Position numbers and translations under genes: made by a program. The notes beneath the pieces were generated by a model. That model made no database searches and was not told where the DNA came from. It was given only the letters and a program-made list of their open reading frames with translations. This document shows, one piece after another, positions 1 through 64,000 of a DNA stretch of 64,000 nucleotides; the stretch's first letter is position 1, and every line of letters begins with the position of its first letter. Origin of the DNA: Hyphomicrobiales bacterium (lineage in GTDB: Bacteria > Pseudomonadota > Alphaproteobacteria > Rhizobiales > Rhizobiaceae); contig PAPH01000044.1 of the NCBI GenBank assembly GCA_002709005.1, forward strand, positions 1 through 64,000. The letters are read 5' to 3'.

Positions 1-1
1 C

Positions 2-1873
2 CGCTACGGCTCGGGGGCGCTCGGCGGTGTCGTCAACGTCCGCACGCTCGATCCCGAAGACCTCATCAAGGACGGGCGCAACTTCGGCGGAATCGTGAAA
101 TCGACCTATGACAGCGCGGATGAGAGCGTCAGCGGATCGGCGGCGGCAGCTGTCCGTTCCGGAGATAGCTGGTTCATGGTCCAGGGCGGCTACAAGCAGG
201 GCCATGAGCGCGACAACCAGGGTACCATCGGCGGCTACGAGGCGGACCGCACCATCTCCAACCCGATGGATTTCGATCAGGGCAATGTGCTGGTGAAATT
301 CCACCAATATATCGAGGGTGGCCATCGCCTCGGCGTGACCGCCGAGTGGTTCAAGCGCGATGAGGATATCGATAACCTGCTCGGAACAACCTCCGCTGAC
401 ACCGGCACTGTTCTCTATGAGCCGGGGACGCTGAAAAGTGGCGAGATCGTCGACCGCAAGCGTTTCTCGCTGTCCTACGATTTCCTGTCTCCGGACAATA
501 CCGACCTCTTCGATGAAGCGAACGTCCAGCTTTACTGGCAAAAGCAGAAGCTCAACAACACGACCGACGGCTTTCGTCTGGAAGACGGCCGCGCGGGAAT
601 TCCAGGTGCCGAGGATCTTTACTACGGCCCACCCGAGGGCGTTTACCGGCGCGACAACCTGCTCGAGCAAACGGCATATGGGTTGACCGCGGACAGCTCG
701 AAAGATCTGACGATCGGCAACAATTTCCACTCCCTCCGGTTTGGCGGGGAGGCCTATCTGCAAAAGACCCACCAGTATTCGGCAGGCGTCGACAATTGCC
801 CGGACGTCGACTGGTCGACGATTCCGGAGTACACGTTCTATCCGGGAGGCCCTGGCATCGGCCCGCAGTCCTGCCGCTTCCTGCATACCAACGCTTCCGA
901 CATGCCGGACGTCGACAGCATGGTGCTCGGCTTCTTCGTCGAGGACGATATCAAGCTGATGGACGATCGGCTTACGATCACACCCGGCATCCGTTTCGAC
1001 TGGTTCAGCCACAAGCCGAAATCAACCGCCGCCTACGAGGACAGCCCGAACTACGATCCGTCCTATCTCAAGGACACCGACGATTTCGGTATCTCGCCGA
1101 AACTGCGCTTTGCATGGCAGGCAACGAGCGACCTGGAGCTTTTCGCCCAATGGGCCCAGGGTTTCCGCGCACCATCTGTTACCGAGCTTTACCAGAACTA
1201 CGGCTCGCCGGGCTCCTATGCGCGCATCGGCAATCCCGATCTGGAGACCGAGCGCAGCGACGGGTTCGAGATCGGCGCGAACTACGATTCCGGCGACCTC
1301 GCCCTGTCCGCGACCGTGTTCAGTTCCTACTACCGGGACTTCATCGACACCGTCACGCTGGCGCCTCCCGGCGGCGAATACCCGGTCGGGGGCGTGCAGG
1401 GCTACGTCAACCGCGCCCACGTCAATATCTACGGCGTCGAACTGGCCGGGCGGTGGAACATCAACAACGAGTGGCGCACCTGGGGCTCGGTCGCCTGGAC
1501 GGAAGGCCGCGATACCGACACCGACGAGTACCTCAACTCCGTCGCACCGCTGCGCGCCATCATCGGCCTCGGCTACGCGAAGGAAACCTGGGGAGCGGAT
1601 GTCTCGCTCACCGCGGCCGCCGCGCGCGACCACGTCAGCGGAGACGCAAACGAGAGAGGCTTCGTGGCCCCATCCTACGGAGTCGTCGACACCAGCTTCT
1701 GGTGGGAGCCGGAACAGATCGAGGGCCTCAAGCTCACGGCCGGCATATTCAACGTCTTCGACGAAAAATACTGGGATGCGGTCAGCGTGCCGAACGGCGT
1801 GAGCGATACCCGACGCGACTTCTACACCGAAGCAGGACGCAGTTTCCGTCTTTCGCTGACGAAGACGTTCTGA
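2..1873 (+). CDS. TonB-dependent outer membrane receptor (possibly heme/hemoglobin type), 5'-truncated by window start
   Basis: Frame is open to base 2 (RYGSGALGGVVNVRT plug motif) upstream of the listed ORF; GFRAPSVTELYQNYG...NPDLETERSDGFEIG barrel motif; ends in aromatic F (LSLTKTF). Confidence 0.88.
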   Translation, partial: RYGSGALGGVVNVRTLDPEDLIKDGRNFGGIVKSTYDSADESVSGSAAAAVRSGDSWFMVQGGYKQGHERDNQGTIGGYEADRTISNPMDFDQGNVLVKFHQYIEGGHRLGVTAEWFKRDEDIDNLLGTTSADTGTVLYEPGTLKSGEIVDRKRFSLSYDFLSPDNTDLFDEANVQLYWQKQKLNNTTDGFRLEDGRAGIPGAEDLYYGPPEGVYRRDNLLEQTAYGLTADSSKDLTIGNNFHSLRFGGEAYLQKTHQYSAGVDNCPDVDWSTIPEYTFYPGGPGIGPQSCRFLHTNASDMPDVDSMVLGFFVEDDIKLMDDRLTITPGIRFDWFSHKPKSTAAYEDSPNYDPSYLKDTDDFGISPKLRFAWQATSDLELFAQWAQGFRAPSVTELYQNYGSPGSYARIGNPDLETERSDGFEIGANYDSGDLALSATVFSSYYRDFIDTVTLAPPGGEYPVGGVQGYVNRAHVNIYGVELAGRWNINNEWRTWGSVAWTEGRDTDTDEYLNSVAPLRAIIGLGYAKETWGADVSLTAAAARDHVSGDANERGFVAPSYGVVDTSFWWEPEQIEGLKLTAGIFNVFDEKYWDAVSVPNGVSDTRRDFYTEAGRSFRLSLTKTF

Positions 1874-1894
1874 GGAGAAGAACGGCTTCCTGAA

Positions 1895-1928
1895 AACCCC
1901 CGCTGCCTTGCCGGCAGCGGGGGTTTTT
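1895..1928 (+). terminator. Rho-independent terminator after the TonB receptor
   Basis: CCCCCGCTGCC-ttg-CCGGCAGCGGGGG hairpin followed by TTTTT. Confidence 0.85.
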
Positions 1929-1956
1929 CATTTTCCACGAGACGGGGCGAAAGGGG

Positions 1957-3636
1957 TCAGAACAACCCTTCGATGTCCCCGCCTTCCGAAAGCCCGATCC
2001 GCTCCGAGGACGGCGAGCGGGGGAGACCCGGCATCGTCATGATCTCGCCGCAGACGGCGACGACGAACCCGGCGCCCGCCGAAAGCCTGACCTCGCGCAC
2101 CGGCAGCGTGTGACCAGTCGGCGCGCCGAGCTGTTTCGGGTCGGCGGAGAACGAATATTGCGTCTTGGCCATGCAGACCGGCAGTTTGCCGTAGCCCTGC
2201 TCCTCCCAGCGCGCGAGATCGTCGCGCACGGATTGCGGCGCCGTCACCTCGCCGGCGCGATAAATGCTGCGCGCCACGGTCTCGATCTTCTCGAACAGCG
2301 GCATGCTGTCGGGATAAAGCGGCGAGAACTGCGCCTGTCCGCTTTCGGCGATCTCGGCCACCTTGTGTGCCAGTTCCTCGGCGCCATCAGACCCTTCAGC
2401 CCAGTGCCGGCAGAGGATCGCCTCGACGCCGAGACCATCGCAATAATTCCGGATCGCCTCGATTTCCGACAGCGTGTCGGTGGCGAAATGGTTGATCGCG
2501 ACCACCACCGGCACCCCAAAGCCAAGCACGTTCTCGATGTGCCGGCCGAGATTGGCGCAGCCCGCCTGAAGCGCGGCGACGTTTTCCTCCCCGAGATCGG
2601 CTTTCTCCACCCCCCCGTTCATCTTGAGAGCGCGCACGGTGGCGACGACGACGGCAGCCGCCGGTGCGAGACCCGCCTTGCGGCACTTGATGTCGAAGAA
2701 TTTCTCGGCACCGAGATCGGCGCCGAAACCTGCCTCGGTGACCACGTAATCGGCAAGCTTCAGCGCCGTCCGCGTGGCGACGACCGAGTTGCAGCCGTGG
2801 GCGATATTGGCGAAGGGTCCGCCATGGACGAAGGCCGGCGTATGTTCGAGCGTCTGAACCAGGTTCGGCATCATCGCGTCCTTGAGCAGCACAGTCATGG
2901 CGCCGTCGGCCTTCAGCTCGCGCGCGAAGACCGGTGATTTGTCGCGCCGCGCGCCGATGACGATATTGCCGAGCCGGCGCTGGAGATCCTTGAGATCGCG
3001 CGCCAGGCAGAGGATCGCCATCACCTCGGAGGCGACCGTGATGTCGAAGCCGCTCTCGCGCGGAAAGCCGTTCGCCGGACCACCGAGCGCTGAGGTGATC
3101 TGGCGCAGCGCCCGGTCGTTCATGTCGAGCACCCTCCGCCAGGTTACGCGGCGGACATCGATATCGAGATCGTTGCCCCAGTAGATATGGTTGTCGATCA
3201 GCGCGGCGAGCAGATTGTTGGCCGTGGTGATGGCGTGAAAGTCGCCGGTGAAGTGGAGGTTGATGTCCTCCATCGGCACGACCTGTGCCCGGCCGCCGCC
3301 GGCCGCCCCGCCCTTGATCCCGAAATTGGGACCGAGAGAGGGTTCGCGCAGGCAGATGGCCGTCTTCTTGCCGATGGCCGAAAGCCCGTCGCCGAGCCCC
3401 ACTGTGGTCGTCGTCTTGCCCTCGCCCGCCGGCGTCGGACTGATCGCCGTCACCAGGATCAGCTTGCCGTCCGGACGGTCGGCGAGACTTTCGATGAAAT
3501 CGGCGGAGACCTTCGCCTTGTCATGGCCGTAAGGCAGGAGATGCTCACCGGGAATGCCGAGCTTCTCGCCGATCTCTCCGATCGGCCTTTTCCTTGCCGC
3601 CCGCGCAATCTCGATGTCGCTCTTGAATTCAGCCAT
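1957..3636 (-). CDS. fhs: Formate--tetrahydrofolate ligase
   Basis: 559 aa; [18 protein letters not shown] and [22 protein letters not shown] motifs. Confidence 0.97.
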
Positions 3637-3751
3637 GTGAAAGCCTCCCCGAAAGCCATTCTTTCAGGGAAGCCTTAAAGCGGTTCCGACAGGAATGCAC
3701 GAGCGTTCCCTCCGCAAAATCGTGTCATTTGCGACAGGAATGCCGAAGCTC

Positions 3752-6700
3752 CTACCCGTCCCCCATGGCGATCAGACTGGCATTGCCCCCCGAGGCAGCC
3801 GTGTTGACTGAAACCACCTGCTCGAGCGCGAAACGGGTAAGATAATTCGGTCCGCCCGCCTTGAAGCCGGTGCCGGAGAGCCCCGAGCCGCCGAAGGGCT
3901 GGGTGCCCACCACTGCGCCGATCATGTTGCGATTGACGTAGACGTTTCCGGTATCGAGCCGGTCGACCACCTTGCGCACCAACGCCTCGATGCGGGTGTG
4001 AACGCCCAGCGTGAGCCCGAAGCCGGTCGCCTCGATCTTGTCGAGAACGCTGTCGAGATCCTTCGCCTTCCAGCGCACCACATGGAGAACCGGCCAGAAG
4101 ATCTCGCGATCCAGCGCCTCGGCCTTCGACAGTTCGACAATCGTCGGCGCGAACCAAGTGCCCTTGGCCGGCGTCTCGCCCTGGAAGCGGACTTTCTGGC
4201 TCTTGCGCATGGTCTCGACGTGGTCGGCAAGCATCGCCTGCTGTTCGCCGTCGATCACGGGGCCAACATCGGTCGAGGCCAGCATCGGGTCGCCGAGCGT
4301 CAATTCCCGTGCTGCGCCCTCGATCATCTCCAGCATGCGGTCGGCGACATCGTCCTGGACGAAGAGGAGGCGTAACGCCGAGCAGCGCTGGCCGGCCGAG
4401 CGGAAGGCCGACATGACCACATCATCGGCCACCTGCTCCGGCAGGGCGGTTCCGTCGACGATCATAGCGTTCATCCCTCCGGTCTCGGCGATCAGCGGCA
4501 CGATGGGGCCATCCTTTGCGGCAAGCGTCCGGTTGATCGCCTGCGCGGTCTGCGTCGAGCCGGTGAATGCGACGCCGCCGATCTTCGGATGGGCGGTCAG
4601 CGCGGCGCCGACGTCGCCCTCCCCCGGCAGGAAGATCAATGCATCTTTCGGCACGCCCGCCCCGTGGAGAATGCGGATTGCTTCATAGGCGATCAGCGGA
4701 GTCTGCTCGGCCGGCTTGGCGATCACGGCATTGCCGGCGGCGAGCGCGGCCGTCACCTGACCGATGAAGATCGCCAGCGGAAAGTTCCACGGCGCGATGC
4801 AGGCAAAGACCCCGCGTCCGCGCCAGGCCATGCGATTGTCCTCGCCGGTGGGGCCGGGCATCACCGTCATCGCGCCGAACATCTCGCGCGACCGGTTGGC
4901 ATAGTAACGCAGGAAGTCCGTTGCCTCGCGGACTTCCGGAATACCGTCCTCGATCGTCTTGCCGCCCTCGCGAGCAAGCAGCGACAACAGCCGGTCACGG
5001 TTCGCCTCGAGCTGATCGGCGGCCCGTTCCAGAATGACCGCCCGCGCCTCGGCGGACGTCCGCGACCAGACCTTGAAGCCCCTCAACGCGGCCTGCATCG
5101 CCGGTTCGACATCGTCGGGGTTTGCGAAAATCACCGAGCCGACCTTCAGGGACGGGTCATGCGGAGCGAAGACCGTCAGCGGTTCCCCCTTCGCCTTCAA
5201 TCCCGGCACCAACGGCGCCGCGTCGACAGGATCGACAACCTTCCCCATGCCTTCGGTCACCCCCGCTAATTCGTATCGGTCGCCGAACTCTATGCCCGAG
5301 GAGTTTCTGCGGCCCTCGTACAGGGCGCCCGGCAGCGGAATGTTGCCGTTGCGCGCAGACCGCCCCTCATCGAGGCCCAGCTTCCGGGCCGGGCGCTCAA
5401 GGAGATCGGAGATCGGAATCTTCTTGTCTCCGGCCACCGCCACGAAGGAGGAATTGGCGCCGTTTTCGAGCAGCCGGCGCACAAGATAGGCCAGCAGATC
5501 GCGATAGCCGCCGACCGGCGCGTAGACCCGGCAGGAGACCCGCTCATTGCTCTTCATAAGGCTGTCGTAGAGCACCTCGCCCATACCGTGGAGACGCTGG
5601 AACTCGAAGCCTTTCATCTCGCCCGCCATCTCCATGATCGTCGCCACGGTCAGCGCGTTGTGGGTGGCGAATTGCGGATAGAGCACGTCGCGCATGTCGA
5701 GCATCTTCCGGGCGCAGGCCAGATAGCTCAGATCGGTCGCCGCTTTCCGCGTGTAGACCGCATAGTCGTCGAGCCCGCGTTCCTGCGCGCGTTTGATCTC
5801 GGTGTCCCAGTAGGCGCCCTTGACAAGCCGCACCATCATCCGGCGGTCGGTGGTCCGGCAAAGTTCGCCGATATGGTCGATTACCTCCGGCGCCCGCTTC
5901 TGGTAGGCTTGGATCGCCAGCCCGAACCCATCCCAGCCGTCGAGCGAGGGATCGGTGAAAACCCGGTCGATTACGTCGAGCGACAACTCAAGCCGGTCGA
6001 CTTCCTCGGCGTCGATGGTGAAGTTGAGATCGTGTTCCTTCGCCATTCGCGCCAGTTCGATCACGTCGGGCACGAGGTCCTCCAGAACCTGATCGACATG
6101 GGTTGGAAGATAGCGGGGATGGAGCGCGGAAAGCTTCACGGAGATGCCCGGACGGTCGGGCAGTTTCTTGCCGGCATTCATCTTCTTGGCCGCCTTGCCG
6201 ATCGCCGCGATCGCGTCGGCATAGGATTTGAAATAGCGCTTTGCGTCGTCGCGCGTCCATGCCCCCTCGCCCAGCATGTCGAAGGAGTGGCGATAGCCGC
6301 GCGCCTCGTTCTTGGCCGCGCGCGACAGCGCGTCCTCGATCGTTTCGCCGAGCACGAAGTGATGGCCGAGGAAGCGCATCGCCTGGCGCGTCGCGGTCCT
6401 CACCGTCGGCATGCCCATGCGCTTGACGAGACCGCCGAGCACGCCTTCGGGCGTTTCGCCGGGGCGGATCACCCGCGCCGACATGCCGAGCGCCCAGGCG
6501 GAGGCCGAGACGAACCAGCTTTCGCCATGCGCCTCGTGCTCGCTCCAGTGGCCTTCCTTCAGCTTGTCCTCTATCAGCTTGTCCTGGGTGAGCGCGTCCG
6601 GCACCCGCAGCAGCGCCTCCGCCAGCACCATCAGCGCCAAACCTTCGCGCGTCGACAGGCCGTATTCACGCAGGAAATCCTCGACACCGCCGATCGAACC

Positions 6701-6886
6701 CGCGCCATCGCGAATCGCCTCGATCATCCGCGTGGCTCTGAGATCGATCGACCGCTCCTGGGATTCGGACAATTCGAGCTTCCGGGCAAATGCCTGGACC
6801 AGCTTGTCGTCGTCGGGCGCGTGCGGCGCATGGAACGGCGCGATCGCGGGTTCGGATGAGGCCGTCTGGCGGGCTGCGGTCGGCAT
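3752..6886 (-). CDS. putA: Bifunctional proline dehydrogenase / delta-1-pyrroline-5-carboxylate dehydrogenase
   Basis: 1044 aa; PRODH motifs (RLVKGAYWDTEIKRAQ) and ALDH motifs (AETGGMNAMIVD, FRSAGQRCSALR). Confidence 0.96.
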   Translation of the reverse strand: MPTAARQTASSEPAIAPFHAPHAPDDDKLVQAFARKLELSESQERSIDLRATRMIEAIRDGAGSIGGVEDFLREYGLSTREGLALMVLAEALLRVPDALTQDKLIEDKLKEGHWSEHEAHGESWFVSASAWALGMSARVIRPGETPEGVLGGLVKRMGMPTVRTATRQAMRFLGHHFVLGETIEDALSRAAKNEARGYRHSFDMLGEGAWTRDDAKRYFKSYADAIAAIGKAAKKMNAGKKLPDRPGISVKLSALHPRYLPTHVDQVLEDLVPDVIELARMAKEHDLNFTIDAEEVDRLELSLDVIDRVFTDPSLDGWDGFGLAIQAYQKRAPEVIDHIGELCRTTDRRMMVRLVKGAYWDTEIKRAQERGLDDYAVYTRKAATDLSYLACARKMLDMRDVLYPQFATHNALTVATIMEMAGEMKGFEFQRLHGMGEVLYDSLMKSNERVSCRVYAPVGGYRDLLAYLVRRLLENGANSSFVAVAGDKKIPISDLLERPARKLGLDEGRSARNGNIPLPGALYEGRRNSSGIEFGDRYELAGVTEGMGKVVDPVDAAPLVPGLKAKGEPLTVFAPHDPSLKVGSVIFANPDDVEPAMQAALRGFKVWSRTSAEARAVILERAADQLEANRDRLLSLLAREGGKTIEDGIPEVREATDFLRYYANRSREMFGAMTVMPGPTGEDNRMAWRGRGVFACIAPWNFPLAIFIGQVTAALAAGNAVIAKPAEQTPLIAYEAIRILHGAGVPKDALIFLPGEGDVGAALTAHPKIGGVAFTGSTQTAQAINRTLAAKDGPIVPLIAETGGMNAMIVDGTALPEQVADDVVMSAFRSAGQRCSALRLLFVQDDVADRMLEMIEGAARELTLGDPMLASTDVGPVIDGEQQAMLADHVETMRKSQKVRFQGETPAKGTWFAPTIVELSKAEALDREIFWPVLHVVRWKAKDLDSVLDKIEATGFGLTLGVHTRIEALVRKVVDRLDTGNVYVNRNMIGAVVGTQPFGGSGLSGTGFKAGGPNYLTRFALEQVVSVNTAASGGNASLIAMGDG

Positions 6887-6992
6887 GGATCAATCTCCCG
6901 TGTTTTTCACACCATACCGGATTTCATGCTATATATCTCACCAATGATTGAGGTGAAATCGGCGACTTCAATCGGAAAATTAGGGAAATACC

Positions 6993-7460
6993 GTGAATTC
7001 CAAAAGCCTTGACCGTATCGACCGCAAGATCCTCCGCACCATGCAGGATGACGGACGGCTGACGAACCTGCAACTGGCGGAGAGGATAAGCCTCTCGCCC
7101 ACCGCCACCGCGGAGCGCCTCAAGCGGCTGACGCGCGACGGCTACATTCTCGGCTATCAGGCGATGCTTTCGCCGGAAAAGCTCGACCTCGGCATGCTCG
7201 TCTATGTCGAGGTGAAGCTCGACCGCACCACGCCGGACGTGTTCGACGAATTCGCGACGGCCATCCGCAAGGCCGAGGAGGTCATGGAGTGCCACATGGT
7301 CGCCGGTGGCTTCGACTATCTCATCAAGGCGCGGGTCAAGGGGATGGACACCTACCGCAGCTTTCTCTCGGACGTCATCCTGTCGCTCCCCGGCATCCGG
7401 GAAACCCACACCTATGCGGTGATGGAGGAAATCAAGAATACCGACAAACTCCCCGTCTAG
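6993..7460 (+). CDS. Lrp/AsnC family transcriptional regulator, likely proline-responsive (PutR-like)
   Basis: 155 aa; HTH (LDRIDRKILRTMQDDGRLTNLQLAERISLSPTATAERLKRL) plus RAM domain; divergent from putA. Confidence 0.9.
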   Translation: MNSKSLDRIDRKILRTMQDDGRLTNLQLAERISLSPTATAERLKRLTRDGYILGYQAMLSPEKLDLGMLVYVEVKLDRTTPDVFDEFATAIRKAEEVMECHMVAGGFDYLIKARVKGMDTYRSFLSDVILSLPGIRETHTYAVMEEIKNTDKLPV

Positions 7461-7616
7461 GTCATGCCCGATCGACCCTCTTCATGAGCTCATGAACTTG
7501 GGACATTAGATGGTGAAAATGCGCGCGTGGCCGCCCGGAGCAATGGCGCGGAACTCGGATTCTATGTAACGATAATCTGACAAACATTCAGATTAACTCG
7601 AGACCGGTTAACCCCC

Positions 7617-8330
7617 ATGGTGGAACGTGTTCGTCTGTTAAAGCTGCTGCAGGGTGTGAATTCGGAAATCGAACTGGCCGCGCTTCTGCGCGAGGCTGCG
7701 CACCAGTTCGACATGTCGTCTTTCGCGATCTACGATCTTCCCTGTCGGAACGCGGTGCAGCTCAAGCCCTATGTGCGCCTGACGGATACACCGACCCGGT
7801 TCTACGACAACTACGACCGCCATGAATTGCTGCGGGATTCGCCGATGTTCAACCATCTGCGGAAATCGACCACTCCGAAGCTCTGGCGCTCGGACACCCT
7901 TCTGCACAAGCGAACAGAGCCCCGCAATGCCCATGTCAGGGATGTCCTGTCGGAAATGGGTTTCGAAGATGCCGCCGTCATTCCGGTTCACAAGATCGAC
8001 GGAACACGAGGGGCCGTCATATTCTCCGGCAGCGGCGTGGACATCAGTCATTATGAACTGGGCATACTCGGCCTGATCGCCGTCCACGCCTACGACATTT
8101 TCGACCTTCTGAACCAGGCCCGCGAGGCACTCGACAACCCCCTGACCGCCCGCGAGACGGAGGTTCTCGAATGGGCGGCCAACGGCAAGACATCCGGAGA
8201 GATCGCCCAGATTCTCGCGCTCTCGGATCACACGATCAACACCTACATGAATTCGGCAATGCGCAAGCTCGATTGCGTCAATCGCACGCAACTGGTTGCC
8301 AAGGCACTGCGTCTGCACCTGATCAACTAG
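7617..8330 (+). CDS. LuxR-family regulator with autoinducer-binding domain
   Basis: C-terminal LTARETEVLEWAANGKTSGEIAQILALSDHTINTYMNSAMRKL (GerE HTH); N-terminal autoinducer-binding-like region. Confidence 0.85.
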   Translation: MVERVRLLKLLQGVNSEIELAALLREAAHQFDMSSFAIYDLPCRNAVQLKPYVRLTDTPTRFYDNYDRHELLRDSPMFNHLRKSTTPKLWRSDTLLHKRTEPRNAHVRDVLSEMGFEDAAVIPVHKIDGTRGAVIFSGSGVDISHYELGILGLIAVHAYDIFDLLNQAREALDNPLTARETEVLEWAANGKTSGEIAQILALSDHTINTYMNSAMRKLDCVNRTQLVAKALRLHLIN

Positions 8331-8394
8331 GCGGCGAATTCATCGGACTGGAGATGACCGGCAGAACTGCACGACGAGCACGGGGGACGGGAAC

Positions 8395-8883
8395 TTGGTC
8401 GTGAAATTCGAATTCAGCAAGGACACCAAAAGACCACGGGGAACTGAACACATCCGGATATCGGGCGACGATCTGCTCGAGCTCCTCTGCGCGCATCAGA
8501 AATTCGGCTTCTGGCGCAGCGAACTCGACACCGGACACACATTCTGGTCCCGCGACATCTTCGACATCTACGGGCTTCCCTTTACCGAGGGTCCGGTCAA
8601 TCTCTCGGCGGCCAACGCCATCGTCCATCCCGATGATCTTCGCTACATGCTTCTGTTGACCGAACGCTCGGCCAGGGAGAAGACGGGGTTCCACTATGTG
8701 CTTCGCCTCCTGGGTCCGCACGGGCACCACAGATACGTGCGCTCTGTCGGGCGCTACCGCGTGACGGGGGAAGGACGGGAGGAACTCTACGGAACGTTCG
8801 AACTCTTCCACGACCAGAGCCGGCTGGTGGGCGTCGTCGACAGCCTCGACCGTCCTGACCCGGAAGATGTCAGCCAGCCTTAG
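8395..8883 (+). CDS. PAS (PAS_3-like) domain protein
   Basis: 162 aa; GFWRSELDTGHTFWSRDIFDIYGLP...VHPDDLRYMLLL; start codon (TTG) uncertain. Confidence 0.65.
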   Translation: MVVKFEFSKDTKRPRGTEHIRISGDDLLELLCAHQKFGFWRSELDTGHTFWSRDIFDIYGLPFTEGPVNLSAANAIVHPDDLRYMLLLTERSAREKTGFHYVLRLLGPHGHHRYVRSVGRYRVTGEGREELYGTFELFHDQSRLVGVVDSLDRPDPEDVSQP

Positions 8884-8932
8884 TGGTCGAACCGGACTTG
8901 GCGATCGAGTTGATTTGACGCCCAAGCCCGGT

Positions 8933-10060
8933 TCAGCGATCAAGAATGTCGCGCATTTCCACGAGGTTGGACCGAACCCGCAGCACGTAAAAACCCATCG
9001 TCGCCAGATGAGACGGCATGATCCAGCTCGCCTCGTTGCCGTTCGAGATGATGAAGGGCGTCATGTCCAGCGCCCCCCGCAGCTGATCAGCCGTCCTGTC
9101 CCAGACGAGGTCGATCCGCCGGTCGTTGTAGACGTCGGCGAAATCGGACTGGGTAGCGCGCAGCAGGCCGTAATAGGCGTAGAGCTGGCCGTAGGTGAAC
9201 CAGAAACGGTCGTCGGCGCGCGCATCGAACCAGCCGGCATCGCTCGCCTCCATCTGCTGACGGAGGATGTCGGAGGTGGAACCGATGTCGCCGGTGATGC
9301 GGTCGAGGAACTGCAGCAGATTGTCGGAACGCGCGTCGAACTCGCCCGTACAGTTTTCCAGTTCCGCATTGAACGCCTCGAGCGCCCGGCGCGCCTCGCG
9401 CTGCCGTTCCGGCGTCGAGGGCTGCACGAAGGGCGGCGTGAAGGTCAGCCACCAAGCATCCTCGTCATAGGCCATCGCCTGCCGCGCGTCCTGAAGGTTC
9501 TGGTTGATCTGGGAAGTGCCGCGGACGCGCCCCAGCCGGTCCACCAGTTCCACCGTCGTCCGCCGGATCACCTGGTTGATGCCGAGCTGGAAGGCTGCCT
9601 TGTTGTCGAGGAAGGGCGTGTACTTCCAGTCGAGGCCGAACAGGCCGGCCTTCGACAGCGGCATGGAAGGCACCCAGCTGTTCTGGTTGACGTTGAAATC
9701 GATCAGATCGCCGGTCACCTGCACGATGGCCGAGGGAGCGCATTTTCCCGCATCTGCGGCGTCCAGCGGCACCCCGGGACTGATTTTCCGGGAGGCAAAC
9801 TCGTACCGGTCGGGATAGTCCGGATTGTAGTTCGTCCAGCGTTCCGCCACCCAGATGAAATGGCCGTACCCGACCACGAGCAGCAGAAGGAGAATGAGAA
9901 TGGGTATCCGCACCAGCCAGCCGCGCTTGGTGTACCATCGCCCCACCGCCATGAAGGGCCAGAGGATCATCGCGACCAGCCAGCCGATTCCGCGGCCAAT
10001 GGCGTTGAATATCCGCGCGAAGAATTCGATCACCGGATCAAGCATCGTCTCTGGCTCCAT
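8933..10060 (-). CDS. DUF2333-family membrane-anchored protein
   Basis: 375 aa; single N-terminal TM (IPILILLLLLVVGYGHFIW) and a long soluble region resembling DUF2333; overlaps the upstream gene by 23 bp. Confidence 0.7.
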   Translation of the reverse strand: MEPETMLDPVIEFFARIFNAIGRGIGWLVAMILWPFMAVGRWYTKRGWLVRIPILILLLLLVVGYGHFIWVAERWTNYNPDYPDRYEFASRKISPGVPLDAADAGKCAPSAIVQVTGDLIDFNVNQNSWVPSMPLSKAGLFGLDWKYTPFLDNKAAFQLGINQVIRRTTVELVDRLGRVRGTSQINQNLQDARQAMAYDEDAWWLTFTPPFVQPSTPERQREARRALEAFNAELENCTGEFDARSDNLLQFLDRITGDIGSTSDILRQQMEASDAGWFDARADDRFWFTYGQLYAYYGLLRATQSDFADVYNDRRIDLVWDRTADQLRGALDMTPFIISNGNEASWIMPSHLATMGFYVLRVRSNLVEMRDILDR

Positions 10061-11339
10061 CTATTCCGTAAAGACGTGCCCGGAGCGCCGTCTTGTCGGC
10101 AAGGTAGGTGTTCGTGAGATACGCCACAACATGCCGGCGATAATATTCAGGGTAGGTCCCGTAGGCTTCGTAGAAGCCCTGTTTATCGAAAATGAAGCGA
10201 CTTACGAAGTCGAAGGGTGAAATCCGCGCGATCAGCCGGTTCACCAGCCACTTGTCTTCATGGGTCGGATCGGCTCGGACCAGAAGCAGCCGGCGGCTCG
10301 GCGCGATCTCGCTCATCCGGATATGCCCGCCCAGTTCGATCATCCTGAGCGCTTCCTGGAAAAACGGATAGAGCCCGTCCTCGGCGATCGTCCGGGCGTT
10401 TCGCTGCATCCATGTCTGCAGCCATACCGCATCGACCCCCGTCAGATCGAGATCCGGCGCCGTCCGGCGAATGAGATCATGCACCGCCATGATACCGCGA
10501 TGAATATAAAGCCCCGACCTCTCCACCCAGGAGGCCTGCGGCAACTCCAGCCGGCCGGTCTTGGCGAGATAGTCGAAAATCCGCTCGTGGTCGGCGATAT
10601 CGATATAGCTCACTTCCCAGGGGCGCGAGCGCCTGAAGCCCGGCGCCTCGCGATCGCAGATCACGGTCATCGCCTTGTCGTCGTGAAACAGAAAGATGCC
10701 GCCGAAATGCGCCGTCCAGTAGGACAAATGCGGGAAAACCAGCTTGTCGGGCACAAGCGGGTTCTGGCGGATGTCGCCCGTCGCCTGGGCGAGTTCCACC
10801 ATCCGGGTGAGCATGTCATCGTCGCGCCAACCGTCCTGCGAGGTTGTCAGCGTGTCGGCCAGCATCCGCAATTCGGTGGCCTTCGACAAAAGTCCGTCGG
10901 CGGAGAGTACCCGGAAGGTGACTTCGTTGATCTTCAAGAGATCCTCGATGTCGTTGACGACGGCGACCGGCTCCTCGATCTCGCCATAGAGCGCATCCTT
11001 GATGGTGACCGCAGAAATTACCCGCCGGTTGCCCTCGAAGAACTCGTGCATCAGTCCGGCCGTGTTGGAAAACTGCGTATGGACGACCGGAAGCTTCTCC
11101 TGCTCGGGGGTGAGGATGATGAAACGACGGTTGACGCCGTTCGGATCGAGATAGGCCTGGTCACCCAGTTCCTCCGCTACTTCCGGAGAATAACCGGTCA
11201 TGTCGATGCGGAAGGATTTCATCTCGGTGGCAGGCAAGCCGAAGGCGATGAGCGCCTTGTTGTAGCGCTCGACGAGATGCGGCGCATCGATCCGAAGCAG
11301 GCTGCCGAAGATCAGGCGTGAGTTTTCAAGGCGCTTCAT
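10038..11339 (-). CDS. DUF6638-like conserved protein of unknown function
   Basis: 433 aa ORF translationally coupled to DUF2333 gene; family name from recall. Confidence 0.6.
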   Translation of the reverse strand: MKRLENSRLIFGSLLRIDAPHLVERYNKALIAFGLPATEMKSFRIDMTGYSPEVAEELGDQAYLDPNGVNRRFIILTPEQEKLPVVHTQFSNTAGLMHEFFEGNRRVISAVTIKDALYGEIEEPVAVVNDIEDLLKINEVTFRVLSADGLLSKATELRMLADTLTTSQDGWRDDDMLTRMVELAQATGDIRQNPLVPDKLVFPHLSYWTAHFGGIFLFHDDKAMTVICDREAPGFRRSRPWEVSYIDIADHERIFDYLAKTGRLELPQASWVERSGLYIHRGIMAVHDLIRRTAPDLDLTGVDAVWLQTWMQRNARTIAEDGLYPFFQEALRMIELGGHIRMSEIAPSRRLLLVRADPTHEDKWLVNRLIARISPFDFVSRFIFDKQGFYEAYGTYPEYYRRHVVAYLTNTYLADKTALRARLYGIDGARDDA

Positions 11340-11425
11340 ATGCGCAAAGCCCCGCTATTGACGGTAGACGCCCGCCTATTCCAGGCACGCCTGGATGATC
11401 GAACGCATTTGGAAGGGCACTCAAA

Positions 11426-11662
11426 CTATGCTTCCTCGATCATCTCACGTACCGTTTTTTGCCCAGGCGTGTGAGCGGTGGCTTCCTCTTGCCGCTTTTC
11501 TATCGCCTCGCGCTCCTTTTTCTCATCCGATATGTCATCGGCATGGACGATCTTGGCGATGACTTTTCCCTTTCGGGTGATAAATATCTCTTCCCCGCCT
11601 GCCGCCATTTCCAGCAGCCCGCTCCATTGTTTGCGCGCTTCACTCACACCATAGCTCTTCAT
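11426..11662 (-). CDS. Type II toxin-antitoxin system antitoxin, Phd/YefM-like, apparently orphan
   Basis: MKSYGVSEARKQWSGLLEMAAGGEEIFITRKGKVIAKIV fold; internal ATG at 11662 preceded by GGGGGAC. Confidence 0.75.
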   Translation of the reverse strand: MKSYGVSEARKQWSGLLEMAAGGEEIFITRKGKVIAKIVHADDISDEKKEREAIEKRQEEATAHTPGQKTVREMIEEA

Positions 11663-11734
11663 TGGTCGTCCCCCGGCGATACCCAGACTACGGGTCGAGA
11701 ATAACATGTACCTGATGGGCGCCAACCGGCGCCC

Positions 11735-13651
11735 TTAGCCGTTCCAACGCCCCTCGCCCTTCATCACTTCGATCTCGCGGATCGCCCGCTCGCGCTGTCG
11801 CTCCCGGCGGATGATATCGGTGACCGCAGCATCGTCGGCCCGGTCGGTATAGCGGAATTCGGAATCGGCGTAGCGGTTGATCTCCTGCATCACCATGTCG
11901 ATGGTGAAAGGCTCGCGCAGCTCGGAAATCATCTCGAGCTTCTCGTCATAGGGCTTGCGCAGGAAGGGTTCGGGCGTTTCGAACCATTCGTCCGGCAGAT
12001 CGAAATCCATCGCCCGCATCTTGATCGCATCGGTGATGTTCTTGATCGCCCGGCCGGTAAACCGCGGCTCCGCCTGTTTGATCATGTGCAGGTAGACACC
12101 GATGTCACGCAATGTCTTCGGCGCGCCATTGGCCTTCTCGTACCGCTCCCATACCGCCGCAAGCCCCGCCTCGTCGGGGCGCGAATGATCCTCATAGGCC
12201 GACTTCACGGCCCGCTTGATCTCCTGCCCGGCATAAAGATCGTGCGCGCCGAGCGGGATCTCGTGGTTCTTGCCCGCAAGCAGCGCGAAGATGTCGATAT
12301 AGTCGGCTTCCGACCGCGGCCCGTCGATCAGCCAGCGGGCGCCGGCGCGCTGTCTCAACGCGTCGTCGACATTTTCGGGATAGTTCGAGAACATGCCAAA
12401 AGTGCAGTTGCCGCGCACGATTGTGGTCGCGCCGGCAAAGGCTTCCATCAGCACCGCCGTGACCTCCTGCTGGCCCGACGAGGCGCGGTCGTCGGACCGC
12501 TTTGCCGCCACCTGGTCGATGTCGTCGATCGTGCCGAAGCCGATGGCGCGCGGGTTGACTACCGTGTCGATGAACGCCTTGCAGTTCTGCCCCGACTTGC
12601 CCTGGTACGAGGATATCTGGTCGACGCCGAAATTCTCGTAGTGAAAGGGATAGCCCGCGACCTGGCAGTAGTCGTTGATCAAGCCGGCCATCATCTGGAT
12701 CAGGATCGTCTTGCCGGTGCCCGGCGCGCCGTCGCCGATGAAGGTGAAGAGAAAGCCGCCCAGCTCCACGAACGGGTTCATCTGCCGCTCGAAATCATAG
12801 GCAACGATCATCCGCGACAGCCGCATCGCCTGGTGCTTGGCGAGGTGGTTGCCGACGATCTCGTGAGGTTTCTTGAAGCTCATCGCCAGCGGCTTGCGGC
12901 GCTGTCCCGGCGCGACCTCGAACCCATCGAGCGTGAAATTGTCGCTTTCGAGACGGATATGCGACTGCGCGAAGGTCGAAAGCGCGTTGAAGCGCGCGAT
13001 CCGCGCCAGCAGCGCCTCGATCGCCTCGCGTGCGAAAGCCCGCGCCCGCGCCGTCATCGCAGCCGCATCCGGCGCGCCGGAAACCGCGCCGTCCAGTCCG
13101 GCGACCAGCGATTTCAGCGCGTCCTGCGGCGTATCGAACTCGATCTTCGGCTCGCCGGTGTCGTCGGCGGGTTCGCTTTCACCATCGAGCGTCTGCAACA
13201 GATAGGCGGCAAAGGTGAAGGCAGCAACATAACTCGAGGCAGCCAGGAGATCGCGAAAACGCTGCGCTTCCTCGCCCTGCAACGGCGCGCCGAGATTGCG
13301 GGCCTTCAGATCCTCGAGATCGGTCTGCCTAGCATAGCTGTCGGCAACCGCCAGCGCCACCGCGATCCCGCGCCGGGCGCGATAAAGAAGCGCATGCTGC
13401 GGGATCGACAGCATCGTATCCAGTGGCGGCAGGTTGGCGATGGACTTCGCAAGTTCCACTTCCCTGGACCGCCGCATGCCGCCGGTCGAGACAGTGGAGA
13501 CGAAGCGCCGCCCTGTCCCTGCAAGCGCTGTTTTCGACGATCCGTCGTCGGCAGTGACGACCACGATCCTCGTCACCATCTGTTGCGCGGTGGCCCGGTG
13601 GGTTTCGATATCGTCCTCGGAAAGCGTCGTCAGTCCTGCGGTCTGGCTCAT
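11735..13651 (-). CDS. AAA+ family ATPase of unknown function
   Basis: 638 aa; Walker A GDGAPGTGKT, Walker B-like AIGFGTIDDID, sensor/arginine-finger-like SNYPENVDDALRQR. Confidence 0.85.
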   Translation of the reverse strand: MSQTAGLTTLSEDDIETHRATAQQMVTRIVVVTADDGSSKTALAGTGRRFVSTVSTGGMRRSREVELAKSIANLPPLDTMLSIPQHALLYRARRGIAVALAVADSYARQTDLEDLKARNLGAPLQGEEAQRFRDLLAASSYVAAFTFAAYLLQTLDGESEPADDTGEPKIEFDTPQDALKSLVAGLDGAVSGAPDAAAMTARARAFAREAIEALLARIARFNALSTFAQSHIRLESDNFTLDGFEVAPGQRRKPLAMSFKKPHEIVGNHLAKHQAMRLSRMIVAYDFERQMNPFVELGGFLFTFIGDGAPGTGKTILIQMMAGLINDYCQVAGYPFHYENFGVDQISSYQGKSGQNCKAFIDTVVNPRAIGFGTIDDIDQVAAKRSDDRASSGQQEVTAVLMEAFAGATTIVRGNCTFGMFSNYPENVDDALRQRAGARWLIDGPRSEADYIDIFALLAGKNHEIPLGAHDLYAGQEIKRAVKSAYEDHSRPDEAGLAAVWERYEKANGAPKTLRDIGVYLHMIKQAEPRFTGRAIKNITDAIKMRAMDFDLPDEWFETPEPFLRKPYDEKLEMISELREPFTIDMVMQEINRYADSEFRYTDRADDAAVTDIIRRERQRERAIREIEVMKGEGRWNG

Positions 13652-13655
13652 CGCG

Positions 13656-14837
13656 TCAAACCTCCGTAATCACCTGGTTACCCGAAATCACGTGCACGCG
13701 GTAATCGGCGAACACGCGCTCCGCCTCGCCTTCCGCGTAAAGCGCCTGAAAGGCGTCGTGCGGGACCAGCGCGTGTTTCTCGTAGCCGCTGACGCCTTGC
13801 CGGACGGCCTCCAGATCGTCGGTATCGATGTGAAACTCTTCCGCAGCCGGCGTCGAGCTCCAAAGCCCCTTCTTGGCGGGCCGCTCGGCCTTCGAGAACA
13901 CCTCCTGGATCGTCCACGTCAGCACCCAGCCGTTTTCCGGATTGCGCACCCGCGACAGGATCTCGTTCACGCGGCCCGAATTCTCGGTGATGCCCGCCGA
14001 ATAGAACGGACCGAGCACAATGCGCCGCAACTGCTTGGGATGAAGCTCGGGAAACTCCGCATCGATGGTCTGGGCAATCGTGACCGGCGAGAGCGAATAG
14101 GCGCCGTTGCGTTCGACGCAGGCATCGAAGGCGCGCGCCAGTTCGGGATTGAGAAGCCCGCCGACCGGAAGCGGTATCCGCACTTTCGGATCGAGCTTTC
14201 CGCCATCGGTGACCAGCATGTCGCGCAACCGCTCCGTGGAATCCTCGATGGTCGCCATGTAGACCATCGGCAGGATCTGGCTGCCGTCGAACACGCCCCA
14301 GTGCACCACGTAATAGGGGCGCATGGTCTTCGGGTTGACCGAGACCTTGATCGTTTCGGGCAGCACAAATGGCCCGAAAGGCTCGCCCCCCAGCACGCCT
14401 TCGAGATAGAGCCGCTCGGCCATCTGCGTCTGCAGCTTGTCGGGAAACGCCTTGTGGCGCAGGATGAAGTCGGCCATCTCGGCCTTGATCGCGTCGGGAT
14501 CGGGAATGGAAGCCAGCCGTTCTTCGGCCGTCTCGCGATCGTTTTGAAGCTCCAGCACGCTCTGGAAGACCGGATAACCGCTCTCGGCGCGGTTGATCCG
14601 GAAGCGCTCCATGAAAGCGACCCGGTTCTCCCAGGCCGAAAAGCTCGCTTCCAGCCGATTGACGTAGCCCGCCACGACCTGCCCGACGATGCCGTGACCG
14701 TAAAGCGGCGAGTCGTCGTGGGCGAGATAGATCCGCAGGCCTTTCAACGCCGACCGCATCGCCGCGAAATAGGCTTCGACCGGATGGTGGACGGGATCGG
14801 CGGTCATGCCGTCGCTCTCCGGAACCGTCGTGACCAT
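13656..14837 (-). CDS. Conserved hypothetical protein
   Basis: 393 aa, 4-bp gap to both neighbours in the operon; no family recognised. Confidence 0.75.
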   Translation of the reverse strand: MVTTVPESDGMTADPVHHPVEAYFAAMRSALKGLRIYLAHDDSPLYGHGIVGQVVAGYVNRLEASFSAWENRVAFMERFRINRAESGYPVFQSVLELQNDRETAEERLASIPDPDAIKAEMADFILRHKAFPDKLQTQMAERLYLEGVLGGEPFGPFVLPETIKVSVNPKTMRPYYVVHWGVFDGSQILPMVYMATIEDSTERLRDMLVTDGGKLDPKVRIPLPVGGLLNPELARAFDACVERNGAYSLSPVTIAQTIDAEFPELHPKQLRRIVLGPFYSAGITENSGRVNEILSRVRNPENGWVLTWTIQEVFSKAERPAKKGLWSSTPAAEEFHIDTDDLEAVRQGVSGYEKHALVPHDAFQALYAEGEAERVFADYRVHVISGNQVITEV

Positions 14838-14840
14838 GTT

Positions 14841-15926
14841 CTACTGAACGTACTTAGCCGCGTTGTGCTTCTCCATCACATCGGCGAACCGCCGCTGGAA
14901 GGCATCGTCGGCGAGCTTCTTGCGTCGCTGGATATCCTGCGTCGAAAGCATGTTCTTCTCGTGCATTTCGAGAAGGTCACCGATGTGCTTCTGCGCGGCC
15001 GCCCCAATGCCGGCCATGGTCTCCTCGGCGGCCGTATCCACCTTCGAACCAAGCGTATTGATCTTGTGCGCCACATCCTGCTGCGCGGCCGTTTTCAACG
15101 AATCCTCAAGCGACTTGTAGAGAACGATGCGCTGTTCGGTATCGATGGAAAGCTTGTTGATCAGCGTCGACTGCGCGGCGATCTGGTTGTTGAGCGAGTC
15201 GACAAAGGTCTGGAACATGGAGGTGTAGCGCTCGAGCGTCTGGCTCTCGGCGAGAAGCTCCTGCTCCTTGGCCTGCTTCTCGTTATATTCGGTAGCGAGC
15301 GCCGCGCGCTCGGATTCGAGATCGGCGCGCGTCTTCTGGTCGGTCGAGGCGGCAATGCGGTTCTCGACATCGAGCAGCATGGGGTTGAGTTCCTCGATGC
15401 GCGCCTGGGTTTCCTCCAGCCGCGCCATCGTCGCCTTACGCCGCTCGATCACCTTGACGAGGCTTTCCTCCGAGGTCTTGTAGCGAGCCTCGAGAACGTT
15501 CTTCTGTTCCTTCAGAATGCCGACGATCGTGTCCGACTTGGCGAGCAACTCCTGCAGGTTTCCGGCAAGCGACATGTTGCGCACCCGGTCCGTGCGCATG
15601 CGCTGGGCGCGGGATTTCGAGAAGATCGAGACGAAATTCTCCCATCCGGAATACCCCTTCATGCTCTCGAACTCGGCGCCGAACACGTTGGTTGCATCCT
15701 CGAGCCCGATGATGAGATCCGCGATGTTGGCTTCCATCACCTTCTGTTGCTTTAGCACGTCCTCGATCCGGGCATTCTCGATGTCGAATTCGGCGTCACC
15801 GACCGCCTTGTCGGAATCTGAGAGCTTTTCGAGAACGACACCCGATTGCTCGAGCTTGGTGCGCATGTCCGCGACCGTCTTGCGTGTGCGCTGAATTTCG
15901 CTGTCGAAATTGGATATGCTCGCCAT
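14841..15926 (-). CDS. Coiled-coil protein (remotely TelA-like)
   Basis: 361 aa from MASISNFDSEIQRTRK (ATG at 15926, GGAGAG upstream); heptad-rich, no TM or signal peptide. Confidence 0.75.
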   Translation of the reverse strand: MASISNFDSEIQRTRKTVADMRTKLEQSGVVLEKLSDSDKAVGDAEFDIENARIEDVLKQQKVMEANIADLIIGLEDATNVFGAEFESMKGYSGWENFVSIFSKSRAQRMRTDRVRNMSLAGNLQELLAKSDTIVGILKEQKNVLEARYKTSEESLVKVIERRKATMARLEETQARIEELNPMLLDVENRIAASTDQKTRADLESERAALATEYNEKQAKEQELLAESQTLERYTSMFQTFVDSLNNQIAAQSTLINKLSIDTEQRIVLYKSLEDSLKTAAQQDVAHKINTLGSKVDTAAEETMAGIGAAAQKHIGDLLEMHEKNMLSTQDIQRRKKLADDAFQRRFADVMEKHNAAKYVQ

Positions 15927-16022
15927 GGCTGACTGCCACCTCTCTCCTTGTGGTGCCGGCTGCACCGAAACCCCGCTGATTTCGTACACCAGCCGGAGAC
16001 ATATGGTAAGCCGAACGGCCAG

Positions 16023-16050
16023 AAAAAAGCCGCCCGGCGAGGGCGGCTTT
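16023..16050 (-). terminator. Terminator of cytochrome c gene
   Basis: Minus strand AAAGCCGCCC-tcgcc-GGGCGGCTTTTTT. Confidence 0.8.
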
Positions 16051-16079
16051 CATGGCGGTACCGGTGGGGTGAGGTTCAC

Positions 16080-16475
16080 TCACTCCGCTGCGGCCGGATC
16101 CTTGAGATAGGCGATGACGTTGGCGACGTCCTCGTCCTTCTTCAACCCGACGAAAGCCATCTTGGTCTTCGGCACGACCGCCTTCGGCTTGTGCAGATAA
16201 TCAGCCAGCGCTTCCTCGGTCCATTCGGGAACCTCGGCGGCGTGTTCTTCCATCGCCTTGGAGTACTTGTAGTCCTCGACCGAGGCGACCGGGCGGCCGA
16301 TTATGCCGTCGAGATGCGGGCCAACCTTGTTCTTGCCGTCAACGGCGTGACAGGCGGCGCATTTCTTGAACACCTTGGCGCCCGCGACGGGGTCGCCGTC
16401 GGCGTGTGCCGCACTGGCGGCCAGCAGTCCGCTGACAAGCGCCACTCCGGCAAGGCGGATTTTAGAATAGAACAT
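16080..16475 (-). CDS. Cytochrome c family protein (class I)
   Basis: 131 aa; signal peptide and KKCAACHAVDGKNKVGPHLDGIIGRP; distal Met in PKTKMAFVGLK. Confidence 0.93.
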   Translation of the reverse strand: MFYSKIRLAGVALVSGLLAASAAHADGDPVAGAKVFKKCAACHAVDGKNKVGPHLDGIIGRPVASVEDYKYSKAMEEHAAEVPEWTEEALADYLHKPKAVVPKTKMAFVGLKKDEDVANVIAYLKDPAAAE

Positions 16476-16941
16476 TACGTCCTCCGTAACAGACAGTTGT
16501 GGCGGGTAAGCCTCTTCTGTCCTACCCCGTCTTCAAACGCAAGAAATCGGCGGTATGTGGAATGGTCCATCCGGCAAAAAAGCCGGAAAAGGGCAATATG
16601 TCGCGGAACCGGCGCGATGAGCGGCCGTTTTCCTTCACTTCGCCCGTCAGGTGTCCCGGTGGCGCATCCCCCCGGCAGCTTGAAGGAGATCCGGCCGCAG
16701 CAGCGCCGACAAGTTGAAAAGAGTTTTGACGTTGGATTTCGCTCGTCTGACAACCCGTAAGTCTCCTGCCAACGCCAATCCCGGGCCGGAAAAACCATCG
16801 GGGCCACCCCTTTCAACAGCTTGCTTGGGTCTGCTACGTACGCGTCCGTACCCGCACGGGGCGCAATTTGGACGATTACCTGCTTGAGTTTGAATCGTTT
16901 CAGTGCTTGTTTTTTCTTAATCAACCAGGGAGACATCTCAT

Positions 16942-17877
16942 ATGAAAAGAACCATCGCTCTCGCCGTGGCGCTCGCCGCCGGCACGGCTACCGCATTCGC
17001 CGCCGAGCCGGACAGCTGCAAAACGGTCCGCTTCTCGGACGTCGGCTGGACCGACATCACAGCGACCACCGCAACCGCGACCGTGGTCCTCGACGCCCTC
17101 GACTACGACACCGATATCAAGGTTCTCTCCGTGCCGGTGACTTACACCTCGCTGAAGAACAAGGACATCGACGTCTTCCTCGGCAACTGGATGCCGACTA
17201 TGGAGGGCGACATCGCTCCCTACCGTGAAGACGGTTCGGTCGAAACCGTCCGTGAAAACCTGGAAGGCGCGAAGTACACGCTCGCCACCAACGCCAAGGG
17301 CGCCGAGCTCGGCATCAAGTCCTTCGAGGACATCGCCAAGCACAAGGACGAACTCGACGGAAAGATCTACGGCATCGAGCCGGGCAATGACGGCAACCGG
17401 CTCATCCTCGACATGATCTCCGCCGATACCTTCGGCCTCAAGGACTTCGACGTCGTGGAATCTTCCGAACAGGGCATGCTCGCCCAGGTCGCACGTGCCG
17501 AAAAGTCCGACGAGCCGGTGGTCTTCCTCGGCTGGGAACCGCACCCGATGAACGCCAACTTCAAGCTGACCTACCTCTCCGGCGGCGATGACGTGTTCGG
17601 CCCCGATTACGGCGGCGCCACCGTCTACACCAACGTGCGCAAGGGCTACACCTCGGAATGCGCCAATGTCGGCAAGTTCCTCGAGAACCTGAAGTTCACG
17701 CTGGCCATGGAAAACGAGATCATGGGCGCCATCCTCGATGACGGCAAGGATCCGGAAGACGCCGCCGAAGACTGGCTGAAGAAGAACCCTGGCGTGCTCG
17801 ACGAATGGCTCGCAGGCGTGACCACCTTCGACGGTGGCGATGCCATGGCGGCCGTCAAGGACGAACTCGATCTCTGA
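16942..17877 (+). CDS. choX: Choline/glycine betaine ABC transporter substrate-binding protein
   Basis: 311 aa; signal peptide; SDVGWTDITATTATATVVLDALDYDT; followed by betaine permease and ATPase. Confidence 0.9.
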   Translation: MKRTIALAVALAAGTATAFAAEPDSCKTVRFSDVGWTDITATTATATVVLDALDYDTDIKVLSVPVTYTSLKNKDIDVFLGNWMPTMEGDIAPYREDGSVETVRENLEGAKYTLATNAKGAELGIKSFEDIAKHKDELDGKIYGIEPGNDGNRLILDMISADTFGLKDFDVVESSEQGMLAQVARAEKSDEPVVFLGWEPHPMNANFKLTYLSGGDDVFGPDYGGATVYTNVRKGYTSECANVGKFLENLKFTLAMENEIMGAILDDGKDPEDAAEDWLKKNPGVLDEWLAGVTTFDGGDAMAAVKDELDL

Positions 17878-17899
17878 TCGACCGCCCAACCGATTGATG

Positions 17900-17923
17900 C
17901 CGGGCGGCGGTCACGCCGCCCGG
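17900..17923 (+). other. Intercistronic hairpin between choX and choW
   Basis: CCGGGCGGC-ggtcac-GCCGCCCGG, perfect 9-bp stem. Confidence 0.7.
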
Positions 17924-17975
17924 TTTGCATTCCCCACACGAAACCGACCCCAACAACACCGAGAGGTCCCGCCCG

Positions 17976-18818
17976 GTGGAATGGCTTGAAGACCATACGA
18001 TCCCGATAGGCAAATGGTCGGAGGTTTTCGTCGACTGGCTCACCGATGACTTCGGCTGGGTGTTCGACGGCATATCCTTCGTCATCGCCCATCTCGTCGA
18101 CGCCCTGCTCTGGTGTCTCCAGACGCCTCACCCGCTGGTTATAGTGGCAATCTTCTGCGGACTGTCCTGGCTCCTGCGCCGCAAGGCGATGCCCGTGGTT
18201 CTCACCGGCATCGGCCTTCTGTTCATCATCAACCAGGGCTACTGGGAAGAAACCACCGAGACGCTGGCGCTGGTCATCGCCGCCACCAGCGTGTGCATGC
18301 TCATCGGCGTGCCGCTCGGCATCGCCGCAGCCCGCCGCAAGTGGCTTTATTCGATCCTCCGGCCGGTTCTCGACCTCATGCAGACGATCCCCACCTTCGT
18401 CTATCTCATTCCGGCGCTCATCCTCTTCGGTCTCGGCATGGTCCCAGGGCTGATCTCGACCGTGATCTTCGCCATTCCCGCACCCGTCCGCCTCACCCGG
18501 CTGGGCATCGCCGCCACCCCGACCCCGCTCAAGGAGGCGGCGCTCGCCTTCGGAGCGACCAAGAGCCAGGTTCTGACCAAAATCGAATTGCCCTACGCCC
18601 TCCCGCAGATCATGGCCGGCCTGACGCAGACCATCATGCTGTCGCTGTCCATGGTCGTCATCGCCGCCCTCGTCGGCGCCGACGGGCTCGGCGTTCCCGT
18701 GGTGCGCGCGCTCAACACCGTCAACGTCGCCAAGGGCTTCGAGGCGGGCCTCTGCATCGTCATCCTCGCCATCGTGCTTGACCGCATGTTCCGCACCGAA
18801 GGGGAGGACACGCAATGA
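17976..18818 (+). CDS. choW: Choline ABC transporter permease
   Basis: Proline/glycine betaine permease family; likely GTG start at 17976 (MEWLEDHTIPIGKW); ORF open from 17925. Confidence 0.88.
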   Translation: MEWLEDHTIPIGKWSEVFVDWLTDDFGWVFDGISFVIAHLVDALLWCLQTPHPLVIVAIFCGLSWLLRRKAMPVVLTGIGLLFIINQGYWEETTETLALVIAATSVCMLIGVPLGIAAARRKWLYSILRPVLDLMQTIPTFVYLIPALILFGLGMVPGLISTVIFAIPAPVRLTRLGIAATPTPLKEAALAFGATKSQVLTKIELPYALPQIMAGLTQTIMLSLSMVVIAALVGADGLGVPVVRALNTVNVAKGFEAGLCIVILAIVLDRMFRTEGEDTQ

Positions 18819-19861
18819 GCGAAGCCGCCGTCACCATTCGCAATGTGGACATCATCTTCGGCGACAATCCGAAGGACGCGGTCGCCATGCTCGATCGCGG
18901 CGCGACCCGTGACCAGATCGCGGCAGAAACCGGTGCCGTGCTCGGTGTGGCCGACGCCAATATCGACATCCGCCAGGGCGAGATTCTCGTGCTCATGGGG
19001 CTTTCGGGCTCGGGCAAGTCCACGCTGCTGCGCGCCGTCAACGGTCTGGCGCCGGTCCGCCGGGGCGAGGTCCAGGTGCGCTGCGGAGACGAGGTGACCA
19101 ATCCCTACGCCTGCTCGCAGAAGGAACTGCGGCAGTTGCGCGCCGACCATGTCTCCATGGTCTTCCAGCAGTTTGGCCTTTTGCCCTGGCGCACGGTCGC
19201 CGAGAATGTCGGCTTCGGCCTCGAACTCGCCGGTCAGAAGCCCGCCCAGCGCAAGAAGCGCGTCACCGAACAGCTCGAACTGGTCGGCCTGGCGGATTGG
19301 GCCGACCGCAAGGTCGGCGAGCTGTCGGGCGGCATGCAGCAGCGCGTTGGTCTGGCCCGCGCCTTCGCAACCGGCGCGCCTATCCTCCTGATGGACGAAC
19401 CGTTCTCCGCGCTCGACCCGCTGATCCGGACCCGGCTGCAGGACGAGCTTCTCGACTTCCAGCAGAAGCTGCACAAGACCATCCTTTTCGTCAGCCACGA
19501 TCTCGACGAGGCCTTCCGTATCGGCAACCGCATCGCCATCATGGAAGCCGGCCGCATCGTCCAGTGCGGCACGCCGCGCGAGATCGTCGACAAGCCGGCC
19601 AACGACTACGTCGCCGACTTCGTCGCCAACATGAACCCGATCGCCATGCTGACGGCGGGCGACATCATGGCGCCGCTCAAGCCCGGCACCGGCCAGGACC
19701 AGGTCACCGCCACCGTCAAGCCGGAGACGCCACTTGCCGAGGTGATGGAGGCCCTGTCGCGCCGGCCCGGGACCATCGGGGTCATACAGCGCGGAGCGGT
19801 GGCAGGCTCGATCTCGGCGCAGGACGTGGTCGCCGGCTTGACACGTCACAAGCGCGGGTGA
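18815..19861 (+). CDS. choV: Choline ABC transporter ATP-binding protein
   Basis: 348 aa; Walker A GLSGSGKST, LSGGMQQRVGLARA; ATGA overlap with choW. Confidence 0.92.
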   Translation: MSEAAVTIRNVDIIFGDNPKDAVAMLDRGATRDQIAAETGAVLGVADANIDIRQGEILVLMGLSGSGKSTLLRAVNGLAPVRRGEVQVRCGDEVTNPYACSQKELRQLRADHVSMVFQQFGLLPWRTVAENVGFGLELAGQKPAQRKKRVTEQLELVGLADWADRKVGELSGGMQQRVGLARAFATGAPILLMDEPFSALDPLIRTRLQDELLDFQQKLHKTILFVSHDLDEAFRIGNRIAIMEAGRIVQCGTPREIVDKPANDYVADFVANMNPIAMLTAGDIMAPLKPGTGQDQVTATVKPETPLAEVMEALSRRPGTIGVIQRGAVAGSISAQDVVAGLTRHKRG

Positions 19862-19898
19862 ACAAAGCCCCCGATTGAATTGATTTCGGGAGGACAGG

Positions 19899-20660
19899 AT
19901 GAAGGCTCAGGACAAGGCGGCGATCGTCACCGGCGGCGGTTCGGGACTGGGAGCGGCCACGGCACGCAGGCTGGCTGCCGAGGGCGCCAAGGTCGCCCTT
20001 CTCGACATCAATCTCGAACAGGCCGAGAAGGTCGCGGCCGAGATCGGCGGCATCGCAATCGCCTGTGACGTGTCGAACGCCGAGGCCGCCGAAGCCGCGG
20101 TCGCGAAAGCTGCCGAAGCCCATGGCGACGCCCGCATCCTCGTCAATTGCGCCGGCATCGCACCGGCTTCTCGCGTGGTCGGCCGCGAGGCCCCCCACGA
20201 TCTCGACCTCTTCCGCAAGGTGATCGAGGTCAACCTGATCGGTTCCTTCAACATGCTGCGGCTTGTCGCCGACCGTGCCTCGCGACTCGATCCGCTGGAA
20301 GACGGCGAACGCGCGATCATCGTCTCGACGGCTTCCGTCGCGGCCTTCGACGGCCAGATCGGCCAGGCCGCCTATTCGGCATCGAAGGGCGGGGTGCATT
20401 CCATGGCACTTCCGATCGCCCGCGAACTCGCCCGCTTCGGCATCCGCGTGAATACGATCGCGCCGGGCATCTTCGGCACCCCGATGGTCAAGGCCATGCC
20501 GCAGGACGTCCAGGACAGCCTCGCCGCCTCGATTCCCTTCCCCTCGCGCCTCGGCGCGCCGGAGGAATACGCCTCCCTCGTCCTGCACATGGTGGAAAAC
20601 GTCATGTTGAACGGCGAGACCGTGCGTCTGGACGGCGCTATCCGCATGGCACCGAAGTAA
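19899..20660 (+). CDS. SDR family oxidoreductase (3-hydroxyacyl-CoA dehydrogenase type 2-like)
   Basis: TGGGSGLGAATARRL, NCAGIAPASRVVG, YSASKGGV. Confidence 0.88.
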   Translation: MKAQDKAAIVTGGGSGLGAATARRLAAEGAKVALLDINLEQAEKVAAEIGGIAIACDVSNAEAAEAAVAKAAEAHGDARILVNCAGIAPASRVVGREAPHDLDLFRKVIEVNLIGSFNMLRLVADRASRLDPLEDGERAIIVSTASVAAFDGQIGQAAYSASKGGVHSMALPIARELARFGIRVNTIAPGIFGTPMVKAMPQDVQDSLAASIPFPSRLGAPEEYASLVLHMVENVMLNGETVRLDGAIRMAPK

Positions 20661-20682
20661 GAGCTGAAGCCGGACTGCAGAC

Positions 20683-21444
20683 ATGACCGAGAAGAAGAAA
20701 GACGTCCTCCGCGAAACAGACGAGGAAGCCCGCGCGCTCGCCCGCAAGCTGGTGCGCGCGGCGCGCTATGCGGCGATTGCGGTCATTGATGCCGAAACCG
20801 GTCATCCGAACGCCAGCCGCGTCCTGACCGGCACCGACATCGACGGCGTTCCGGTGATCCTCATATCCGCGCTCGCGCCGCATATGGCCGCGCTCAGGGC
20901 CGATCCGCGCGCCTCTCTCCTCTTCGGCGAAGTGGGCAAGGGCGATCCCCTCGCCCATGCCAGGATCACACTCAAATGCGAAGCGCGGGAGATCGCCCGC
21001 GACGGCGAGGACCACGCCCGTATCCGCCGGCGCTTCGTGACGAGGCACCCGAAGTCGAAGCTGTACGTCGATTTCCCGGATTTCGCCTTCTTCCGGCTCG
21101 AACCCGTCTCCGCCAGCCTGAACGGCGGCTTCGGCCGCGCTTATGCGATGACAGCGGACGACCTCGTGATCTCGTCACCGGCATCGGAGGCTCTCGCCAG
21201 GATCGAGGAATCCGCCGTCGCGCACATGAACTCCGATCACAAGGAAGCAGCCGATCTCTACGCCCGCGCTTATGGCAAATCGAAGAAGGAAGGCTGGGTC
21301 ATCATCGGACTGGACGCCGCCGGAATCGACCTTGCGAACGGCGACGAGATCATGCGAATAGACCTTCCGGAGGTCATATCTTCGGGGGATGGGCTGCGGC
21401 AGGCGCTATCAGATTTTTTACAACGAGCACGAGAAATTACCTGA
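20683..21444 (+). CDS. HugZ-like pyridoxamine 5'-phosphate oxidase fold protein with C-terminal DUF2470 region
   Basis: 253 aa; split FMN-barrel region and HMNSDHKEAADLYARAYG segment. Confidence 0.8.
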   Translation: MTEKKKDVLRETDEEARALARKLVRAARYAAIAVIDAETGHPNASRVLTGTDIDGVPVILISALAPHMAALRADPRASLLFGEVGKGDPLAHARITLKCEAREIARDGEDHARIRRRFVTRHPKSKLYVDFPDFAFFRLEPVSASLNGGFGRAYAMTADDLVISSPASEALARIEESAVAHMNSDHKEAADLYARAYGKSKKEGWVIIGLDAAGIDLANGDEIMRIDLPEVISSGDGLRQALSDFLQRAREIT

Positions 21445-21504
21445 TATTTTCCTTATTTTCTGGATATTCATCAGAGAATCACGATACAAGAATAGGCGGC
21501 CTAT

Positions 21505-21843
21505 TTGATGGATTTGCCTATGAAGAATTGCAGCGTGTCTTTGAACCGGAATGTCGACCAGGCGGCCAAGCTGCTTTCCACGATGGGAAACGCCAGGCGG
21601 CTCCAGATCATTTGCATCCTGTTGAATTCCGAAATCGCCGTGGGGGCGCTCGCCGAAAAGATCGGACTGAGCCAGTCGGCGCTTTCCCAGCATCTCGCCA
21701 AGCTGCGCAAGCTCAACCTCGTCACCGCCCGCAGGGATGCCCAGCATCTCTACTATTCGCTCAGTTCCGAAGCCGCAGTGAAGGTTCTCGAAACCCTCGA
21801 GGACATCTACGGCGATGGCGCGAGCCCGACGGCACGCTCCTGA
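21505..21843 (+). CDS. ArsR-family HTH regulator, NolR-like
   Basis: VGALAEKIGLSQSALSQHLAKLRKLNLVTARRDAQHLYYS resembles rhizobial NolR. Confidence 0.85.
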   Translation: MMDLPMKNCSVSLNRNVDQAAKLLSTMGNARRLQIICILLNSEIAVGALAEKIGLSQSALSQHLAKLRKLNLVTARRDAQHLYYSLSSEAAVKVLETLEDIYGDGASPTARS

Positions 21844-21903
21844 GCGGAGTCGGGCGCTGCCCGGCGGTTTCGAACAAAAGCTGATTTCGAAGAATGGAAA
21901 AGT

Positions 21904-21940
21904 CGACGGGCACCGGTCTGTTTAGAGGCCCGGTGCCCGT
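21904..21940. terminator. Perfect 12-bp stem-loop downstream of ArsR gene
   Basis: GACGGGCACCGG - 13-nt loop - CCGGTGCCCGTC; no T-tract, so function uncertain. Confidence 0.45.
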
Positions 21941-22120
21941 CATGCGACAGCGGGTTGCCCCGTTGTGCCGCCGGTCATCCGCATATTAGCTCTATTAATC
22001 TTGCCCAGGGCTTGCGCAGGTTTTCGCTTGCCCGAGCCTTGCCGCAATGGCAAAAAAACCAAATCGAAACCGGCATATAGACCGGAATGAGCCAGACCGG
22101 GCGCGGCGGACAGGCGAGGC

Positions 22121-23191
22121 ATGAGCACCAATAACGGTACCATTCGCTGGGGAATTTCGGCCACCGGAGGCATCGCCCATGCCTTCGCGCGCGATATCGA
22201 ATGGGCCCGCGGCGCATCGCTTGCCGGCGTCACATCACGCGATCCGGCCAAGGCCATGGCTTTCGCGAAGGAACATCCCGGCATCGAGACCTTCGATACG
22301 CTCGAAGCGATGGCCGCGTCCGATCATGTCGATGCGATCTATGTGGCAAGCCCCCATTCCGTCCATCTCGATCAGGCCCTCATCGCCCTCAAGGCAGGTA
22401 AGCCGGTGCTCGTCGAAAAGCCCCTCCCCTCCTCGAGCCGCGCCGCCAAGAAGCTCTCGGAAGCCTCTTTCAACGCCCGCACCTTCGCCATGGAAGGCAT
22501 GTGGACGCGCTACCTTCCCGCCGTTCAGGCCGCCCGCAAGGTAATCAAGGCCGGCCAGATCGGCGCTGTCCGCGCGATCCGTTCCGAGCTCGCCTGGCGC
22601 CGGCCCTACGATCCGGAGAACCGCTTCTTCGATCCGACGAAAGGCGGCGGCGCGCTTCTAGACCTTGGCGTCTATCCTGTTTCCCTCGCCTGCTTCTTTC
22701 TCGGCGAGCCGGACAGCATCGAAGGCAAGTGGACCGAAGCGCCGACTGGGGTAGATGTCGCGGCGGAAATCACGCTGGGCTTCGGGAAGGCAACGGCCGA
22801 GCTTTCCTGTGGGTTCGATCGCAACGGCGACAATCGTTTCGTCATCGAGGGCGACAAGGGCACGCTGGTGCTCGGAATGCCCTTCATCGGTGCCCGCATT
22901 CTGGGTCGCTACGGTTCGGCCACCATGGCCGACATCGCCTTTCCGGGCGGGGAGCGGTTCGGCTCGCGCTTCCGCCGCAAGATCGGGGCGAAACTGCCGT
23001 TGCCCGGCGCCAAGCGAAAGGTTTTCCCCGTGCCCGGCACCGGACTGAGCTGCGAGATCGAAGCTGCCTCCGCGGCCATCCGCGAGGGCCGGATGGAGGA
23101 GCCCGACAACACGATGTCGGATTCCCTCATCGTTCTGGAGATCGTCGAAACCATTCTTGCGCAGGAGCCAACGGAAAGCTGGAAGCCCTGA
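22121..23191 (+). CDS. Gfo/Idh/MocA family oxidoreductase
   Basis: 356 aa; GISATGGIAHAFARDI, VASPHSVHLDQALIALKAGKPVLVEKPL. Confidence 0.9.
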   Translation: MSTNNGTIRWGISATGGIAHAFARDIEWARGASLAGVTSRDPAKAMAFAKEHPGIETFDTLEAMAASDHVDAIYVASPHSVHLDQALIALKAGKPVLVEKPLPSSSRAAKKLSEASFNARTFAMEGMWTRYLPAVQAARKVIKAGQIGAVRAIRSELAWRRPYDPENRFFDPTKGGGALLDLGVYPVSLACFFLGEPDSIEGKWTEAPTGVDVAAEITLGFGKATAELSCGFDRNGDNRFVIEGDKGTLVLGMPFIGARILGRYGSATMADIAFPGGERFGSRFRRKIGAKLPLPGAKRKVFPVPGTGLSCEIEAASAAIREGRMEEPDNTMSDSLIVLEIVETILAQEPTESWKP

Positions 23192-23195
23192 ACAC

Positions 23196-24335
23196 TCAGC
23201 CGGCGGGATCGAAATCCACCCGGCCGCCACCACGACTCAGCGCCAGGGCAAGCTCGGTCAGATGGACCGCGCGCTTCGCGTCGAGCACGGGTTCGCCGCC
23301 ATGGTCGAGACCGCGCGCCAGATCGGCGATCCCCGCGGCGAAATCGATCTGCGACGGATAGGCCGGAAGCCGGCGATCGCTCTTGCCCTGATAGGACACC
23401 ACCCGTCCACCGAAGAACTTCGCCGGCAGATGCCGCCCTGTCTTGCGCTCGTACCATCCGAGGAGACGGAGAAGAAACGGCCCCTTTTCGCCGAACCGGG
23501 AAAGATGGACCGGAGACCGGTGGTCCCACAGATCGCGGACTATAATCGTCCCCTCGTCTCCCGAGATCGTCAGCGACCGGTCGCGCGGGGCCGCCAGGCC
23601 GCATGTGAGCCGCGCCACCGGGCCGGATGCAAATTCGATACAGCCGACCGAGAAGTCGGACGCAAGGCGCAGCCCTTCGGTTCCCGGCCCCTTGTTGGGA
23701 AACGTCAGCGCCGAAAATGTCTCCACCGCCTTCGCCGGACCGAACAGCGCGATCAGCCAGCCGAGCGCATAACCCGCATGTTCCAGCGTACAGCCGATCT
23801 CGAATTCGTGAAGCCCCGGCCAGTGCGCGCCGGACACCGAACGCCAGTCCCGCCAGTTGTCGCGGAACACCGCGCCATCCTCCATCTCGGCATAGGCGAG
23901 CCGCGGCGTACCGATCCAGCCCTCTGCCATCAGTTTCGCGACCAGCGCCTGCGCGTCCGAGAGGGCATTTGCGGGGGCACCCGAGATCCGGAGACCTTTC
24001 GACGCAGCGAGTTCCGCCAGTTCCGCCGCCTGCCCGGGCTCCATCGCCAGCGGCTTTTCGCAATAGACATGCTTGCCCGCTTCGAGCGCGGTGCGGTTAA
24101 TCGCGTAGTGGTGATCGGGCGGCGTCAGATTGACGACAATGTCGACAGTCGCATCGGCGAGCGCCGTATCCAGCCCGGGATAGGCCGCGTAACCGTAGTG
24201 GTTGCAGAATTCCTTGAGCCGCGCCGGATCGGTATCGAAGGCGCCGGCCACCTGCAGGCTCGGGTAGTTGGCCAGCGTCGTGGCATAGTAGTCGGCGACG
24301 AAACCTGTGCCGATGAGCGCGATCCTGGCCATCAA
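23196..24335 (-). CDS. Gfo/Idh/MocA family oxidoreductase
   Basis: 379 aa; ALIGTGFVADYYATTL, LTPPDHHYAINRTALEAGKHVYCEKPLA. Confidence 0.9.
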   Translation of the reverse strand: MMARIALIGTGFVADYYATTLANYPSLQVAGAFDTDPARLKEFCNHYGYAAYPGLDTALADATVDIVVNLTPPDHHYAINRTALEAGKHVYCEKPLAMEPGQAAELAELAASKGLRISGAPANALSDAQALVAKLMAEGWIGTPRLAYAEMEDGAVFRDNWRDWRSVSGAHWPGLHEFEIGCTLEHAGYALGWLIALFGPAKAVETFSALTFPNKGPGTEGLRLASDFSVGCIEFASGPVARLTCGLAAPRDRSLTISGDEGTIIVRDLWDHRSPVHLSRFGEKGPFLLRLLGWYERKTGRHLPAKFFGGRVVSYQGKSDRRLPAYPSQIDFAAGIADLARGLDHGGEPVLDAKRAVHLTELALALSRGGGRVDFDPAG

Positions 24336-24374
24336 AAATCCCCCGGGTAAGGCGGGAAGCCTAAGCGCGGCCCG

Positions 24375-26240
24375 TTAATTTGACGTTGCCGGCCGCTTTT
24401 CGGTGTCGGCCAGAAAGGCCGCGATCCACGAGAGCGCCGCGTTCCAGTTGATGGCGATCTCGTTGGTGGAGTAGGAGCCCCATTCGTCGATATAGCAGGC
24501 CTGCGGCGCGCAGCCCCGAAGCTTCTCTTCCGCCACCGGATCGGCCGGTTGGCCGTTCGGACCGCCGGCGAGTGCACCCTTCGGCGGCCCGGGCAGAGAC
24601 GGGTCGACGGAGTTCGCGAACATCAAAGCGAACTGTCGGTGCGCGTAATATGTTCCGTAGCCGGTGACATAGGACATACCCATCGCGTTGCGCCCCAGTA
24701 TGTAGTCCATGCCCTCCCGGACGCCACTCAGGTATTCGGTCTTGCCGGAGACGTCGTAGGCGGCCGCGGCGACGATCATGTTTTCGATCACCGAATGGTT
24801 GGAACCCCAGCCATAGCCGCCCTTCGGCCGGTACATGAGGCCAAAACCCTCGCCGCGCTGCACGGCAAGAAAGGTTTCCGCCGCCGCGCGCACCGAGCCG
24901 CGAATCCAGTCGAGATCCGGCTTCGACAGGTTCGATGGCACCGAGGCCAGTTGCAGCCGCGCCCAGCCCGCCGTCTCGCGCCAGTTGATCCCGTCCGAGG
25001 AAAAAACCCGGCCGCGCCAGTGCGGCGACGCCGTCAGCCGGTCATACCACTCCAGATCCCCGGTGGTGAGATAGAGCTCAGCCGCCGCCCAGTAGAACTC
25101 GTCGGAGACTTCCGGATCGTGATAGTCGCCGCCGCCGTTCTGGCCGTCCGAATAGGGGGCGATCATGTCCGGATGGGTCACGGCTGCCGCATAAGCGCGC
25201 TTCGCCACTTGCAGAAGTCCCTCGGCATAGTCGGCGTCGTAAGGCGCGAACAGCCTGGCCCCCTGAGCCGCCACAGCCGCCAGATTCAGCGTCGCGGCCG
25301 TCGACGGCGGATAGAGCACCCGCTGTTCGGGATCGCGATCCGGCCGCATCGGTCCGGGCAGCCAGTTCTCGCCGTGAACCTTGTGATGAACCATGCCGGC
25401 AAGCGGTTCGCCGTCGGGCACCATCATCGAGATCAGGAAATCGAGTTCCCATCGGGCTTCATCGAGAATGTCGGGGAGACCGTTCCGGGCCTCCGGGATG
25501 CGCAGCAAACCGTCGCCGGTGGTTTCGGCGTCCGCCGCTTCGGCATTGAGCGACCGCTCGTAAGCGCCCATCAGCTGCGCGACCGCAATCCCGCCATTGA
25601 CGACATATTTTCCGAAATCGCCGGCATCGTACCAACCGCCGCTCACGTCAAGCCGGTAGTCGCAGGTGATCGGCTCGCCGAAAATCTTCCGCGCAGTGGC
25701 CATATCGAGGCACGGCACCTCGGTGTCGCCCTTGTTGGGCGGCACGCCGGCATGGCCCGCCGGCCGGCTGTAACCCTCGCCGACGATCCCGCCATCGATC
25801 TCCACGCCGGAGCGCACGGGATAGAAATAGGACATCGCGTCTGTCCTGAGCGCGCCATACAGATTGTCGGCGATCGCAAACGGAAAACTCTCCTCCCCCC
25901 CGATATCGAGACGATAGTTCTTTCCCTCGACCGAGACGCCGGAGAAATCGATCGCGTGCACCTTCAGCCCCGATGCCCGGTCAAGCCCGAGAGGCTGCGA
26001 CTTGCCCGCAGCGATGTCTTTCCCGTCAGCGTCAACGAGCCGCCATTCCACTGGCTGCTCCGCGTCGCTGACCAGCGTCGCGCGTTTCGGGCCGTCGGCG
26101 AGATAGCCAAGCTGGTTGACGCGGATCGGGCCGGGTCTACCGGTATCGAGGGCAAGCGCCGCCGGCGCCAGACCCACCACGCCCGCGAGCGCTGCCATGA
26201 CGGCGCGAAAGGATATCGGCTGGATGCGGCTGGAGGCCAT
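24375..26240 (-). CDS. Glycoside hydrolase family 9 endoglucanase with N-terminal Ig-like (CelD_N) domain, secreted
   Basis: Signal peptide from internal Met at 26240; GGWYDAGDFGKYVVNGG; YIDEWGSYSTNEIAINWNA matches the GH9 catalytic signature. Confidence 0.88.
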   Translation of the reverse strand: MASSRIQPISFRAVMAALAGVVGLAPAALALDTGRPGPIRVNQLGYLADGPKRATLVSDAEQPVEWRLVDADGKDIAAGKSQPLGLDRASGLKVHAIDFSGVSVEGKNYRLDIGGEESFPFAIADNLYGALRTDAMSYFYPVRSGVEIDGGIVGEGYSRPAGHAGVPPNKGDTEVPCLDMATARKIFGEPITCDYRLDVSGGWYDAGDFGKYVVNGGIAVAQLMGAYERSLNAEAADAETTGDGLLRIPEARNGLPDILDEARWELDFLISMMVPDGEPLAGMVHHKVHGENWLPGPMRPDRDPEQRVLYPPSTAATLNLAAVAAQGARLFAPYDADYAEGLLQVAKRAYAAAVTHPDMIAPYSDGQNGGGDYHDPEVSDEFYWAAAELYLTTGDLEWYDRLTASPHWRGRVFSSDGINWRETAGWARLQLASVPSNLSKPDLDWIRGSVRAAAETFLAVQRGEGFGLMYRPKGGYGWGSNHSVIENMIVAAAAYDVSGKTEYLSGVREGMDYILGRNAMGMSYVTGYGTYYAHRQFALMFANSVDPSLPGPPKGALAGGPNGQPADPVAEEKLRGCAPQACYIDEWGSYSTNEIAINWNAALSWIAAFLADTEKRPATSN

Positions 26241-26439
26241 TGCGGCTTGGCTCCGGATTGTTCTTTCCGGCACGTTTGGCGCGCCGATGGTCGCGCAAGG
26301 AAACCATGGCGCCGTGAAGGAAGCTTTAAGTCCGCGGTCGAGGCTGTGCCGGCGTTTTTGGCTAGCGGAGGCGGATTTGCTGTTTTCCCGAACAGGCGAG
26401 CGTGGAATAGTGGGCTCGGACAAGTATTCCGATTCAACG

Positions 26440-27618
26440 ATGGTGGCTCAACTGTTCGATCGTATCTTTCCGACCGCGAGTTTGCGCGCCCGCCATGAAG
26501 GTGCCCATCTGCGGGTCACCAATACCGAACTCTTCTTCGATCTCGTCTACGTCTTCGCGATCATCCAGCTCTCCCATTATCTGGTCGCTCATCCGACCTG
26601 GCTCGGAGCGCTCGAGGCGGTGACATTGTTCGCTGCCATCTGGTGGGCCTGGAACTACACCGCCTGGGCGGCGAACTGGTTCGATCCCGATCATCCGGCG
26701 GGCCGGATTCTGATGCTGGTGCTCATGGCCTGCGCGCTGTTGATGGCGATATCGATCGAGAGCGCTTTCGAGTACCGTGCCTGGCTTTTCGTTTCGGCTT
26801 ACATCGCCATGGCGCTTGTCCGGGCAGGATACATGGCCGGCGTGCTGCGCGGCCAGACCATGGGCCGGAACTACGCCCAGCTCGGCGCCTGGAGCGCCTT
26901 CTCCGGCTTGTTCTGGATTGCTGGAGCGCACCTGCCGTCGGCGCGGATCGAGCTCTGGATTCTCGCCGTCCTCATCGACTACGCCGCACCTTATGTCGGC
27001 TTCTGGCTTCCCGGAGCGGGCCACACGCCGATGGCAACCTGGACCCTTCGCGGCCTTCATCTCCTCGAGCGTAATCAGCTCGTCTTCATCATCGCGCTCG
27101 GTGAATCGATCCTGATGCTCGGGGCCACCATGGTCGAAGCCGAGCTGACCTCCGCCGCGATAACCGCCGCGGCGACAGGCTTCCTCACCATCGTGAGCGT
27201 CTGGTGGATCTATTTCGTTCACTCCGCATCCAGTGGCGAGGAGGCATTCGAACACGAGGCCGAACAGACGCGTCTGGCGCGGGCCAGTCTCGCCTATGCC
27301 CACGGAATCATGGTCGGCGGCGCGATCGTAATCGCCGTGTCGATCGAGGAGATCATCGCCCACCCCCTTGAGCCGGCGCATATTCCCACCATACTCGCGG
27401 CAGTTCTCGGGCCGAGCATTTTCCTGTTGGGGAACGCGCTTTTCCGTTGCAGCACCGCGGGCCGGTGGCCGCTCTCCTATGTGCTGGCGATAGCCGTTCT
27501 CGCCGCAATCGGCCTGGCCGCCCATCTCCTCCACATCCCGGCGCTGGCACTGGGATGCCTGGTCCTGGTCGTCCTTCTCGGCCTTGCCTTTCTGCCTTCA
27601 TGCGGACGGCGAAAATGA
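26440..27618 (+). CDS. Low temperature requirement protein A (LtrA)
   Basis: ELFFDLVYVFAIIQLSHYL motif, multiple TMs, ERNQLVFIIALGESILMLG; start at MVAQLFDRIF. Confidence 0.88.
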   Translation: MVAQLFDRIFPTASLRARHEGAHLRVTNTELFFDLVYVFAIIQLSHYLVAHPTWLGALEAVTLFAAIWWAWNYTAWAANWFDPDHPAGRILMLVLMACALLMAISIESAFEYRAWLFVSAYIAMALVRAGYMAGVLRGQTMGRNYAQLGAWSAFSGLFWIAGAHLPSARIELWILAVLIDYAAPYVGFWLPGAGHTPMATWTLRGLHLLERNQLVFIIALGESILMLGATMVEAELTSAAITAAATGFLTIVSVWWIYFVHSASSGEEAFEHEAEQTRLARASLAYAHGIMVGGAIVIAVSIEEIIAHPLEPAHIPTILAAVLGPSIFLLGNALFRCSTAGRWPLSYVLAIAVLAAIGLAAHLLHIPALALGCLVLVVLLGLAFLPSCGRRK

Positions 27619-28268
27619 CCCCGGAGACTGCAGACCGGGAGATATGGAAAACCGCCGCTCTGCTGATCGCCATCTGCCTTCACAATCTGGTCTATCCGGT
27701 CTCCCAGACAGGACTCGCGGGCGCGGGCGCCTTCTATGTGTTTTATGGCGCGCTCTATGTCGCCGCCGCCTGGCTTCTGAGCGAAAACCCGCTCCTGCGG
27801 AAGTCGGCGCTCGCGGCAGGTATCGCGGTCTTTGTCGCCGGAATAGCCAACAGCGCGCTCCCCTCCTCCGCTTCCGCGCTGGCGGTGTTCTCGACTTCGA
27901 TCGCTTATCATCTGGTGGCTGTAATCGTGTTCACCGGCTACATATCTTCAGCGTCGAAGGTCTTTACAGAAGTCGTGCTGGCCGCCGCATCGCTCTATCT
28001 GGTCATCGGTTCCGGCTTCGCTGCCCTTTACGGGCTGGTCGCCTGGTTCGATCCCGCAGCTTTCGTCGCAGCCGGCGAGCCGGTCACCTCCTGGCAGCAG
28101 CTTCTCTATTTCAGCTATGTCACGCTGACGAGCGTGGGATACGGCGACATCCTGCCGGTGAATTACTACGCCCAGTCCCTCTCTGTCTTCGAAGCCATCG
28201 TTGGCGTCCTCTACACCGTCATCCTGCTCTCCCGGCTCGTCGGCATGCATACCCGTCACCGCTCCTGA
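27615..28268 (+). CDS. Two-TM-type potassium/ion channel family protein
   Basis: LLYFSYVTLTSVGYGDILPV selectivity-filter motif; ATGA overlap with LtrA. Confidence 0.85.
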   Translation: MTPETADREIWKTAALLIAICLHNLVYPVSQTGLAGAGAFYVFYGALYVAAAWLLSENPLLRKSALAAGIAVFVAGIANSALPSSASALAVFSTSIAYHLVAVIVFTGYISSASKVFTEVVLAAASLYLVIGSGFAALYGLVAWFDPAAFVAAGEPVTSWQQLLYFSYVTLTSVGYGDILPVNYYAQSLSVFEAIVGVLYTVILLSRLVGMHTRHRS

Positions 28269-28298
28269 ACTCCCGCCCTCTGTTGCAAGGAAACCGCC

Positions 28299-28559
28299 AT
28301 GCGCACCCTCGTCATCATCATCGGCGGAATCGTACTCGCCGGCATATTTGCGGTCGTCGGCCGCGCCGTCGCCGGCCAACCGGGGTTGACGCGCGCATCC
28401 CGCCTCTTCCTCGTGGCGTGGCTTCTCCTCACTCTTGCCAACATGTGGCTCGGGGTGAGCCATGGATATAGCGTGATGGAGGAATTGCCGATCGCCCTCG
28501 GCATCTTCATCGTCCCCGCCATCGCCAGCTTCATACTGGTCCGGTTGATGCGACGCTGA
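28299..28559 (+). CDS. Small membrane protein (86 aa)
   Basis: Several predicted TM segments; follows channel gene closely. Confidence 0.65.
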   Translation: MRTLVIIIGGIVLAGIFAVVGRAVAGQPGLTRASRLFLVAWLLLTLANMWLGVSHGYSVMEELPIALGIFIVPAIASFILVRLMRR

Positions 28560-28589
28560 CACCCGGCCCCGCAGCCGCGAACAAAAAAT

Positions 28590-28606
28590 TTGACCTTTTG
28601 ATAAAA
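28590..28606 (+). promoter_or_regulatory. Candidate RutR operator upstream of preT
   Basis: TTGACCTTTTGATAAAA; 15/17 match to the motif at 34363-34379 (minus strand). Confidence 0.5.
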
Positions 28607-28712
28607 TAACCTCACACTGCCTTCATGACCCGCACAGGCGATGGCTTCCGGCCATAAGACCTCAAAGAGACGGGCATCCGGAAAGCCGGACCTTTTGGTT
28701 GAAGGGGAACAC

Positions 28713-30059
28713 ATGACCAGCACGCTTGAATCGGGCGATGTCCGTGCAGGACGCTTGTCGTCCGCCGAATACGCCGAGAACTTTTCCGATCTCCATCCGC
28801 CGCTTGATCATCACGAGGCACTGGTCGAGGCGGACCGCTGCTATTTCTGCTACGACGCACCGTGCATGAACGCCTGCCCGACGTCGATCGACATTCCGCT
28901 GTTCATCCGCCAGATCCAGGCCGGCAACCCGGTTGGCGCGGCGAAGACCATCTTCGAACAGAACATCCTCGGCGGCATGTGCGCCCGAGTCTGCCCCACC
29001 GAAACGCTCTGCGAGGAAGCCTGCGTGCGCGAGACCGCCGAAGGCAAACCGGTCAAGATCGGCGAACTCCAGCGCCACGCCACCGACACCTACATGGCGC
29101 GCGAGTTGCCGCATCCGTTCAAACGGGCCGCCTCGACGGGCAGGACCGTAGCCGTCGTCGGCGCCGGTCCGGCCGGTCTCTCCTGCGCCCACCGACTCGC
29201 CATGCACGGCCATGACGTCGTTATCCTCGAAGCGAGGCAGAAGCCCGGCGGCCTCAACGAATACGGCATCGCCGCCTACAAGGCGACCAATGACTTCGCC
29301 CAGCGCGAGGTCGAATGGCTGATGCAGATTGGCGGCATCGAGCTCCGGCTCGGCCAGCGGCTCGGCTCGGATTTCGAGGTCGAGGATCTGGTCAATCAGT
29401 ATGACGCCGTCTTCATCGGCGTCGGGCTGCCCTCAGCCTATGCGCTCGACCTTCCGGGCAGCGATCTTCCCGGTGTGGAGTCGGCCATCGATTTCATCGC
29501 CCGTCTGCGTCAGGCCGAGGACAAGTCCACCCTCCCCGTCGGCCAGGATGTGGTGGTGGTGGGTGGCGGCATGACGGCAGTCGATGCGGCCGTGCAGTCG
29601 AAACTTCTCGGCGCCCGCACGGTCTCGCTCGTCTATCGCCGCGGCCGCGAGCAGATGCCCGCCAGCCGCTACGAGCAGGATCTGGCAGCCGCCCACGGCG
29701 TGCACCTCGTCTTCAACGCCAAGCCGGCACGCATCAACGGTGCCAATGCGGTGGAAAGCATCACCTTCGAATATACCGCCAGCGAAGGCGGCAAGCTCAC
29801 CGGAACCGGCGAAACCTTCGAAATTTCCGCCGACCAGGTGCTCGCCGCCATCGGCCAGTGGATGGAGGCCGATACGGGCGAACTCGAACTCGACGGCACC
29901 ACGCTCGCGCGCACCGACGGCAATCTCAGCCTTTCCCCTTATGGCCGGAAAGTCTGGGTGGGCGGCGACTGCGCCCATGGCGGCGAAGACCTGACGGTCA
30001 CCGCCGTCGAGGATGGCAAGATTGCCGCCGAGAGCATTCACGCGACGCTTGCGGGTTAA
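28713..30059 (+). CDS. preT: NAD-dependent dihydropyrimidine dehydrogenase subunit PreT
   Basis: CYFCYDAPCMNACPTSIDIPLFIRQIQAGN Fe-S motif, VVGAGPAGLSCAHRLAMHGHDVVILEA; adjacent preA. Confidence 0.93.
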   Translation: MTSTLESGDVRAGRLSSAEYAENFSDLHPPLDHHEALVEADRCYFCYDAPCMNACPTSIDIPLFIRQIQAGNPVGAAKTIFEQNILGGMCARVCPTETLCEEACVRETAEGKPVKIGELQRHATDTYMARELPHPFKRAASTGRTVAVVGAGPAGLSCAHRLAMHGHDVVILEARQKPGGLNEYGIAAYKATNDFAQREVEWLMQIGGIELRLGQRLGSDFEVEDLVNQYDAVFIGVGLPSAYALDLPGSDLPGVESAIDFIARLRQAEDKSTLPVGQDVVVVGGGMTAVDAAVQSKLLGARTVSLVYRRGREQMPASRYEQDLAAAHGVHLVFNAKPARINGANAVESITFEYTASEGGKLTGTGETFEISADQVLAAIGQWMEADTGELELDGTTLARTDGNLSLSPYGRKVWVGGDCAHGGEDLTVTAVEDGKIAAESIHATLAG

Positions 30060-30070
30060 GGAGAACGGAC

Positions 30071-31384
30071 ATGGCTGATCTTTCGACGAACTTCCTCGGC
30101 ATCAAGTCCCCCAACCCCTTCTGGCTCGCTTCCGCGCCGCCCACCGACAAGGCCTACAATGTCGAGCGCGCCTATGAGGCGGGCTGGGGCGGCGTTGTCT
30201 GGAAGACGCTCGGCGAGGCCGGACCTCCCGTCGTCAACGTCAACGGCCCGCGCTACGGCGCGATCTGGGGACCGGACCGCCGGCTTCTGGGCCTCAACAA
30301 TATCGAACTGATTACCGACCGCGATCTCGAGACCAATCTGCGCGAGATGACCGAGGTGAAGAAGCGCTGGCCCGACCGCGCGCTCATTGCCTCGATCATG
30401 GTGCCCTGCGAGGAAAAGAGCTGGCGCGATATCCTGCCGCGTGTCGAGGACACGGGCGCGGACGGCATCGAACTCAATTTCGGCTGCCCGCACGGGATGA
30501 GCGAACGCGGCATGGGTTCGGCCGTCGGCCAGGTGCCCGAATACATCCAGATGGTCACCGAGTGGTGCAAGGAATTCGGCAAGCTCCCGGTGATCGTGAA
30601 ACTCACGCCCAACATCACCGACATCCGCTACCCGGCGCGCGCGGCCAACAAGGGCGGCGCGGACGCGGTCTCGTTGATCAACACGATCTCCTCGATCGTC
30701 TCCGTCGATCTCGACAATTTCTCGCCCAACCCGTCGATCGACGGACGCGGTTCGCACGGTGGCTATTGCGGCCCGGCGGTGAAACCCATTGCGCTCAACA
30801 TGGTCGCCGAGATCGCCCGCGATCCCGAAACCCGCGGCCTGCCGATCTCCGGCATCGGCGGGGTGAGCACCTGGCGCGATGCCGCCGAATTCATCGCGCT
30901 CGGCTGCGGCACGGTGCAGGTCTGCACCGCAGCCATGACCTACGGCTTCAAGATCGTCCAGGAAATGATCGACGGGCTGGAAAACTACATGGACGAGAAG
31001 GGCTACGAGACCATCGAGGACTTCCGCGGCATGGCCGTGCCGAACGTCACCGACTGGCAGTATCTCAACCTCAACTACATCACCAAGGCGAAGATCGACC
31101 AGGACCTCTGCATCAAGTGCGGACGCTGCCACATCGCCTGCGAGGACACCTCGCACCAGGCGATCACCAGCATGGTCGACGGCGTCCGCCACTTCGAGGT
31201 GATGGACGACGAATGCGTCGGCTGCAATCTCTGCGTCAATGTCTGCCCGGTCGAGAACTGCATCTCGATGGTGCCGATGGCGACCGGCGAAACCGATCCG
31301 CGCACCGGCAAGACGGTGGAAGCCGACTACGCCAACTGGACCATGCATCCCAACAACCCGATGGCCCGGGAGGCCGCCGAATAG
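30071..31384 (+). CDS. preA: NAD-dependent dihydropyrimidine dehydrogenase subunit PreA
   Basis: DHOD-like barrel (FLGIKSPNPFWLASAPPTDK) and C-terminal 4Fe-4S motifs CIKCGRCHIAC, CVGCNLCVNVCP. Confidence 0.95.
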   Translation: MADLSTNFLGIKSPNPFWLASAPPTDKAYNVERAYEAGWGGVVWKTLGEAGPPVVNVNGPRYGAIWGPDRRLLGLNNIELITDRDLETNLREMTEVKKRWPDRALIASIMVPCEEKSWRDILPRVEDTGADGIELNFGCPHGMSERGMGSAVGQVPEYIQMVTEWCKEFGKLPVIVKLTPNITDIRYPARAANKGGADAVSLINTISSIVSVDLDNFSPNPSIDGRGSHGGYCGPAVKPIALNMVAEIARDPETRGLPISGIGGVSTWRDAAEFIALGCGTVQVCTAAMTYGFKIVQEMIDGLENYMDEKGYETIEDFRGMAVPNVTDWQYLNLNYITKAKIDQDLCIKCGRCHIACEDTSHQAITSMVDGVRHFEVMDDECVGCNLCVNVCPVENCISMVPMATGETDPRTGKTVEADYANWTMHPNNPMAREAAE

Positions 31385-31425
31385 GCCCGACGCCCTAAGA
31401 CAACTCGATCAAATGCGGTGGGGGG

Positions 31426-31458
31426 AAAGCCGTCCGGTTCATCCGGACGGCTTTTTTT
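31426..31458 (+). terminator. Rho-independent terminator after preA
   Basis: AAAGCCGTCCGG-ttcat-CCGGACGGCTTT followed by T-run. Confidence 0.92.
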
Positions 31459-31496
31459 CGTCGTCAGCCTTCGGTCGTCAGGGCTTGCGTTATTCA

Positions 31497-31513
31497 TAGA
31501 TATATTTTATCTA
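31497..31513. promoter_or_regulatory. Candidate Rrf2 autoregulatory operator
   Basis: TAGATA-TATTT-TATCTA perfect inverted repeat about 31 bp upstream of the Rrf2 ATG. Confidence 0.45.
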
Positions 31514-31543
31514 GGATAAAAGTTAGAGAGGATTTGGCGATCG

Positions 31544-32044
31544 ATGAAACTCTCGAATGGCGTCGAAACGGGGATCCACTGCACCGCGGTTCTGGCCGGG
31601 CTGAAGGGGGATGCGACCCTGCCTGCGCTGGCGCTTGCGGAATATTATGGCGTGTCGCCGACCTATCTGCTCAAGCATCTTGGACGGCTCACCGAGGCGG
31701 GAATTCTGGAATCGGTGCCGGGTCCGTCCGGCGGCTACCGGCTTGCCCGTTTAGTCGATGACATCAGCCTGCTCGACGTCGTGCTTGCCATCGAGGGGCC
31801 CGAACCGGCCTTCCGCTGCAACGAGATCCGCCAGTGCGGCGCGGACCCTCTGCCCGCCGACGCCTACCCCGCCCCCTGCGCCATCAAGGTCGCCATGCTG
31901 AAGGCCGAAAAGGCCTATCGGGCGGCACTGTCCGAAACGCGGCTCACCGACATCCTCGACGCCCATGGCGCCTCCAGCGACCCCCGTGTGCTGGCACGGG
32001 GAAAACGTTTCGTCGAAACCCGCCAGCGCCCGCAAGAGGGCTGA
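31544..32044 (+). CDS. Rrf2 family transcriptional regulator
   Basis: 166 aa; winged HTH (LAEYYGVSPTYLLKHLGRLTEAGILESVPGPSGGYRLAR). Confidence 0.88.
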   Translation: MKLSNGVETGIHCTAVLAGLKGDATLPALALAEYYGVSPTYLLKHLGRLTEAGILESVPGPSGGYRLARLVDDISLLDVVLAIEGPEPAFRCNEIRQCGADPLPADAYPAPCAIKVAMLKAEKAYRAALSETRLTDILDAHGASSDPRVLARGKRFVETRQRPQEG

Positions 32045-32066
32045 TCCGCAAGAAAAGGACAAAGCC

Positions 32067-32522
32067 ATGCAACCCCGATTCAACCACAGACAGACCGCGC
32101 CCGAGTTGATGAAGGCCGTCGTCGCACTGGATACCGCAGTCGATGCTGCCGGACTGGAAAAGCCGCTTCTGCATCTGGTCAAGCTGCGCGCCTCGCAGAT
32201 CAACGGCTGCGCCTATTGCGTCGACAAGCATGCCCGCGACGCCCGCGCCGAGGGTGAGAGCGAGCAGCGCATCGTCATGGTCTCCGCATGGCGGGAATCG
32301 CCGGCCTTTTCGAAGCGTGAGCGCGCCGCCCTCGCCTGGACAGAGTCGCTGACCCTTGTCGCGCGGACCGGCGTTCCCGATGCCGATTACGAGATCGTAA
32401 GCGCGGAGTTCACCGAGCATGAAGTCGCCGCGCTCACAGTGCTCATCGGCATGATCAACCTGTGGAACCGCATCGGCGTTTCCGCGCGTCTCGTGCATCC
32501 GCTCAAGAACGCGGCGGCCTAA
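32067..32522 (+). CDS. Carboxymuconolactone decarboxylase family (AhpD-like) protein
   Basis: NGCAYCVDKHARDAR CxxC motif; start ATG at 32067. Confidence 0.9.
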   Translation: MQPRFNHRQTAPELMKAVVALDTAVDAAGLEKPLLHLVKLRASQINGCAYCVDKHARDARAEGESEQRIVMVSAWRESPAFSKRERAALAWTESLTLVARTGVPDADYEIVSAEFTEHEVAALTVLIGMINLWNRIGVSARLVHPLKNAAA

Positions 32523-33556
32523 TCATCAGGCCCGACGCGGATCACCCGCTTGCCGAAATTCTCGCCGCGCAACAGCCCGATGAAGGCGCGCGGCGCGTTT
32601 TCGAGCCCGTCGATCATTTCTTCGCGATAAGTGATGCGGCCTTCTTTCAGCCAGCCGCCCATGGCCTTGGAGAATTCCGGATAGAGGTGGCCGAAGGTGT
32701 TGAAGATGATGAAACCCCTCACGGTCAGTTGCTTGCGCAGGATCTGCCCCATCAGCCAGTTCATCCGGTCCGGACCGTCGGGCAGGCTCGTGGCATTGTA
32801 TCCGGAGACAAGGCCGCAAACCGGAACGCGCCCGTTGACGTTGAGAAGCGGGACGACCGCGTCGAGCACCTTTCCGCCGACATTCTCGAAATAGATGTCG
32901 ATGCCGTCGGTACAGGCTGATTTCAGCTGGCCGGCGAAATCATCGGCCTTGTGGTCGATGCAGGCATCGAAACCCAGGTCGTTCACCGCATAGGCACATT
33001 TGTCCGGCCCGCCGGCAATGCCGACGACGCGGCAGCCGAGGATCTTGCCGATCTGCCCGACGGTGGCGCCCACCGGCCCCGTCGCGGCGGCCACGACGAG
33101 AGTCTCGCCTTCCTTCGGTGCGCCAATCTGCGTCAGACCGGCCCAGGCCGTGAAGCCGGGCATGCCGAGAATGCCGAGCGCCCAGGACGGACGTTCCGGC
33201 GACTTGCCGAGGTTCATCGCCCCCTTGCCGTCGGAGATCGAATAATCCTGCCAGCCAGCTTGCGAGAGCACCCAGTCCCCTTCATCGAAACCTTTGACGC
33301 GGCTTGCAACGACGCGGCTGACGGTGCCAGCCGTCATCACCGCGTCGATCTCGACGGGCGCGGCATAGGACGGCGCGTCGCTCATCCGCCCGCGCATATA
33401 GGGGTCGAGCGACAGATGGACGGTACGAAGCAGCATCTCGCCCTCGCCCGGTTCCGGCACGGGTACCGTCTCCATGCGCAGCGTGTTGTCGTCGGGCTCG
33501 CCCTTCGGGCGTTCTGCCAGCACCAGCCTGCGATTGGTATCGGATGTCTGGGTCAT
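32519..33556 (-). CDS. NADP-dependent MDR-family oxidoreductase (CurA/LTB4 dehydrogenase-like)
   Basis: VPEPGEGEMLLRTVHLSLDPYMRGRM, ATGPVGATVGQIGKILGCRVVGIAGG. Confidence 0.9.
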   Translation of the reverse strand: MTQTSDTNRRLVLAERPKGEPDDNTLRMETVPVPEPGEGEMLLRTVHLSLDPYMRGRMSDAPSYAAPVEIDAVMTAGTVSRVVASRVKGFDEGDWVLSQAGWQDYSISDGKGAMNLGKSPERPSWALGILGMPGFTAWAGLTQIGAPKEGETLVVAAATGPVGATVGQIGKILGCRVVGIAGGPDKCAYAVNDLGFDACIDHKADDFAGQLKSACTDGIDIYFENVGGKVLDAVVPLLNVNGRVPVCGLVSGYNATSLPDGPDRMNWLMGQILRKQLTVRGFIIFNTFGHLYPEFSKAMGGWLKEGRITYREEMIDGLENAPRAFIGLLRGENFGKRVIRVGPDD

Positions 33557-33627
33557 CGTGACCTCCTTCACTGTTTCGGGTGATCTCGCCCGGGGATGGA
33601 AGTCTATCTAGAGGACCGAGGAACTTC

Positions 33628-34260
33628 TCAAGCCCGCGGCTTTAACCCCTCGAGAAACAACGTTTCGAGAAACCGGGCGGCATCCTCGAAGCGCCCGTCG
33701 CCGCCGCGGTCGGGGCCGAGCACGGCACGCACCTGAACATCGAAATCCGCGTAATGCTGCGTCGTCGACCAGATGGCGAAGATCATGTGGCGCGGGTCGG
33801 CCTTGTTGAGCCGCCCCGCCTTCATCCAGCCTGCAATGACCTGGGACTTTTCATCCACAAGGCCCTTCAGGCGCGTCTCAAGCATCGTCTCGATGCGCGG
33901 CGCGCCCTGCAGGATTTCGTTGGCGAACAACCTGCTTTCACGGGGAAAATCGCGGGACATTTCGAGCTTGCGGCGGATGTACATCCTGAGTTCCGGGATG
34001 GGATCGCCATTCTCGTTGAGGCTCTCGAGCGGCTCCAGCCAAGTGTCGAGAAGCCGGTCGATGAGCGCCTCGTAGATGTCCTGCTTGCGGCGGAAATAAT
34101 AGAGAAGGTTGGGCTTGGACATGCCGGCCCCCTCGGCGATCTGGTCCACCGTCGCCCCCCGGAAACCATGGATCGAAAAGGCGTCGAGTGCCGCATCGAG
34201 AATACGCGCCTCGTTCTCGGTCTGGATGCGCGTCTTGCGCGGTTCCGGATTATGATCCAT
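33628..34260 (-). CDS. rutR: TetR-family regulator, RutR-like
   Basis: 210 aa; ARILDAALDAFSIHGFRGATVDQIAEGAGMSKPNLLYYFRRKQDIYEALI; located in pyrimidine catabolic locus. Confidence 0.82.
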   Translation of the reverse strand: MDHNPEPRKTRIQTENEARILDAALDAFSIHGFRGATVDQIAEGAGMSKPNLLYYFRRKQDIYEALIDRLLDTWLEPLESLNENGDPIPELRMYIRRKLEMSRDFPRESRLFANEILQGAPRIETMLETRLKGLVDEKSQVIAGWMKAGRLNKADPRHMIFAIWSTTQHYADFDVQVRAVLGPDRGGDGRFEDAARFLETLFLEGLKPRA

Positions 34261-34362
34261 CGCCGCTCAAGTCCCCGTCGCGGATCACAGTTTCCGCCCC
34301 CACATTCTCATCCTTCCGATCGGCCCGTTAAGCCCTTGACCGCGCCTGCCGCGCTGATAGAG

Positions 34363-34379
34363 TTTTATCAAACAGTCAA
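34363..34379 (-). promoter_or_regulatory. Candidate RutR operator between rutR and aminotransferase
   Basis: Minus strand TTGACTGTTTGATAAAA; 15/17 match to motif upstream of preT. Confidence 0.5.
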
Positions 34380-34464
34380 TTTCCGTAGCACAGCTTTGCT
34401 TACGGAACCAAGCACCACAAACGGGCACTGACTGAATTCATTAGCTTTCGGCTATGGGGAACAT

Positions 34465-35793
34465 ATGTCCAACCGCACCACCGTGACACCCAACGACCTT
34501 CGCGCCTTCTGGATGCCGTTTACGGCCAACCGGCAGTTCAAGCAGGACCCGCGCATGCTGGTCGCCGCCGAGGACATGCACTTCACCTCCTCGGACGGCC
34601 GCAAGATCCTCGACGGCACGGCGGGCCTGTGGTGCGTCAACGCCGGCCATTGCCGCCCGAAGATCACCGAGGCGATCCGCCAACAGGCCGGCGAACTGGA
34701 CTATGCGCCGGCCTTCCAGATGGGGCATCCGAAAGCCTTCGAACTGGCCAACCGGCTGATCGACATCGCTCCCGACCACATGGGCCACCTGCTTTTCACC
34801 AACTCCGGATCGGAATCCGTCGATACCGCGCTCAAGGTGGCTATCGCCTATCACCGCGCCAAGGGCGATGGCTCGCGCTTCCGCCTCATCGGCCGCGAGC
34901 GTGGCTATCACGGGGTGAATTTCGGCGGCATTTCGGTGGGCGGCATCGTCGCCAACCGCAAGATGTTCGGCACGCTGCTGACCGGCGTCGACCACCTCCC
35001 CCATACCCATCTTCCGGGCAAGAACACCTATACCAGGGGCGTGCCCGAGCACGGCGCGGAACTCGCCGATGAGCTGACACGCATCGTCACCCTGCACGAT
35101 CCCTCCACCATCGCCGCCGTCATCGTCGAGCCGGTGGCGGGTTCAACCGGCGTGCTGATCCCGCCGAAGGGCTATCTGCAGAAGCTGCGCGAGATCTGCA
35201 CCCAGCACGGCATCCTGTTGATCTTCGACGAGGTGATCACCGGTTACGGCCGCCTCGGCGCGCCTTTCGCAGCCGACTATTTCGACGTAAAGCCCGATAT
35301 CATGGTCACCGCCAAGGGCCTGACCAACGGCGTCATTCCGATGGGCGCGGTCTTTGTCACCCCCGAGATCCACGACGCCTTCATGAACGGGCCGGAACAT
35401 CTCATCGAGTTCTTCCACGGCTACACCTATTCCGGCAATCCGATCGCCTCGGCCGCCGGTCTCGCCACCATCGAGACCTACAAGGAGGAAGGCCTCTTCG
35501 AGCGCGCCGCCGATCTTGCGCCCTATTGGGAGGACGGCCTGCACTCGCTCAAGGGTGAACCGCACGTCATCGACATCCGCAATATCGGTCTCGTCGGCGC
35601 GGTCGAACTCGAACCGATCGCCGGCTCGCCGACCAAGCGGGCCTTCTCCTGCTTCCTGCGCGCCTGGGAAAAGGGTCTTCTGATCCGTACCACCGGGGAC
35701 ATCATCGCGCTCTCGCCGCCGCTGATCATCTCGAAGGAACAGATCGACGAGATCATCGACACGCTCCGCGCGGTCCTCAACGAGGTCGATTGA
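34465..35793 (+). CDS. Class III aminotransferase (omega-amino acid/beta-alanine:pyruvate aminotransferase-like)
   Basis: 442 aa; AGLWCVNAGHCRPKI, DEVITGYGRLGAPFAA, TAKGLTNGVIPMGAV. Confidence 0.9.
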   Translation: MSNRTTVTPNDLRAFWMPFTANRQFKQDPRMLVAAEDMHFTSSDGRKILDGTAGLWCVNAGHCRPKITEAIRQQAGELDYAPAFQMGHPKAFELANRLIDIAPDHMGHLLFTNSGSESVDTALKVAIAYHRAKGDGSRFRLIGRERGYHGVNFGGISVGGIVANRKMFGTLLTGVDHLPHTHLPGKNTYTRGVPEHGAELADELTRIVTLHDPSTIAAVIVEPVAGSTGVLIPPKGYLQKLREICTQHGILLIFDEVITGYGRLGAPFAADYFDVKPDIMVTAKGLTNGVIPMGAVFVTPEIHDAFMNGPEHLIEFFHGYTYSGNPIASAAGLATIETYKEEGLFERAADLAPYWEDGLHSLKGEPHVIDIRNIGLVGAVELEPIAGSPTKRAFSCFLRAWEKGLLIRTTGDIIALSPPLIISKEQIDEIIDTLRAVLNEVD

Positions 35794-35903
35794 TGGCCCT
35801 CCTCCGGGCCATCGCGCAGCCTTCGGCTGCCGCCTCGCGCGGCGCCTCCAGAAAAATCCCGCCCCTGAACGACACCAGGCGGGGCATGTCCATCATGCCC
35901 CGC
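35792..35903. other. Three successive hairpins in the aminotransferase-amidohydrolase gap
   Basis: GATGGCCC/GGGCCATC, GCAGCC/GGCTGC, GCGGGGCATG/CATGCCCCGC. Confidence 0.6.
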
Positions 35904-35940
35904 TCCACGATATCCGTTTCGGACTGACAGGAGATCGACC

Positions 35941-37191
35941 ATGGCCGCACCGGCAGCAAACATGAAGATCAACGCCGACAGGCTGTGGGACTCGCTGATG
36001 GAGATGGCCAGGATCGGCCCGGGTGTGGCCGGCGGCAACAACCGCCAGACGCTGACCGACGAGGACGGCGAAGGCCGCAAGCTGTTCCAGAAATGGTGCG
36101 AGGATGCGGGCCTCACCATGGGCGTCGATACCATGGGCAACATGTTCATGACACGGCCCGGCACCGATCCCGATGCCCTTCCGGTCTATGTCGGCTCGCA
36201 CCTCGACACCCAGCCGACCGGCGGCAAGTATGACGGCGTTCTGGGTGTGCTCGGCGGGCTCGAACTCGTCCGCACGCTCAACGATCTGGGGGTCAAGACG
36301 AAGCATCCGATCGTGGTCACCAACTGGACCAACGAGGAAGGCACCCGCTTCGCCCCCGCCATGCTCGCCTCCGGCGTCTTCGCTGGCATCCACGAGCAGG
36401 ACTGGGCCTATGCCCGAACGGATGCGAAGGAAAAAACGTTTGGCGCCGAACTCGAACGCATCGGCTGGAAGGGCGACGAGGAAGTGGGCGCGCGCAAGAT
36501 GCACGCCTTCTTCGAACTTCACATCGAGCAGGGCCCTATCCTCGAGGCCGAGGGCAAGGATATCGGCGTCGTCACCCACGGCCAGGGCCTTTCCTGGACC
36601 CAGGTGACGATCACCGGCAAGGACGCCCATACCGGTTCCACCCCGATGCCGATGCGCCGCAATGCAGGCCTCGGCATGGCGAAAGTGCTTCAGTTGGTCG
36701 ACGAGATTGCCTGGAGCCACAAACCGGATGCCGTGGGTGCGGCAGGCCATATCGATGTCTATCCCAATTCCCGCAACGTCATCCCCGGCAAGGTCGTCTT
36801 CACCGTCGATTTCCGCTCCCCGAACCTCGCCGTCATCGAGGACATGGAGAAGCGCCTCAAGGAGGGAGCGAAGAAGATCTGCGACGAAATGGGTCTCGGC
36901 ATCGCGTTCGAGAAGACCGGCGGCTTCGATCCGGTCACCTTCGACGAAAAATGCGTGACCGCCATCCGCGACGCAGCCGAGCGTCTGGGCTATTCCCACC
37001 GCAATATCATCTCGGGCGCCGGTCACGACGCCTGCTGGATCAACCGCGTGGCCCCGACCGCCATGGTCATGTGCCCCTGCGTCGACGGGCTGTCGCACAA
37101 CGAGGCCGAGGAGATCTCCAGAGAATGGGCCGCCGCCGGCGCCAACGTGCTGATGCATGCGGTGGTCGAGACCGCGGAGATTGTGGAGTAA
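35941..37191 (+). CDS. Zn-dependent M20-type hydrolase (beta-ureidopropionase / N-carbamoyl amino acid amidohydrolase)
   Basis: 416 aa; YVGSHLDTQPTGGKYDGVLGVLGGLE, TNEEGTRFAPAMLASGVFAG. Confidence 0.92.
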   Translation: MAAPAANMKINADRLWDSLMEMARIGPGVAGGNNRQTLTDEDGEGRKLFQKWCEDAGLTMGVDTMGNMFMTRPGTDPDALPVYVGSHLDTQPTGGKYDGVLGVLGGLELVRTLNDLGVKTKHPIVVTNWTNEEGTRFAPAMLASGVFAGIHEQDWAYARTDAKEKTFGAELERIGWKGDEEVGARKMHAFFELHIEQGPILEAEGKDIGVVTHGQGLSWTQVTITGKDAHTGSTPMPMRRNAGLGMAKVLQLVDEIAWSHKPDAVGAAGHIDVYPNSRNVIPGKVVFTVDFRSPNLAVIEDMEKRLKEGAKKICDEMGLGIAFEKTGGFDPVTFDEKCVTAIRDAAERLGYSHRNIISGAGHDACWINRVAPTAMVMCPCVDGLSHNEAEEISREWAAAGANVLMHAVVETAEIVE

Positions 37192-37197
37192 TTCGCG

Positions 37198-37833
37198 ATG
37201 ACCCTCGCCACCATCTTCGCCTTCGCCGCCATGGCCGCGCTGCTCATCATGTCGCCCGGCCCCAATGGCGTGCTGATCGCTAAGACCGTTCCCACCTCCG
37301 GACGCGCAGCCGGCTTCGCCAATATTGCAGGGTTCGTGGTCGCCTTCTTCGTCCACGGCACCTTCGCGATATTCGGCCTGTCGCTCCTGCTTCTGCAGTC
37401 CGCCAACCTTTTTCTGGCCGTCAAGCTGCTTGGCGCGGCCTACCTGATCTTCATCGGGGTCAAGGCGCTCCGCTCGGCTTGGCGCAACCGCCCCGCCCCG
37501 CTTGCCAAGGTTGCACCGGCGCGCAGAAAGCGCGGCCTGACGAAAGCCTTTATCGAGGGCTTTCTGACCAACGCGCTCAATCCCAAGGTGGCAATGTTCT
37601 ACGTCGCGGCGTTTCCGCAATTCATTCCGCACGATACAGTTGCCCCGCTATCCGCCTACCTGCTGGTTGCCATTCATGCCGCGTTGAATGTGGCCTGGTT
37701 CGCGCCGATGGTGTTGCTGTTCGACCGGCTGTCGACAGTTGCGCGCGGCGACCGTGTGCAGCGCTGGATCAGGGGCCTCACCGGAGCGGTCTTCATCGGC
37801 TTCGGCATCAAGCTCGCCACCCTGCGCCCGTGA
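37198..37833 (+). CDS. LysE family translocator
   Basis: 211 aa; MSPGPNGVLIAKTVPTSGRAAG, GFLTNALNPKVAMFYVAAFPQF. Confidence 0.88.
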   Translation: MTLATIFAFAAMAALLIMSPGPNGVLIAKTVPTSGRAAGFANIAGFVVAFFVHGTFAIFGLSLLLLQSANLFLAVKLLGAAYLIFIGVKALRSAWRNRPAPLAKVAPARRKRGLTKAFIEGFLTNALNPKVAMFYVAAFPQFIPHDTVAPLSAYLLVAIHAALNVAWFAPMVLLFDRLSTVARGDRVQRWIRGLTGAVFIGFGIKLATLRP

Positions 37834-37855
37834 CCGGAAATGTGAGGAGAGAAAC

Positions 37856-38617
37856 ATGAGCGAGAACGCCAAAATCGTCCCGATCGAGAAAACCGACGAG
37901 CGCCAGCTCCGCATCGATCTCGCCGCAGCCCTCCGTCTCGCCGCGCGCAACGACTGGCACGAGGGTGTGGCCAACCACTTCTCGGCGGCCGTCTCGCCTG
38001 ACGGGAAGAAATTTCTCGTCAATCCGCGCTGGAAGCATTTTTCGCGAGCCAAGGCCTCCGGCCTGCTGCTGGTCGATGCTGACGATCCCGAGACGATGAA
38101 GCGCCCCGACGCGCCCGATCCATCTGCCTGGTCGATCCATTCGGCGATCCACCGCAACCTGCCGCATGCCCGCGTTGCGCTGCATCTTCACCCGCCTTAC
38201 GCCACGACGCTCGCGACGCTGAAGGATCCGGCGATCTACCCGATCGACCAGGTCACCGCACGCTTCTACAATCGCCTCGCTATCGACCAGTCCTTCGGCG
38301 GCATCGCCACCGAGGAAGCCGAGGGCGAGCGCATCGCCGCCACCATCGGCAATCACTCCGCCGTCATGATGGGCAATCATGGTGTGACCACGCTCGGCCA
38401 CACGGTCGCCGAAGCCTTCGACGCCATGTACCATCTCGAACGCGCGGCGCGGACCATGGTGCTCGCCTATTCGACCGGCCGCGAGCTGAACATCATGCCA
38501 CACGACCTCGCCGAGGCGACGGCCGCCGAATGGGACGTCTACAAGGACGCCGAGCACGCCCATTTCGCCGAGATGAAGCGGATCCTCGATCACGAGGATC
38601 CCTCCTACGCCGATTGA
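37856..38617 (+). CDS. Class II aldolase/adducin family protein
   Basis: 253 aa; GVANHFSAAVSPDGKKFLVNP, HLHPPYATTLA, NHGVTTLGHTVAEAFDAMYHLERAA. Confidence 0.9.
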   Translation: MSENAKIVPIEKTDERQLRIDLAAALRLAARNDWHEGVANHFSAAVSPDGKKFLVNPRWKHFSRAKASGLLLVDADDPETMKRPDAPDPSAWSIHSAIHRNLPHARVALHLHPPYATTLATLKDPAIYPIDQVTARFYNRLAIDQSFGGIATEEAEGERIAATIGNHSAVMMGNHGVTTLGHTVAEAFDAMYHLERAARTMVLAYSTGRELNIMPHDLAEATAAEWDVYKDAEHAHFAEMKRILDHEDPSYAD

Positions 38618-38655
38618 TCCGCACACCCGAGAAAAAACGAGACAAGGGGAAACAG

Positions 38656-40110
38656 ATGAGCACAGTGATCAAGAACGGAACCATCGTCACCGCCGACCTG
38701 ACCTACAAGTCGGACGTCAAGATCGACAACGGCGTGATCACCGAGATCGGCCCGGACCTGAAGGGTGACGAGACGCTGGACGCGACCGGCTGCTACGTGA
38801 TGCCGGGCGGCATCGACCCCCACGTCCACCTCGAAATGCCCTTCATGGGCACCTATTCCACCGACGATTTCGAAAGCGGCACCCGCGCGGCCCTGGCCGG
38901 CGGCACCACCATGGTCGTCGATTTCTGCCTGCCCAACCCGGAGCAGTCGCTGCTCGAGGCGATCCAGCGCTGGGACAACAAGTCGACGCGCGCCAACTGC
39001 GATTATTCCTTCCACATGGCAATCACCTGGTGGGGCGAGCAGGTCTTCAATGAGATGGAGACGGTGGTCCGCGAGAAGGGCATCAACACCTTCAAGCACT
39101 TCATGGCCTACAAGGGCGCCCTGATGGTGCAGGACGACGAGATGTATGCCTCCTTCCAGCGCTGCGCGGAACTGGGCGCCATGCCGCTGGTCCATGCCGA
39201 GAACGGCGACGTGGTGGCCGACCTTTCGGCGAAACTCCTCGCTGAAGGCAATAACGGTCCCGAGGCACACGCCTATTCCCGTCCGCCACAGGTCGAGGGC
39301 GAGGCCACCAACCGCGCCATCATGATTGCCGACATGGCGGGCGTGCCGCTTTATGTGGTCCACACCTCCTGCGAACAGAGCCATGAGGCCATCCGCCGCG
39401 CGCGGCAGAACGGCATGCGTGTCTTCGGCGAGCCGCTGATCCAGCACCTGACGCTCGACGAGAGCGAGTATTTCGACAAGGACTGGGACCACGCCGCCCG
39501 CCGCGTGATGTCGCCGCCCTTCCGCAACAAGCAGCACCAGGATTCGCTCTGGGCCGGCCTGCAATCGGGTTCGCTGCAGGTGGTTGCCACCGACCACTGC
39601 GCGTTCACCACCGACCAGAAGCGCTTCGGCGTCGGCGACTTCACCAAGATCCCGAACGGCACAGGCGGCCTCGAAGACCGCCTGCCCATGCTCTGGACCT
39701 ACGGCGTGGCGACCGGCCGGCTGACGATGAACGAGTTCGTCGCCGTTACCTCCACCAACATCGCCAAGATCCTCAACTGCTACCCGAAGAAGGGCGCGAT
39801 CCTCGTCGGCGCGGATGCCGATATCGTGGTCTGGGATCCGGAGAAGGAAAAGACAATCTCCGCCAAGACCCAGCAATCGGCGATCGACTATAACGTCTTC
39901 GAGGGCAAGAAGGTGAAGGGCCTGCCCCGATTCACCCTCTCGCGCGGCAAGGTCTCGGTCACCGACGGCAAGATGACCAACGAGGAAGGCTGGGGCAAGT
40001 TCGTCAAGCGCGAGCCCTATGGCGCCGTCAACAAGGCGCTGTCTACCTGGAAGGAACTCACCGCGCCACGCAAGATTGAACGTTCGGGCATCCCGGCAAC
40101 GGGGGTGTGA
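38656..40110 (+). CDS. hydA: Dihydropyrimidinase (D-hydantoinase)
   Basis: 484 aa; GGIDPHVHLEMPFMGTYSTDDFESGTRAALAGGTTMVVDF, HFMAYKGAL, DHCAFTTDQK. Confidence 0.94.
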   Translation: MSTVIKNGTIVTADLTYKSDVKIDNGVITEIGPDLKGDETLDATGCYVMPGGIDPHVHLEMPFMGTYSTDDFESGTRAALAGGTTMVVDFCLPNPEQSLLEAIQRWDNKSTRANCDYSFHMAITWWGEQVFNEMETVVREKGINTFKHFMAYKGALMVQDDEMYASFQRCAELGAMPLVHAENGDVVADLSAKLLAEGNNGPEAHAYSRPPQVEGEATNRAIMIADMAGVPLYVVHTSCEQSHEAIRRARQNGMRVFGEPLIQHLTLDESEYFDKDWDHAARRVMSPPFRNKQHQDSLWAGLQSGSLQVVATDHCAFTTDQKRFGVGDFTKIPNGTGGLEDRLPMLWTYGVATGRLTMNEFVAVTSTNIAKILNCYPKKGAILVGADADIVVWDPEKEKTISAKTQQSAIDYNVFEGKKVKGLPRFTLSRGKVSVTDGKMTNEEGWGKFVKREPYGAVNKALSTWKELTAPRKIERSGIPATGV

Positions 40111-40119
40111 TGAGAGGTC

Positions 40120-40485
40120 ATGCCGAGCCTCGTCGCCAAGCCCGCCATCAGAACGGCCCGCAGACTTCGGCACGTGATGACCGAGGGAGAGCGGAAGCTC
40201 TGGGATGAACTCCGCGAGTTCCGTCGTCTCTACGGGATCCACGTACGCCGGCAGGTTCCCATCGGGGACTATGTCGTCGATTTCGCGATTCACTCGGCAA
40301 AGCTTGTCATCGAGGTCGACGGACATTTCCACGAGGACGCAGAACGGAAGATGAAGGACGCGGTGCGAGATCGATGGCTGGAAAAGGCGGGCTACAAGGT
40401 CCTTCGCTTCAGAACGGGCGAACTCGCCGACTCCTATGATGGCTGCATCCATGAAATCCTGGATGCACTCGGGGTTCTGAAATGA
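40120..40485 (+). CDS. DUF559 (Vsr-like) endonuclease domain protein
   Basis: 121 aa; RRLRHVMTEGERKLWDELR...IHVRRQVPIGDYVVDFAIHSAKLVIEVDG. Confidence 0.88.
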   Translation: MPSLVAKPAIRTARRLRHVMTEGERKLWDELREFRRLYGIHVRRQVPIGDYVVDFAIHSAKLVIEVDGHFHEDAERKMKDAVRDRWLEKAGYKVLRFRTGELADSYDGCIHEILDALGVLK

Positions 40486-40509
40486 TCCGACTTAATCGAA
40501 CGCCGCTTA

Positions 40510-40811
40510 CCCCCACCCCTAACCCCTCCCCTCAAGGGGGAGGGGGACGAGACCGGAGACGCCGCCTTCCTGCAGCCCGTTTCTGGCCCAACGATCCGTA
40601 CGGATTTCTCAGTTTGTTTCCTGACTTTGCTCCGGCCTTGGCTTCGCTCGCCTGTTCTCAGATTAGAGGTAGTCGTATCGCGCCGTTCACCAACGAAAGA
40701 AGACAGCGGCTCGGCTCCGTACTTGCCTTGCTTCAAAGAACGATGCCGGATGTCGATGCAGGCTCGATCCAGTCCCCCCCCCCCTGGAGGGGAGGGGTTG
40801 GGGGGGGGGGT
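40510..40811. repeat. Block of about 300 bp bounded by inverted C/G-rich palindromic repeats
   Basis: AACCCCTCCCCTC at 40521-40533 and its reverse complement at 40787-40799, each within a longer C-rich/G-rich arm; right arm has 11-bp C and G homopolymers. Confidence 0.75.
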
Positions 40812-40834
40812 ACTCTTCACTCGGAGTTTTTCGC

Positions 40835-41254
40835 ATGACCCAAAAGACACCTCCCCTTTCCGGCGTTCTTGAAGCCGCGCTTTATGTCGACGACCTCGAC
40901 GCGGCGAAGGGGTTTTATGGTGATGTCCTAGGCCTCGAGAAGATCACCGAAGTCGCCGGCCGCCATGTCTTCTACCGCGCCGGCGAGACCGTGGTGCTGC
41001 TGTTCATTGCCGAACAGACGCGCGTTCCGACAACCAACGCCAAACTCCCGGTCCCGCCGCACGGCGCGGACGGGGCGGGTCATCTCTGTTTTGCCGCCGA
41101 CGGCGAGGCGCTGATCGGCTGGCGTGATAGACTGGAAAGCGCCGGCGTCGCGATCGAAGCCGATTTCGAATGGCCGAACGGCGCGCGCTCGATCTATGTC
41201 CGCGATCCGGCGGGCAATTCGATCGAATTCGCCGAACCGAAACTGTGGGCGTAG
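40835..41254 (+). CDS. VOC (glyoxalase/bleomycin resistance) family protein
   Basis: 139 aa; EAALYVDDLDAAKGFYGDVLGLE...SIYVRDPAGNSIEFAEP. Confidence 0.9.
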   Translation: MTQKTPPLSGVLEAALYVDDLDAAKGFYGDVLGLEKITEVAGRHVFYRAGETVVLLFIAEQTRVPTTNAKLPVPPHGADGAGHLCFAADGEALIGWRDRLESAGVAIEADFEWPNGARSIYVRDPAGNSIEFAEPKLWA

Positions 41255-41286
41255 AACCCGCGGGACAGAAAAAGGGAGAAACTATC

Positions 41287-41985
41287 ATGATCAAGGTCGC
41301 ACTCGTTACCGCCGGCGGTTCCGGCATGGGGGCCGCCGCCGCCCGCAAGCTGGCCGAAACCGGGCATGCGGTCGGCATCCTCTCCTCCTCCGGCAAGGGC
41401 GAGGCGCTCGCAGAGGAACTGGGCGGCCTCGGCGTCACCGGCTCGAACCAGAACGAGGACGACCTGAAGAAACTGGTCGACGGCGCCATGGAGCGATGGG
41501 GCCGGATCGACGTGCTGGTCAATTCCGCCGGCCACGGACCGCGTGCGCCGGTGCTCGAATTGACCGACGAGGACTGGCACAAGGGTCTCGATGTCTACAT
41601 GCTCTCCGCCGTCCGCCCCACCCGTCTGGTCGCCCCGATCATGGTCGAGCAGAAGGCGGGCGCGATCATCAACATCTCGACCTTCGCCGCCTTCGAGCCC
41701 GATCCGGTCTTTCCGACATCGGGCGTCTTTCGCGCCGGCCTCGCCGCCTTCTGCAAGCTGTTTTCCGACAAATATGCGGCCGACAATGTGCGGATGAACA
41801 ATGTCCTGCCGGGGTTCATCGACAGCCTGCCCGAAAATGAGGCATTCCGCGAACGCATCCCCATGGAACGCTATGGAAAAGTCGAGGAAATCGCGGAAAC
41901 GATTGCGTTTCTGGCCTCGGAAGGTGCAGGGTACATCACGGGACAGAACATCCGGGTCGACGGGGGAATTACACGATCGGTATGA
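41287..41985 (+). CDS. SDR family oxidoreductase
   Basis: TAGGSGMGAAAARKLAETGH, VNSAGHGPRAPV, C-terminal GYITGQNIRVDGGITRSV; start ATG 41287. Confidence 0.87.
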   Translation: MIKVALVTAGGSGMGAAAARKLAETGHAVGILSSSGKGEALAEELGGLGVTGSNQNEDDLKKLVDGAMERWGRIDVLVNSAGHGPRAPVLELTDEDWHKGLDVYMLSAVRPTRLVAPIMVEQKAGAIINISTFAAFEPDPVFPTSGVFRAGLAAFCKLFSDKYAADNVRMNNVLPGFIDSLPENEAFRERIPMERYGKVEEIAETIAFLASEGAGYITGQNIRVDGGITRSV

Positions 41986-42767
41986 GTACGCTGCCAGTCA
42001 TTTCAGCAAAAAACCTCGATCTCGTTTTCCAGACCGGCGACGGCTCGGTTCACGCGCTCTCCGACATCACGCTCGACATCGAGAAGGGCGAGTTCGTCTC
42101 CCTCATCGGCCCCTCGGGCTGCGGCAAGACCACCTTGTTGCGCGTGATCGCCGACCTCGAAAAGCCGACTTCCGGCGAGATTTCCGTCAATGGCACTACG
42201 CCTGAAAAGGCCCGCCTCGACGGTGCCTACGGCTATGTCTTCCAGCAGGCGGCCCTCTTCCCCTGGCGCACCATCGCGAAGAACGTCGCCCTGCCGCTCG
42301 AGATCATGGGGCTGCCGGCCGAGGAACGCACAAGCCGCATCAAGCGCAATCTGGATCTCGTCAATCTCACCGGATTCGAGAAGAAGTTTCCCTGGCAGCT
42401 CTCCGGCGGCATGCAGCAGCGCGCCTCCATCGCCCGCGCGCTCGCCGTCGAGCCCGACATGCTGTTGATGGACGAGCCATTCGGCGCGCTCGACGAGATC
42501 GTCCGCGATCATTTGAACGCCGAACTTCTGAAGCTCTGGGCGACCACGCAGAAGACCATCGTCTTCGTCACCCACTCGATCCCCGAGGCCGTCTATCTCT
42601 CCACCAAGATCGTGGTGATGAGCCCCCGTCCCGGCCGCATCCACGAGATCATCGACTGCGACCTCGGCGCCGACCGCCCGCTCGACATCCGTGAGACTCC
42701 CGAATTTCTCAAGATCGCCCACCAGGTCCGCGACGGCCTGCGCGAGGGACACAGCTATGATGAGTGA
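41982..42767 (+). CDS. NitT/TauT-type ABC transporter ATP-binding protein
   Basis: GPSGCGKTTLLRVIADLEKPTSG, LSGGMQQRASIARAL; ATGA overlap with upstream SDR. Confidence 0.92.
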   Translation: MSTLPVISAKNLDLVFQTGDGSVHALSDITLDIEKGEFVSLIGPSGCGKTTLLRVIADLEKPTSGEISVNGTTPEKARLDGAYGYVFQQAALFPWRTIAKNVALPLEIMGLPAEERTSRIKRNLDLVNLTGFEKKFPWQLSGGMQQRASIARALAVEPDMLLMDEPFGALDEIVRDHLNAELLKLWATTQKTIVFVTHSIPEAVYLSTKIVVMSPRPGRIHEIIDCDLGADRPLDIRETPEFLKIAHQVRDGLREGHSYDE

Positions 42768-42776
42768 GGCGCGATC

Positions 42777-43664
42777 ATGATAGCCATGCGCGACTTTCTC
42801 ACCGGGCGTCTGGTGCCGGTTCTGACCATTCTCGTGGCGATCGTGGTGATCTGGTACGGCGCGGCGATCGGGCTGAACGGCCCTGTCATCCGCGATTTCG
42901 AGAAACGCGCCGGCGAAACGTCGGAAGGGATGGCGTTCATCCTCAAGACCTGGTCGCAGCCCAAGCCGACCATGCCCGCACCCCATCAGGTGGCCGCTGC
43001 CTTCTGGAAATACACCGCAGGCGTAAAGCTCACCTCGAACCGCAGCCTCATCTATCATTCCTGGGTGACGCTTTCGGCCACGCTTCTCGGCTTCGCGCTG
43101 GGCACCGCGCTCGGCGTTGTCATCGCCATTTCCATCGTCCACGTGCCTGCGCTCGACAAGTCGCTGCTGCCCTGGATCATCACTTCCCAGACCGTGCCCA
43201 TTTTGGCGGTAGCGCCGATGATCATCGTGCTGCTTGCCGCAATCGGGGTAACGGGGCTTTTGCCCAAGGCGCTGATCTCGACCTATCTGTCCTTTTTCCC
43301 TGTCGCCGTCGGCATGGTGAAGGGGCTCAGATCGCCCGACACGCTGCACATGGACCTGATGCGCACCTATTCCGCGAGCCGCGCGCAGGTGCTCTGGAAG
43401 CTCCGGATTCCTGCCTCGGTGCCGTTCTTCTTCGCCTCGATCAAGGTGGCCATCGCCGCTTCGCTGATCGGCGCCATCGTCGGCGAACTCCCCACCGGCG
43501 CGGTGGCCGGCATCGGCTCTAAACTGCTCGCCGGCTCCTATTACAGCCAGACCATCGACATCTTCGCGGCCCTGATCGCCGGCTCCATCTGCGCCATCCT
43601 GCTGGTGACGCTCGTCGATATCACCGGCCGCCTCGTGGAACGGCGCATGGGGGCAAAGACGTGA
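42777..43664 (+). CDS. ABC transporter permease (BPD family)
   Basis: 295 aa, multiple TMs, permease EAA-like loop. Confidence 0.88.
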   Translation: MIAMRDFLTGRLVPVLTILVAIVVIWYGAAIGLNGPVIRDFEKRAGETSEGMAFILKTWSQPKPTMPAPHQVAAAFWKYTAGVKLTSNRSLIYHSWVTLSATLLGFALGTALGVVIAISIVHVPALDKSLLPWIITSQTVPILAVAPMIIVLLAAIGVTGLLPKALISTYLSFFPVAVGMVKGLRSPDTLHMDLMRTYSASRAQVLWKLRIPASVPFFFASIKVAIAASLIGAIVGELPTGAVAGIGSKLLAGSYYSQTIDIFAALIAGSICAILLVTLVDITGRLVERRMGAKT

Positions 43665-44767
43665 GCGCCGTCCGACCCAACTGGCAGGCACTCGCCGCCT
43701 TGGTCACCGGCCTCATCAGCCTTGCCGGCCTGCCCTTTACTGCCACCATGGGCACCGGCGCCTCGCTTCTCGTTACGGCCATCGTGCTCGTGGCAGCCAT
43801 TCTGTCCATGCTGAAACTTCGTCCGGTCGCCCAGGCGATCATTCTCGCCGTCGCAAGCCATTTCGCCGCCTGGCTCTTGATCGGCGGGTTGGCGGATGCC
43901 TTCGGCACCGCGGGTTTCGGCTATTTCGCCGCCCTCGCCGCTTCATGGCTTCTCGCATGGCGGCTGGTCACGGTGCTCTCGGAGATGAAATTCATCGCGC
44001 CCGTGGCCAAACGCACCATCGCGCTCATCGTCCCGGCGATTTTCGGCATCTGGATCCTCATCCTGTGGGAAGCGTTGACCCGAGGTGCCGGCGTGCCCTT
44101 CGTGCTCTTGCCGCCGCCTTCTTCCATCGGCGCGCGCATCGTCACCTCCACCAACATTCTCGCCGCCGACTTCGTCCAGACCGTCGTCAAGGCAGTGCTT
44201 GTCGGTTACATCATCGGCACGTTCTCGGGCTTCCTCGTCGCCGTGATGGCGGACCGCTTCCGTTTCCTCGCCGCCGGTCTGCTGCCCGTCGGCAACATGG
44301 TCGCCGCCCTGCCGATGATCGGCATCGCACCGATCATGGTGATCTGGTTCGGGTTCGACTGGCAGTCCAAGGCCGCCGTCGTCGTCGTCATGACCTTCTT
44401 CCCGATGCTGGTGAACACGCTCGCCGGCCTCGCCGCCACCGGCCACATGGAGCGCGACCTGATGCGCACCTACGGCGCCGGCCATTGGCAGGTGCTCGCC
44501 AAGCTGCGGCTGCCGGTCGCAATGCCGTTCATTTTCAACGCCCTGAAGATCAATTCGACCCTTGCGCTCATCGGGGCGATCGTGGCTGAATTCTTCGGCA
44601 CGCCCGTCGTTGGGATGGGCTTTCGAATCTCGACCGAAGTCGGTCGGATGAACCTCGACATGGTGTGGGCGGAAATAGCGCTCGCCGCCGTGGTGGGGTC
44701 CTTGTTCTACGGACTGCTCGCGCTTGCCGAGCGGATCGTGACATTCTGGCATCCGAGCTATCGTTGA
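43661..44767 (+). CDS. ABC transporter permease with extra N-terminal TM region
   Basis: 368 aa; permease domain preceded by roughly 110 aa hydrophobic extension; ATGA-like overlap. Confidence 0.88.
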   Translation: MSAVRPNWQALAALVTGLISLAGLPFTATMGTGASLLVTAIVLVAAILSMLKLRPVAQAIILAVASHFAAWLLIGGLADAFGTAGFGYFAALAASWLLAWRLVTVLSEMKFIAPVAKRTIALIVPAIFGIWILILWEALTRGAGVPFVLLPPPSSIGARIVTSTNILAADFVQTVVKAVLVGYIIGTFSGFLVAVMADRFRFLAAGLLPVGNMVAALPMIGIAPIMVIWFGFDWQSKAAVVVVMTFFPMLVNTLAGLAATGHMERDLMRTYGAGHWQVLAKLRLPVAMPFIFNALKINSTLALIGAIVAEFFGTPVVGMGFRISTEVGRMNLDMVWAEIALAAVVGSLFYGLLALAERIVTFWHPSYR

Positions 44768-44801
44768 TGGCGAGGGGCCGCTTCCAGAGGAGAATAAGCG
44801 C

Positions 44802-45779
44802 ATGAAAAAAATGCTCAGCACCCTGATTACCGCCGTCGCGATGACGACCCTCGCCGGCGCGGCGCAAGCCGCCGACGAGGTCACCCTGCAGCTCAAATGG
44901 GTGGCACAGGCCCAGTTCGCCGGCTACTTCGTGGCGAAAGACAAGGGCTTCTACGAGGAAGCCGATCTCGACGTCACCATCAAGCCCGGCGGCCCCGACA
45001 TCGCGCCCGAGCAGGTGATCGCCGGCGGCGGCGCCGACGTGATCGTCGACTGGATGGGCGGCGCCCTCGCAGCCCGCGAAAAGGGCGTCGGCCTCGTCAA
45101 CATCGCCCAGCCCTACAAGAAGGCCGGCATGGAACTGGTCTGCCCGAAGGACGGCCCGATCCAGACCACCGAAGACTTTCCGGGCCACACGCTCGGCGTC
45201 TGGTTCTTCGGCAACGAATATCCGTTCTACGCCTGGATGAACAAGCTCGGCATCTCCACCGAGGGCGGGGATGACGGCGTCACCGTTCTCAAACAGAGCT
45301 TCGACGTGCAGCCGCTGATCCAGAAGCAGGCCGACTGCATCTCGGTGATGACCTACAACGAGTACTGGCAGCTCATGGACGCCGGCTACAAGCCTGAAGA
45401 CCTCATCGTCTTCAATTACTCCGAAATGGGTGTCGACCTTCTCGAGGACGGCCTCTACGCCATGGAAGACGACCTCAAGGATCCGGAATTCGCCGACAAG
45501 ATGGTGCGTTTCGTTTCGGCTTCGATGAAGGGCTGGAAATACGCGATCGAAAACCCGGATGAGGCCGCCGAGATCGTCATGGACAATGGCGGCCAGGACG
45601 AAAACCACCAGAAGCGCATGATGGGCGAAGTCGCCAAGCTGATCGGCGAACCCGATGCCAAGCTGATCGAGGCCGCCTATGAGCGCACCGCCAAGGCGCT
45701 TCTGGATCAGAAGATCATCGAGAACGAGCCTTCGGGCGCCTGGACCTCCGAGATCACCGACAAGGTGACCGTGGAGTAA
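44802..45779 (+). CDS. ABC transporter substrate-binding protein, NMT1/THI5-like
   Basis: Signal peptide; VTLQLKWVAQAQFAGYFVAKDKGFYEEADLDVTIKPGGPD. Confidence 0.92.
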   Translation: MKKMLSTLITAVAMTTLAGAAQAADEVTLQLKWVAQAQFAGYFVAKDKGFYEEADLDVTIKPGGPDIAPEQVIAGGGADVIVDWMGGALAAREKGVGLVNIAQPYKKAGMELVCPKDGPIQTTEDFPGHTLGVWFFGNEYPFYAWMNKLGISTEGGDDGVTVLKQSFDVQPLIQKQADCISVMTYNEYWQLMDAGYKPEDLIVFNYSEMGVDLLEDGLYAMEDDLKDPEFADKMVRFVSASMKGWKYAIENPDEAAEIVMDNGGQDENHQKRMMGEVAKLIGEPDAKLIEAAYERTAKALLDQKIIENEPSGAWTSEITDKVTVE

Positions 45780-45805
45780 TCCGCACGCCTGTCTCAAACT
45801 GACAG

Positions 45806-45833
45806 CCGGCCGGGAGCAATTCCGGCCGGTTTG
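45806..45833 (+). terminator. Probable terminator after ABC operon
   Basis: CCGGCCGG-gagcaatt-CCGGCCGG followed by short T stretch. Confidence 0.55.
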
Positions 45834-45845
45834 CTATAATGCCCC

Positions 45846-47573
45846 ATGAAGACCAGACCGGAGCCACGCCCCATGACCAGCCGCCTCACCGACCGCATCG
45901 ACCAGGGACAGGGCAAGGCGAAGGCCGATATCGTGCTGAAGGGCGGCCGTCTCTACGATCTCGTCACCGGCGAGTTGCGCGAAGGTGATATCGCCATCTG
46001 CGGCGAGACGATCGTCGGTACGCTGGAAAGCTACGAGGGCGTCGAGGAAATCGACATTTCCGACCGCATCGTCGTCCCGGGCTTCATCGACACCCATCTC
46101 CACATCGAATCCTCGCTGGTCACGCCGCATGAATTCGACCGCTGCGTCCTGCCGCGCGGCATCACCACGGCGATCTGCGACCCGCACGAGATCGCCAATG
46201 TGCTGGGCGCGCCCGGCATCCGCTTCTTCCTCGATTCCGCCGAGCGCACCATCATGGATGTGCGCGTGCAGCTGTCGAGCTGCGTGCCGGCCACCCATCT
46301 CGAAACCGCAGGGGCGGAACTGAAGATCGAGGACCTCTTGCCCTTCCGCGACCACCCCAAGGTCATCGGGCTAGCCGAGTTCATGAACTTCCCCGGGCTG
46401 CTCGCCAAGGACCCTGTCTGCATGGCCAAGCTCGAGGCCTTTCAGGGCGGGCATATCGACGGGCATGCCCCGCTGGTCCGCGGCTATGCGCTCAACGGCT
46501 ATCTCTCGGCCGGCATCCGCACCGATCACGAGACGACGACCGCCGAGGAAGCGCTCGAAAAACTTTCAAAGGGCATGCACATCCTCGTCCGCGAGGGCTC
46601 GGTCAGCCGCGACCTCGACGCGCTGATCCCGATCATGACCGAGCGCAACTCGCCCTTCCTGGCGCTGTGCACCGACGACCGCAATCCGCTCGATATCGCC
46701 GAGCACGGCCACCTCGACTACATGATCCGCCATGCGATCGCCGAGGGCGCCGATCCGCTCGCCGTCTATCGCGCGGCCTCCATTTCCGGCGCCCGCGCCT
46801 TCGGCCTGCGCGACCGCGGCCTCGTCGCTCCGGGCTGGCGCGCCGACATCGTGGTGATCGACTCACTCGAAGGCTGCAACGCCGAGATGGTGTTCTCCGC
46901 CGGCCGCCGCATCACCGACGATCTTTTTGCCACCCGCGAGCCGATCGAACCCGTCGGGCTCGAAAGCGTCAAGGCGCCTCGCGTCGAGCCGACAACCTTC
47001 GCGGTCCGCAAGAACAATCCGGAGACGGCGGTGATCGGCATCCTTCCGGGCAAGATCATCACCGAGAGACGCAACTTCACGCTCGACGTCTCCGAGGGCG
47101 AGAAGCATGCCGATCTCGACCGCGACATCCTCAAGGTCACAGTGATCGAGCGCCACGGCAGGAACGGCAACATCTCCACAGGCTTCGTCCAGGGTTTTGG
47201 CCTCAAACGCGGCGCGATCGCCTCGACCGTCGGCCATGACAGCCACAATCTCTGCGTCATCGGCGCCGACGAGGTCTCGATGGCCACCGCCGCCAACCGC
47301 ATGGCCGAAATCGGCGGCGGATTCGTGGTGGCCGAAGGCGAGAAGGTGAAGGCCGAGATCGCGCTTCCGGTGGCGGGTCTGATGAGCCTCGAACCCTACG
47401 AGAAAGTCCGCGAACTGCTGATCCCACTCAGAAAGGCCGCGCGCGATCTGGGCGGCACGCTGGAAGAACCCTTCCTGCAACTGGCCTTCCTGCCGCTTCC
47501 GGTGATCCCGCACCTGAAAATCTCCGACCGCGGCATGGTCGATGTCGACGCCTTCGAGATCATCGAGGCGTGA
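45846..47573 (+). CDS. ade: Adenine deaminase
   Basis: 575 aa; [46 protein letters not shown]. Confidence 0.95.
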
Positions 47574-47582
47574 AACTCAATT

Positions 47583-49232
47583 TCACGCGTTGACGTGAAC
47601 CGCATCCACCGACAGTCCCTTGATCAGCGCGAAGCCGTTGGGGCCCAGGTCGAGCGTACCGTCGGCGGCTACCACGTTCCGCGACACGCTTTCGGGAGTC
47701 ACATGTGCGCCGAGCGTCACCGATTGCGGCTCGGCGGACAGGTTGAAAATCGCCAGCACGCCGTCTTTCTCCTCCCCGCGGGAGAATGCCAATAGCGGTT
47801 CGGGCAGGTTGGCGAATTCCGTCTCGCCTGTCGTGAGCGCCGCGGAACCCTTCCGGTAGGCGAGCATCTCGCGGTAGAAGGCAAGCACCGAATTCGGATC
47901 GTCCTGCTGCCGGTCGACCGCGCGCGCCGCCTGCTCGGGCTTCACCGGCAGCCACGGCTTGCCGTCCGAGAAGCCGCCATGCTCGGCCTGCGCCTGCCAC
48001 ACCATCGGTGTGCGGCAACCGTCGCGACCCTTGTATTCGGGCCAGAAGGTGATGCCGGGCGGATCGACCAGTTCCTCGAAGGAGAGTTCGGTTTCCGTCT
48101 GCCCCAGCTCCTCTCCTTGGTAGAGGCAGATCGTGCCCTCGAGCGACAGGAGCAGCGCCGCGGCCTGTTTGGCAAGCGCATCGAGGTCTTTCGAATATGG
48201 CGCCCAGCGGCTCACATGGCGGATCACATCGTGGTTGGAAAAACTCCAGCACGGCCAGCCGTTGCGGGAGCGGGCGGCGTCGAAGAAAGCCTTCACGCAG
48301 TGGCGGAAATGCGCGGCGGAGAAGTCCGGGCTGAGCATCTCGAAGGAATAAGCCATGTGCAGCTTGTCGCCGTCGGCAGTGTAGTCGGCCATGATATCGA
48401 CAGCCCGGAAACTCTCGCCCACCTCGCCCACCATCATGCGGGCGTCGTACTTGTCCATCGTCGCCCGCATGCGCCTGAGAAACGGGACGTTCTCGGGCCG
48501 GGTCTTCGAATAGAGGTGCTCCTGCATGTCATAGGGGCGGACGGCGGTGCGGCCGGCCTTGGTCATCAGCGGCGGATTGTTCCTCAGCCGCGGGTCGTGG
48601 AAATAGTAGTTCACCGTGTCGAGCCGGAACCCGTCGACGCCGCGGTCGAGCCAGAATTCCATGATGTCGAGGATTTCGTCCTGTACCTCTTTGTTATGGA
48701 AATTGAGGTCCGGCTGCGAGGTCAGGAAGTTGTGCAGGTAGTATTGCCGCCGCCGCGTGTCCCACTGCCAGGCCGAGCCGCCGAAGACCGACGGCCAGTG
48801 GTTGGGCACAAAGCCGTCCTCGTCGGCATCCGCCCAGACATACCAGTCCGCCTTCGGGTTGTCGCGCGAGGACCGGCTCTCCTCGAACCAGGGGTGACGG
48901 TCGGATGAGTGGGAATAGACCTGGTCGACGATGACCTTGAGCCCCAGCTCATGGGCGCGCTCGATCAACCGGTCGAAATCCGCAAGTGTGCCGAAAGTCG
49001 GCTCGATGTCGCGATAATCGGAAACGTCGTAGCCCATGTCGTCCATGGGCGAAGTGAAGATCGGGGACAGCCAGATGGCGTCGACACCCAGCGAGGCGAC
49101 ATGATCGAGCCTGTCGGTGATACCCTTGAGATCTCCCATCCCGTCGCCGTCAGAATCCTGAAACGAGCGGGGATAGATCTGGTAGATAACCGCGCCGCGC
49201 CACCAATCGGACTGGGAATCTGACATGCACAT
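47583..49232 (-). CDS. GH13 alpha-glucosidase
   Basis: 549 aa; WWRGAVIYQIYPRSFQDSDGDGMGDLKGI, DGFRLDTVNYYFHD, SFSNHDVIRHVSRW. Confidence 0.94.
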   Translation of the reverse strand: MCMSDSQSDWWRGAVIYQIYPRSFQDSDGDGMGDLKGITDRLDHVASLGVDAIWLSPIFTSPMDDMGYDVSDYRDIEPTFGTLADFDRLIERAHELGLKVIVDQVYSHSSDRHPWFEESRSSRDNPKADWYVWADADEDGFVPNHWPSVFGGSAWQWDTRRRQYYLHNFLTSQPDLNFHNKEVQDEILDIMEFWLDRGVDGFRLDTVNYYFHDPRLRNNPPLMTKAGRTAVRPYDMQEHLYSKTRPENVPFLRRMRATMDKYDARMMVGEVGESFRAVDIMADYTADGDKLHMAYSFEMLSPDFSAAHFRHCVKAFFDAARSRNGWPCWSFSNHDVIRHVSRWAPYSKDLDALAKQAAALLLSLEGTICLYQGEELGQTETELSFEELVDPPGITFWPEYKGRDGCRTPMVWQAQAEHGGFSDGKPWLPVKPEQAARAVDRQQDDPNSVLAFYREMLAYRKGSAALTTGETEFANLPEPLLAFSRGEEKDGVLAIFNLSAEPQSVTLGAHVTPESVSRNVVAADGTLDLGPNGFALIKGLSVDAVHVNA

Positions 49233-49289
49233 GACCTCCGGATCGGGTTTCGTTCGGCTCTTGCGGAGCTCCGCAAAATCCGACCGGCG

Positions 49290-49736
49290 TCAGGCTGCGG
49301 GCTTCTCCTCGATGCCGAGAAGGTAGTTAATGGAGGGCCGGGCCTTGACCAGATCCTCAATGGTGTAGCGCGATAGCACTTCGAAGAAGGCTCCCAGCGC
49401 TTCGCGCAACGCGCTGCTCAGACCGCAGGAATCCACCAGAGGGCAATCTGAATCGGCTTCGAAGCACTCCGCCATTGCGAAGTTTTCCTCAGTCACGGTC
49501 ACCACGTCAACCAGCGTGATCTCGGCGGCGGACCGGCCCAGGCGGATCCCGCCGTTGCGGCCGCGCACGGTTTCGATCAGCCCGGCCTTGGTCAGGGGCT
49601 GGAGGATCTTGAACAGGAAGAGCTCGGAGACCGAATACGCCTTGGCGATATCCGCGATACGGCTGAGATGGCCCTTGTTCGCGCTACAATACATCAGTAT
49701 CCGGATGGCGTAGTTGGTTTGGCGGGTTAGTCGCAT
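49290..49736 (-). CDS. Rrf2-family regulator, NsrR-like (Fe-S cysteines)
   Basis: 148 aa; TRQTNYAIRILMYCSANKGHLSRIADIAKAYSVS; Cys cluster ECFEADSDCPLVDSCGL. Confidence 0.85.
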   Translation of the reverse strand: MRLTRQTNYAIRILMYCSANKGHLSRIADIAKAYSVSELFLFKILQPLTKAGLIETVRGRNGGIRLGRSAAEITLVDVVTVTEENFAMAECFEADSDCPLVDSCGLSSALREALGAFFEVLSRYTIEDLVKARPSINYLLGIEEKPAA

Positions 49737-49762
49737 CGAACTCTCCTCGTTTCCTCTTATCT

Positions 49763-49782
49763 AGTTTAGAATGATTCAAACT
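49763..49782. promoter_or_regulatory. Candidate operator in the NsrR-like gene promoter
   Basis: AGTTT-A-GAAT-G-ATTC-AAACT imperfect palindrome (one extra base). Confidence 0.4.
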
Positions 49783-49892
49783 GCAAAGTGAACCGTCGAG
49801 TTCAAGTTTTTTTTGATGACGGCGTGGAAAATTGGCGTGGTTCCTGAAACCCGGGCACTGTCGACACCGTTAAAGGTCGACGGGAGAGTTAT

Positions 49893-51089
49893 ATGGCAAT
49901 CGAAGACGAGTTTGAAAAGAAGAACGGATTTCCGCGCTCGGCCGCGACGCTGGAAAACTGGCGCCGCCAGCCTTTCAGCCGCTGGTCGTTTCGCAATGCA
50001 GCCGAACTCGTCCCCTCCGCGCGCATCGCCACCGACACACCGCAAACGCTTCCTCCCCGGATGCGCAATCCAGGCCTGATGGCAAGCCCCCTCCGTCCCG
50101 GCTCGGACGAGACCATCGCCTGGTTTCTCGCCCGCAGCCAGACCGACAGTTTCCTCATGTCGCGCAACGGCCGGATCGTCGCCGAATGGCACGGCACTGG
50201 TGTCGAGCGGGCCGATCCACACCTCGTCTTCTCGATCACCAAATCGATCACCGCGCTGGTCTTCGCCATTCTGGAGGAGGACGGCCTTGTCGACCCCGCC
50301 CTCCCCGTCGTCATGCTGCTTCCAGAAACCCGCAACAGCGCCTTTGGCGATGCGACACTCCGGGAACTTCTCGACATGCGGGTGAGCATGAATTTCGAGG
50401 AGTCCTACATGTCGGACGGCGACTATGCCCGCTATCGCCGCGCCATGCTGTGGAACCCGCCCGTTGCCGGTCAGCCTGACGAAGGCCTCTTCAAGATGTT
50501 GTGCAGCCTGAAGAAGGGTGCTGAACCGCATGGCGGCGCCCATGCCTACCAGTCTCCCAATTCCGACATGCTCGGCGTGGTCATCGAGACCGCCTCCGGA
50601 CGCCGGTTTCCCGATCTCGTCTCCGACCTGATCTGGAAACCGCTGGGCACATCCGCCGACGCCTTTCTCACTGTCGACCGCTTCGGCGCGCCGCGCACCG
50701 CGGGTGGCTTGTCGTGCCGGCCGCACGACCTTCTGCTTCTGGGCGAAATGATGCTCAACGAAGGCGTCGGCCAATCCGGCCGGATCGTGCCGGCCCGCTT
50801 CATCGAGGACATGATGGAGAATGGGGATTCCGAGGCCTGGGCCAAGGGCGATCAGGCCGACTTCCTGCCGCAAGGGCGATATCGCAGCCAGTGGTATCAG
50901 GTGGGCGGCGAAAGCCGGGCCTTCCTCGCCGCCGGCATTCACGGCCAGTATCTCTATGTCGACCCGGACTCGCGCACCGTCCTCGTCAAGTTCGCCTCCC
51001 AGGACGACCCCCAGGACGACGCGCTCGACCAGGAAAACCTCGCCTTCTTCCGCCGCCTCTGCGAGGAGACCGTAGCGGCGGAAGGCTGA
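49893..51089 (+). CDS. Serine hydrolase (class C beta-lactamase/EstB-like)
   Basis: 398 aa; SITK (SxxK) and YQSPNSD motifs. Confidence 0.88.
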   Translation: MAIEDEFEKKNGFPRSAATLENWRRQPFSRWSFRNAAELVPSARIATDTPQTLPPRMRNPGLMASPLRPGSDETIAWFLARSQTDSFLMSRNGRIVAEWHGTGVERADPHLVFSITKSITALVFAILEEDGLVDPALPVVMLLPETRNSAFGDATLRELLDMRVSMNFEESYMSDGDYARYRRAMLWNPPVAGQPDEGLFKMLCSLKKGAEPHGGAHAYQSPNSDMLGVVIETASGRRFPDLVSDLIWKPLGTSADAFLTVDRFGAPRTAGGLSCRPHDLLLLGEMMLNEGVGQSGRIVPARFIEDMMENGDSEAWAKGDQADFLPQGRYRSQWYQVGGESRAFLAAGIHGQYLYVDPDSRTVLVKFASQDDPQDDALDQENLAFFRRLCEETVAAEG

Positions 51090-51099
51090 TCGGCGCCGG

Positions 51100-52263
51100 C
51101 TATTCGAAAACGATGGTGGGCGCAGGCTTGGCCTGCGAGGCGGCGGTCTCAAGCCCCGCCTTCACGCCGTCGGCGATCGCAATATAGGCTTTCGCATGAG
51201 GCCCGTCCGGTTCGCAGGCGACCACCGGCTTGCCGGCATCCGAGCTTTCCCGGATCGGCATGGCCAGAGGAACCTCGCCAAGGAACGGAACGCCGATCCT
51301 TTCGGCTTCCGCCCGGGCGCCGCCATGGCCGAAAATATCGTGCCGGCTACCGCAATCGGGGCAAACGAAATGGCTCATGTTCTCAACGATGCCGAGGATC
51401 GGCACGTTGACGCGCTTGAACATGTTCACGCCCTTGCGGGCATCGAGCAGCGCCAGATCCTGCGGTGTTGAAACGATCACCGCGCCGGCGAGCGGCACCT
51501 GCTGGGCCATCGTCAGCTGCGCGTCGCCCGTACCCGGAGGCATGTCGACCACCAGCACGTCGAGTTCACCCCAGGCGACCTCGCGCAGCATCTGGGTGAG
51601 CGCCGACATCACCATCGGACCGCGCCAGATCATCGGCGTTTCTTCCTCGACGAGGAAGCCGATCGACATGATCTTGAGCCCGTAATTCTCCTTCGGCTTG
51701 AGCACCCGGCCCTCGAGCTGTTCGGGCCGGCCGGAGACGCCCGTCAGCCGCGGCACGGATGGGCCGTAGATGTCGGCGTCGAGAAGCCCGACCTTCAGGC
51801 CCAGCGTCTTCAGGCCGAGCGCGATGTTGACGGCCGTCGTCGACTTGCCGACGCCGCCCTTGCCCGAGGCGACCGCGATGATTTTCGCCACGCCGGGGAT
51901 CTCGACCTTCGCCCGGCCGCCGCCGCCCTGCCCCGGCGCGCCGCCGTGGGAATGACCGCGGCCGCCCGGCGCGGGACGCTGCGGCGGTGCGGAATGAGCG
52001 GGTTCACTGCCGCCCTCCCGCGCGGCGGTCAGCGCCACCATGGCGCTCTTCACGCCCTCGACCTGCAGCGCCGCCTTTTCGGCGGCCATGCGCATCGGTT
52101 CCAGCTCCTGTGCCTTTTCGGCAGGAACCGTCAGCGAAAAATAGGCCTTGCCGTCAGCGATGAAGATGTCCGAGACGATACCGAGCGAGACGATGTCGGT
52201 TTCGAGATCAGGGCCGCGCACGCTGCGCAGCTTGTCGAGGATCTGTTCCTTGGTAACTGTCAA
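51100..52263 (-). CDS. Mrp/NBP35 (ApbC) family Fe-S cluster carrier ATPase
   Basis: 387 aa; IAVASGKGGVGKSTTAVNIALGL; CPDCG CxxC motif. Confidence 0.94.
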   Translation of the reverse strand: MTVTKEQILDKLRSVRGPDLETDIVSLGIVSDIFIADGKAYFSLTVPAEKAQELEPMRMAAEKAALQVEGVKSAMVALTAAREGGSEPAHSAPPQRPAPGGRGHSHGGAPGQGGGGRAKVEIPGVAKIIAVASGKGGVGKSTTAVNIALGLKTLGLKVGLLDADIYGPSVPRLTGVSGRPEQLEGRVLKPKENYGLKIMSIGFLVEEETPMIWRGPMVMSALTQMLREVAWGELDVLVVDMPPGTGDAQLTMAQQVPLAGAVIVSTPQDLALLDARKGVNMFKRVNVPILGIVENMSHFVCPDCGSRHDIFGHGGARAEAERIGVPFLGEVPLAMPIRESSDAGKPVVACEPDGPHAKAYIAIADGVKAGLETAASQAKPAPTIVFE

Positions 52264-52341
52264 TTGACGCTCCCGTCCTTCGTTCTTTCCCTCACATAAG
52301 CCCCCTGGCCGCTCCTTCCAATGCCTTTCGAGCCGATGCCC

Positions 52342-53370
52342 TCAATTCCGTTCCTTGCCGATGAGGAACAACGGCACGATGAAGGTCAGCATCAACAGCC
52401 GCGAGACGTGATGGGCGGCAACGAAGGTCGGATCCATCCCCATGACGACCGAAATGGCCACCATCGTCTCCACGCCGCCCGGCGCAAACGCGATGAGCAG
52501 CATCGGGATCGCGAAGCCGGTCAGATACGCGGCCAGCAGCGCAAAGACGGCGGCAATCCCGCCGGAGATTACAGTCACGACAAGCCCCGCCGTTAGTGAT
52601 CGGCGAAGATCGGCGATGGAAATGCCCGAGAACCGGGTGCCGATCATGCTGCCGAGAGAGACAAATGCGGCGATCGCCAGCCACGGCGGCACCACCCCGG
52701 AAACGATTTCGCTGCCGTGCAGAAAGGCCGAGATCACGATGCCGCCCATGAGGAAGGGAGCCGGGACGCGTATCCGCTTGAACACCCATCCGAGCGCCGC
52801 CGACGCCACGATCATGATCAGCAGCGTCGTCGGCGAAAGCGTGGCGAGGGGCACCACTGCGACACCGGGCAGTTCCCCGATGAAAGTGACGACGAGCGGG
52901 ACGAGCAGGGTCAGCGCCAGCACGCGGACGCTCTGCACCAGGCTGATGACGGGAAGATCGGCCTTGATTCCTTCCGAAAGTCCGAGAACGTAGCTCAAGT
53001 GACCTGGAAAGGCGCTCATCAACGCCGTCGTCCCGTCCATCCGCCAATACCGCGTCAGCAGGGCCCGGCTCGTCACGATGATCACCAGGAGCATGACGCC
53101 GAGACAGATGAGCGACACCGGCCAGCGCGCTGCCGCCGAGATAACTTCCGGCGTCACGGTCTGCCCGATCGAGACACCGAGAAACATGAAGACCACGTCG
53201 CGGAACCGGCGATCGATCGCCAGGTTGAACCCGGCGAGGCTCGCCGCCGTCACCGCGCTTGCCGGCCCGGTCAGGAACGGCGCGGGAAACCCGATAGCCC
53301 AGGCGATTGCCGCGCCAAGTGCCCCGATCAGAAGTGTAGGAAAGGTGCGACCGAAGGGCGCGAATGTCAT
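52342..53370 (-). CDS. AbrB-family membrane protein (ammonia monooxygenase regulator-like)
   Basis: Multiple TMs; duplicated motifs; GVETMVAISVVMGMDPTFVAAHHVSRLLML; start Met at 53370. Confidence 0.85.
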   Translation of the reverse strand: MTFAPFGRTFPTLLIGALGAAIAWAIGFPAPFLTGPASAVTAASLAGFNLAIDRRFRDVVFMFLGVSIGQTVTPEVISAAARWPVSLICLGVMLLVIIVTSRALLTRYWRMDGTTALMSAFPGHLSYVLGLSEGIKADLPVISLVQSVRVLALTLLVPLVVTFIGELPGVAVVPLATLSPTTLLIMIVASAALGWVFKRIRVPAPFLMGGIVISAFLHGSEIVSGVVPPWLAIAAFVSLGSMIGTRFSGISIADLRRSLTAGLVVTVISGGIAAVFALLAAYLTGFAIPMLLIAFAPGGVETMVAISVVMGMDPTFVAAHHVSRLLMLTFIVPLFLIGKERN

Positions 53371-53482
53371 GAAGAAACCTTGATGCGGATTGGCATGCGG
53401 GACGGCGAGAATCCGGTATAGTCCAGGCGTGGGATGGATTGAAGCACGTCCGCCCCGGCATGCGGGGACAAGGGAGCGCGCA

Positions 53483-54094
53483 ATGGCAATCGAAAATCTG
53501 CTCGCCTTCCTGCTCGCCGCCACCATCATCGAACTCACACCGGGCCCCAACATGGGCTATCTGGCGTTGGTCTCGCTTGGCGAGGGCCGCCGCGCCGGCT
53601 TGATGACGGTCGCCGGCATCGCGCTCGGATTGGCGGCGATCGGCACCGCTTCTGCCCTGGGGCTGGCCGGCATCATCTCCAACTCCCCCCTGGCCTACGA
53701 AACGCTGCGCTGGGGCGGCATTGCCTTCCTGCTCTATCTCGCCTTCGACGCCTGGCGATCGGTGGAGACTGAGACGGCTGACCACACCTCTGCCGCCCAT
53801 TTCCGGCGCGGCCTCGTCACCAATCTCCTCAACCCGAAGGCGGCACTTTTCTTCATAACCGCCATCCCGGCGTTCCTGCCGCGACGTGAGGAAGACCTGA
53901 GCGCCAATCTTCTCCTGGTGGCGGTCTATGTCGCGGTAGCGACCATCATCCATGGCGGCATCGTGCTGCTCGCCGGCAGCCTTGCGCCCTATCTCACCGA
54001 CCCGGAGAGATCACGAATCCTGCGCCGGCTGCTCGCGCTGCTGCTGGCGGGTGTGGCGATATGGTTCGGCTGGTCGACGGCACAACCCGTCTGA
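53483..54094 (+). CDS. LysE family translocator
   Basis: ELTPGPNMGYLALVSLGEGRRAGL, RRGLVTNLLNPKAALFFITAIPAF. Confidence 0.88.
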   Translation: MAIENLLAFLLAATIIELTPGPNMGYLALVSLGEGRRAGLMTVAGIALGLAAIGTASALGLAGIISNSPLAYETLRWGGIAFLLYLAFDAWRSVETETADHTSAAHFRRGLVTNLLNPKAALFFITAIPAFLPRREEDLSANLLLVAVYVAVATIIHGGIVLLAGSLAPYLTDPERSRILRRLLALLLAGVAIWFGWSTAQPV

Positions 54095-54100
54095 CGGCGC

Positions 54101-54478
54101 TTAGAACATCAGCGAGAGAATGCCGAAGAGCGCCGGCAGAGCCTGGACGTAGAAGATCTTCCGCGAAGCCGTGATGGCGCCATAGATGCCGGCCGCGGCC
54201 ACGCAGCCGAAGAAGAACAGCGCGACGTGTGATTGCCAGACCGGGTTGCTGATCAGCAGCGCCCAGATCAGCCCGGCTGCGAGGAAGCCGTTGTAAAGGC
54301 CCTGATTGGCCGCCATGGTGCGTGTCGGCGCGAACATCTCTCTGGGTAACGTCCGGAACACTTTCGGCCCGCGGCTTTCCCAGGCGAACATCTCGAGCCA
54401 CAGAATGTAGAGATGAATTCCCGCAACGAGAATTGCGATAATCGCGCTGACAACCGACACCGGCGCCTCCCCCGACAA
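54101..54478 (-). CDS. DUF1304 family small membrane protein
   Basis: 125 aa; AGIHLYILWLEMFAWESRGPKVF, NQGLYNGFLAAGL. Confidence 0.85.
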   Translation of the reverse strand: MSGEAPVSVVSAIIAILVAGIHLYILWLEMFAWESRGPKVFRTLPREMFAPTRTMAANQGLYNGFLAAGLIWALLISNPVWQSHVALFFFGCVAAAGIYGAITASRKIFYVQALPALFGILSLMF

Positions 54479-54552
54479 AAACGAGCATCAAGACTGCCCG
54501 CTTCCTCAGGCGCTGACAACGCCCGGGCGGCGGTCATCCCCGCCTTTGCGCC

Positions 54553-56208
54553 TCAGCCGCAGCTTTCCGAGCGCCCCGCATTGCGGCCCGAGAAGATGCA
54601 GCCGCCCAGAAACGTGCCTTCCAACGCGTTGTAGCCGTGATAGCCGCCACCGCCGAAACCGGCCGCCTCCCCGACTGCGAAAAGACCCGGAACGGGGTTT
54701 CCGTCGAGCCCCAGAACGCGCGCGTCGAGATCGGTCTCGAGTCCGCCGAGCGTCTTGCGGGTGAGAATATGCAGCTTCACTGCGATAAGCGGCCCCTTCT
54801 CCTTGTCGAGGATCTTGTGCGGCCGCGCCGTGCGGATCAGCTTGTCGCCGCGATATTTGCGCGCGCCGTTGATGGCGATCACCTGGAGGTCCTTGGCGAA
54901 AGGATTGTCCACCTGCAGGTCGCGCGCGGCAATCTGCGATCGCAACCTTTCGGGCTCGATATGATGATCCGGCGCCAGCCGGTTCATGCCCTCGACCAGC
55001 GTCTCCAGCGTATCGGCGACGACGAAGTCCTCGCCGTTCTTCTTGAAGGCCTCCACCGGCCCGGGCGCGCCTTTCGCTCCCAGACGGCTCTTGAGCACCT
55101 CGATCCATTTCTTCGACGTCAAATCCGGGTTCTGTTCCGAGCCCGACAGCGCGAATTCCTTCTCGATGATCTTCTGGGTCAGCACGAACCAGGAATGCTC
55201 ATGCCCGCGCCGGCGAATTTCCTTGAGCGTCGAGAGCGTGTCGAAACCCGGCAGGCACGGCACCGGCAGCCGCTCGCCATCGGCGTCGAACCACATGGAT
55301 GAGGGCCCCGGCAGAATACGGATGCCGTGATTGGGCCAGATCGGATCCCAGTTCCGCAGACCTTCCGTATAGTGCCACATCCGGTCACCATTGATCACCC
55401 GGCCGCCAACCTCCTCGGAAAGGCCGATCATCCGTCCGTCGACATGGGCCGGCACACCGGCCACCATCGTCTTCGGCGGCGGACCGAGCCGGTCGACCGG
55501 CCAGTTCTTCCGCACCAGATCGAAATTGCCGCCGATCCCGCCCGACGCGACGATTACCGACGAGGCTGAAAGCCGGAAATCGCCGGTGACCTCGCGGTTT
55601 GTCGCCTGCCCGCGGTCCGCCCGGTCCTCGGCCAGGATCGAGCCGTGAACGCCGGTGACCGCGCCATCGGCGGTGTCGATGCCGTCGACGCGATGGCGGA
55701 AGCGGCACTCGATCAGACCTTTCTGCCGGTGTTCGTTGACGCGGCGGACGAACTGCTCGATCGCGCCCGGTCCCGTGCCCCAGGTGATATGGAAACGCGG
55801 TACTGAATTGCCGTGGCCGTTGCCGAAGCCGCCGCCACGCTCCGCCCAGCCGACGACCGGGAACCAGCGCAGCCCCATCTGGTGAAGCCAGGGCCGCATT
55901 TCCCCGGCGGCAAAATCGACAAAGGCCTCCGCCCAGCGGCGCGGCCAGTAATCTTCCTCACGGTCGAACCCGGCCGAGCCCATCCAGTCCGACAACGCCA
56001 GCTCCCGGCTGTCGCGGATCCCCATCCGCCGCTGCTCGGGACTGTCGACCAGAAACAGCCCGCCGAGCGACCAGAAGGCCTGCCCGCCGAGAAAGCCTTC
56101 CGGCTCCTGATCGACAATGATGACCCGTTTTCCCCGGTCGCCCAGTTCTGCCGCGGCGGCCAGACCTGCCAGCCCGCCTCCGACGACGATGACATCAGCA
56201 TCCGCCAT
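54553..56208 (-). CDS. FAD-binding dehydrogenase (fumarate reductase/ketosteroid dehydrogenase-type flavoprotein)
   Basis: 551 aa; VIVVGGGLAGLAAAAELGDRGKRVIIVDQE; C-terminal VGEAAGFGGGGYHGYNALEGTFLGGCIFSGRNAG. Confidence 0.9.
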   Translation of the reverse strand: MADADVIVVGGGLAGLAAAAELGDRGKRVIIVDQEPEGFLGGQAFWSLGGLFLVDSPEQRRMGIRDSRELALSDWMGSAGFDREEDYWPRRWAEAFVDFAAGEMRPWLHQMGLRWFPVVGWAERGGGFGNGHGNSVPRFHITWGTGPGAIEQFVRRVNEHRQKGLIECRFRHRVDGIDTADGAVTGVHGSILAEDRADRGQATNREVTGDFRLSASSVIVASGGIGGNFDLVRKNWPVDRLGPPPKTMVAGVPAHVDGRMIGLSEEVGGRVINGDRMWHYTEGLRNWDPIWPNHGIRILPGPSSMWFDADGERLPVPCLPGFDTLSTLKEIRRRGHEHSWFVLTQKIIEKEFALSGSEQNPDLTSKKWIEVLKSRLGAKGAPGPVEAFKKNGEDFVVADTLETLVEGMNRLAPDHHIEPERLRSQIAARDLQVDNPFAKDLQVIAINGARKYRGDKLIRTARPHKILDKEKGPLIAVKLHILTRKTLGGLETDLDARVLGLDGNPVPGLFAVGEAAGFGGGGYHGYNALEGTFLGGCIFSGRNAGRSESCG

Positions 56209-56336
56209 GCCTGCCCTCCCTGCAGGTTCTTACTTTAGCGATCACTATGACGAATATTACAGCTTACGCAAACCCCTGGCCGCGTAAGCAACGGGAATTC
56301 GTGACGCCCGGTCGGGAAGGTAGAGGAGGCAGTAAC

Positions 56337-57167
56337 CTAGAAGGTCACCGCCTTGAATTTTTTCGTCTGCTCGGTGAGCGCGGTCTCGGTCGGCAACCGC
56401 TCCATCGAGGAGGCACCGTAGAAGCCGTGGCAGTTCTCGGTGCTGTTGAGCATGTAGGACGCATCCTCCGGCGAAGAGACCGGCCCGCCATGGACCAGCA
56501 CAATGACGTCCTTGTTCACCTTCATCGCCGCTTCCGCCCATTCGTCGGCCATCGCCGGGCAGTCCTCGAGCTTCAGCGCTGTTTCGGCCCCGATCGAGCC
56601 GCCGGTCGTCAGACCAAAATGACAAACGATGATATCGGCGCCGGCCTTGGCCATCGCCGCGGCTTCGTCGGCGTTGAAGACGTAGGGGGTGGTCAGCATG
56701 TCCATCTCATTGGCGAGCCGGATCAGGTCCACCTCCCGCCCGTAGGACATGCCGGTCTCCTCGAGGTTTTTGCGGAAATTCCCGTCATAAAGCCCCACCG
56801 TCGGGAAGTTCTGGATGCCGGCGAAGCCGAGAGCCTTCAGGTGACCGAGAAAATGGTCGAAGATGCAGAAGGGGTCGGTGCCGTTGACGCCGGCGAGAAC
56901 CGGGGTCTTGGTCACCACCGGCAGGATTTCCCGTGCCATTTCGACGACCACGTCATTGGCGTTGCCATAGGCCATCATGCCCGACAGAGAGCCGCGGCCC
57001 GCCATCCGGTAGCGTCCGGAATTGTAGATGACGATCAGGTCGATGCCGCCCGCTTCCTCGCACTTCGCCGACAGGCCTGTCCCCGCCCCGCCGCCGATGA
57101 TGGGCACACGGTCGGCCTTCATCTTCTGGAACCTGGCCATCAGGTCTTTGCGTTGAAATCTCGGCAT
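56337..57167 (-). CDS. Phosphoenolpyruvate hydrolase family TIM-barrel protein
   Basis: Start [62 protein letters not shown]. Confidence 0.85.
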
Positions 57168-57279
57168 TCGCGTATCCCTCCCTTTCGCCCGAATCTGGTC
57201 GGACCACATTTCGCACGAACCTAGGAGAGGGTTCATGCGGGATCAACCGGAAACATGACCCCGCACGATTTTTCAGTGG

Positions 57280-58272
57280 TCAGCCGACCTCGACGCCGAT
57301 GACACCGAGACAGTCGCCGGGCTGGACGAGGCCCGGGAAGTGGCGAGAAACCAGTACGCCGGTTCGCTTGGCGGCATACTCGACCGGCGCTTCGCCGGTC
57401 TTCTCCGTGGGCCAGATCCGGGCGATCGGCTGCCCCTTCTCCACCGCCTCGCCGAGATCGACGAGCGGTTCGATCAGACCGCGCGCTTCGGAGAAGACGA
57501 AGCACTCGTGATCCGGCATGTCGAGAAAGACGCTCGGCTGCCGCTCAATCTCGCCTTCGAGAATGCCGGCATGTTTGAGCACGTTGCGCAGGCCCCGTTT
57601 GGCAACCCGCGCAGACATCGCCGAGGCCGTGCCGCCGCCGCCGAGTTCGGTCGTTACGAACACCTTGCCATGGCTCTCGACCTCCGTGTCGTACATGCCG
57701 ACATTGTCGATCTCCAGAAGCCGCATCGTATAGGGCGCGTTGAAGGCGTCGACCGCCGCCGCGCACTGGCGTTCCTGCTCCTTGTCATCGAGCACATGCG
57801 AACAGGCAAACGGCACGAAATCGAGTGTCTTTCCGCCCGAGTGAAAGTCGACGACCAGATGCGCCATCGGCACCAGCGTCCGGGCGAAATAGTCGGCGAT
57901 CTTCTCGGTCACCGTTCCGTCCGGCTTGCCCGGGAAGCTGCGGTTCAAGTTTCGCCCGTCGACGGGCGAAACCCGCTTTCCCGCCAGAAAGGCGGGAAAG
58001 TTGAAGGCCGGCACGATGATCACGCGGCCGGTGATCTCGGACGGCTCAAGGCTGTAGGCGAGATCCTGCAGAGCGATCGGTCCCTCATACTCGTCGCCGT
58101 GATTGGCTCCGGTGAGGAGCGCCGTAGGCCCCTCGCCGTTCCTGATGACGCAGATCGGGATCATCACAGATCCCCACGCGGAATCGTCCCGGCTGTAGGG
58201 CAGCTTCAGAAAGCCGTGATGCTTGCCGTCGACGTCATAGGGGATCGTGGGCGAAATCGGATTGGTCGCCAT
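57280..58272 (-). CDS. doeB: N-acetyl-diaminobutyrate deacetylase (succinylglutamate desuccinylase/aspartoacylase family)
   Basis: GANHGDEYEGPIALQDLAYSL, RNLNRSFPGKPDG, VDFHSGGKTLDFVP; adjacent doeA. Confidence 0.92.
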   Translation of the reverse strand: MATNPISPTIPYDVDGKHHGFLKLPYSRDDSAWGSVMIPICVIRNGEGPTALLTGANHGDEYEGPIALQDLAYSLEPSEITGRVIIVPAFNFPAFLAGKRVSPVDGRNLNRSFPGKPDGTVTEKIADYFARTLVPMAHLVVDFHSGGKTLDFVPFACSHVLDDKEQERQCAAAVDAFNAPYTMRLLEIDNVGMYDTEVESHGKVFVTTELGGGGTASAMSARVAKRGLRNVLKHAGILEGEIERQPSVFLDMPDHECFVFSEARGLIEPLVDLGEAVEKGQPIARIWPTEKTGEAPVEYAAKRTGVLVSRHFPGLVQPGDCLGVIGVEVG

Positions 58273-58276
58273 CGGC

Positions 58277-59464
58277 TCAGCCCTTCACGAACATCTTGCG
58301 CGGCACGTTGGCAAAGCACTCCACCCCGCCTTCCTTGATGACGATGCTCTCGGTGATCTCGAAGCCCCAGCTTTCCATCCACAGGCCGGTCATGAAGTGG
58401 AAGGTCATGTTTTCTTCCAGAACCGTCTTGTCGCCCGATCGCAGCGACATGGTGCGTTCGCCCCAGTCCGGGGGATAGGAGAGACCGATCGGGTAGCCGG
58501 TGCGGTTGTCCTTGGTGATCCCGTATTTCTTGAGAACGCCGTAGAATGCATTGGCGATGTCCTCGCAGAGATTGCCCGGACGCGCCATTTCGAGTCCTGC
58601 CTCCATGCCCTCGAGCACAGCCTTCTCGGCATTGAGGAAGGTTTCCGTCGGCTTGCCGAGAAACACGGTGCGCGAGAGCGGGCAGTGATAGCGACGGTAC
58701 ACGCCTGCGATCTCGAAGAAGGTGCCCTCGCCCAGGCGCAGCGGCTCATCGCTCCAGGTCAGGTGCGGTGCCGAGGCATCGATCCCCGACGGCAGCAGCG
58801 GCACGATGGCCGGATAGTCGCCGCCGAAGCCATAATCATTGTCGAACCGGAGGGAGGCATCGTAGATGTCGGCCACCAGGTCGCATTTGCGGATGCCCGG
58901 CTCCACCTTATCGAAAATGCGCTGATGCATCCGCTCCACGATGCGGGCGGCGCGGTGCATGTAGAGCAACTCCTGGTCCGATTTGACCGCCCGCTGCCAG
59001 TTCACCAGCGAGTTGGCGTCGACAAACGTGGCGTTCGGCAGATGCTGCTGCAGCGAGGCATAGGCCTTGGCCGAGAACCAGTAATTGTCCATCTCCACGC
59101 CGATGCGCTTCTTGTCCCAGCCGCGCTCCTCGATCTTCTCGGAGAGAAAATCCATCGGGTGGCGCACGTCGGACTGCACGTAGTGGTCTGGATAGCCGAT
59201 CATGTCGTCCTCCGACATGAAGCAGGTGCGCTTGGCGCCGTTACGGTCCTGACCGCGTCCGAACCAGACGGGATCGCCGTCCGGTCCCAGGATCACCGCC
59301 TGGTGCACATAGAACGACCAGCCGTCATAACCCGTCAGCCAGGCCATGTTGGAGGGATCTGAGACGATCAGCACCTCCACTTCGCGTTCCTCCATCGCCT
59401 TGCGCGTCTTCTTGATGCGCCGGGCAAACTCACTGCGGGAAAAGGCCAGTTGCGGTGCTGACAT
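58277..59464 (-). CDS. doeA: Ectoine hydrolase (M24 family)
   Basis: 395 aa; M24 fold (FFEIAGVYRRYHCPLSRTVFLG); in ectoine cluster. Confidence 0.92.
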   Translation of the reverse strand: MSAPQLAFSRSEFARRIKKTRKAMEEREVEVLIVSDPSNMAWLTGYDGWSFYVHQAVILGPDGDPVWFGRGQDRNGAKRTCFMSEDDMIGYPDHYVQSDVRHPMDFLSEKIEERGWDKKRIGVEMDNYWFSAKAYASLQQHLPNATFVDANSLVNWQRAVKSDQELLYMHRAARIVERMHQRIFDKVEPGIRKCDLVADIYDASLRFDNDYGFGGDYPAIVPLLPSGIDASAPHLTWSDEPLRLGEGTFFEIAGVYRRYHCPLSRTVFLGKPTETFLNAEKAVLEGMEAGLEMARPGNLCEDIANAFYGVLKKYGITKDNRTGYPIGLSYPPDWGERTMSLRSGDKTVLEENMTFHFMTGLWMESWGFEITESIVIKEGGVECFANVPRKMFVKG

Positions 59465-59496
59465 GTCTTTTGCTTTCTATGCCATGTGACTGCGGA

Positions 59497-60495
59497 TCAT
59501 GCCTCGGAGTCGAAAGTGACGCCGAGACCCATTTCGCCTGCCCGCTTGAGGGCGAGGGTTGCGATGGCCGTGTCCTGAACCCCGGTTCCGGTCAGGTCGG
59601 CGATTGTGATGGCCTGCGGCGAATTCCGTCCGCCGGCGGCACCTGTGATGATTTCGCCCAGTTCAGCGAAGCGCTCGTTGGCCGGGACCACCCCCGCCGC
59701 GATCGCGGAGCGCAATTCGCCGAGTTCGGCAGTCTGCGACTGGCGGTCCGGCACGTAGAGATCGGCGCGCGTCAGGCACGCCGGCTCGATCTCGTTCTTG
59801 GCATGCTGGTCGGAGCCCATGGCGGTGACGTGCTGGCCAGGCGCAAGCCAGTCGGCCTTGAGCACCGGCTCGGTCGCAGGTGTCGTCGTCACCACGATGT
59901 CGGCAGCGCCGACAGCTCTTTCCGCGTCGGAGACCGCCTCGGCCTCGATTCCTTTTTCCGACCTTATCCGTGCGGCGAGTGCTTCCGCCTTTTCCGGGTC
60001 GCGCGCCCAGATGAGCGCCCTCGTGATCGGAAGGACCAGCATCAGGGCGTCCAGTTGCAGCCGCGCCTGCATGCCCGCGCCCATCACGCAGACAGTCGCC
60101 GCGTCCTCACGCGCCAGATGGCGGGCAGCCACGGCCCCGGCCGCCGCGGTCCGCACATCGGTCAGGTATCCGTTGTCGAGCAACAGCGCTTCCAAAACGC
60201 CGGTTTTCGCCGAAAACGCCATCATCAGCCCCGACGTGCTCGGCAGTCCGATCTTCGGATTGTCGAAGAAACCCGGCGAGACCTTGATGGCGAAGCTGTC
60301 GAAACCCGGCACATAGGCCGTCTTTACGTCGACCTCGCCATTGGCCTCCCTGATCGCGAGACTGAGAATCGGCGGCATGACCACCTTGCCGCCGGCAAGC
60401 GCCGCGAAGGCATTCTCCACGCAATCGACCGCCGCCAGATCCAGCGGGACGGCTTTCGTCAGATCGGCCTGGGTGAGGATCTTGATCTTCGGCAT
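59497..60495 (-). CDS. eutC: Ectoine utilization protein EutC (ornithine cyclodeaminase family)
   Basis: Start MPKIKILTQADL; MGAGMQARLQLDALMLV; cluster context. Confidence 0.92.
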   Translation of the reverse strand: MPKIKILTQADLTKAVPLDLAAVDCVENAFAALAGGKVVMPPILSLAIREANGEVDVKTAYVPGFDSFAIKVSPGFFDNPKIGLPSTSGLMMAFSAKTGVLEALLLDNGYLTDVRTAAAGAVAARHLAREDAATVCVMGAGMQARLQLDALMLVLPITRALIWARDPEKAEALAARIRSEKGIEAEAVSDAERAVGAADIVVTTTPATEPVLKADWLAPGQHVTAMGSDQHAKNEIEPACLTRADLYVPDRQSQTAELGELRSAIAAGVVPANERFAELGEIITGAAGGRNSPQAITIADLTGTGVQDTAIATLALKRAGEMGLGVTFDSEA

Positions 60496-60496
60496 C

Positions 60497-61495
60497 TCAC
60501 GCGCCTTCTTCCATGAGGTCGACATCCTCGCCGCCGATGACGCGGAAATGCTGCTCCATGTCGACATTGCCGCCGGACAGGATCAGCGCCACCGGTCCCT
60601 TTGGCTTGAATTTCTGCGCGATCAAGGCGGCAATCCCGACCACGCCGGAACCCTCGACGATCTGCCGCTCCTGCCAGTAGGCGTGGCGGATTCCGGTGGC
60701 GATCTGCTTTTCGTCAATCAGATACGTCTCGTCGACCAGATCGCGGGTCATGGCGAAGGTGTAGCGGTTAGACAATCCGATGCCGCCGCCGAGGGAATCC
60801 GCCAGCGTCGGCAGTTCCTCCACCTCGACCGGTTCGCCGGCCTTCAGGCTCGCAATCATCGCCGCACCCCGCTCCATGGTGATGCCGACGATGCGGATAT
60901 CCTTGTTCTTCGCCTTGCAGGCCGCTGCCACCCCGGCGATCAGCCCGCCGCCGGACAACGGCACCGCGACTGTCTCGACGTCGGGTACCTGCTCGACGAT
61001 TTCCAGCCCCAGCGTCCCCTGCCCGGCGATCACGTCGGGATGGTCGAAGGGCGGGATCATCGTCATGCCGTCGGCCACCAGCTTGTCGACCTCCGCCTGG
61101 GCTTCGTCCTGCGATTTTCCGACGATGCGCACTTCCGCGCCGAGCGCGCGGATGCCATCGACCTTCACCTGTGGCACCAGCCGCGACATGCAGATCACAG
61201 AGCGCACGCCTGCAGCCTTCGCCGCATGCGCCAGCCCGCGGCCGTGATTTCCGGTCGACACGCCAACCACGCCGGCCGCGCGCTCCTTGTCGGATAGCCT
61301 GGCCACTGCGTTCGCCGCCCCGCGCAGCTTGAAACTGCCGGTATGCTGGAGATGTTCGAGCTTGAGATGCACCGGCACCCCGGCCACCGTCGAAAGCTTC
61401 TCGGAAAGATTGACCGGCGTCTGGCGGATGGTCGTGGCGATGCGTTCGCGCGCCGCCTCGATTTCCTCGAGCCCGATGAAGTCCGTTCCGTTCAT
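60497..61495 (-). CDS. eutB: Hydroxyectoine utilization dehydratase EutB (PLP fold II)
   Basis: 332 aa; KLEHLQHTGSFKLRGAANA (PLP Lys), SGGGLIAGVA; cluster context. Confidence 0.92.
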   Translation of the reverse strand: MNGTDFIGLEEIEAARERIATTIRQTPVNLSEKLSTVAGVPVHLKLEHLQHTGSFKLRGAANAVARLSDKERAAGVVGVSTGNHGRGLAHAAKAAGVRSVICMSRLVPQVKVDGIRALGAEVRIVGKSQDEAQAEVDKLVADGMTMIPPFDHPDVIAGQGTLGLEIVEQVPDVETVAVPLSGGGLIAGVAAACKAKNKDIRIVGITMERGAAMIASLKAGEPVEVEELPTLADSLGGGIGLSNRYTFAMTRDLVDETYLIDEKQIATGIRHAYWQERQIVEGSGVVGIAALIAQKFKPKGPVALILSGGNVDMEQHFRVIGGEDVDLMEEGA

Positions 61496-62289
61496 GCCGC
61501 AGCTCCCGCGTCAGCGCCATGGAGCGGCAGCGCGAACAGCCGGCCGTACTCCGTCGGCCGCCAGTGGGAGAACCCGCCGCGCCTCAGCAGTTCCCAGGCG
61601 CTCGCCTGGTTCGACGACACAACGGGTTTGCCGGTCCGGCTCTCAATTTCAGAAATCGCGCCCACAGCGGGAAAGGCGGTGCACGAGAGGAAGATCGCCT
61701 CGGCATCGGGACTGTCGGCGGCGATTGCCGCCTCGACGATCGTCTCCTTCGAGACCCGCGCCATGTCGCGGTCATCGGCGAGCCCCAGACAATGATGCCG
61801 CGTGATCTCGAAACCTTCCGCGGCAAAATAATTCGCAACCGCTTCACTGGCTTCAGGCAGATAGGGCGTCACGACGGCAATGCGCCGGACGCCGAGCGCA
61901 TGGAACGCCCGCGACGAAGCGCCCGTCGGCAGCACGACCGGAAGACCCGGGCGCACGGCGTGAATGAAATTCTCCACCGTTTCGACGCCGATCGTAGCCG
62001 ACGCCGAGGTGCAGCTGTAGCAGATGGCGGCCAACGGCACGCCCGGCGTGATCAGCGCCGCCGCGTCGGTCAGCAACGGCGCCATCTTGCGCAGGTTTTC
62101 AGGCGTCGTCGGATTGGCGAATGCGACGCGCGTCGTATGGACGATCGCTTCGGGCGGAAAGATCCGCACATAATCGGCTTCCGTCGTCAAATCCGTCGCC
62201 AGCGCGATCAGGCCGAAGCGCACCTTGGCGCCCGGGCTTTCGTAGCTGATCTCACGCGGGGATAGTAAAATTTGTGGCTCCGGCATCAC
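61492..62289 (-). CDS. eutA: Ectoine utilization protein EutA (Asp/Glu racemase-like)
   Basis: 265 aa; AICYSCTSASATIGVE and FLSCTAFPAVGAI catalytic Cys motifs; 4-bp overlap with eutB. Confidence 0.9.
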   Translation of the reverse strand: MMPEPQILLSPREISYESPGAKVRFGLIALATDLTTEADYVRIFPPEAIVHTTRVAFANPTTPENLRKMAPLLTDAAALITPGVPLAAICYSCTSASATIGVETVENFIHAVRPGLPVVLPTGASSRAFHALGVRRIAVVTPYLPEASEAVANYFAAEGFEITRHHCLGLADDRDMARVSKETIVEAAIAADSPDAEAIFLSCTAFPAVGAISEIESRTGKPVVSSNQASAWELLRRGGFSHWRPTEYGRLFALPLHGADAGAAA

Positions 62290-62321
62290 GCCCTCCGCAA
62301 CAACATGCGACGCTCGCGGCG

Positions 62322-62759
62322 TCAGACGACCAGAACCGGGCAGGGCGCAAGGCTTGTCACCTTGTGCGACACGCTGCCCAGCAGGAAACCCTCGATATCG
62401 CCCATGCCCCGGCTGCCGACGACGATCAGGTCGGCGTCATGCTCGGCTGCGAACTTGACGATGGTCCGCGCCGGCTGGCCGCCCTTGACGAAAGCGCGGA
62501 CATTGCTCGCCCCCGCCTCCCTGGCGAGCACCTTTGCCTCGTCGGCCACCTCCTTGGCGTAGCCGCGCATGCCGTCATCGATGTTCTGCGGGTTTTCCGG
62601 CCGCACCATCGACATCGAGGCCTCGAGCAGCGAGTGGTGCCGGAACACCGTCAGCAACAGAAGCTGCGCATCGTAGCGTGTCTGCATTTCCGCGCCGTAC
62701 TGGATTGCCTTTTTCGAGCCTTCCGAACCGTCTACGGCGACGAGGATGGTTTTGAACAT
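62322..62759 (-). CDS. Universal stress protein associated with ectoine TRAP transporter (TeaD-like)
   Basis: 145 aa; ILVAVDGSEGSKKAI, VVGSRGMGDIEGFLLGSVSHKV. Confidence 0.9.
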   Translation of the reverse strand: MFKTILVAVDGSEGSKKAIQYGAEMQTRYDAQLLLLTVFRHHSLLEASMSMVRPENPQNIDDGMRGYAKEVADEAKVLAREAGASNVRAFVKGGQPARTIVKFAAEHDADLIVVGSRGMGDIEGFLLGSVSHKVTSLAPCPVLVV

Positions 62760-62774
62760 GGTTCTTCCTCCCGT

Positions 62775-64000
62775 TTATCTGAACCCCAGATCGCGTGCGA
62801 AGAGTGCGATCTGCGGGAAGAAGATCAGAGCCACCGCCACGCAAAGCAGAATGAAGATGAAGGGCGGCGTCCCGCGGATCACCTCGATATAGGGTCGTTT
62901 GAATACGGCTATGGCCGTGAAGATGTCGCAGCCGAAAGGCGGCGTGGCCGAACCGATCGCCACCTGCAGGGTGATGATCGTGCCGACCAGAACCGGGTCG
63001 AGACCCACCGCATCCACCACCGGCGCGAAGATCGGCACAAGGACCAGGATGACGACGATCGGGTCGACGAACATGCAGCCCACGAAGAAGGCGATGGAGA
63101 TGACGAACAGCACCCCGATCGGACCCATTTCGGTGATGCCGATGCCCCCGAGGATCGCCTGCGGCACCTGCGCGAACGAGATCACCCAGGAAAACGCCGC
63201 GCCGGCGCCGACGAGGATGAACACAACGGCCGTGATCAGTCCGGTCGACTTCGCCGTCCGGTAGACTTCGGCCACGGAGATCGAACGGAAGATGACGACT
63301 TCGAGAAGCAGCGCGTAGAGCACGCAGGCAGCGGCGGCTTCAGTCGGGCTGAACACGCCGCCATAGATGCCGCCGATGATGATCACAGGGAAGCCCATCG
63401 GCCAGAGAGCCTGCAGCAGCGCCCTGCCGCGCTCTGACCACGTGGCGCGCTCCTCGGTCGGAACATTGTTCCGCACCGCGTAGATGTAGCTGTAGATCGA
63501 GAACAGGAGGAGGATCAGCAAGCCCGGACCGATGCCCGCGATGAAGAGTTCGGCAATCGAGGTGTTGGACACAACGCCGTAGATGATCATGCCGATCGAC
63601 GGCGGAATCAGGAAGGCGATGTCCGACGCGTTGACGATCAGGGCAAGGATGAAGCTGTCCTTGTACCCGGCCTTGAGCATGCGCGGCCGAAGCGGCGAAC
63701 CCACGGCCACCACCGTCGCCTGGGTCGAACCCGACACCGCCCCGAAGAGCGTGCAGGCCGCAGCCGTCGAGACCGCGAGCCCCCCGCGGATATGACCGAC
63801 AAAGGCCATGACCAGGTCGATCAGCCGGTTGGCGGACTGGCCGCGCGTCATGATGTCGGCGGCGAAGATGAACATCGGCACGGCAATCAGCGATGCGGGA
63901 CGAATGCCGGCCATCATCTGCTGGACCATGGTTTCCATCTGCCCGAAACCGCCGAACATCGTGAAGAAGCCGATGAAGGCGCCGACGATCAGCGGGATCA
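62775..64000 (-). CDS. TRAP transporter large permease (ectoine/hydroxyectoine type), start beyond window end
   Basis: DctM-like; frame open to window edge; RGQSANRLIDLVMAFVGHIRGGLAVSTAAACTLFGAVSGSTQATVVAVG. Confidence 0.92.
   Translation of the reverse strand, partial: IPLIVGAFIGFFTMFGGFGQMETMVQQMMAGIRPASLIAVPMFIFAADIMTRGQSANRLIDLVMAFVGHIRGGLAVSTAAACTLFGAVSGSTQATVVAVGSPLRPRMLKAGYKDSFILALIVNASDIAFLIPPSIGMIIYGVVSNTSIAELFIAGIGPGLLILLLFSIYSYIYAVRNNVPTEERATWSERGRALLQALWPMGFPVIIIGGIYGGVFSPTEAAAACVLYALLLEVVIFRSISVAEVYRTAKSTGLITAVVFILVGAGAAFSWVISFAQVPQAILGGIGITEMGPIGVLFVISIAFFVGCMFVDPIVVILVLVPIFAPVVDAVGLDPVLVGTIITLQVAIGSATPPFGCDIFTAIAVFKRPYIEVIRGTPPFIFILLCVAVALIFFPQIALFARDLGFR

Follow-up and report, generated by a model that had tools for sequence, protein, structure and literature searches.

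The window, the whole stretch of 64,000 nucleotides analysed here, was found to be Pseudohoeflea-like (Rhizobiaceae) in origin, with an AAA protein 92% identical to that of Pseudohoeflea suaedae. Five large genes were present on its minus strand in the order CC, U393, AAA, DUF6638 and DUF2333, and this predicted order was in agreement with the gene coordinates and the profile matches. The features of the locus were as follows.

16475-16080: cytochrome c gene, upstream of CC
About 16050-16023, minus strand: intrinsic terminator of the cytochrome c gene, by direct reading of the sequence
15926-14841, minus strand: CC, an all-helical, Cys-free coiled-coil protein of 361 aa
14837-13656, minus strand: U393, a predicted soluble alpha/beta protein of 393 aa
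13651-11735, minus strand: AAA, a classical AAA ATPase (PF00004)
11662-11426, minus strand: Phd/YefM antitoxin gene, 78 aa, in the gap between AAA and DUF6638
11339-10038, minus strand: DUF6638 protein (PF20343, 267 bits), a soluble core component
10060-8933, minus strand: DUF2333 protein (PF10095, 69 bits), an accessory module

The homologues of U393 were found to begin near M13, which makes ATG 14801 its likely start, whereas the homologues of the DUF2333 protein begin with 'MLDP..' and point to ATG 10045. Because of the first of these starts, the gap between CC and U393 is about 39 bp (median of 41 bp in the relatives) and not the 3 bp originally predicted, whereas the 4 bp predicted between U393 and AAA was retained; because of the second, the 23-bp overlap claimed for DUF6638 and DUF2333 is probably one of 8 bp. 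The five genes had also been described as a contiguous set, which did not hold, since the antitoxin gene overlooked earlier interrupts them between AAA and DUF6638. The sequence suggests successive spacings of about 39 bp, 4 bp and 395 bp and an 8-bp overlap along the operon.

The cytochrome c gene was found to end at its own terminator, as claimed, by the presence of a perfect hairpin followed by a T-run (AAGCCGCCC-TCGCC-GGGCGGCTTTTTT, about 16049-16026) in a direct reading; a simple terminator scan did not list this hairpin. A search upstream of CC returned no sigma-70-like promoter, so that the terminator is the basis on which a transcription start of its own was assigned to the operon. Genes of a choline/betaine ABC transporter (choXWV-like) flank the operon at 16942-19861, and this flank is common to Sinorhizobium and Rhizobium. 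On the other side (7617-8883), a LuxR-type autoinducer-binding regulator and a PAS protein were present convergent with DUF2333, and both were also retained beside the reduced locus of Rhizobium described below. In Sinorhizobium meliloti, choX is presumably SMc02737, which would put SMc02733 in this operon. A ChvI-bound fragment has been located within SMc02733 (PMC3687685), which is only a putative operon member and carries no weight in the argument below.

The AAA protein was found to match PF00004 with 43 bits (cut-off 21) and to contain its own N-domain of about 260 aa and a C-terminal extension. The Walker A (GDGAPGTGKT), the pore loop (YQGKSGQN), the sensor-1 Asn423 and the RxR at 433-435 were present, and these motifs were conserved from the alphaproteobacteria to Vibrio. 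The protein shares the Walker A, the aromatic pore loop 1, the sensor-1 Asn and the RxR in the SRH position with the classical AAA proteins (FtsH/YME1, CDC48, Rpt and Vps4 clade), but differs from them in its own N-domain and C-terminal extension, in its weak and local structural similarity and in the Walker B, where the sequence TIDDID (D376 and D377) contains Asp in place of the catalytic Glu. This DD was invariant in all members of the family, including those of Vibrio and of the R. leguminosarum plasmid pRlX5, none of which follow the hhhhDE pattern, and the substitution might leave little or no hydrolysis. The PDB profile matches covered the ATPase module alone, at 4e-5 or weaker (best 5ubv, E 4e-5), and comprised only the modules of an i-AAA protease and of Rpt subunits, so that no close homology to a characterised system emerged. 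Among other systems, RavA-ViaA and NorQ-NorD are MoxR/VWA pairs which follow the logic of an AAA protein, a partner and a membrane target. The logic is alike, whereas the present AAA matches PF00004 and not MoxR, and no VWA domain was found in its partners.

No Pfam or NCBIfam family was matched by U393. Its AlphaFold2 model was confident (pLDDT 89, pTM 0.86), no fold match was found in the PDB (best E 0.2, all TM-scores about 0.2 or less), and a fold search of a viral library returned incoherent low-TM matches; on the basis of this model, U393 may represent a new fold. The DUF6638 protein was found to match PF20343 over residues 10-428 with 267 bits against a cut-off of 27, and no mention of DUF6638 was found in the literature searched.

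The distribution of these genes was followed by two routes: 398 Pseudomonadota genomes were searched with profiles, and the AAA protein was used to scan the contigs of GTDB genomes. Matches to AAA were present in 26 of the 398 genomes, and DUF6638, searched separately, was found in exactly the same 26. U393 was present in 24 of 388 genomes, all of them among those 26 and comprising every one of them in the U393 sample, and full-length CC was found in the same 26 genomes, along with four divergent CC copies. Identical presence sets would arise by chance with a probability of about 10^-25 if the genera were independent, a figure made optimistic by their relatedness. In all 100 loci, which had been retrieved via the AAA or the DUF6638 gene so that the finding concerns the presence and order of the others, CC, U393, AAA and DUF6638 were found on one strand and in one order. 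Because order and strand are conserved throughout, the gene set is not a product of chance. The operon is real and conserved in many bacteria of soil and sea, with CC-U393-AAA-DUF6638 as its invariant core, and the co-conservation of the neighbours in other genomes was thereby confirmed.

Adjacency through the synteny of Hyphomicrobiales alone, with no joint function, was also considered, since the choVWX, tk and fhs flanks are likewise conserved in Rhizobiaceae; the Sinorhizobium locus reads choVWX / tk - CC - U393 - AAA - DUF6638 - DUF2333 - fhs - extensin. The core order, however, persisted with different flanks in Rhodobacteraceae, in a genome of a distant class and on Vibrio plasmids of about 0.9 Mb, where AAA is 39% identical and accompanied by the same three partners. 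Because of this recurrence, and with the perfect co-occurrence, mere synteny is already refuted for the core and is scarcely credible as an explanation. CC, U393, AAA and DUF6638 were shown to form a single conserved functional unit, which moves as a block in both inheritance and transfer.

The tree of AAA was found to divide into two clades, one of Hyphomicrobiales and one of Rhodobacteraceae, and its Vibrio branch was very long. The genomes of an order-mate and of the distant class were nested within the Rhodobacteraceae clade, and this nesting suggests transfer. A second, divergent copy of the core was present on pRlX5, where it is preceded by a divergent HTH_3 regulator and immediately followed by the gene of a full sigma-70 factor. 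On the Vibrio plasmids the core was followed by a plasmid-borne mfd gene (transcription-repair coupling factor), with many unknown neighbours including DUF3592 and SIMPL proteins.

Of 87 Hyphomicrobiales-type loci, 12 were found to contain a homologue of the Phd/YefM antitoxin in the gap between AAA and DUF6638. In S. meliloti a DUF559 endonuclease and an IS element were present there, and this gap has the look of a hot spot for insertions. As to a toxin partner, no ORF of at least 90 aa was seen between the antitoxin gene and DUF6638 in the window; the antitoxin gene is an orphan outside the core and does not make up a type II toxin-antitoxin pair.

These features bear on the view of the core as a mobile system directed against stress or phages, with CC as its effector or sensor and with only incidental membrane partners. 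The patchy distribution, the transfer suggested by the nesting in the tree, the location on large plasmids (those of Vibrio, and pRlX5 beside the HTH_3 regulator and the sigma-70 gene) and the antitoxin, endonuclease and IS in the gap of some genomes are all consistent with such a system. The Rhizobiaceae locus, on the contrary, was found to be fixed beside choVWX, tk and fhs and not in an obvious island. No homologues of the system proteins were found in phages or viral contigs, the PHROGs matches being to a generic ATPase only, and PADLOC 2.0 gave no meaningful match beyond generic AAA and coiled-coil noise (best 5e-5 to TRIP13, in the ATPase part). A mobile or defence role is on balance considered unlikely, although it is the main rival of the envelope role proposed below.

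The membrane protein attached to the core was shown to differ by lineage. DUF2333 was found beside the core in 86 of 87 Rhizobiaceae-type loci, the exception being a short contig which ends within DUF6638. All 13 loci of Rhodobacteraceae and two related genomes were found to encode a DUF1523-type protein after DUF6638 (one of these loci was checked against Pfam for this assignment), and nearly all of them also encode a small two-TM protein there. DUF2333 was absent from the core loci of Rhodobacteraceae, Vibrio and pRlX5, and no recognisable DUF1523-like gene was present near the core on the Vibrio plasmids or pRlX5; a membrane tether may therefore not be obligatory. The core's attached membrane protein, where recognised, belongs to one or the other of DUF2333 (PF10095) and DUF1523 (PF07509), and both families differ from the core in occurring also without it, DUF2333 often being found alone (47 of 200 genomes) and DUF1523 being present in genomes lacking the core. 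DUF2333, included in the set by the original prediction, is a real neighbour here but a lineage-specific accessory and not part of the core. Homology between the two families was rejected by profile comparison (probability 1.8%).

The DUF2333 protein was found to match PF10095 in two stretches with 69 bits (cut-off 22), and to contain an amphipathic N-terminus, a TM segment at about 54-72 and invariant Cys107 and Cys237. The predicted N-terminal TM was thereby upheld, and the soluble domains of both DUF2333 and DUF1523 are probably periplasmic. At the DUF2333 loci of Gammaproteobacteria no conserved partner stood out. PspA was dismissed as a partner, being present at one locus (L210) and at none of 17 other DUF2333 loci; no PspA homologue was found in two genomes, that of the window and one core-carrying Rhodobacteraceae genome. 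The literature searched gives no function for DUF2333 or DUF1523; DUF2333 appears there only in passing, next to a T6SS hcp locus (PMC5256989), and the matches to DUF1523 were, judging by their titles, on unrelated topics.

The AlphaFold2 model of CC was of modest confidence (pLDDT 72, pTM 0.55) and contained helices at 120-193 and 197-354. The best-conserved part comprised the 20-residue blocks of 221-280 (mean column identity 0.81-0.86), followed by 281-300 (0.77). A reduced locus was found in Rhizobium (R. leguminosarum pSK03), with the order choVWX / tk - CC' - DUF2333 - PAS - HTH - fhs - extensin, where tk is thymidine kinase and the HTH gene is LuxR. It lacks U393, AAA and DUF6638, and the same neighbourhood was present in two more genomes (G043 and G107). 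CC' has diverged from CC (31.6% identity over 304 aa) and, compared with 32 full CC proteins, was found to contain a clean deletion of 22 aa at about residues 273-294 of the CC of the window, comprising SLKTAAQQDVAHKINTLGSK and its neighbours. This block was present wherever AAA is, lies within the best-conserved stretch and was recognisable even in Vibrio. In the simplest reading of these sequences, the block would be where the ATPase arm grips CC, the rest of CC working with DUF2333. The three CC' sequences belong to one lineage, so that the loss counts as one event, and it could be drift after the loss of the ATPase.

Homology of CC to TelA (PF05816, toxic-anion resistance), suspected from a motif resemblance, was rejected by hhalign (1.1%) and by the lack of a Pfam TelA match. 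TelA is like CC in being helical, of similar length and of stress-operon look, but unlike it by profile (about 1%), and the genome of the window contained no TelA. Homology to PspA/ESCRT-III was likewise rejected at the level of profiles (hhalign 0.2% against an alignment of three PspA sequences). Neither was among the best 50 Foldseek matches of the CC model, at its modest pLDDT of 72.

Almost all of the best Foldseek matches were ClyA-family bundles (best E 7e-4), which raised the view that the ATPase handles CC as an alpha-helical pore former of the ClyA type. The TM-scores normalised to CC were nevertheless below 0.4 with an rmsd of mostly 8-25 A, from a low-confidence model, and a designed three-helix bundle and an Smc coiled coil ranked among the matches too. 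A hydrophobic insertion segment of the ClyA type was also looked for in 30 CC proteins and no TM-like stretch was found in any of them, so that a pore-forming CC is very improbable.

The best explanation as a whole, put forward tentatively and at less than an even chance, is that an AAA machine with adaptors remodels a membrane-tethered CC for the upkeep of the envelope. CC would form a helical bundle in the cytoplasm, and DUF2333 or DUF1523, with an outer domain facing the periplasm, would tether it to the inner membrane; U393 and DUF6638 would serve the ATPase as adaptors or cofactors. The ring of AAA would engage CC via the conserved segment at about residues 273-294, and its aromatic pore loop would remodel or disassemble the CC assembly; because of the Asp-for-Glu Walker B, hydrolysis is expected to be slow. 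In Rhizobium, where the ATPase arm is absent, the tether of CC and DUF2333 would persist, and the likely role would be the upkeep of inner-membrane or envelope integrity. We infer here the physical contacts, the direction of remodelling and the envelope role, and the formation of a CC assembly or filament is a guess from the model. The predicted remodelling of partners by the ATPase was sharpened by the 22-aa block, kept with the ATPase and absent in CC' of Rhizobium, as the site at which we infer it to act. Of the predicted envelope-stress, trafficking or defence machine, envelope maintenance stands as the best guess, the flanks pointing to no envelope function shared by all lineages, whereas defence found no family support in PADLOC.

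The non-canonical DD of the Walker B, invariant in all members, and the stable linkage of four genes in a fixed order would also suit a chaperone or assembly factor (Bcs1/Rubisco-activase-like), with AAA building rather than dismantling a CC-U393-DUF6638 complex. The pore-loop motif YQGKS, on the other hand, is kept as in threading AAA proteins, and a building role is regarded as rather unlikely. For the remodelling of CC, Vps4/ESCRT-III and RavA/ViaA offer a working analogy and not a homology, in that each comprises an ATPase, a polymer or adaptor and a membrane anchor; the Vps4/ESCRT-III and PspF/PspA pairs differ in that no similarity between CC and PspA could be detected by profile.

The system might constitute a new class of AAA machine, a doubtful but wider reading, in which a four-protein core with a new-fold U393 would sit on interchangeable inner-membrane/periplasmic modules and remodel a coiled-coil assembly via a short docking block, from alphaproteobacteria to Vibrio megaplasmids. 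As predicted, no described function for the set was found in the literature searched, and a four-gene block containing an ATPase and a protein of no recognisable fold is present in alphaproteobacteria and on gammaproteobacterial megaplasmids. The natural swaps between DUF2333 and DUF1523 and the reduced CC'-DUF2333 of Rhizobium make the wiring directly testable, and working it out would assign functions to DUF6638, DUF2333 and DUF1523 together.
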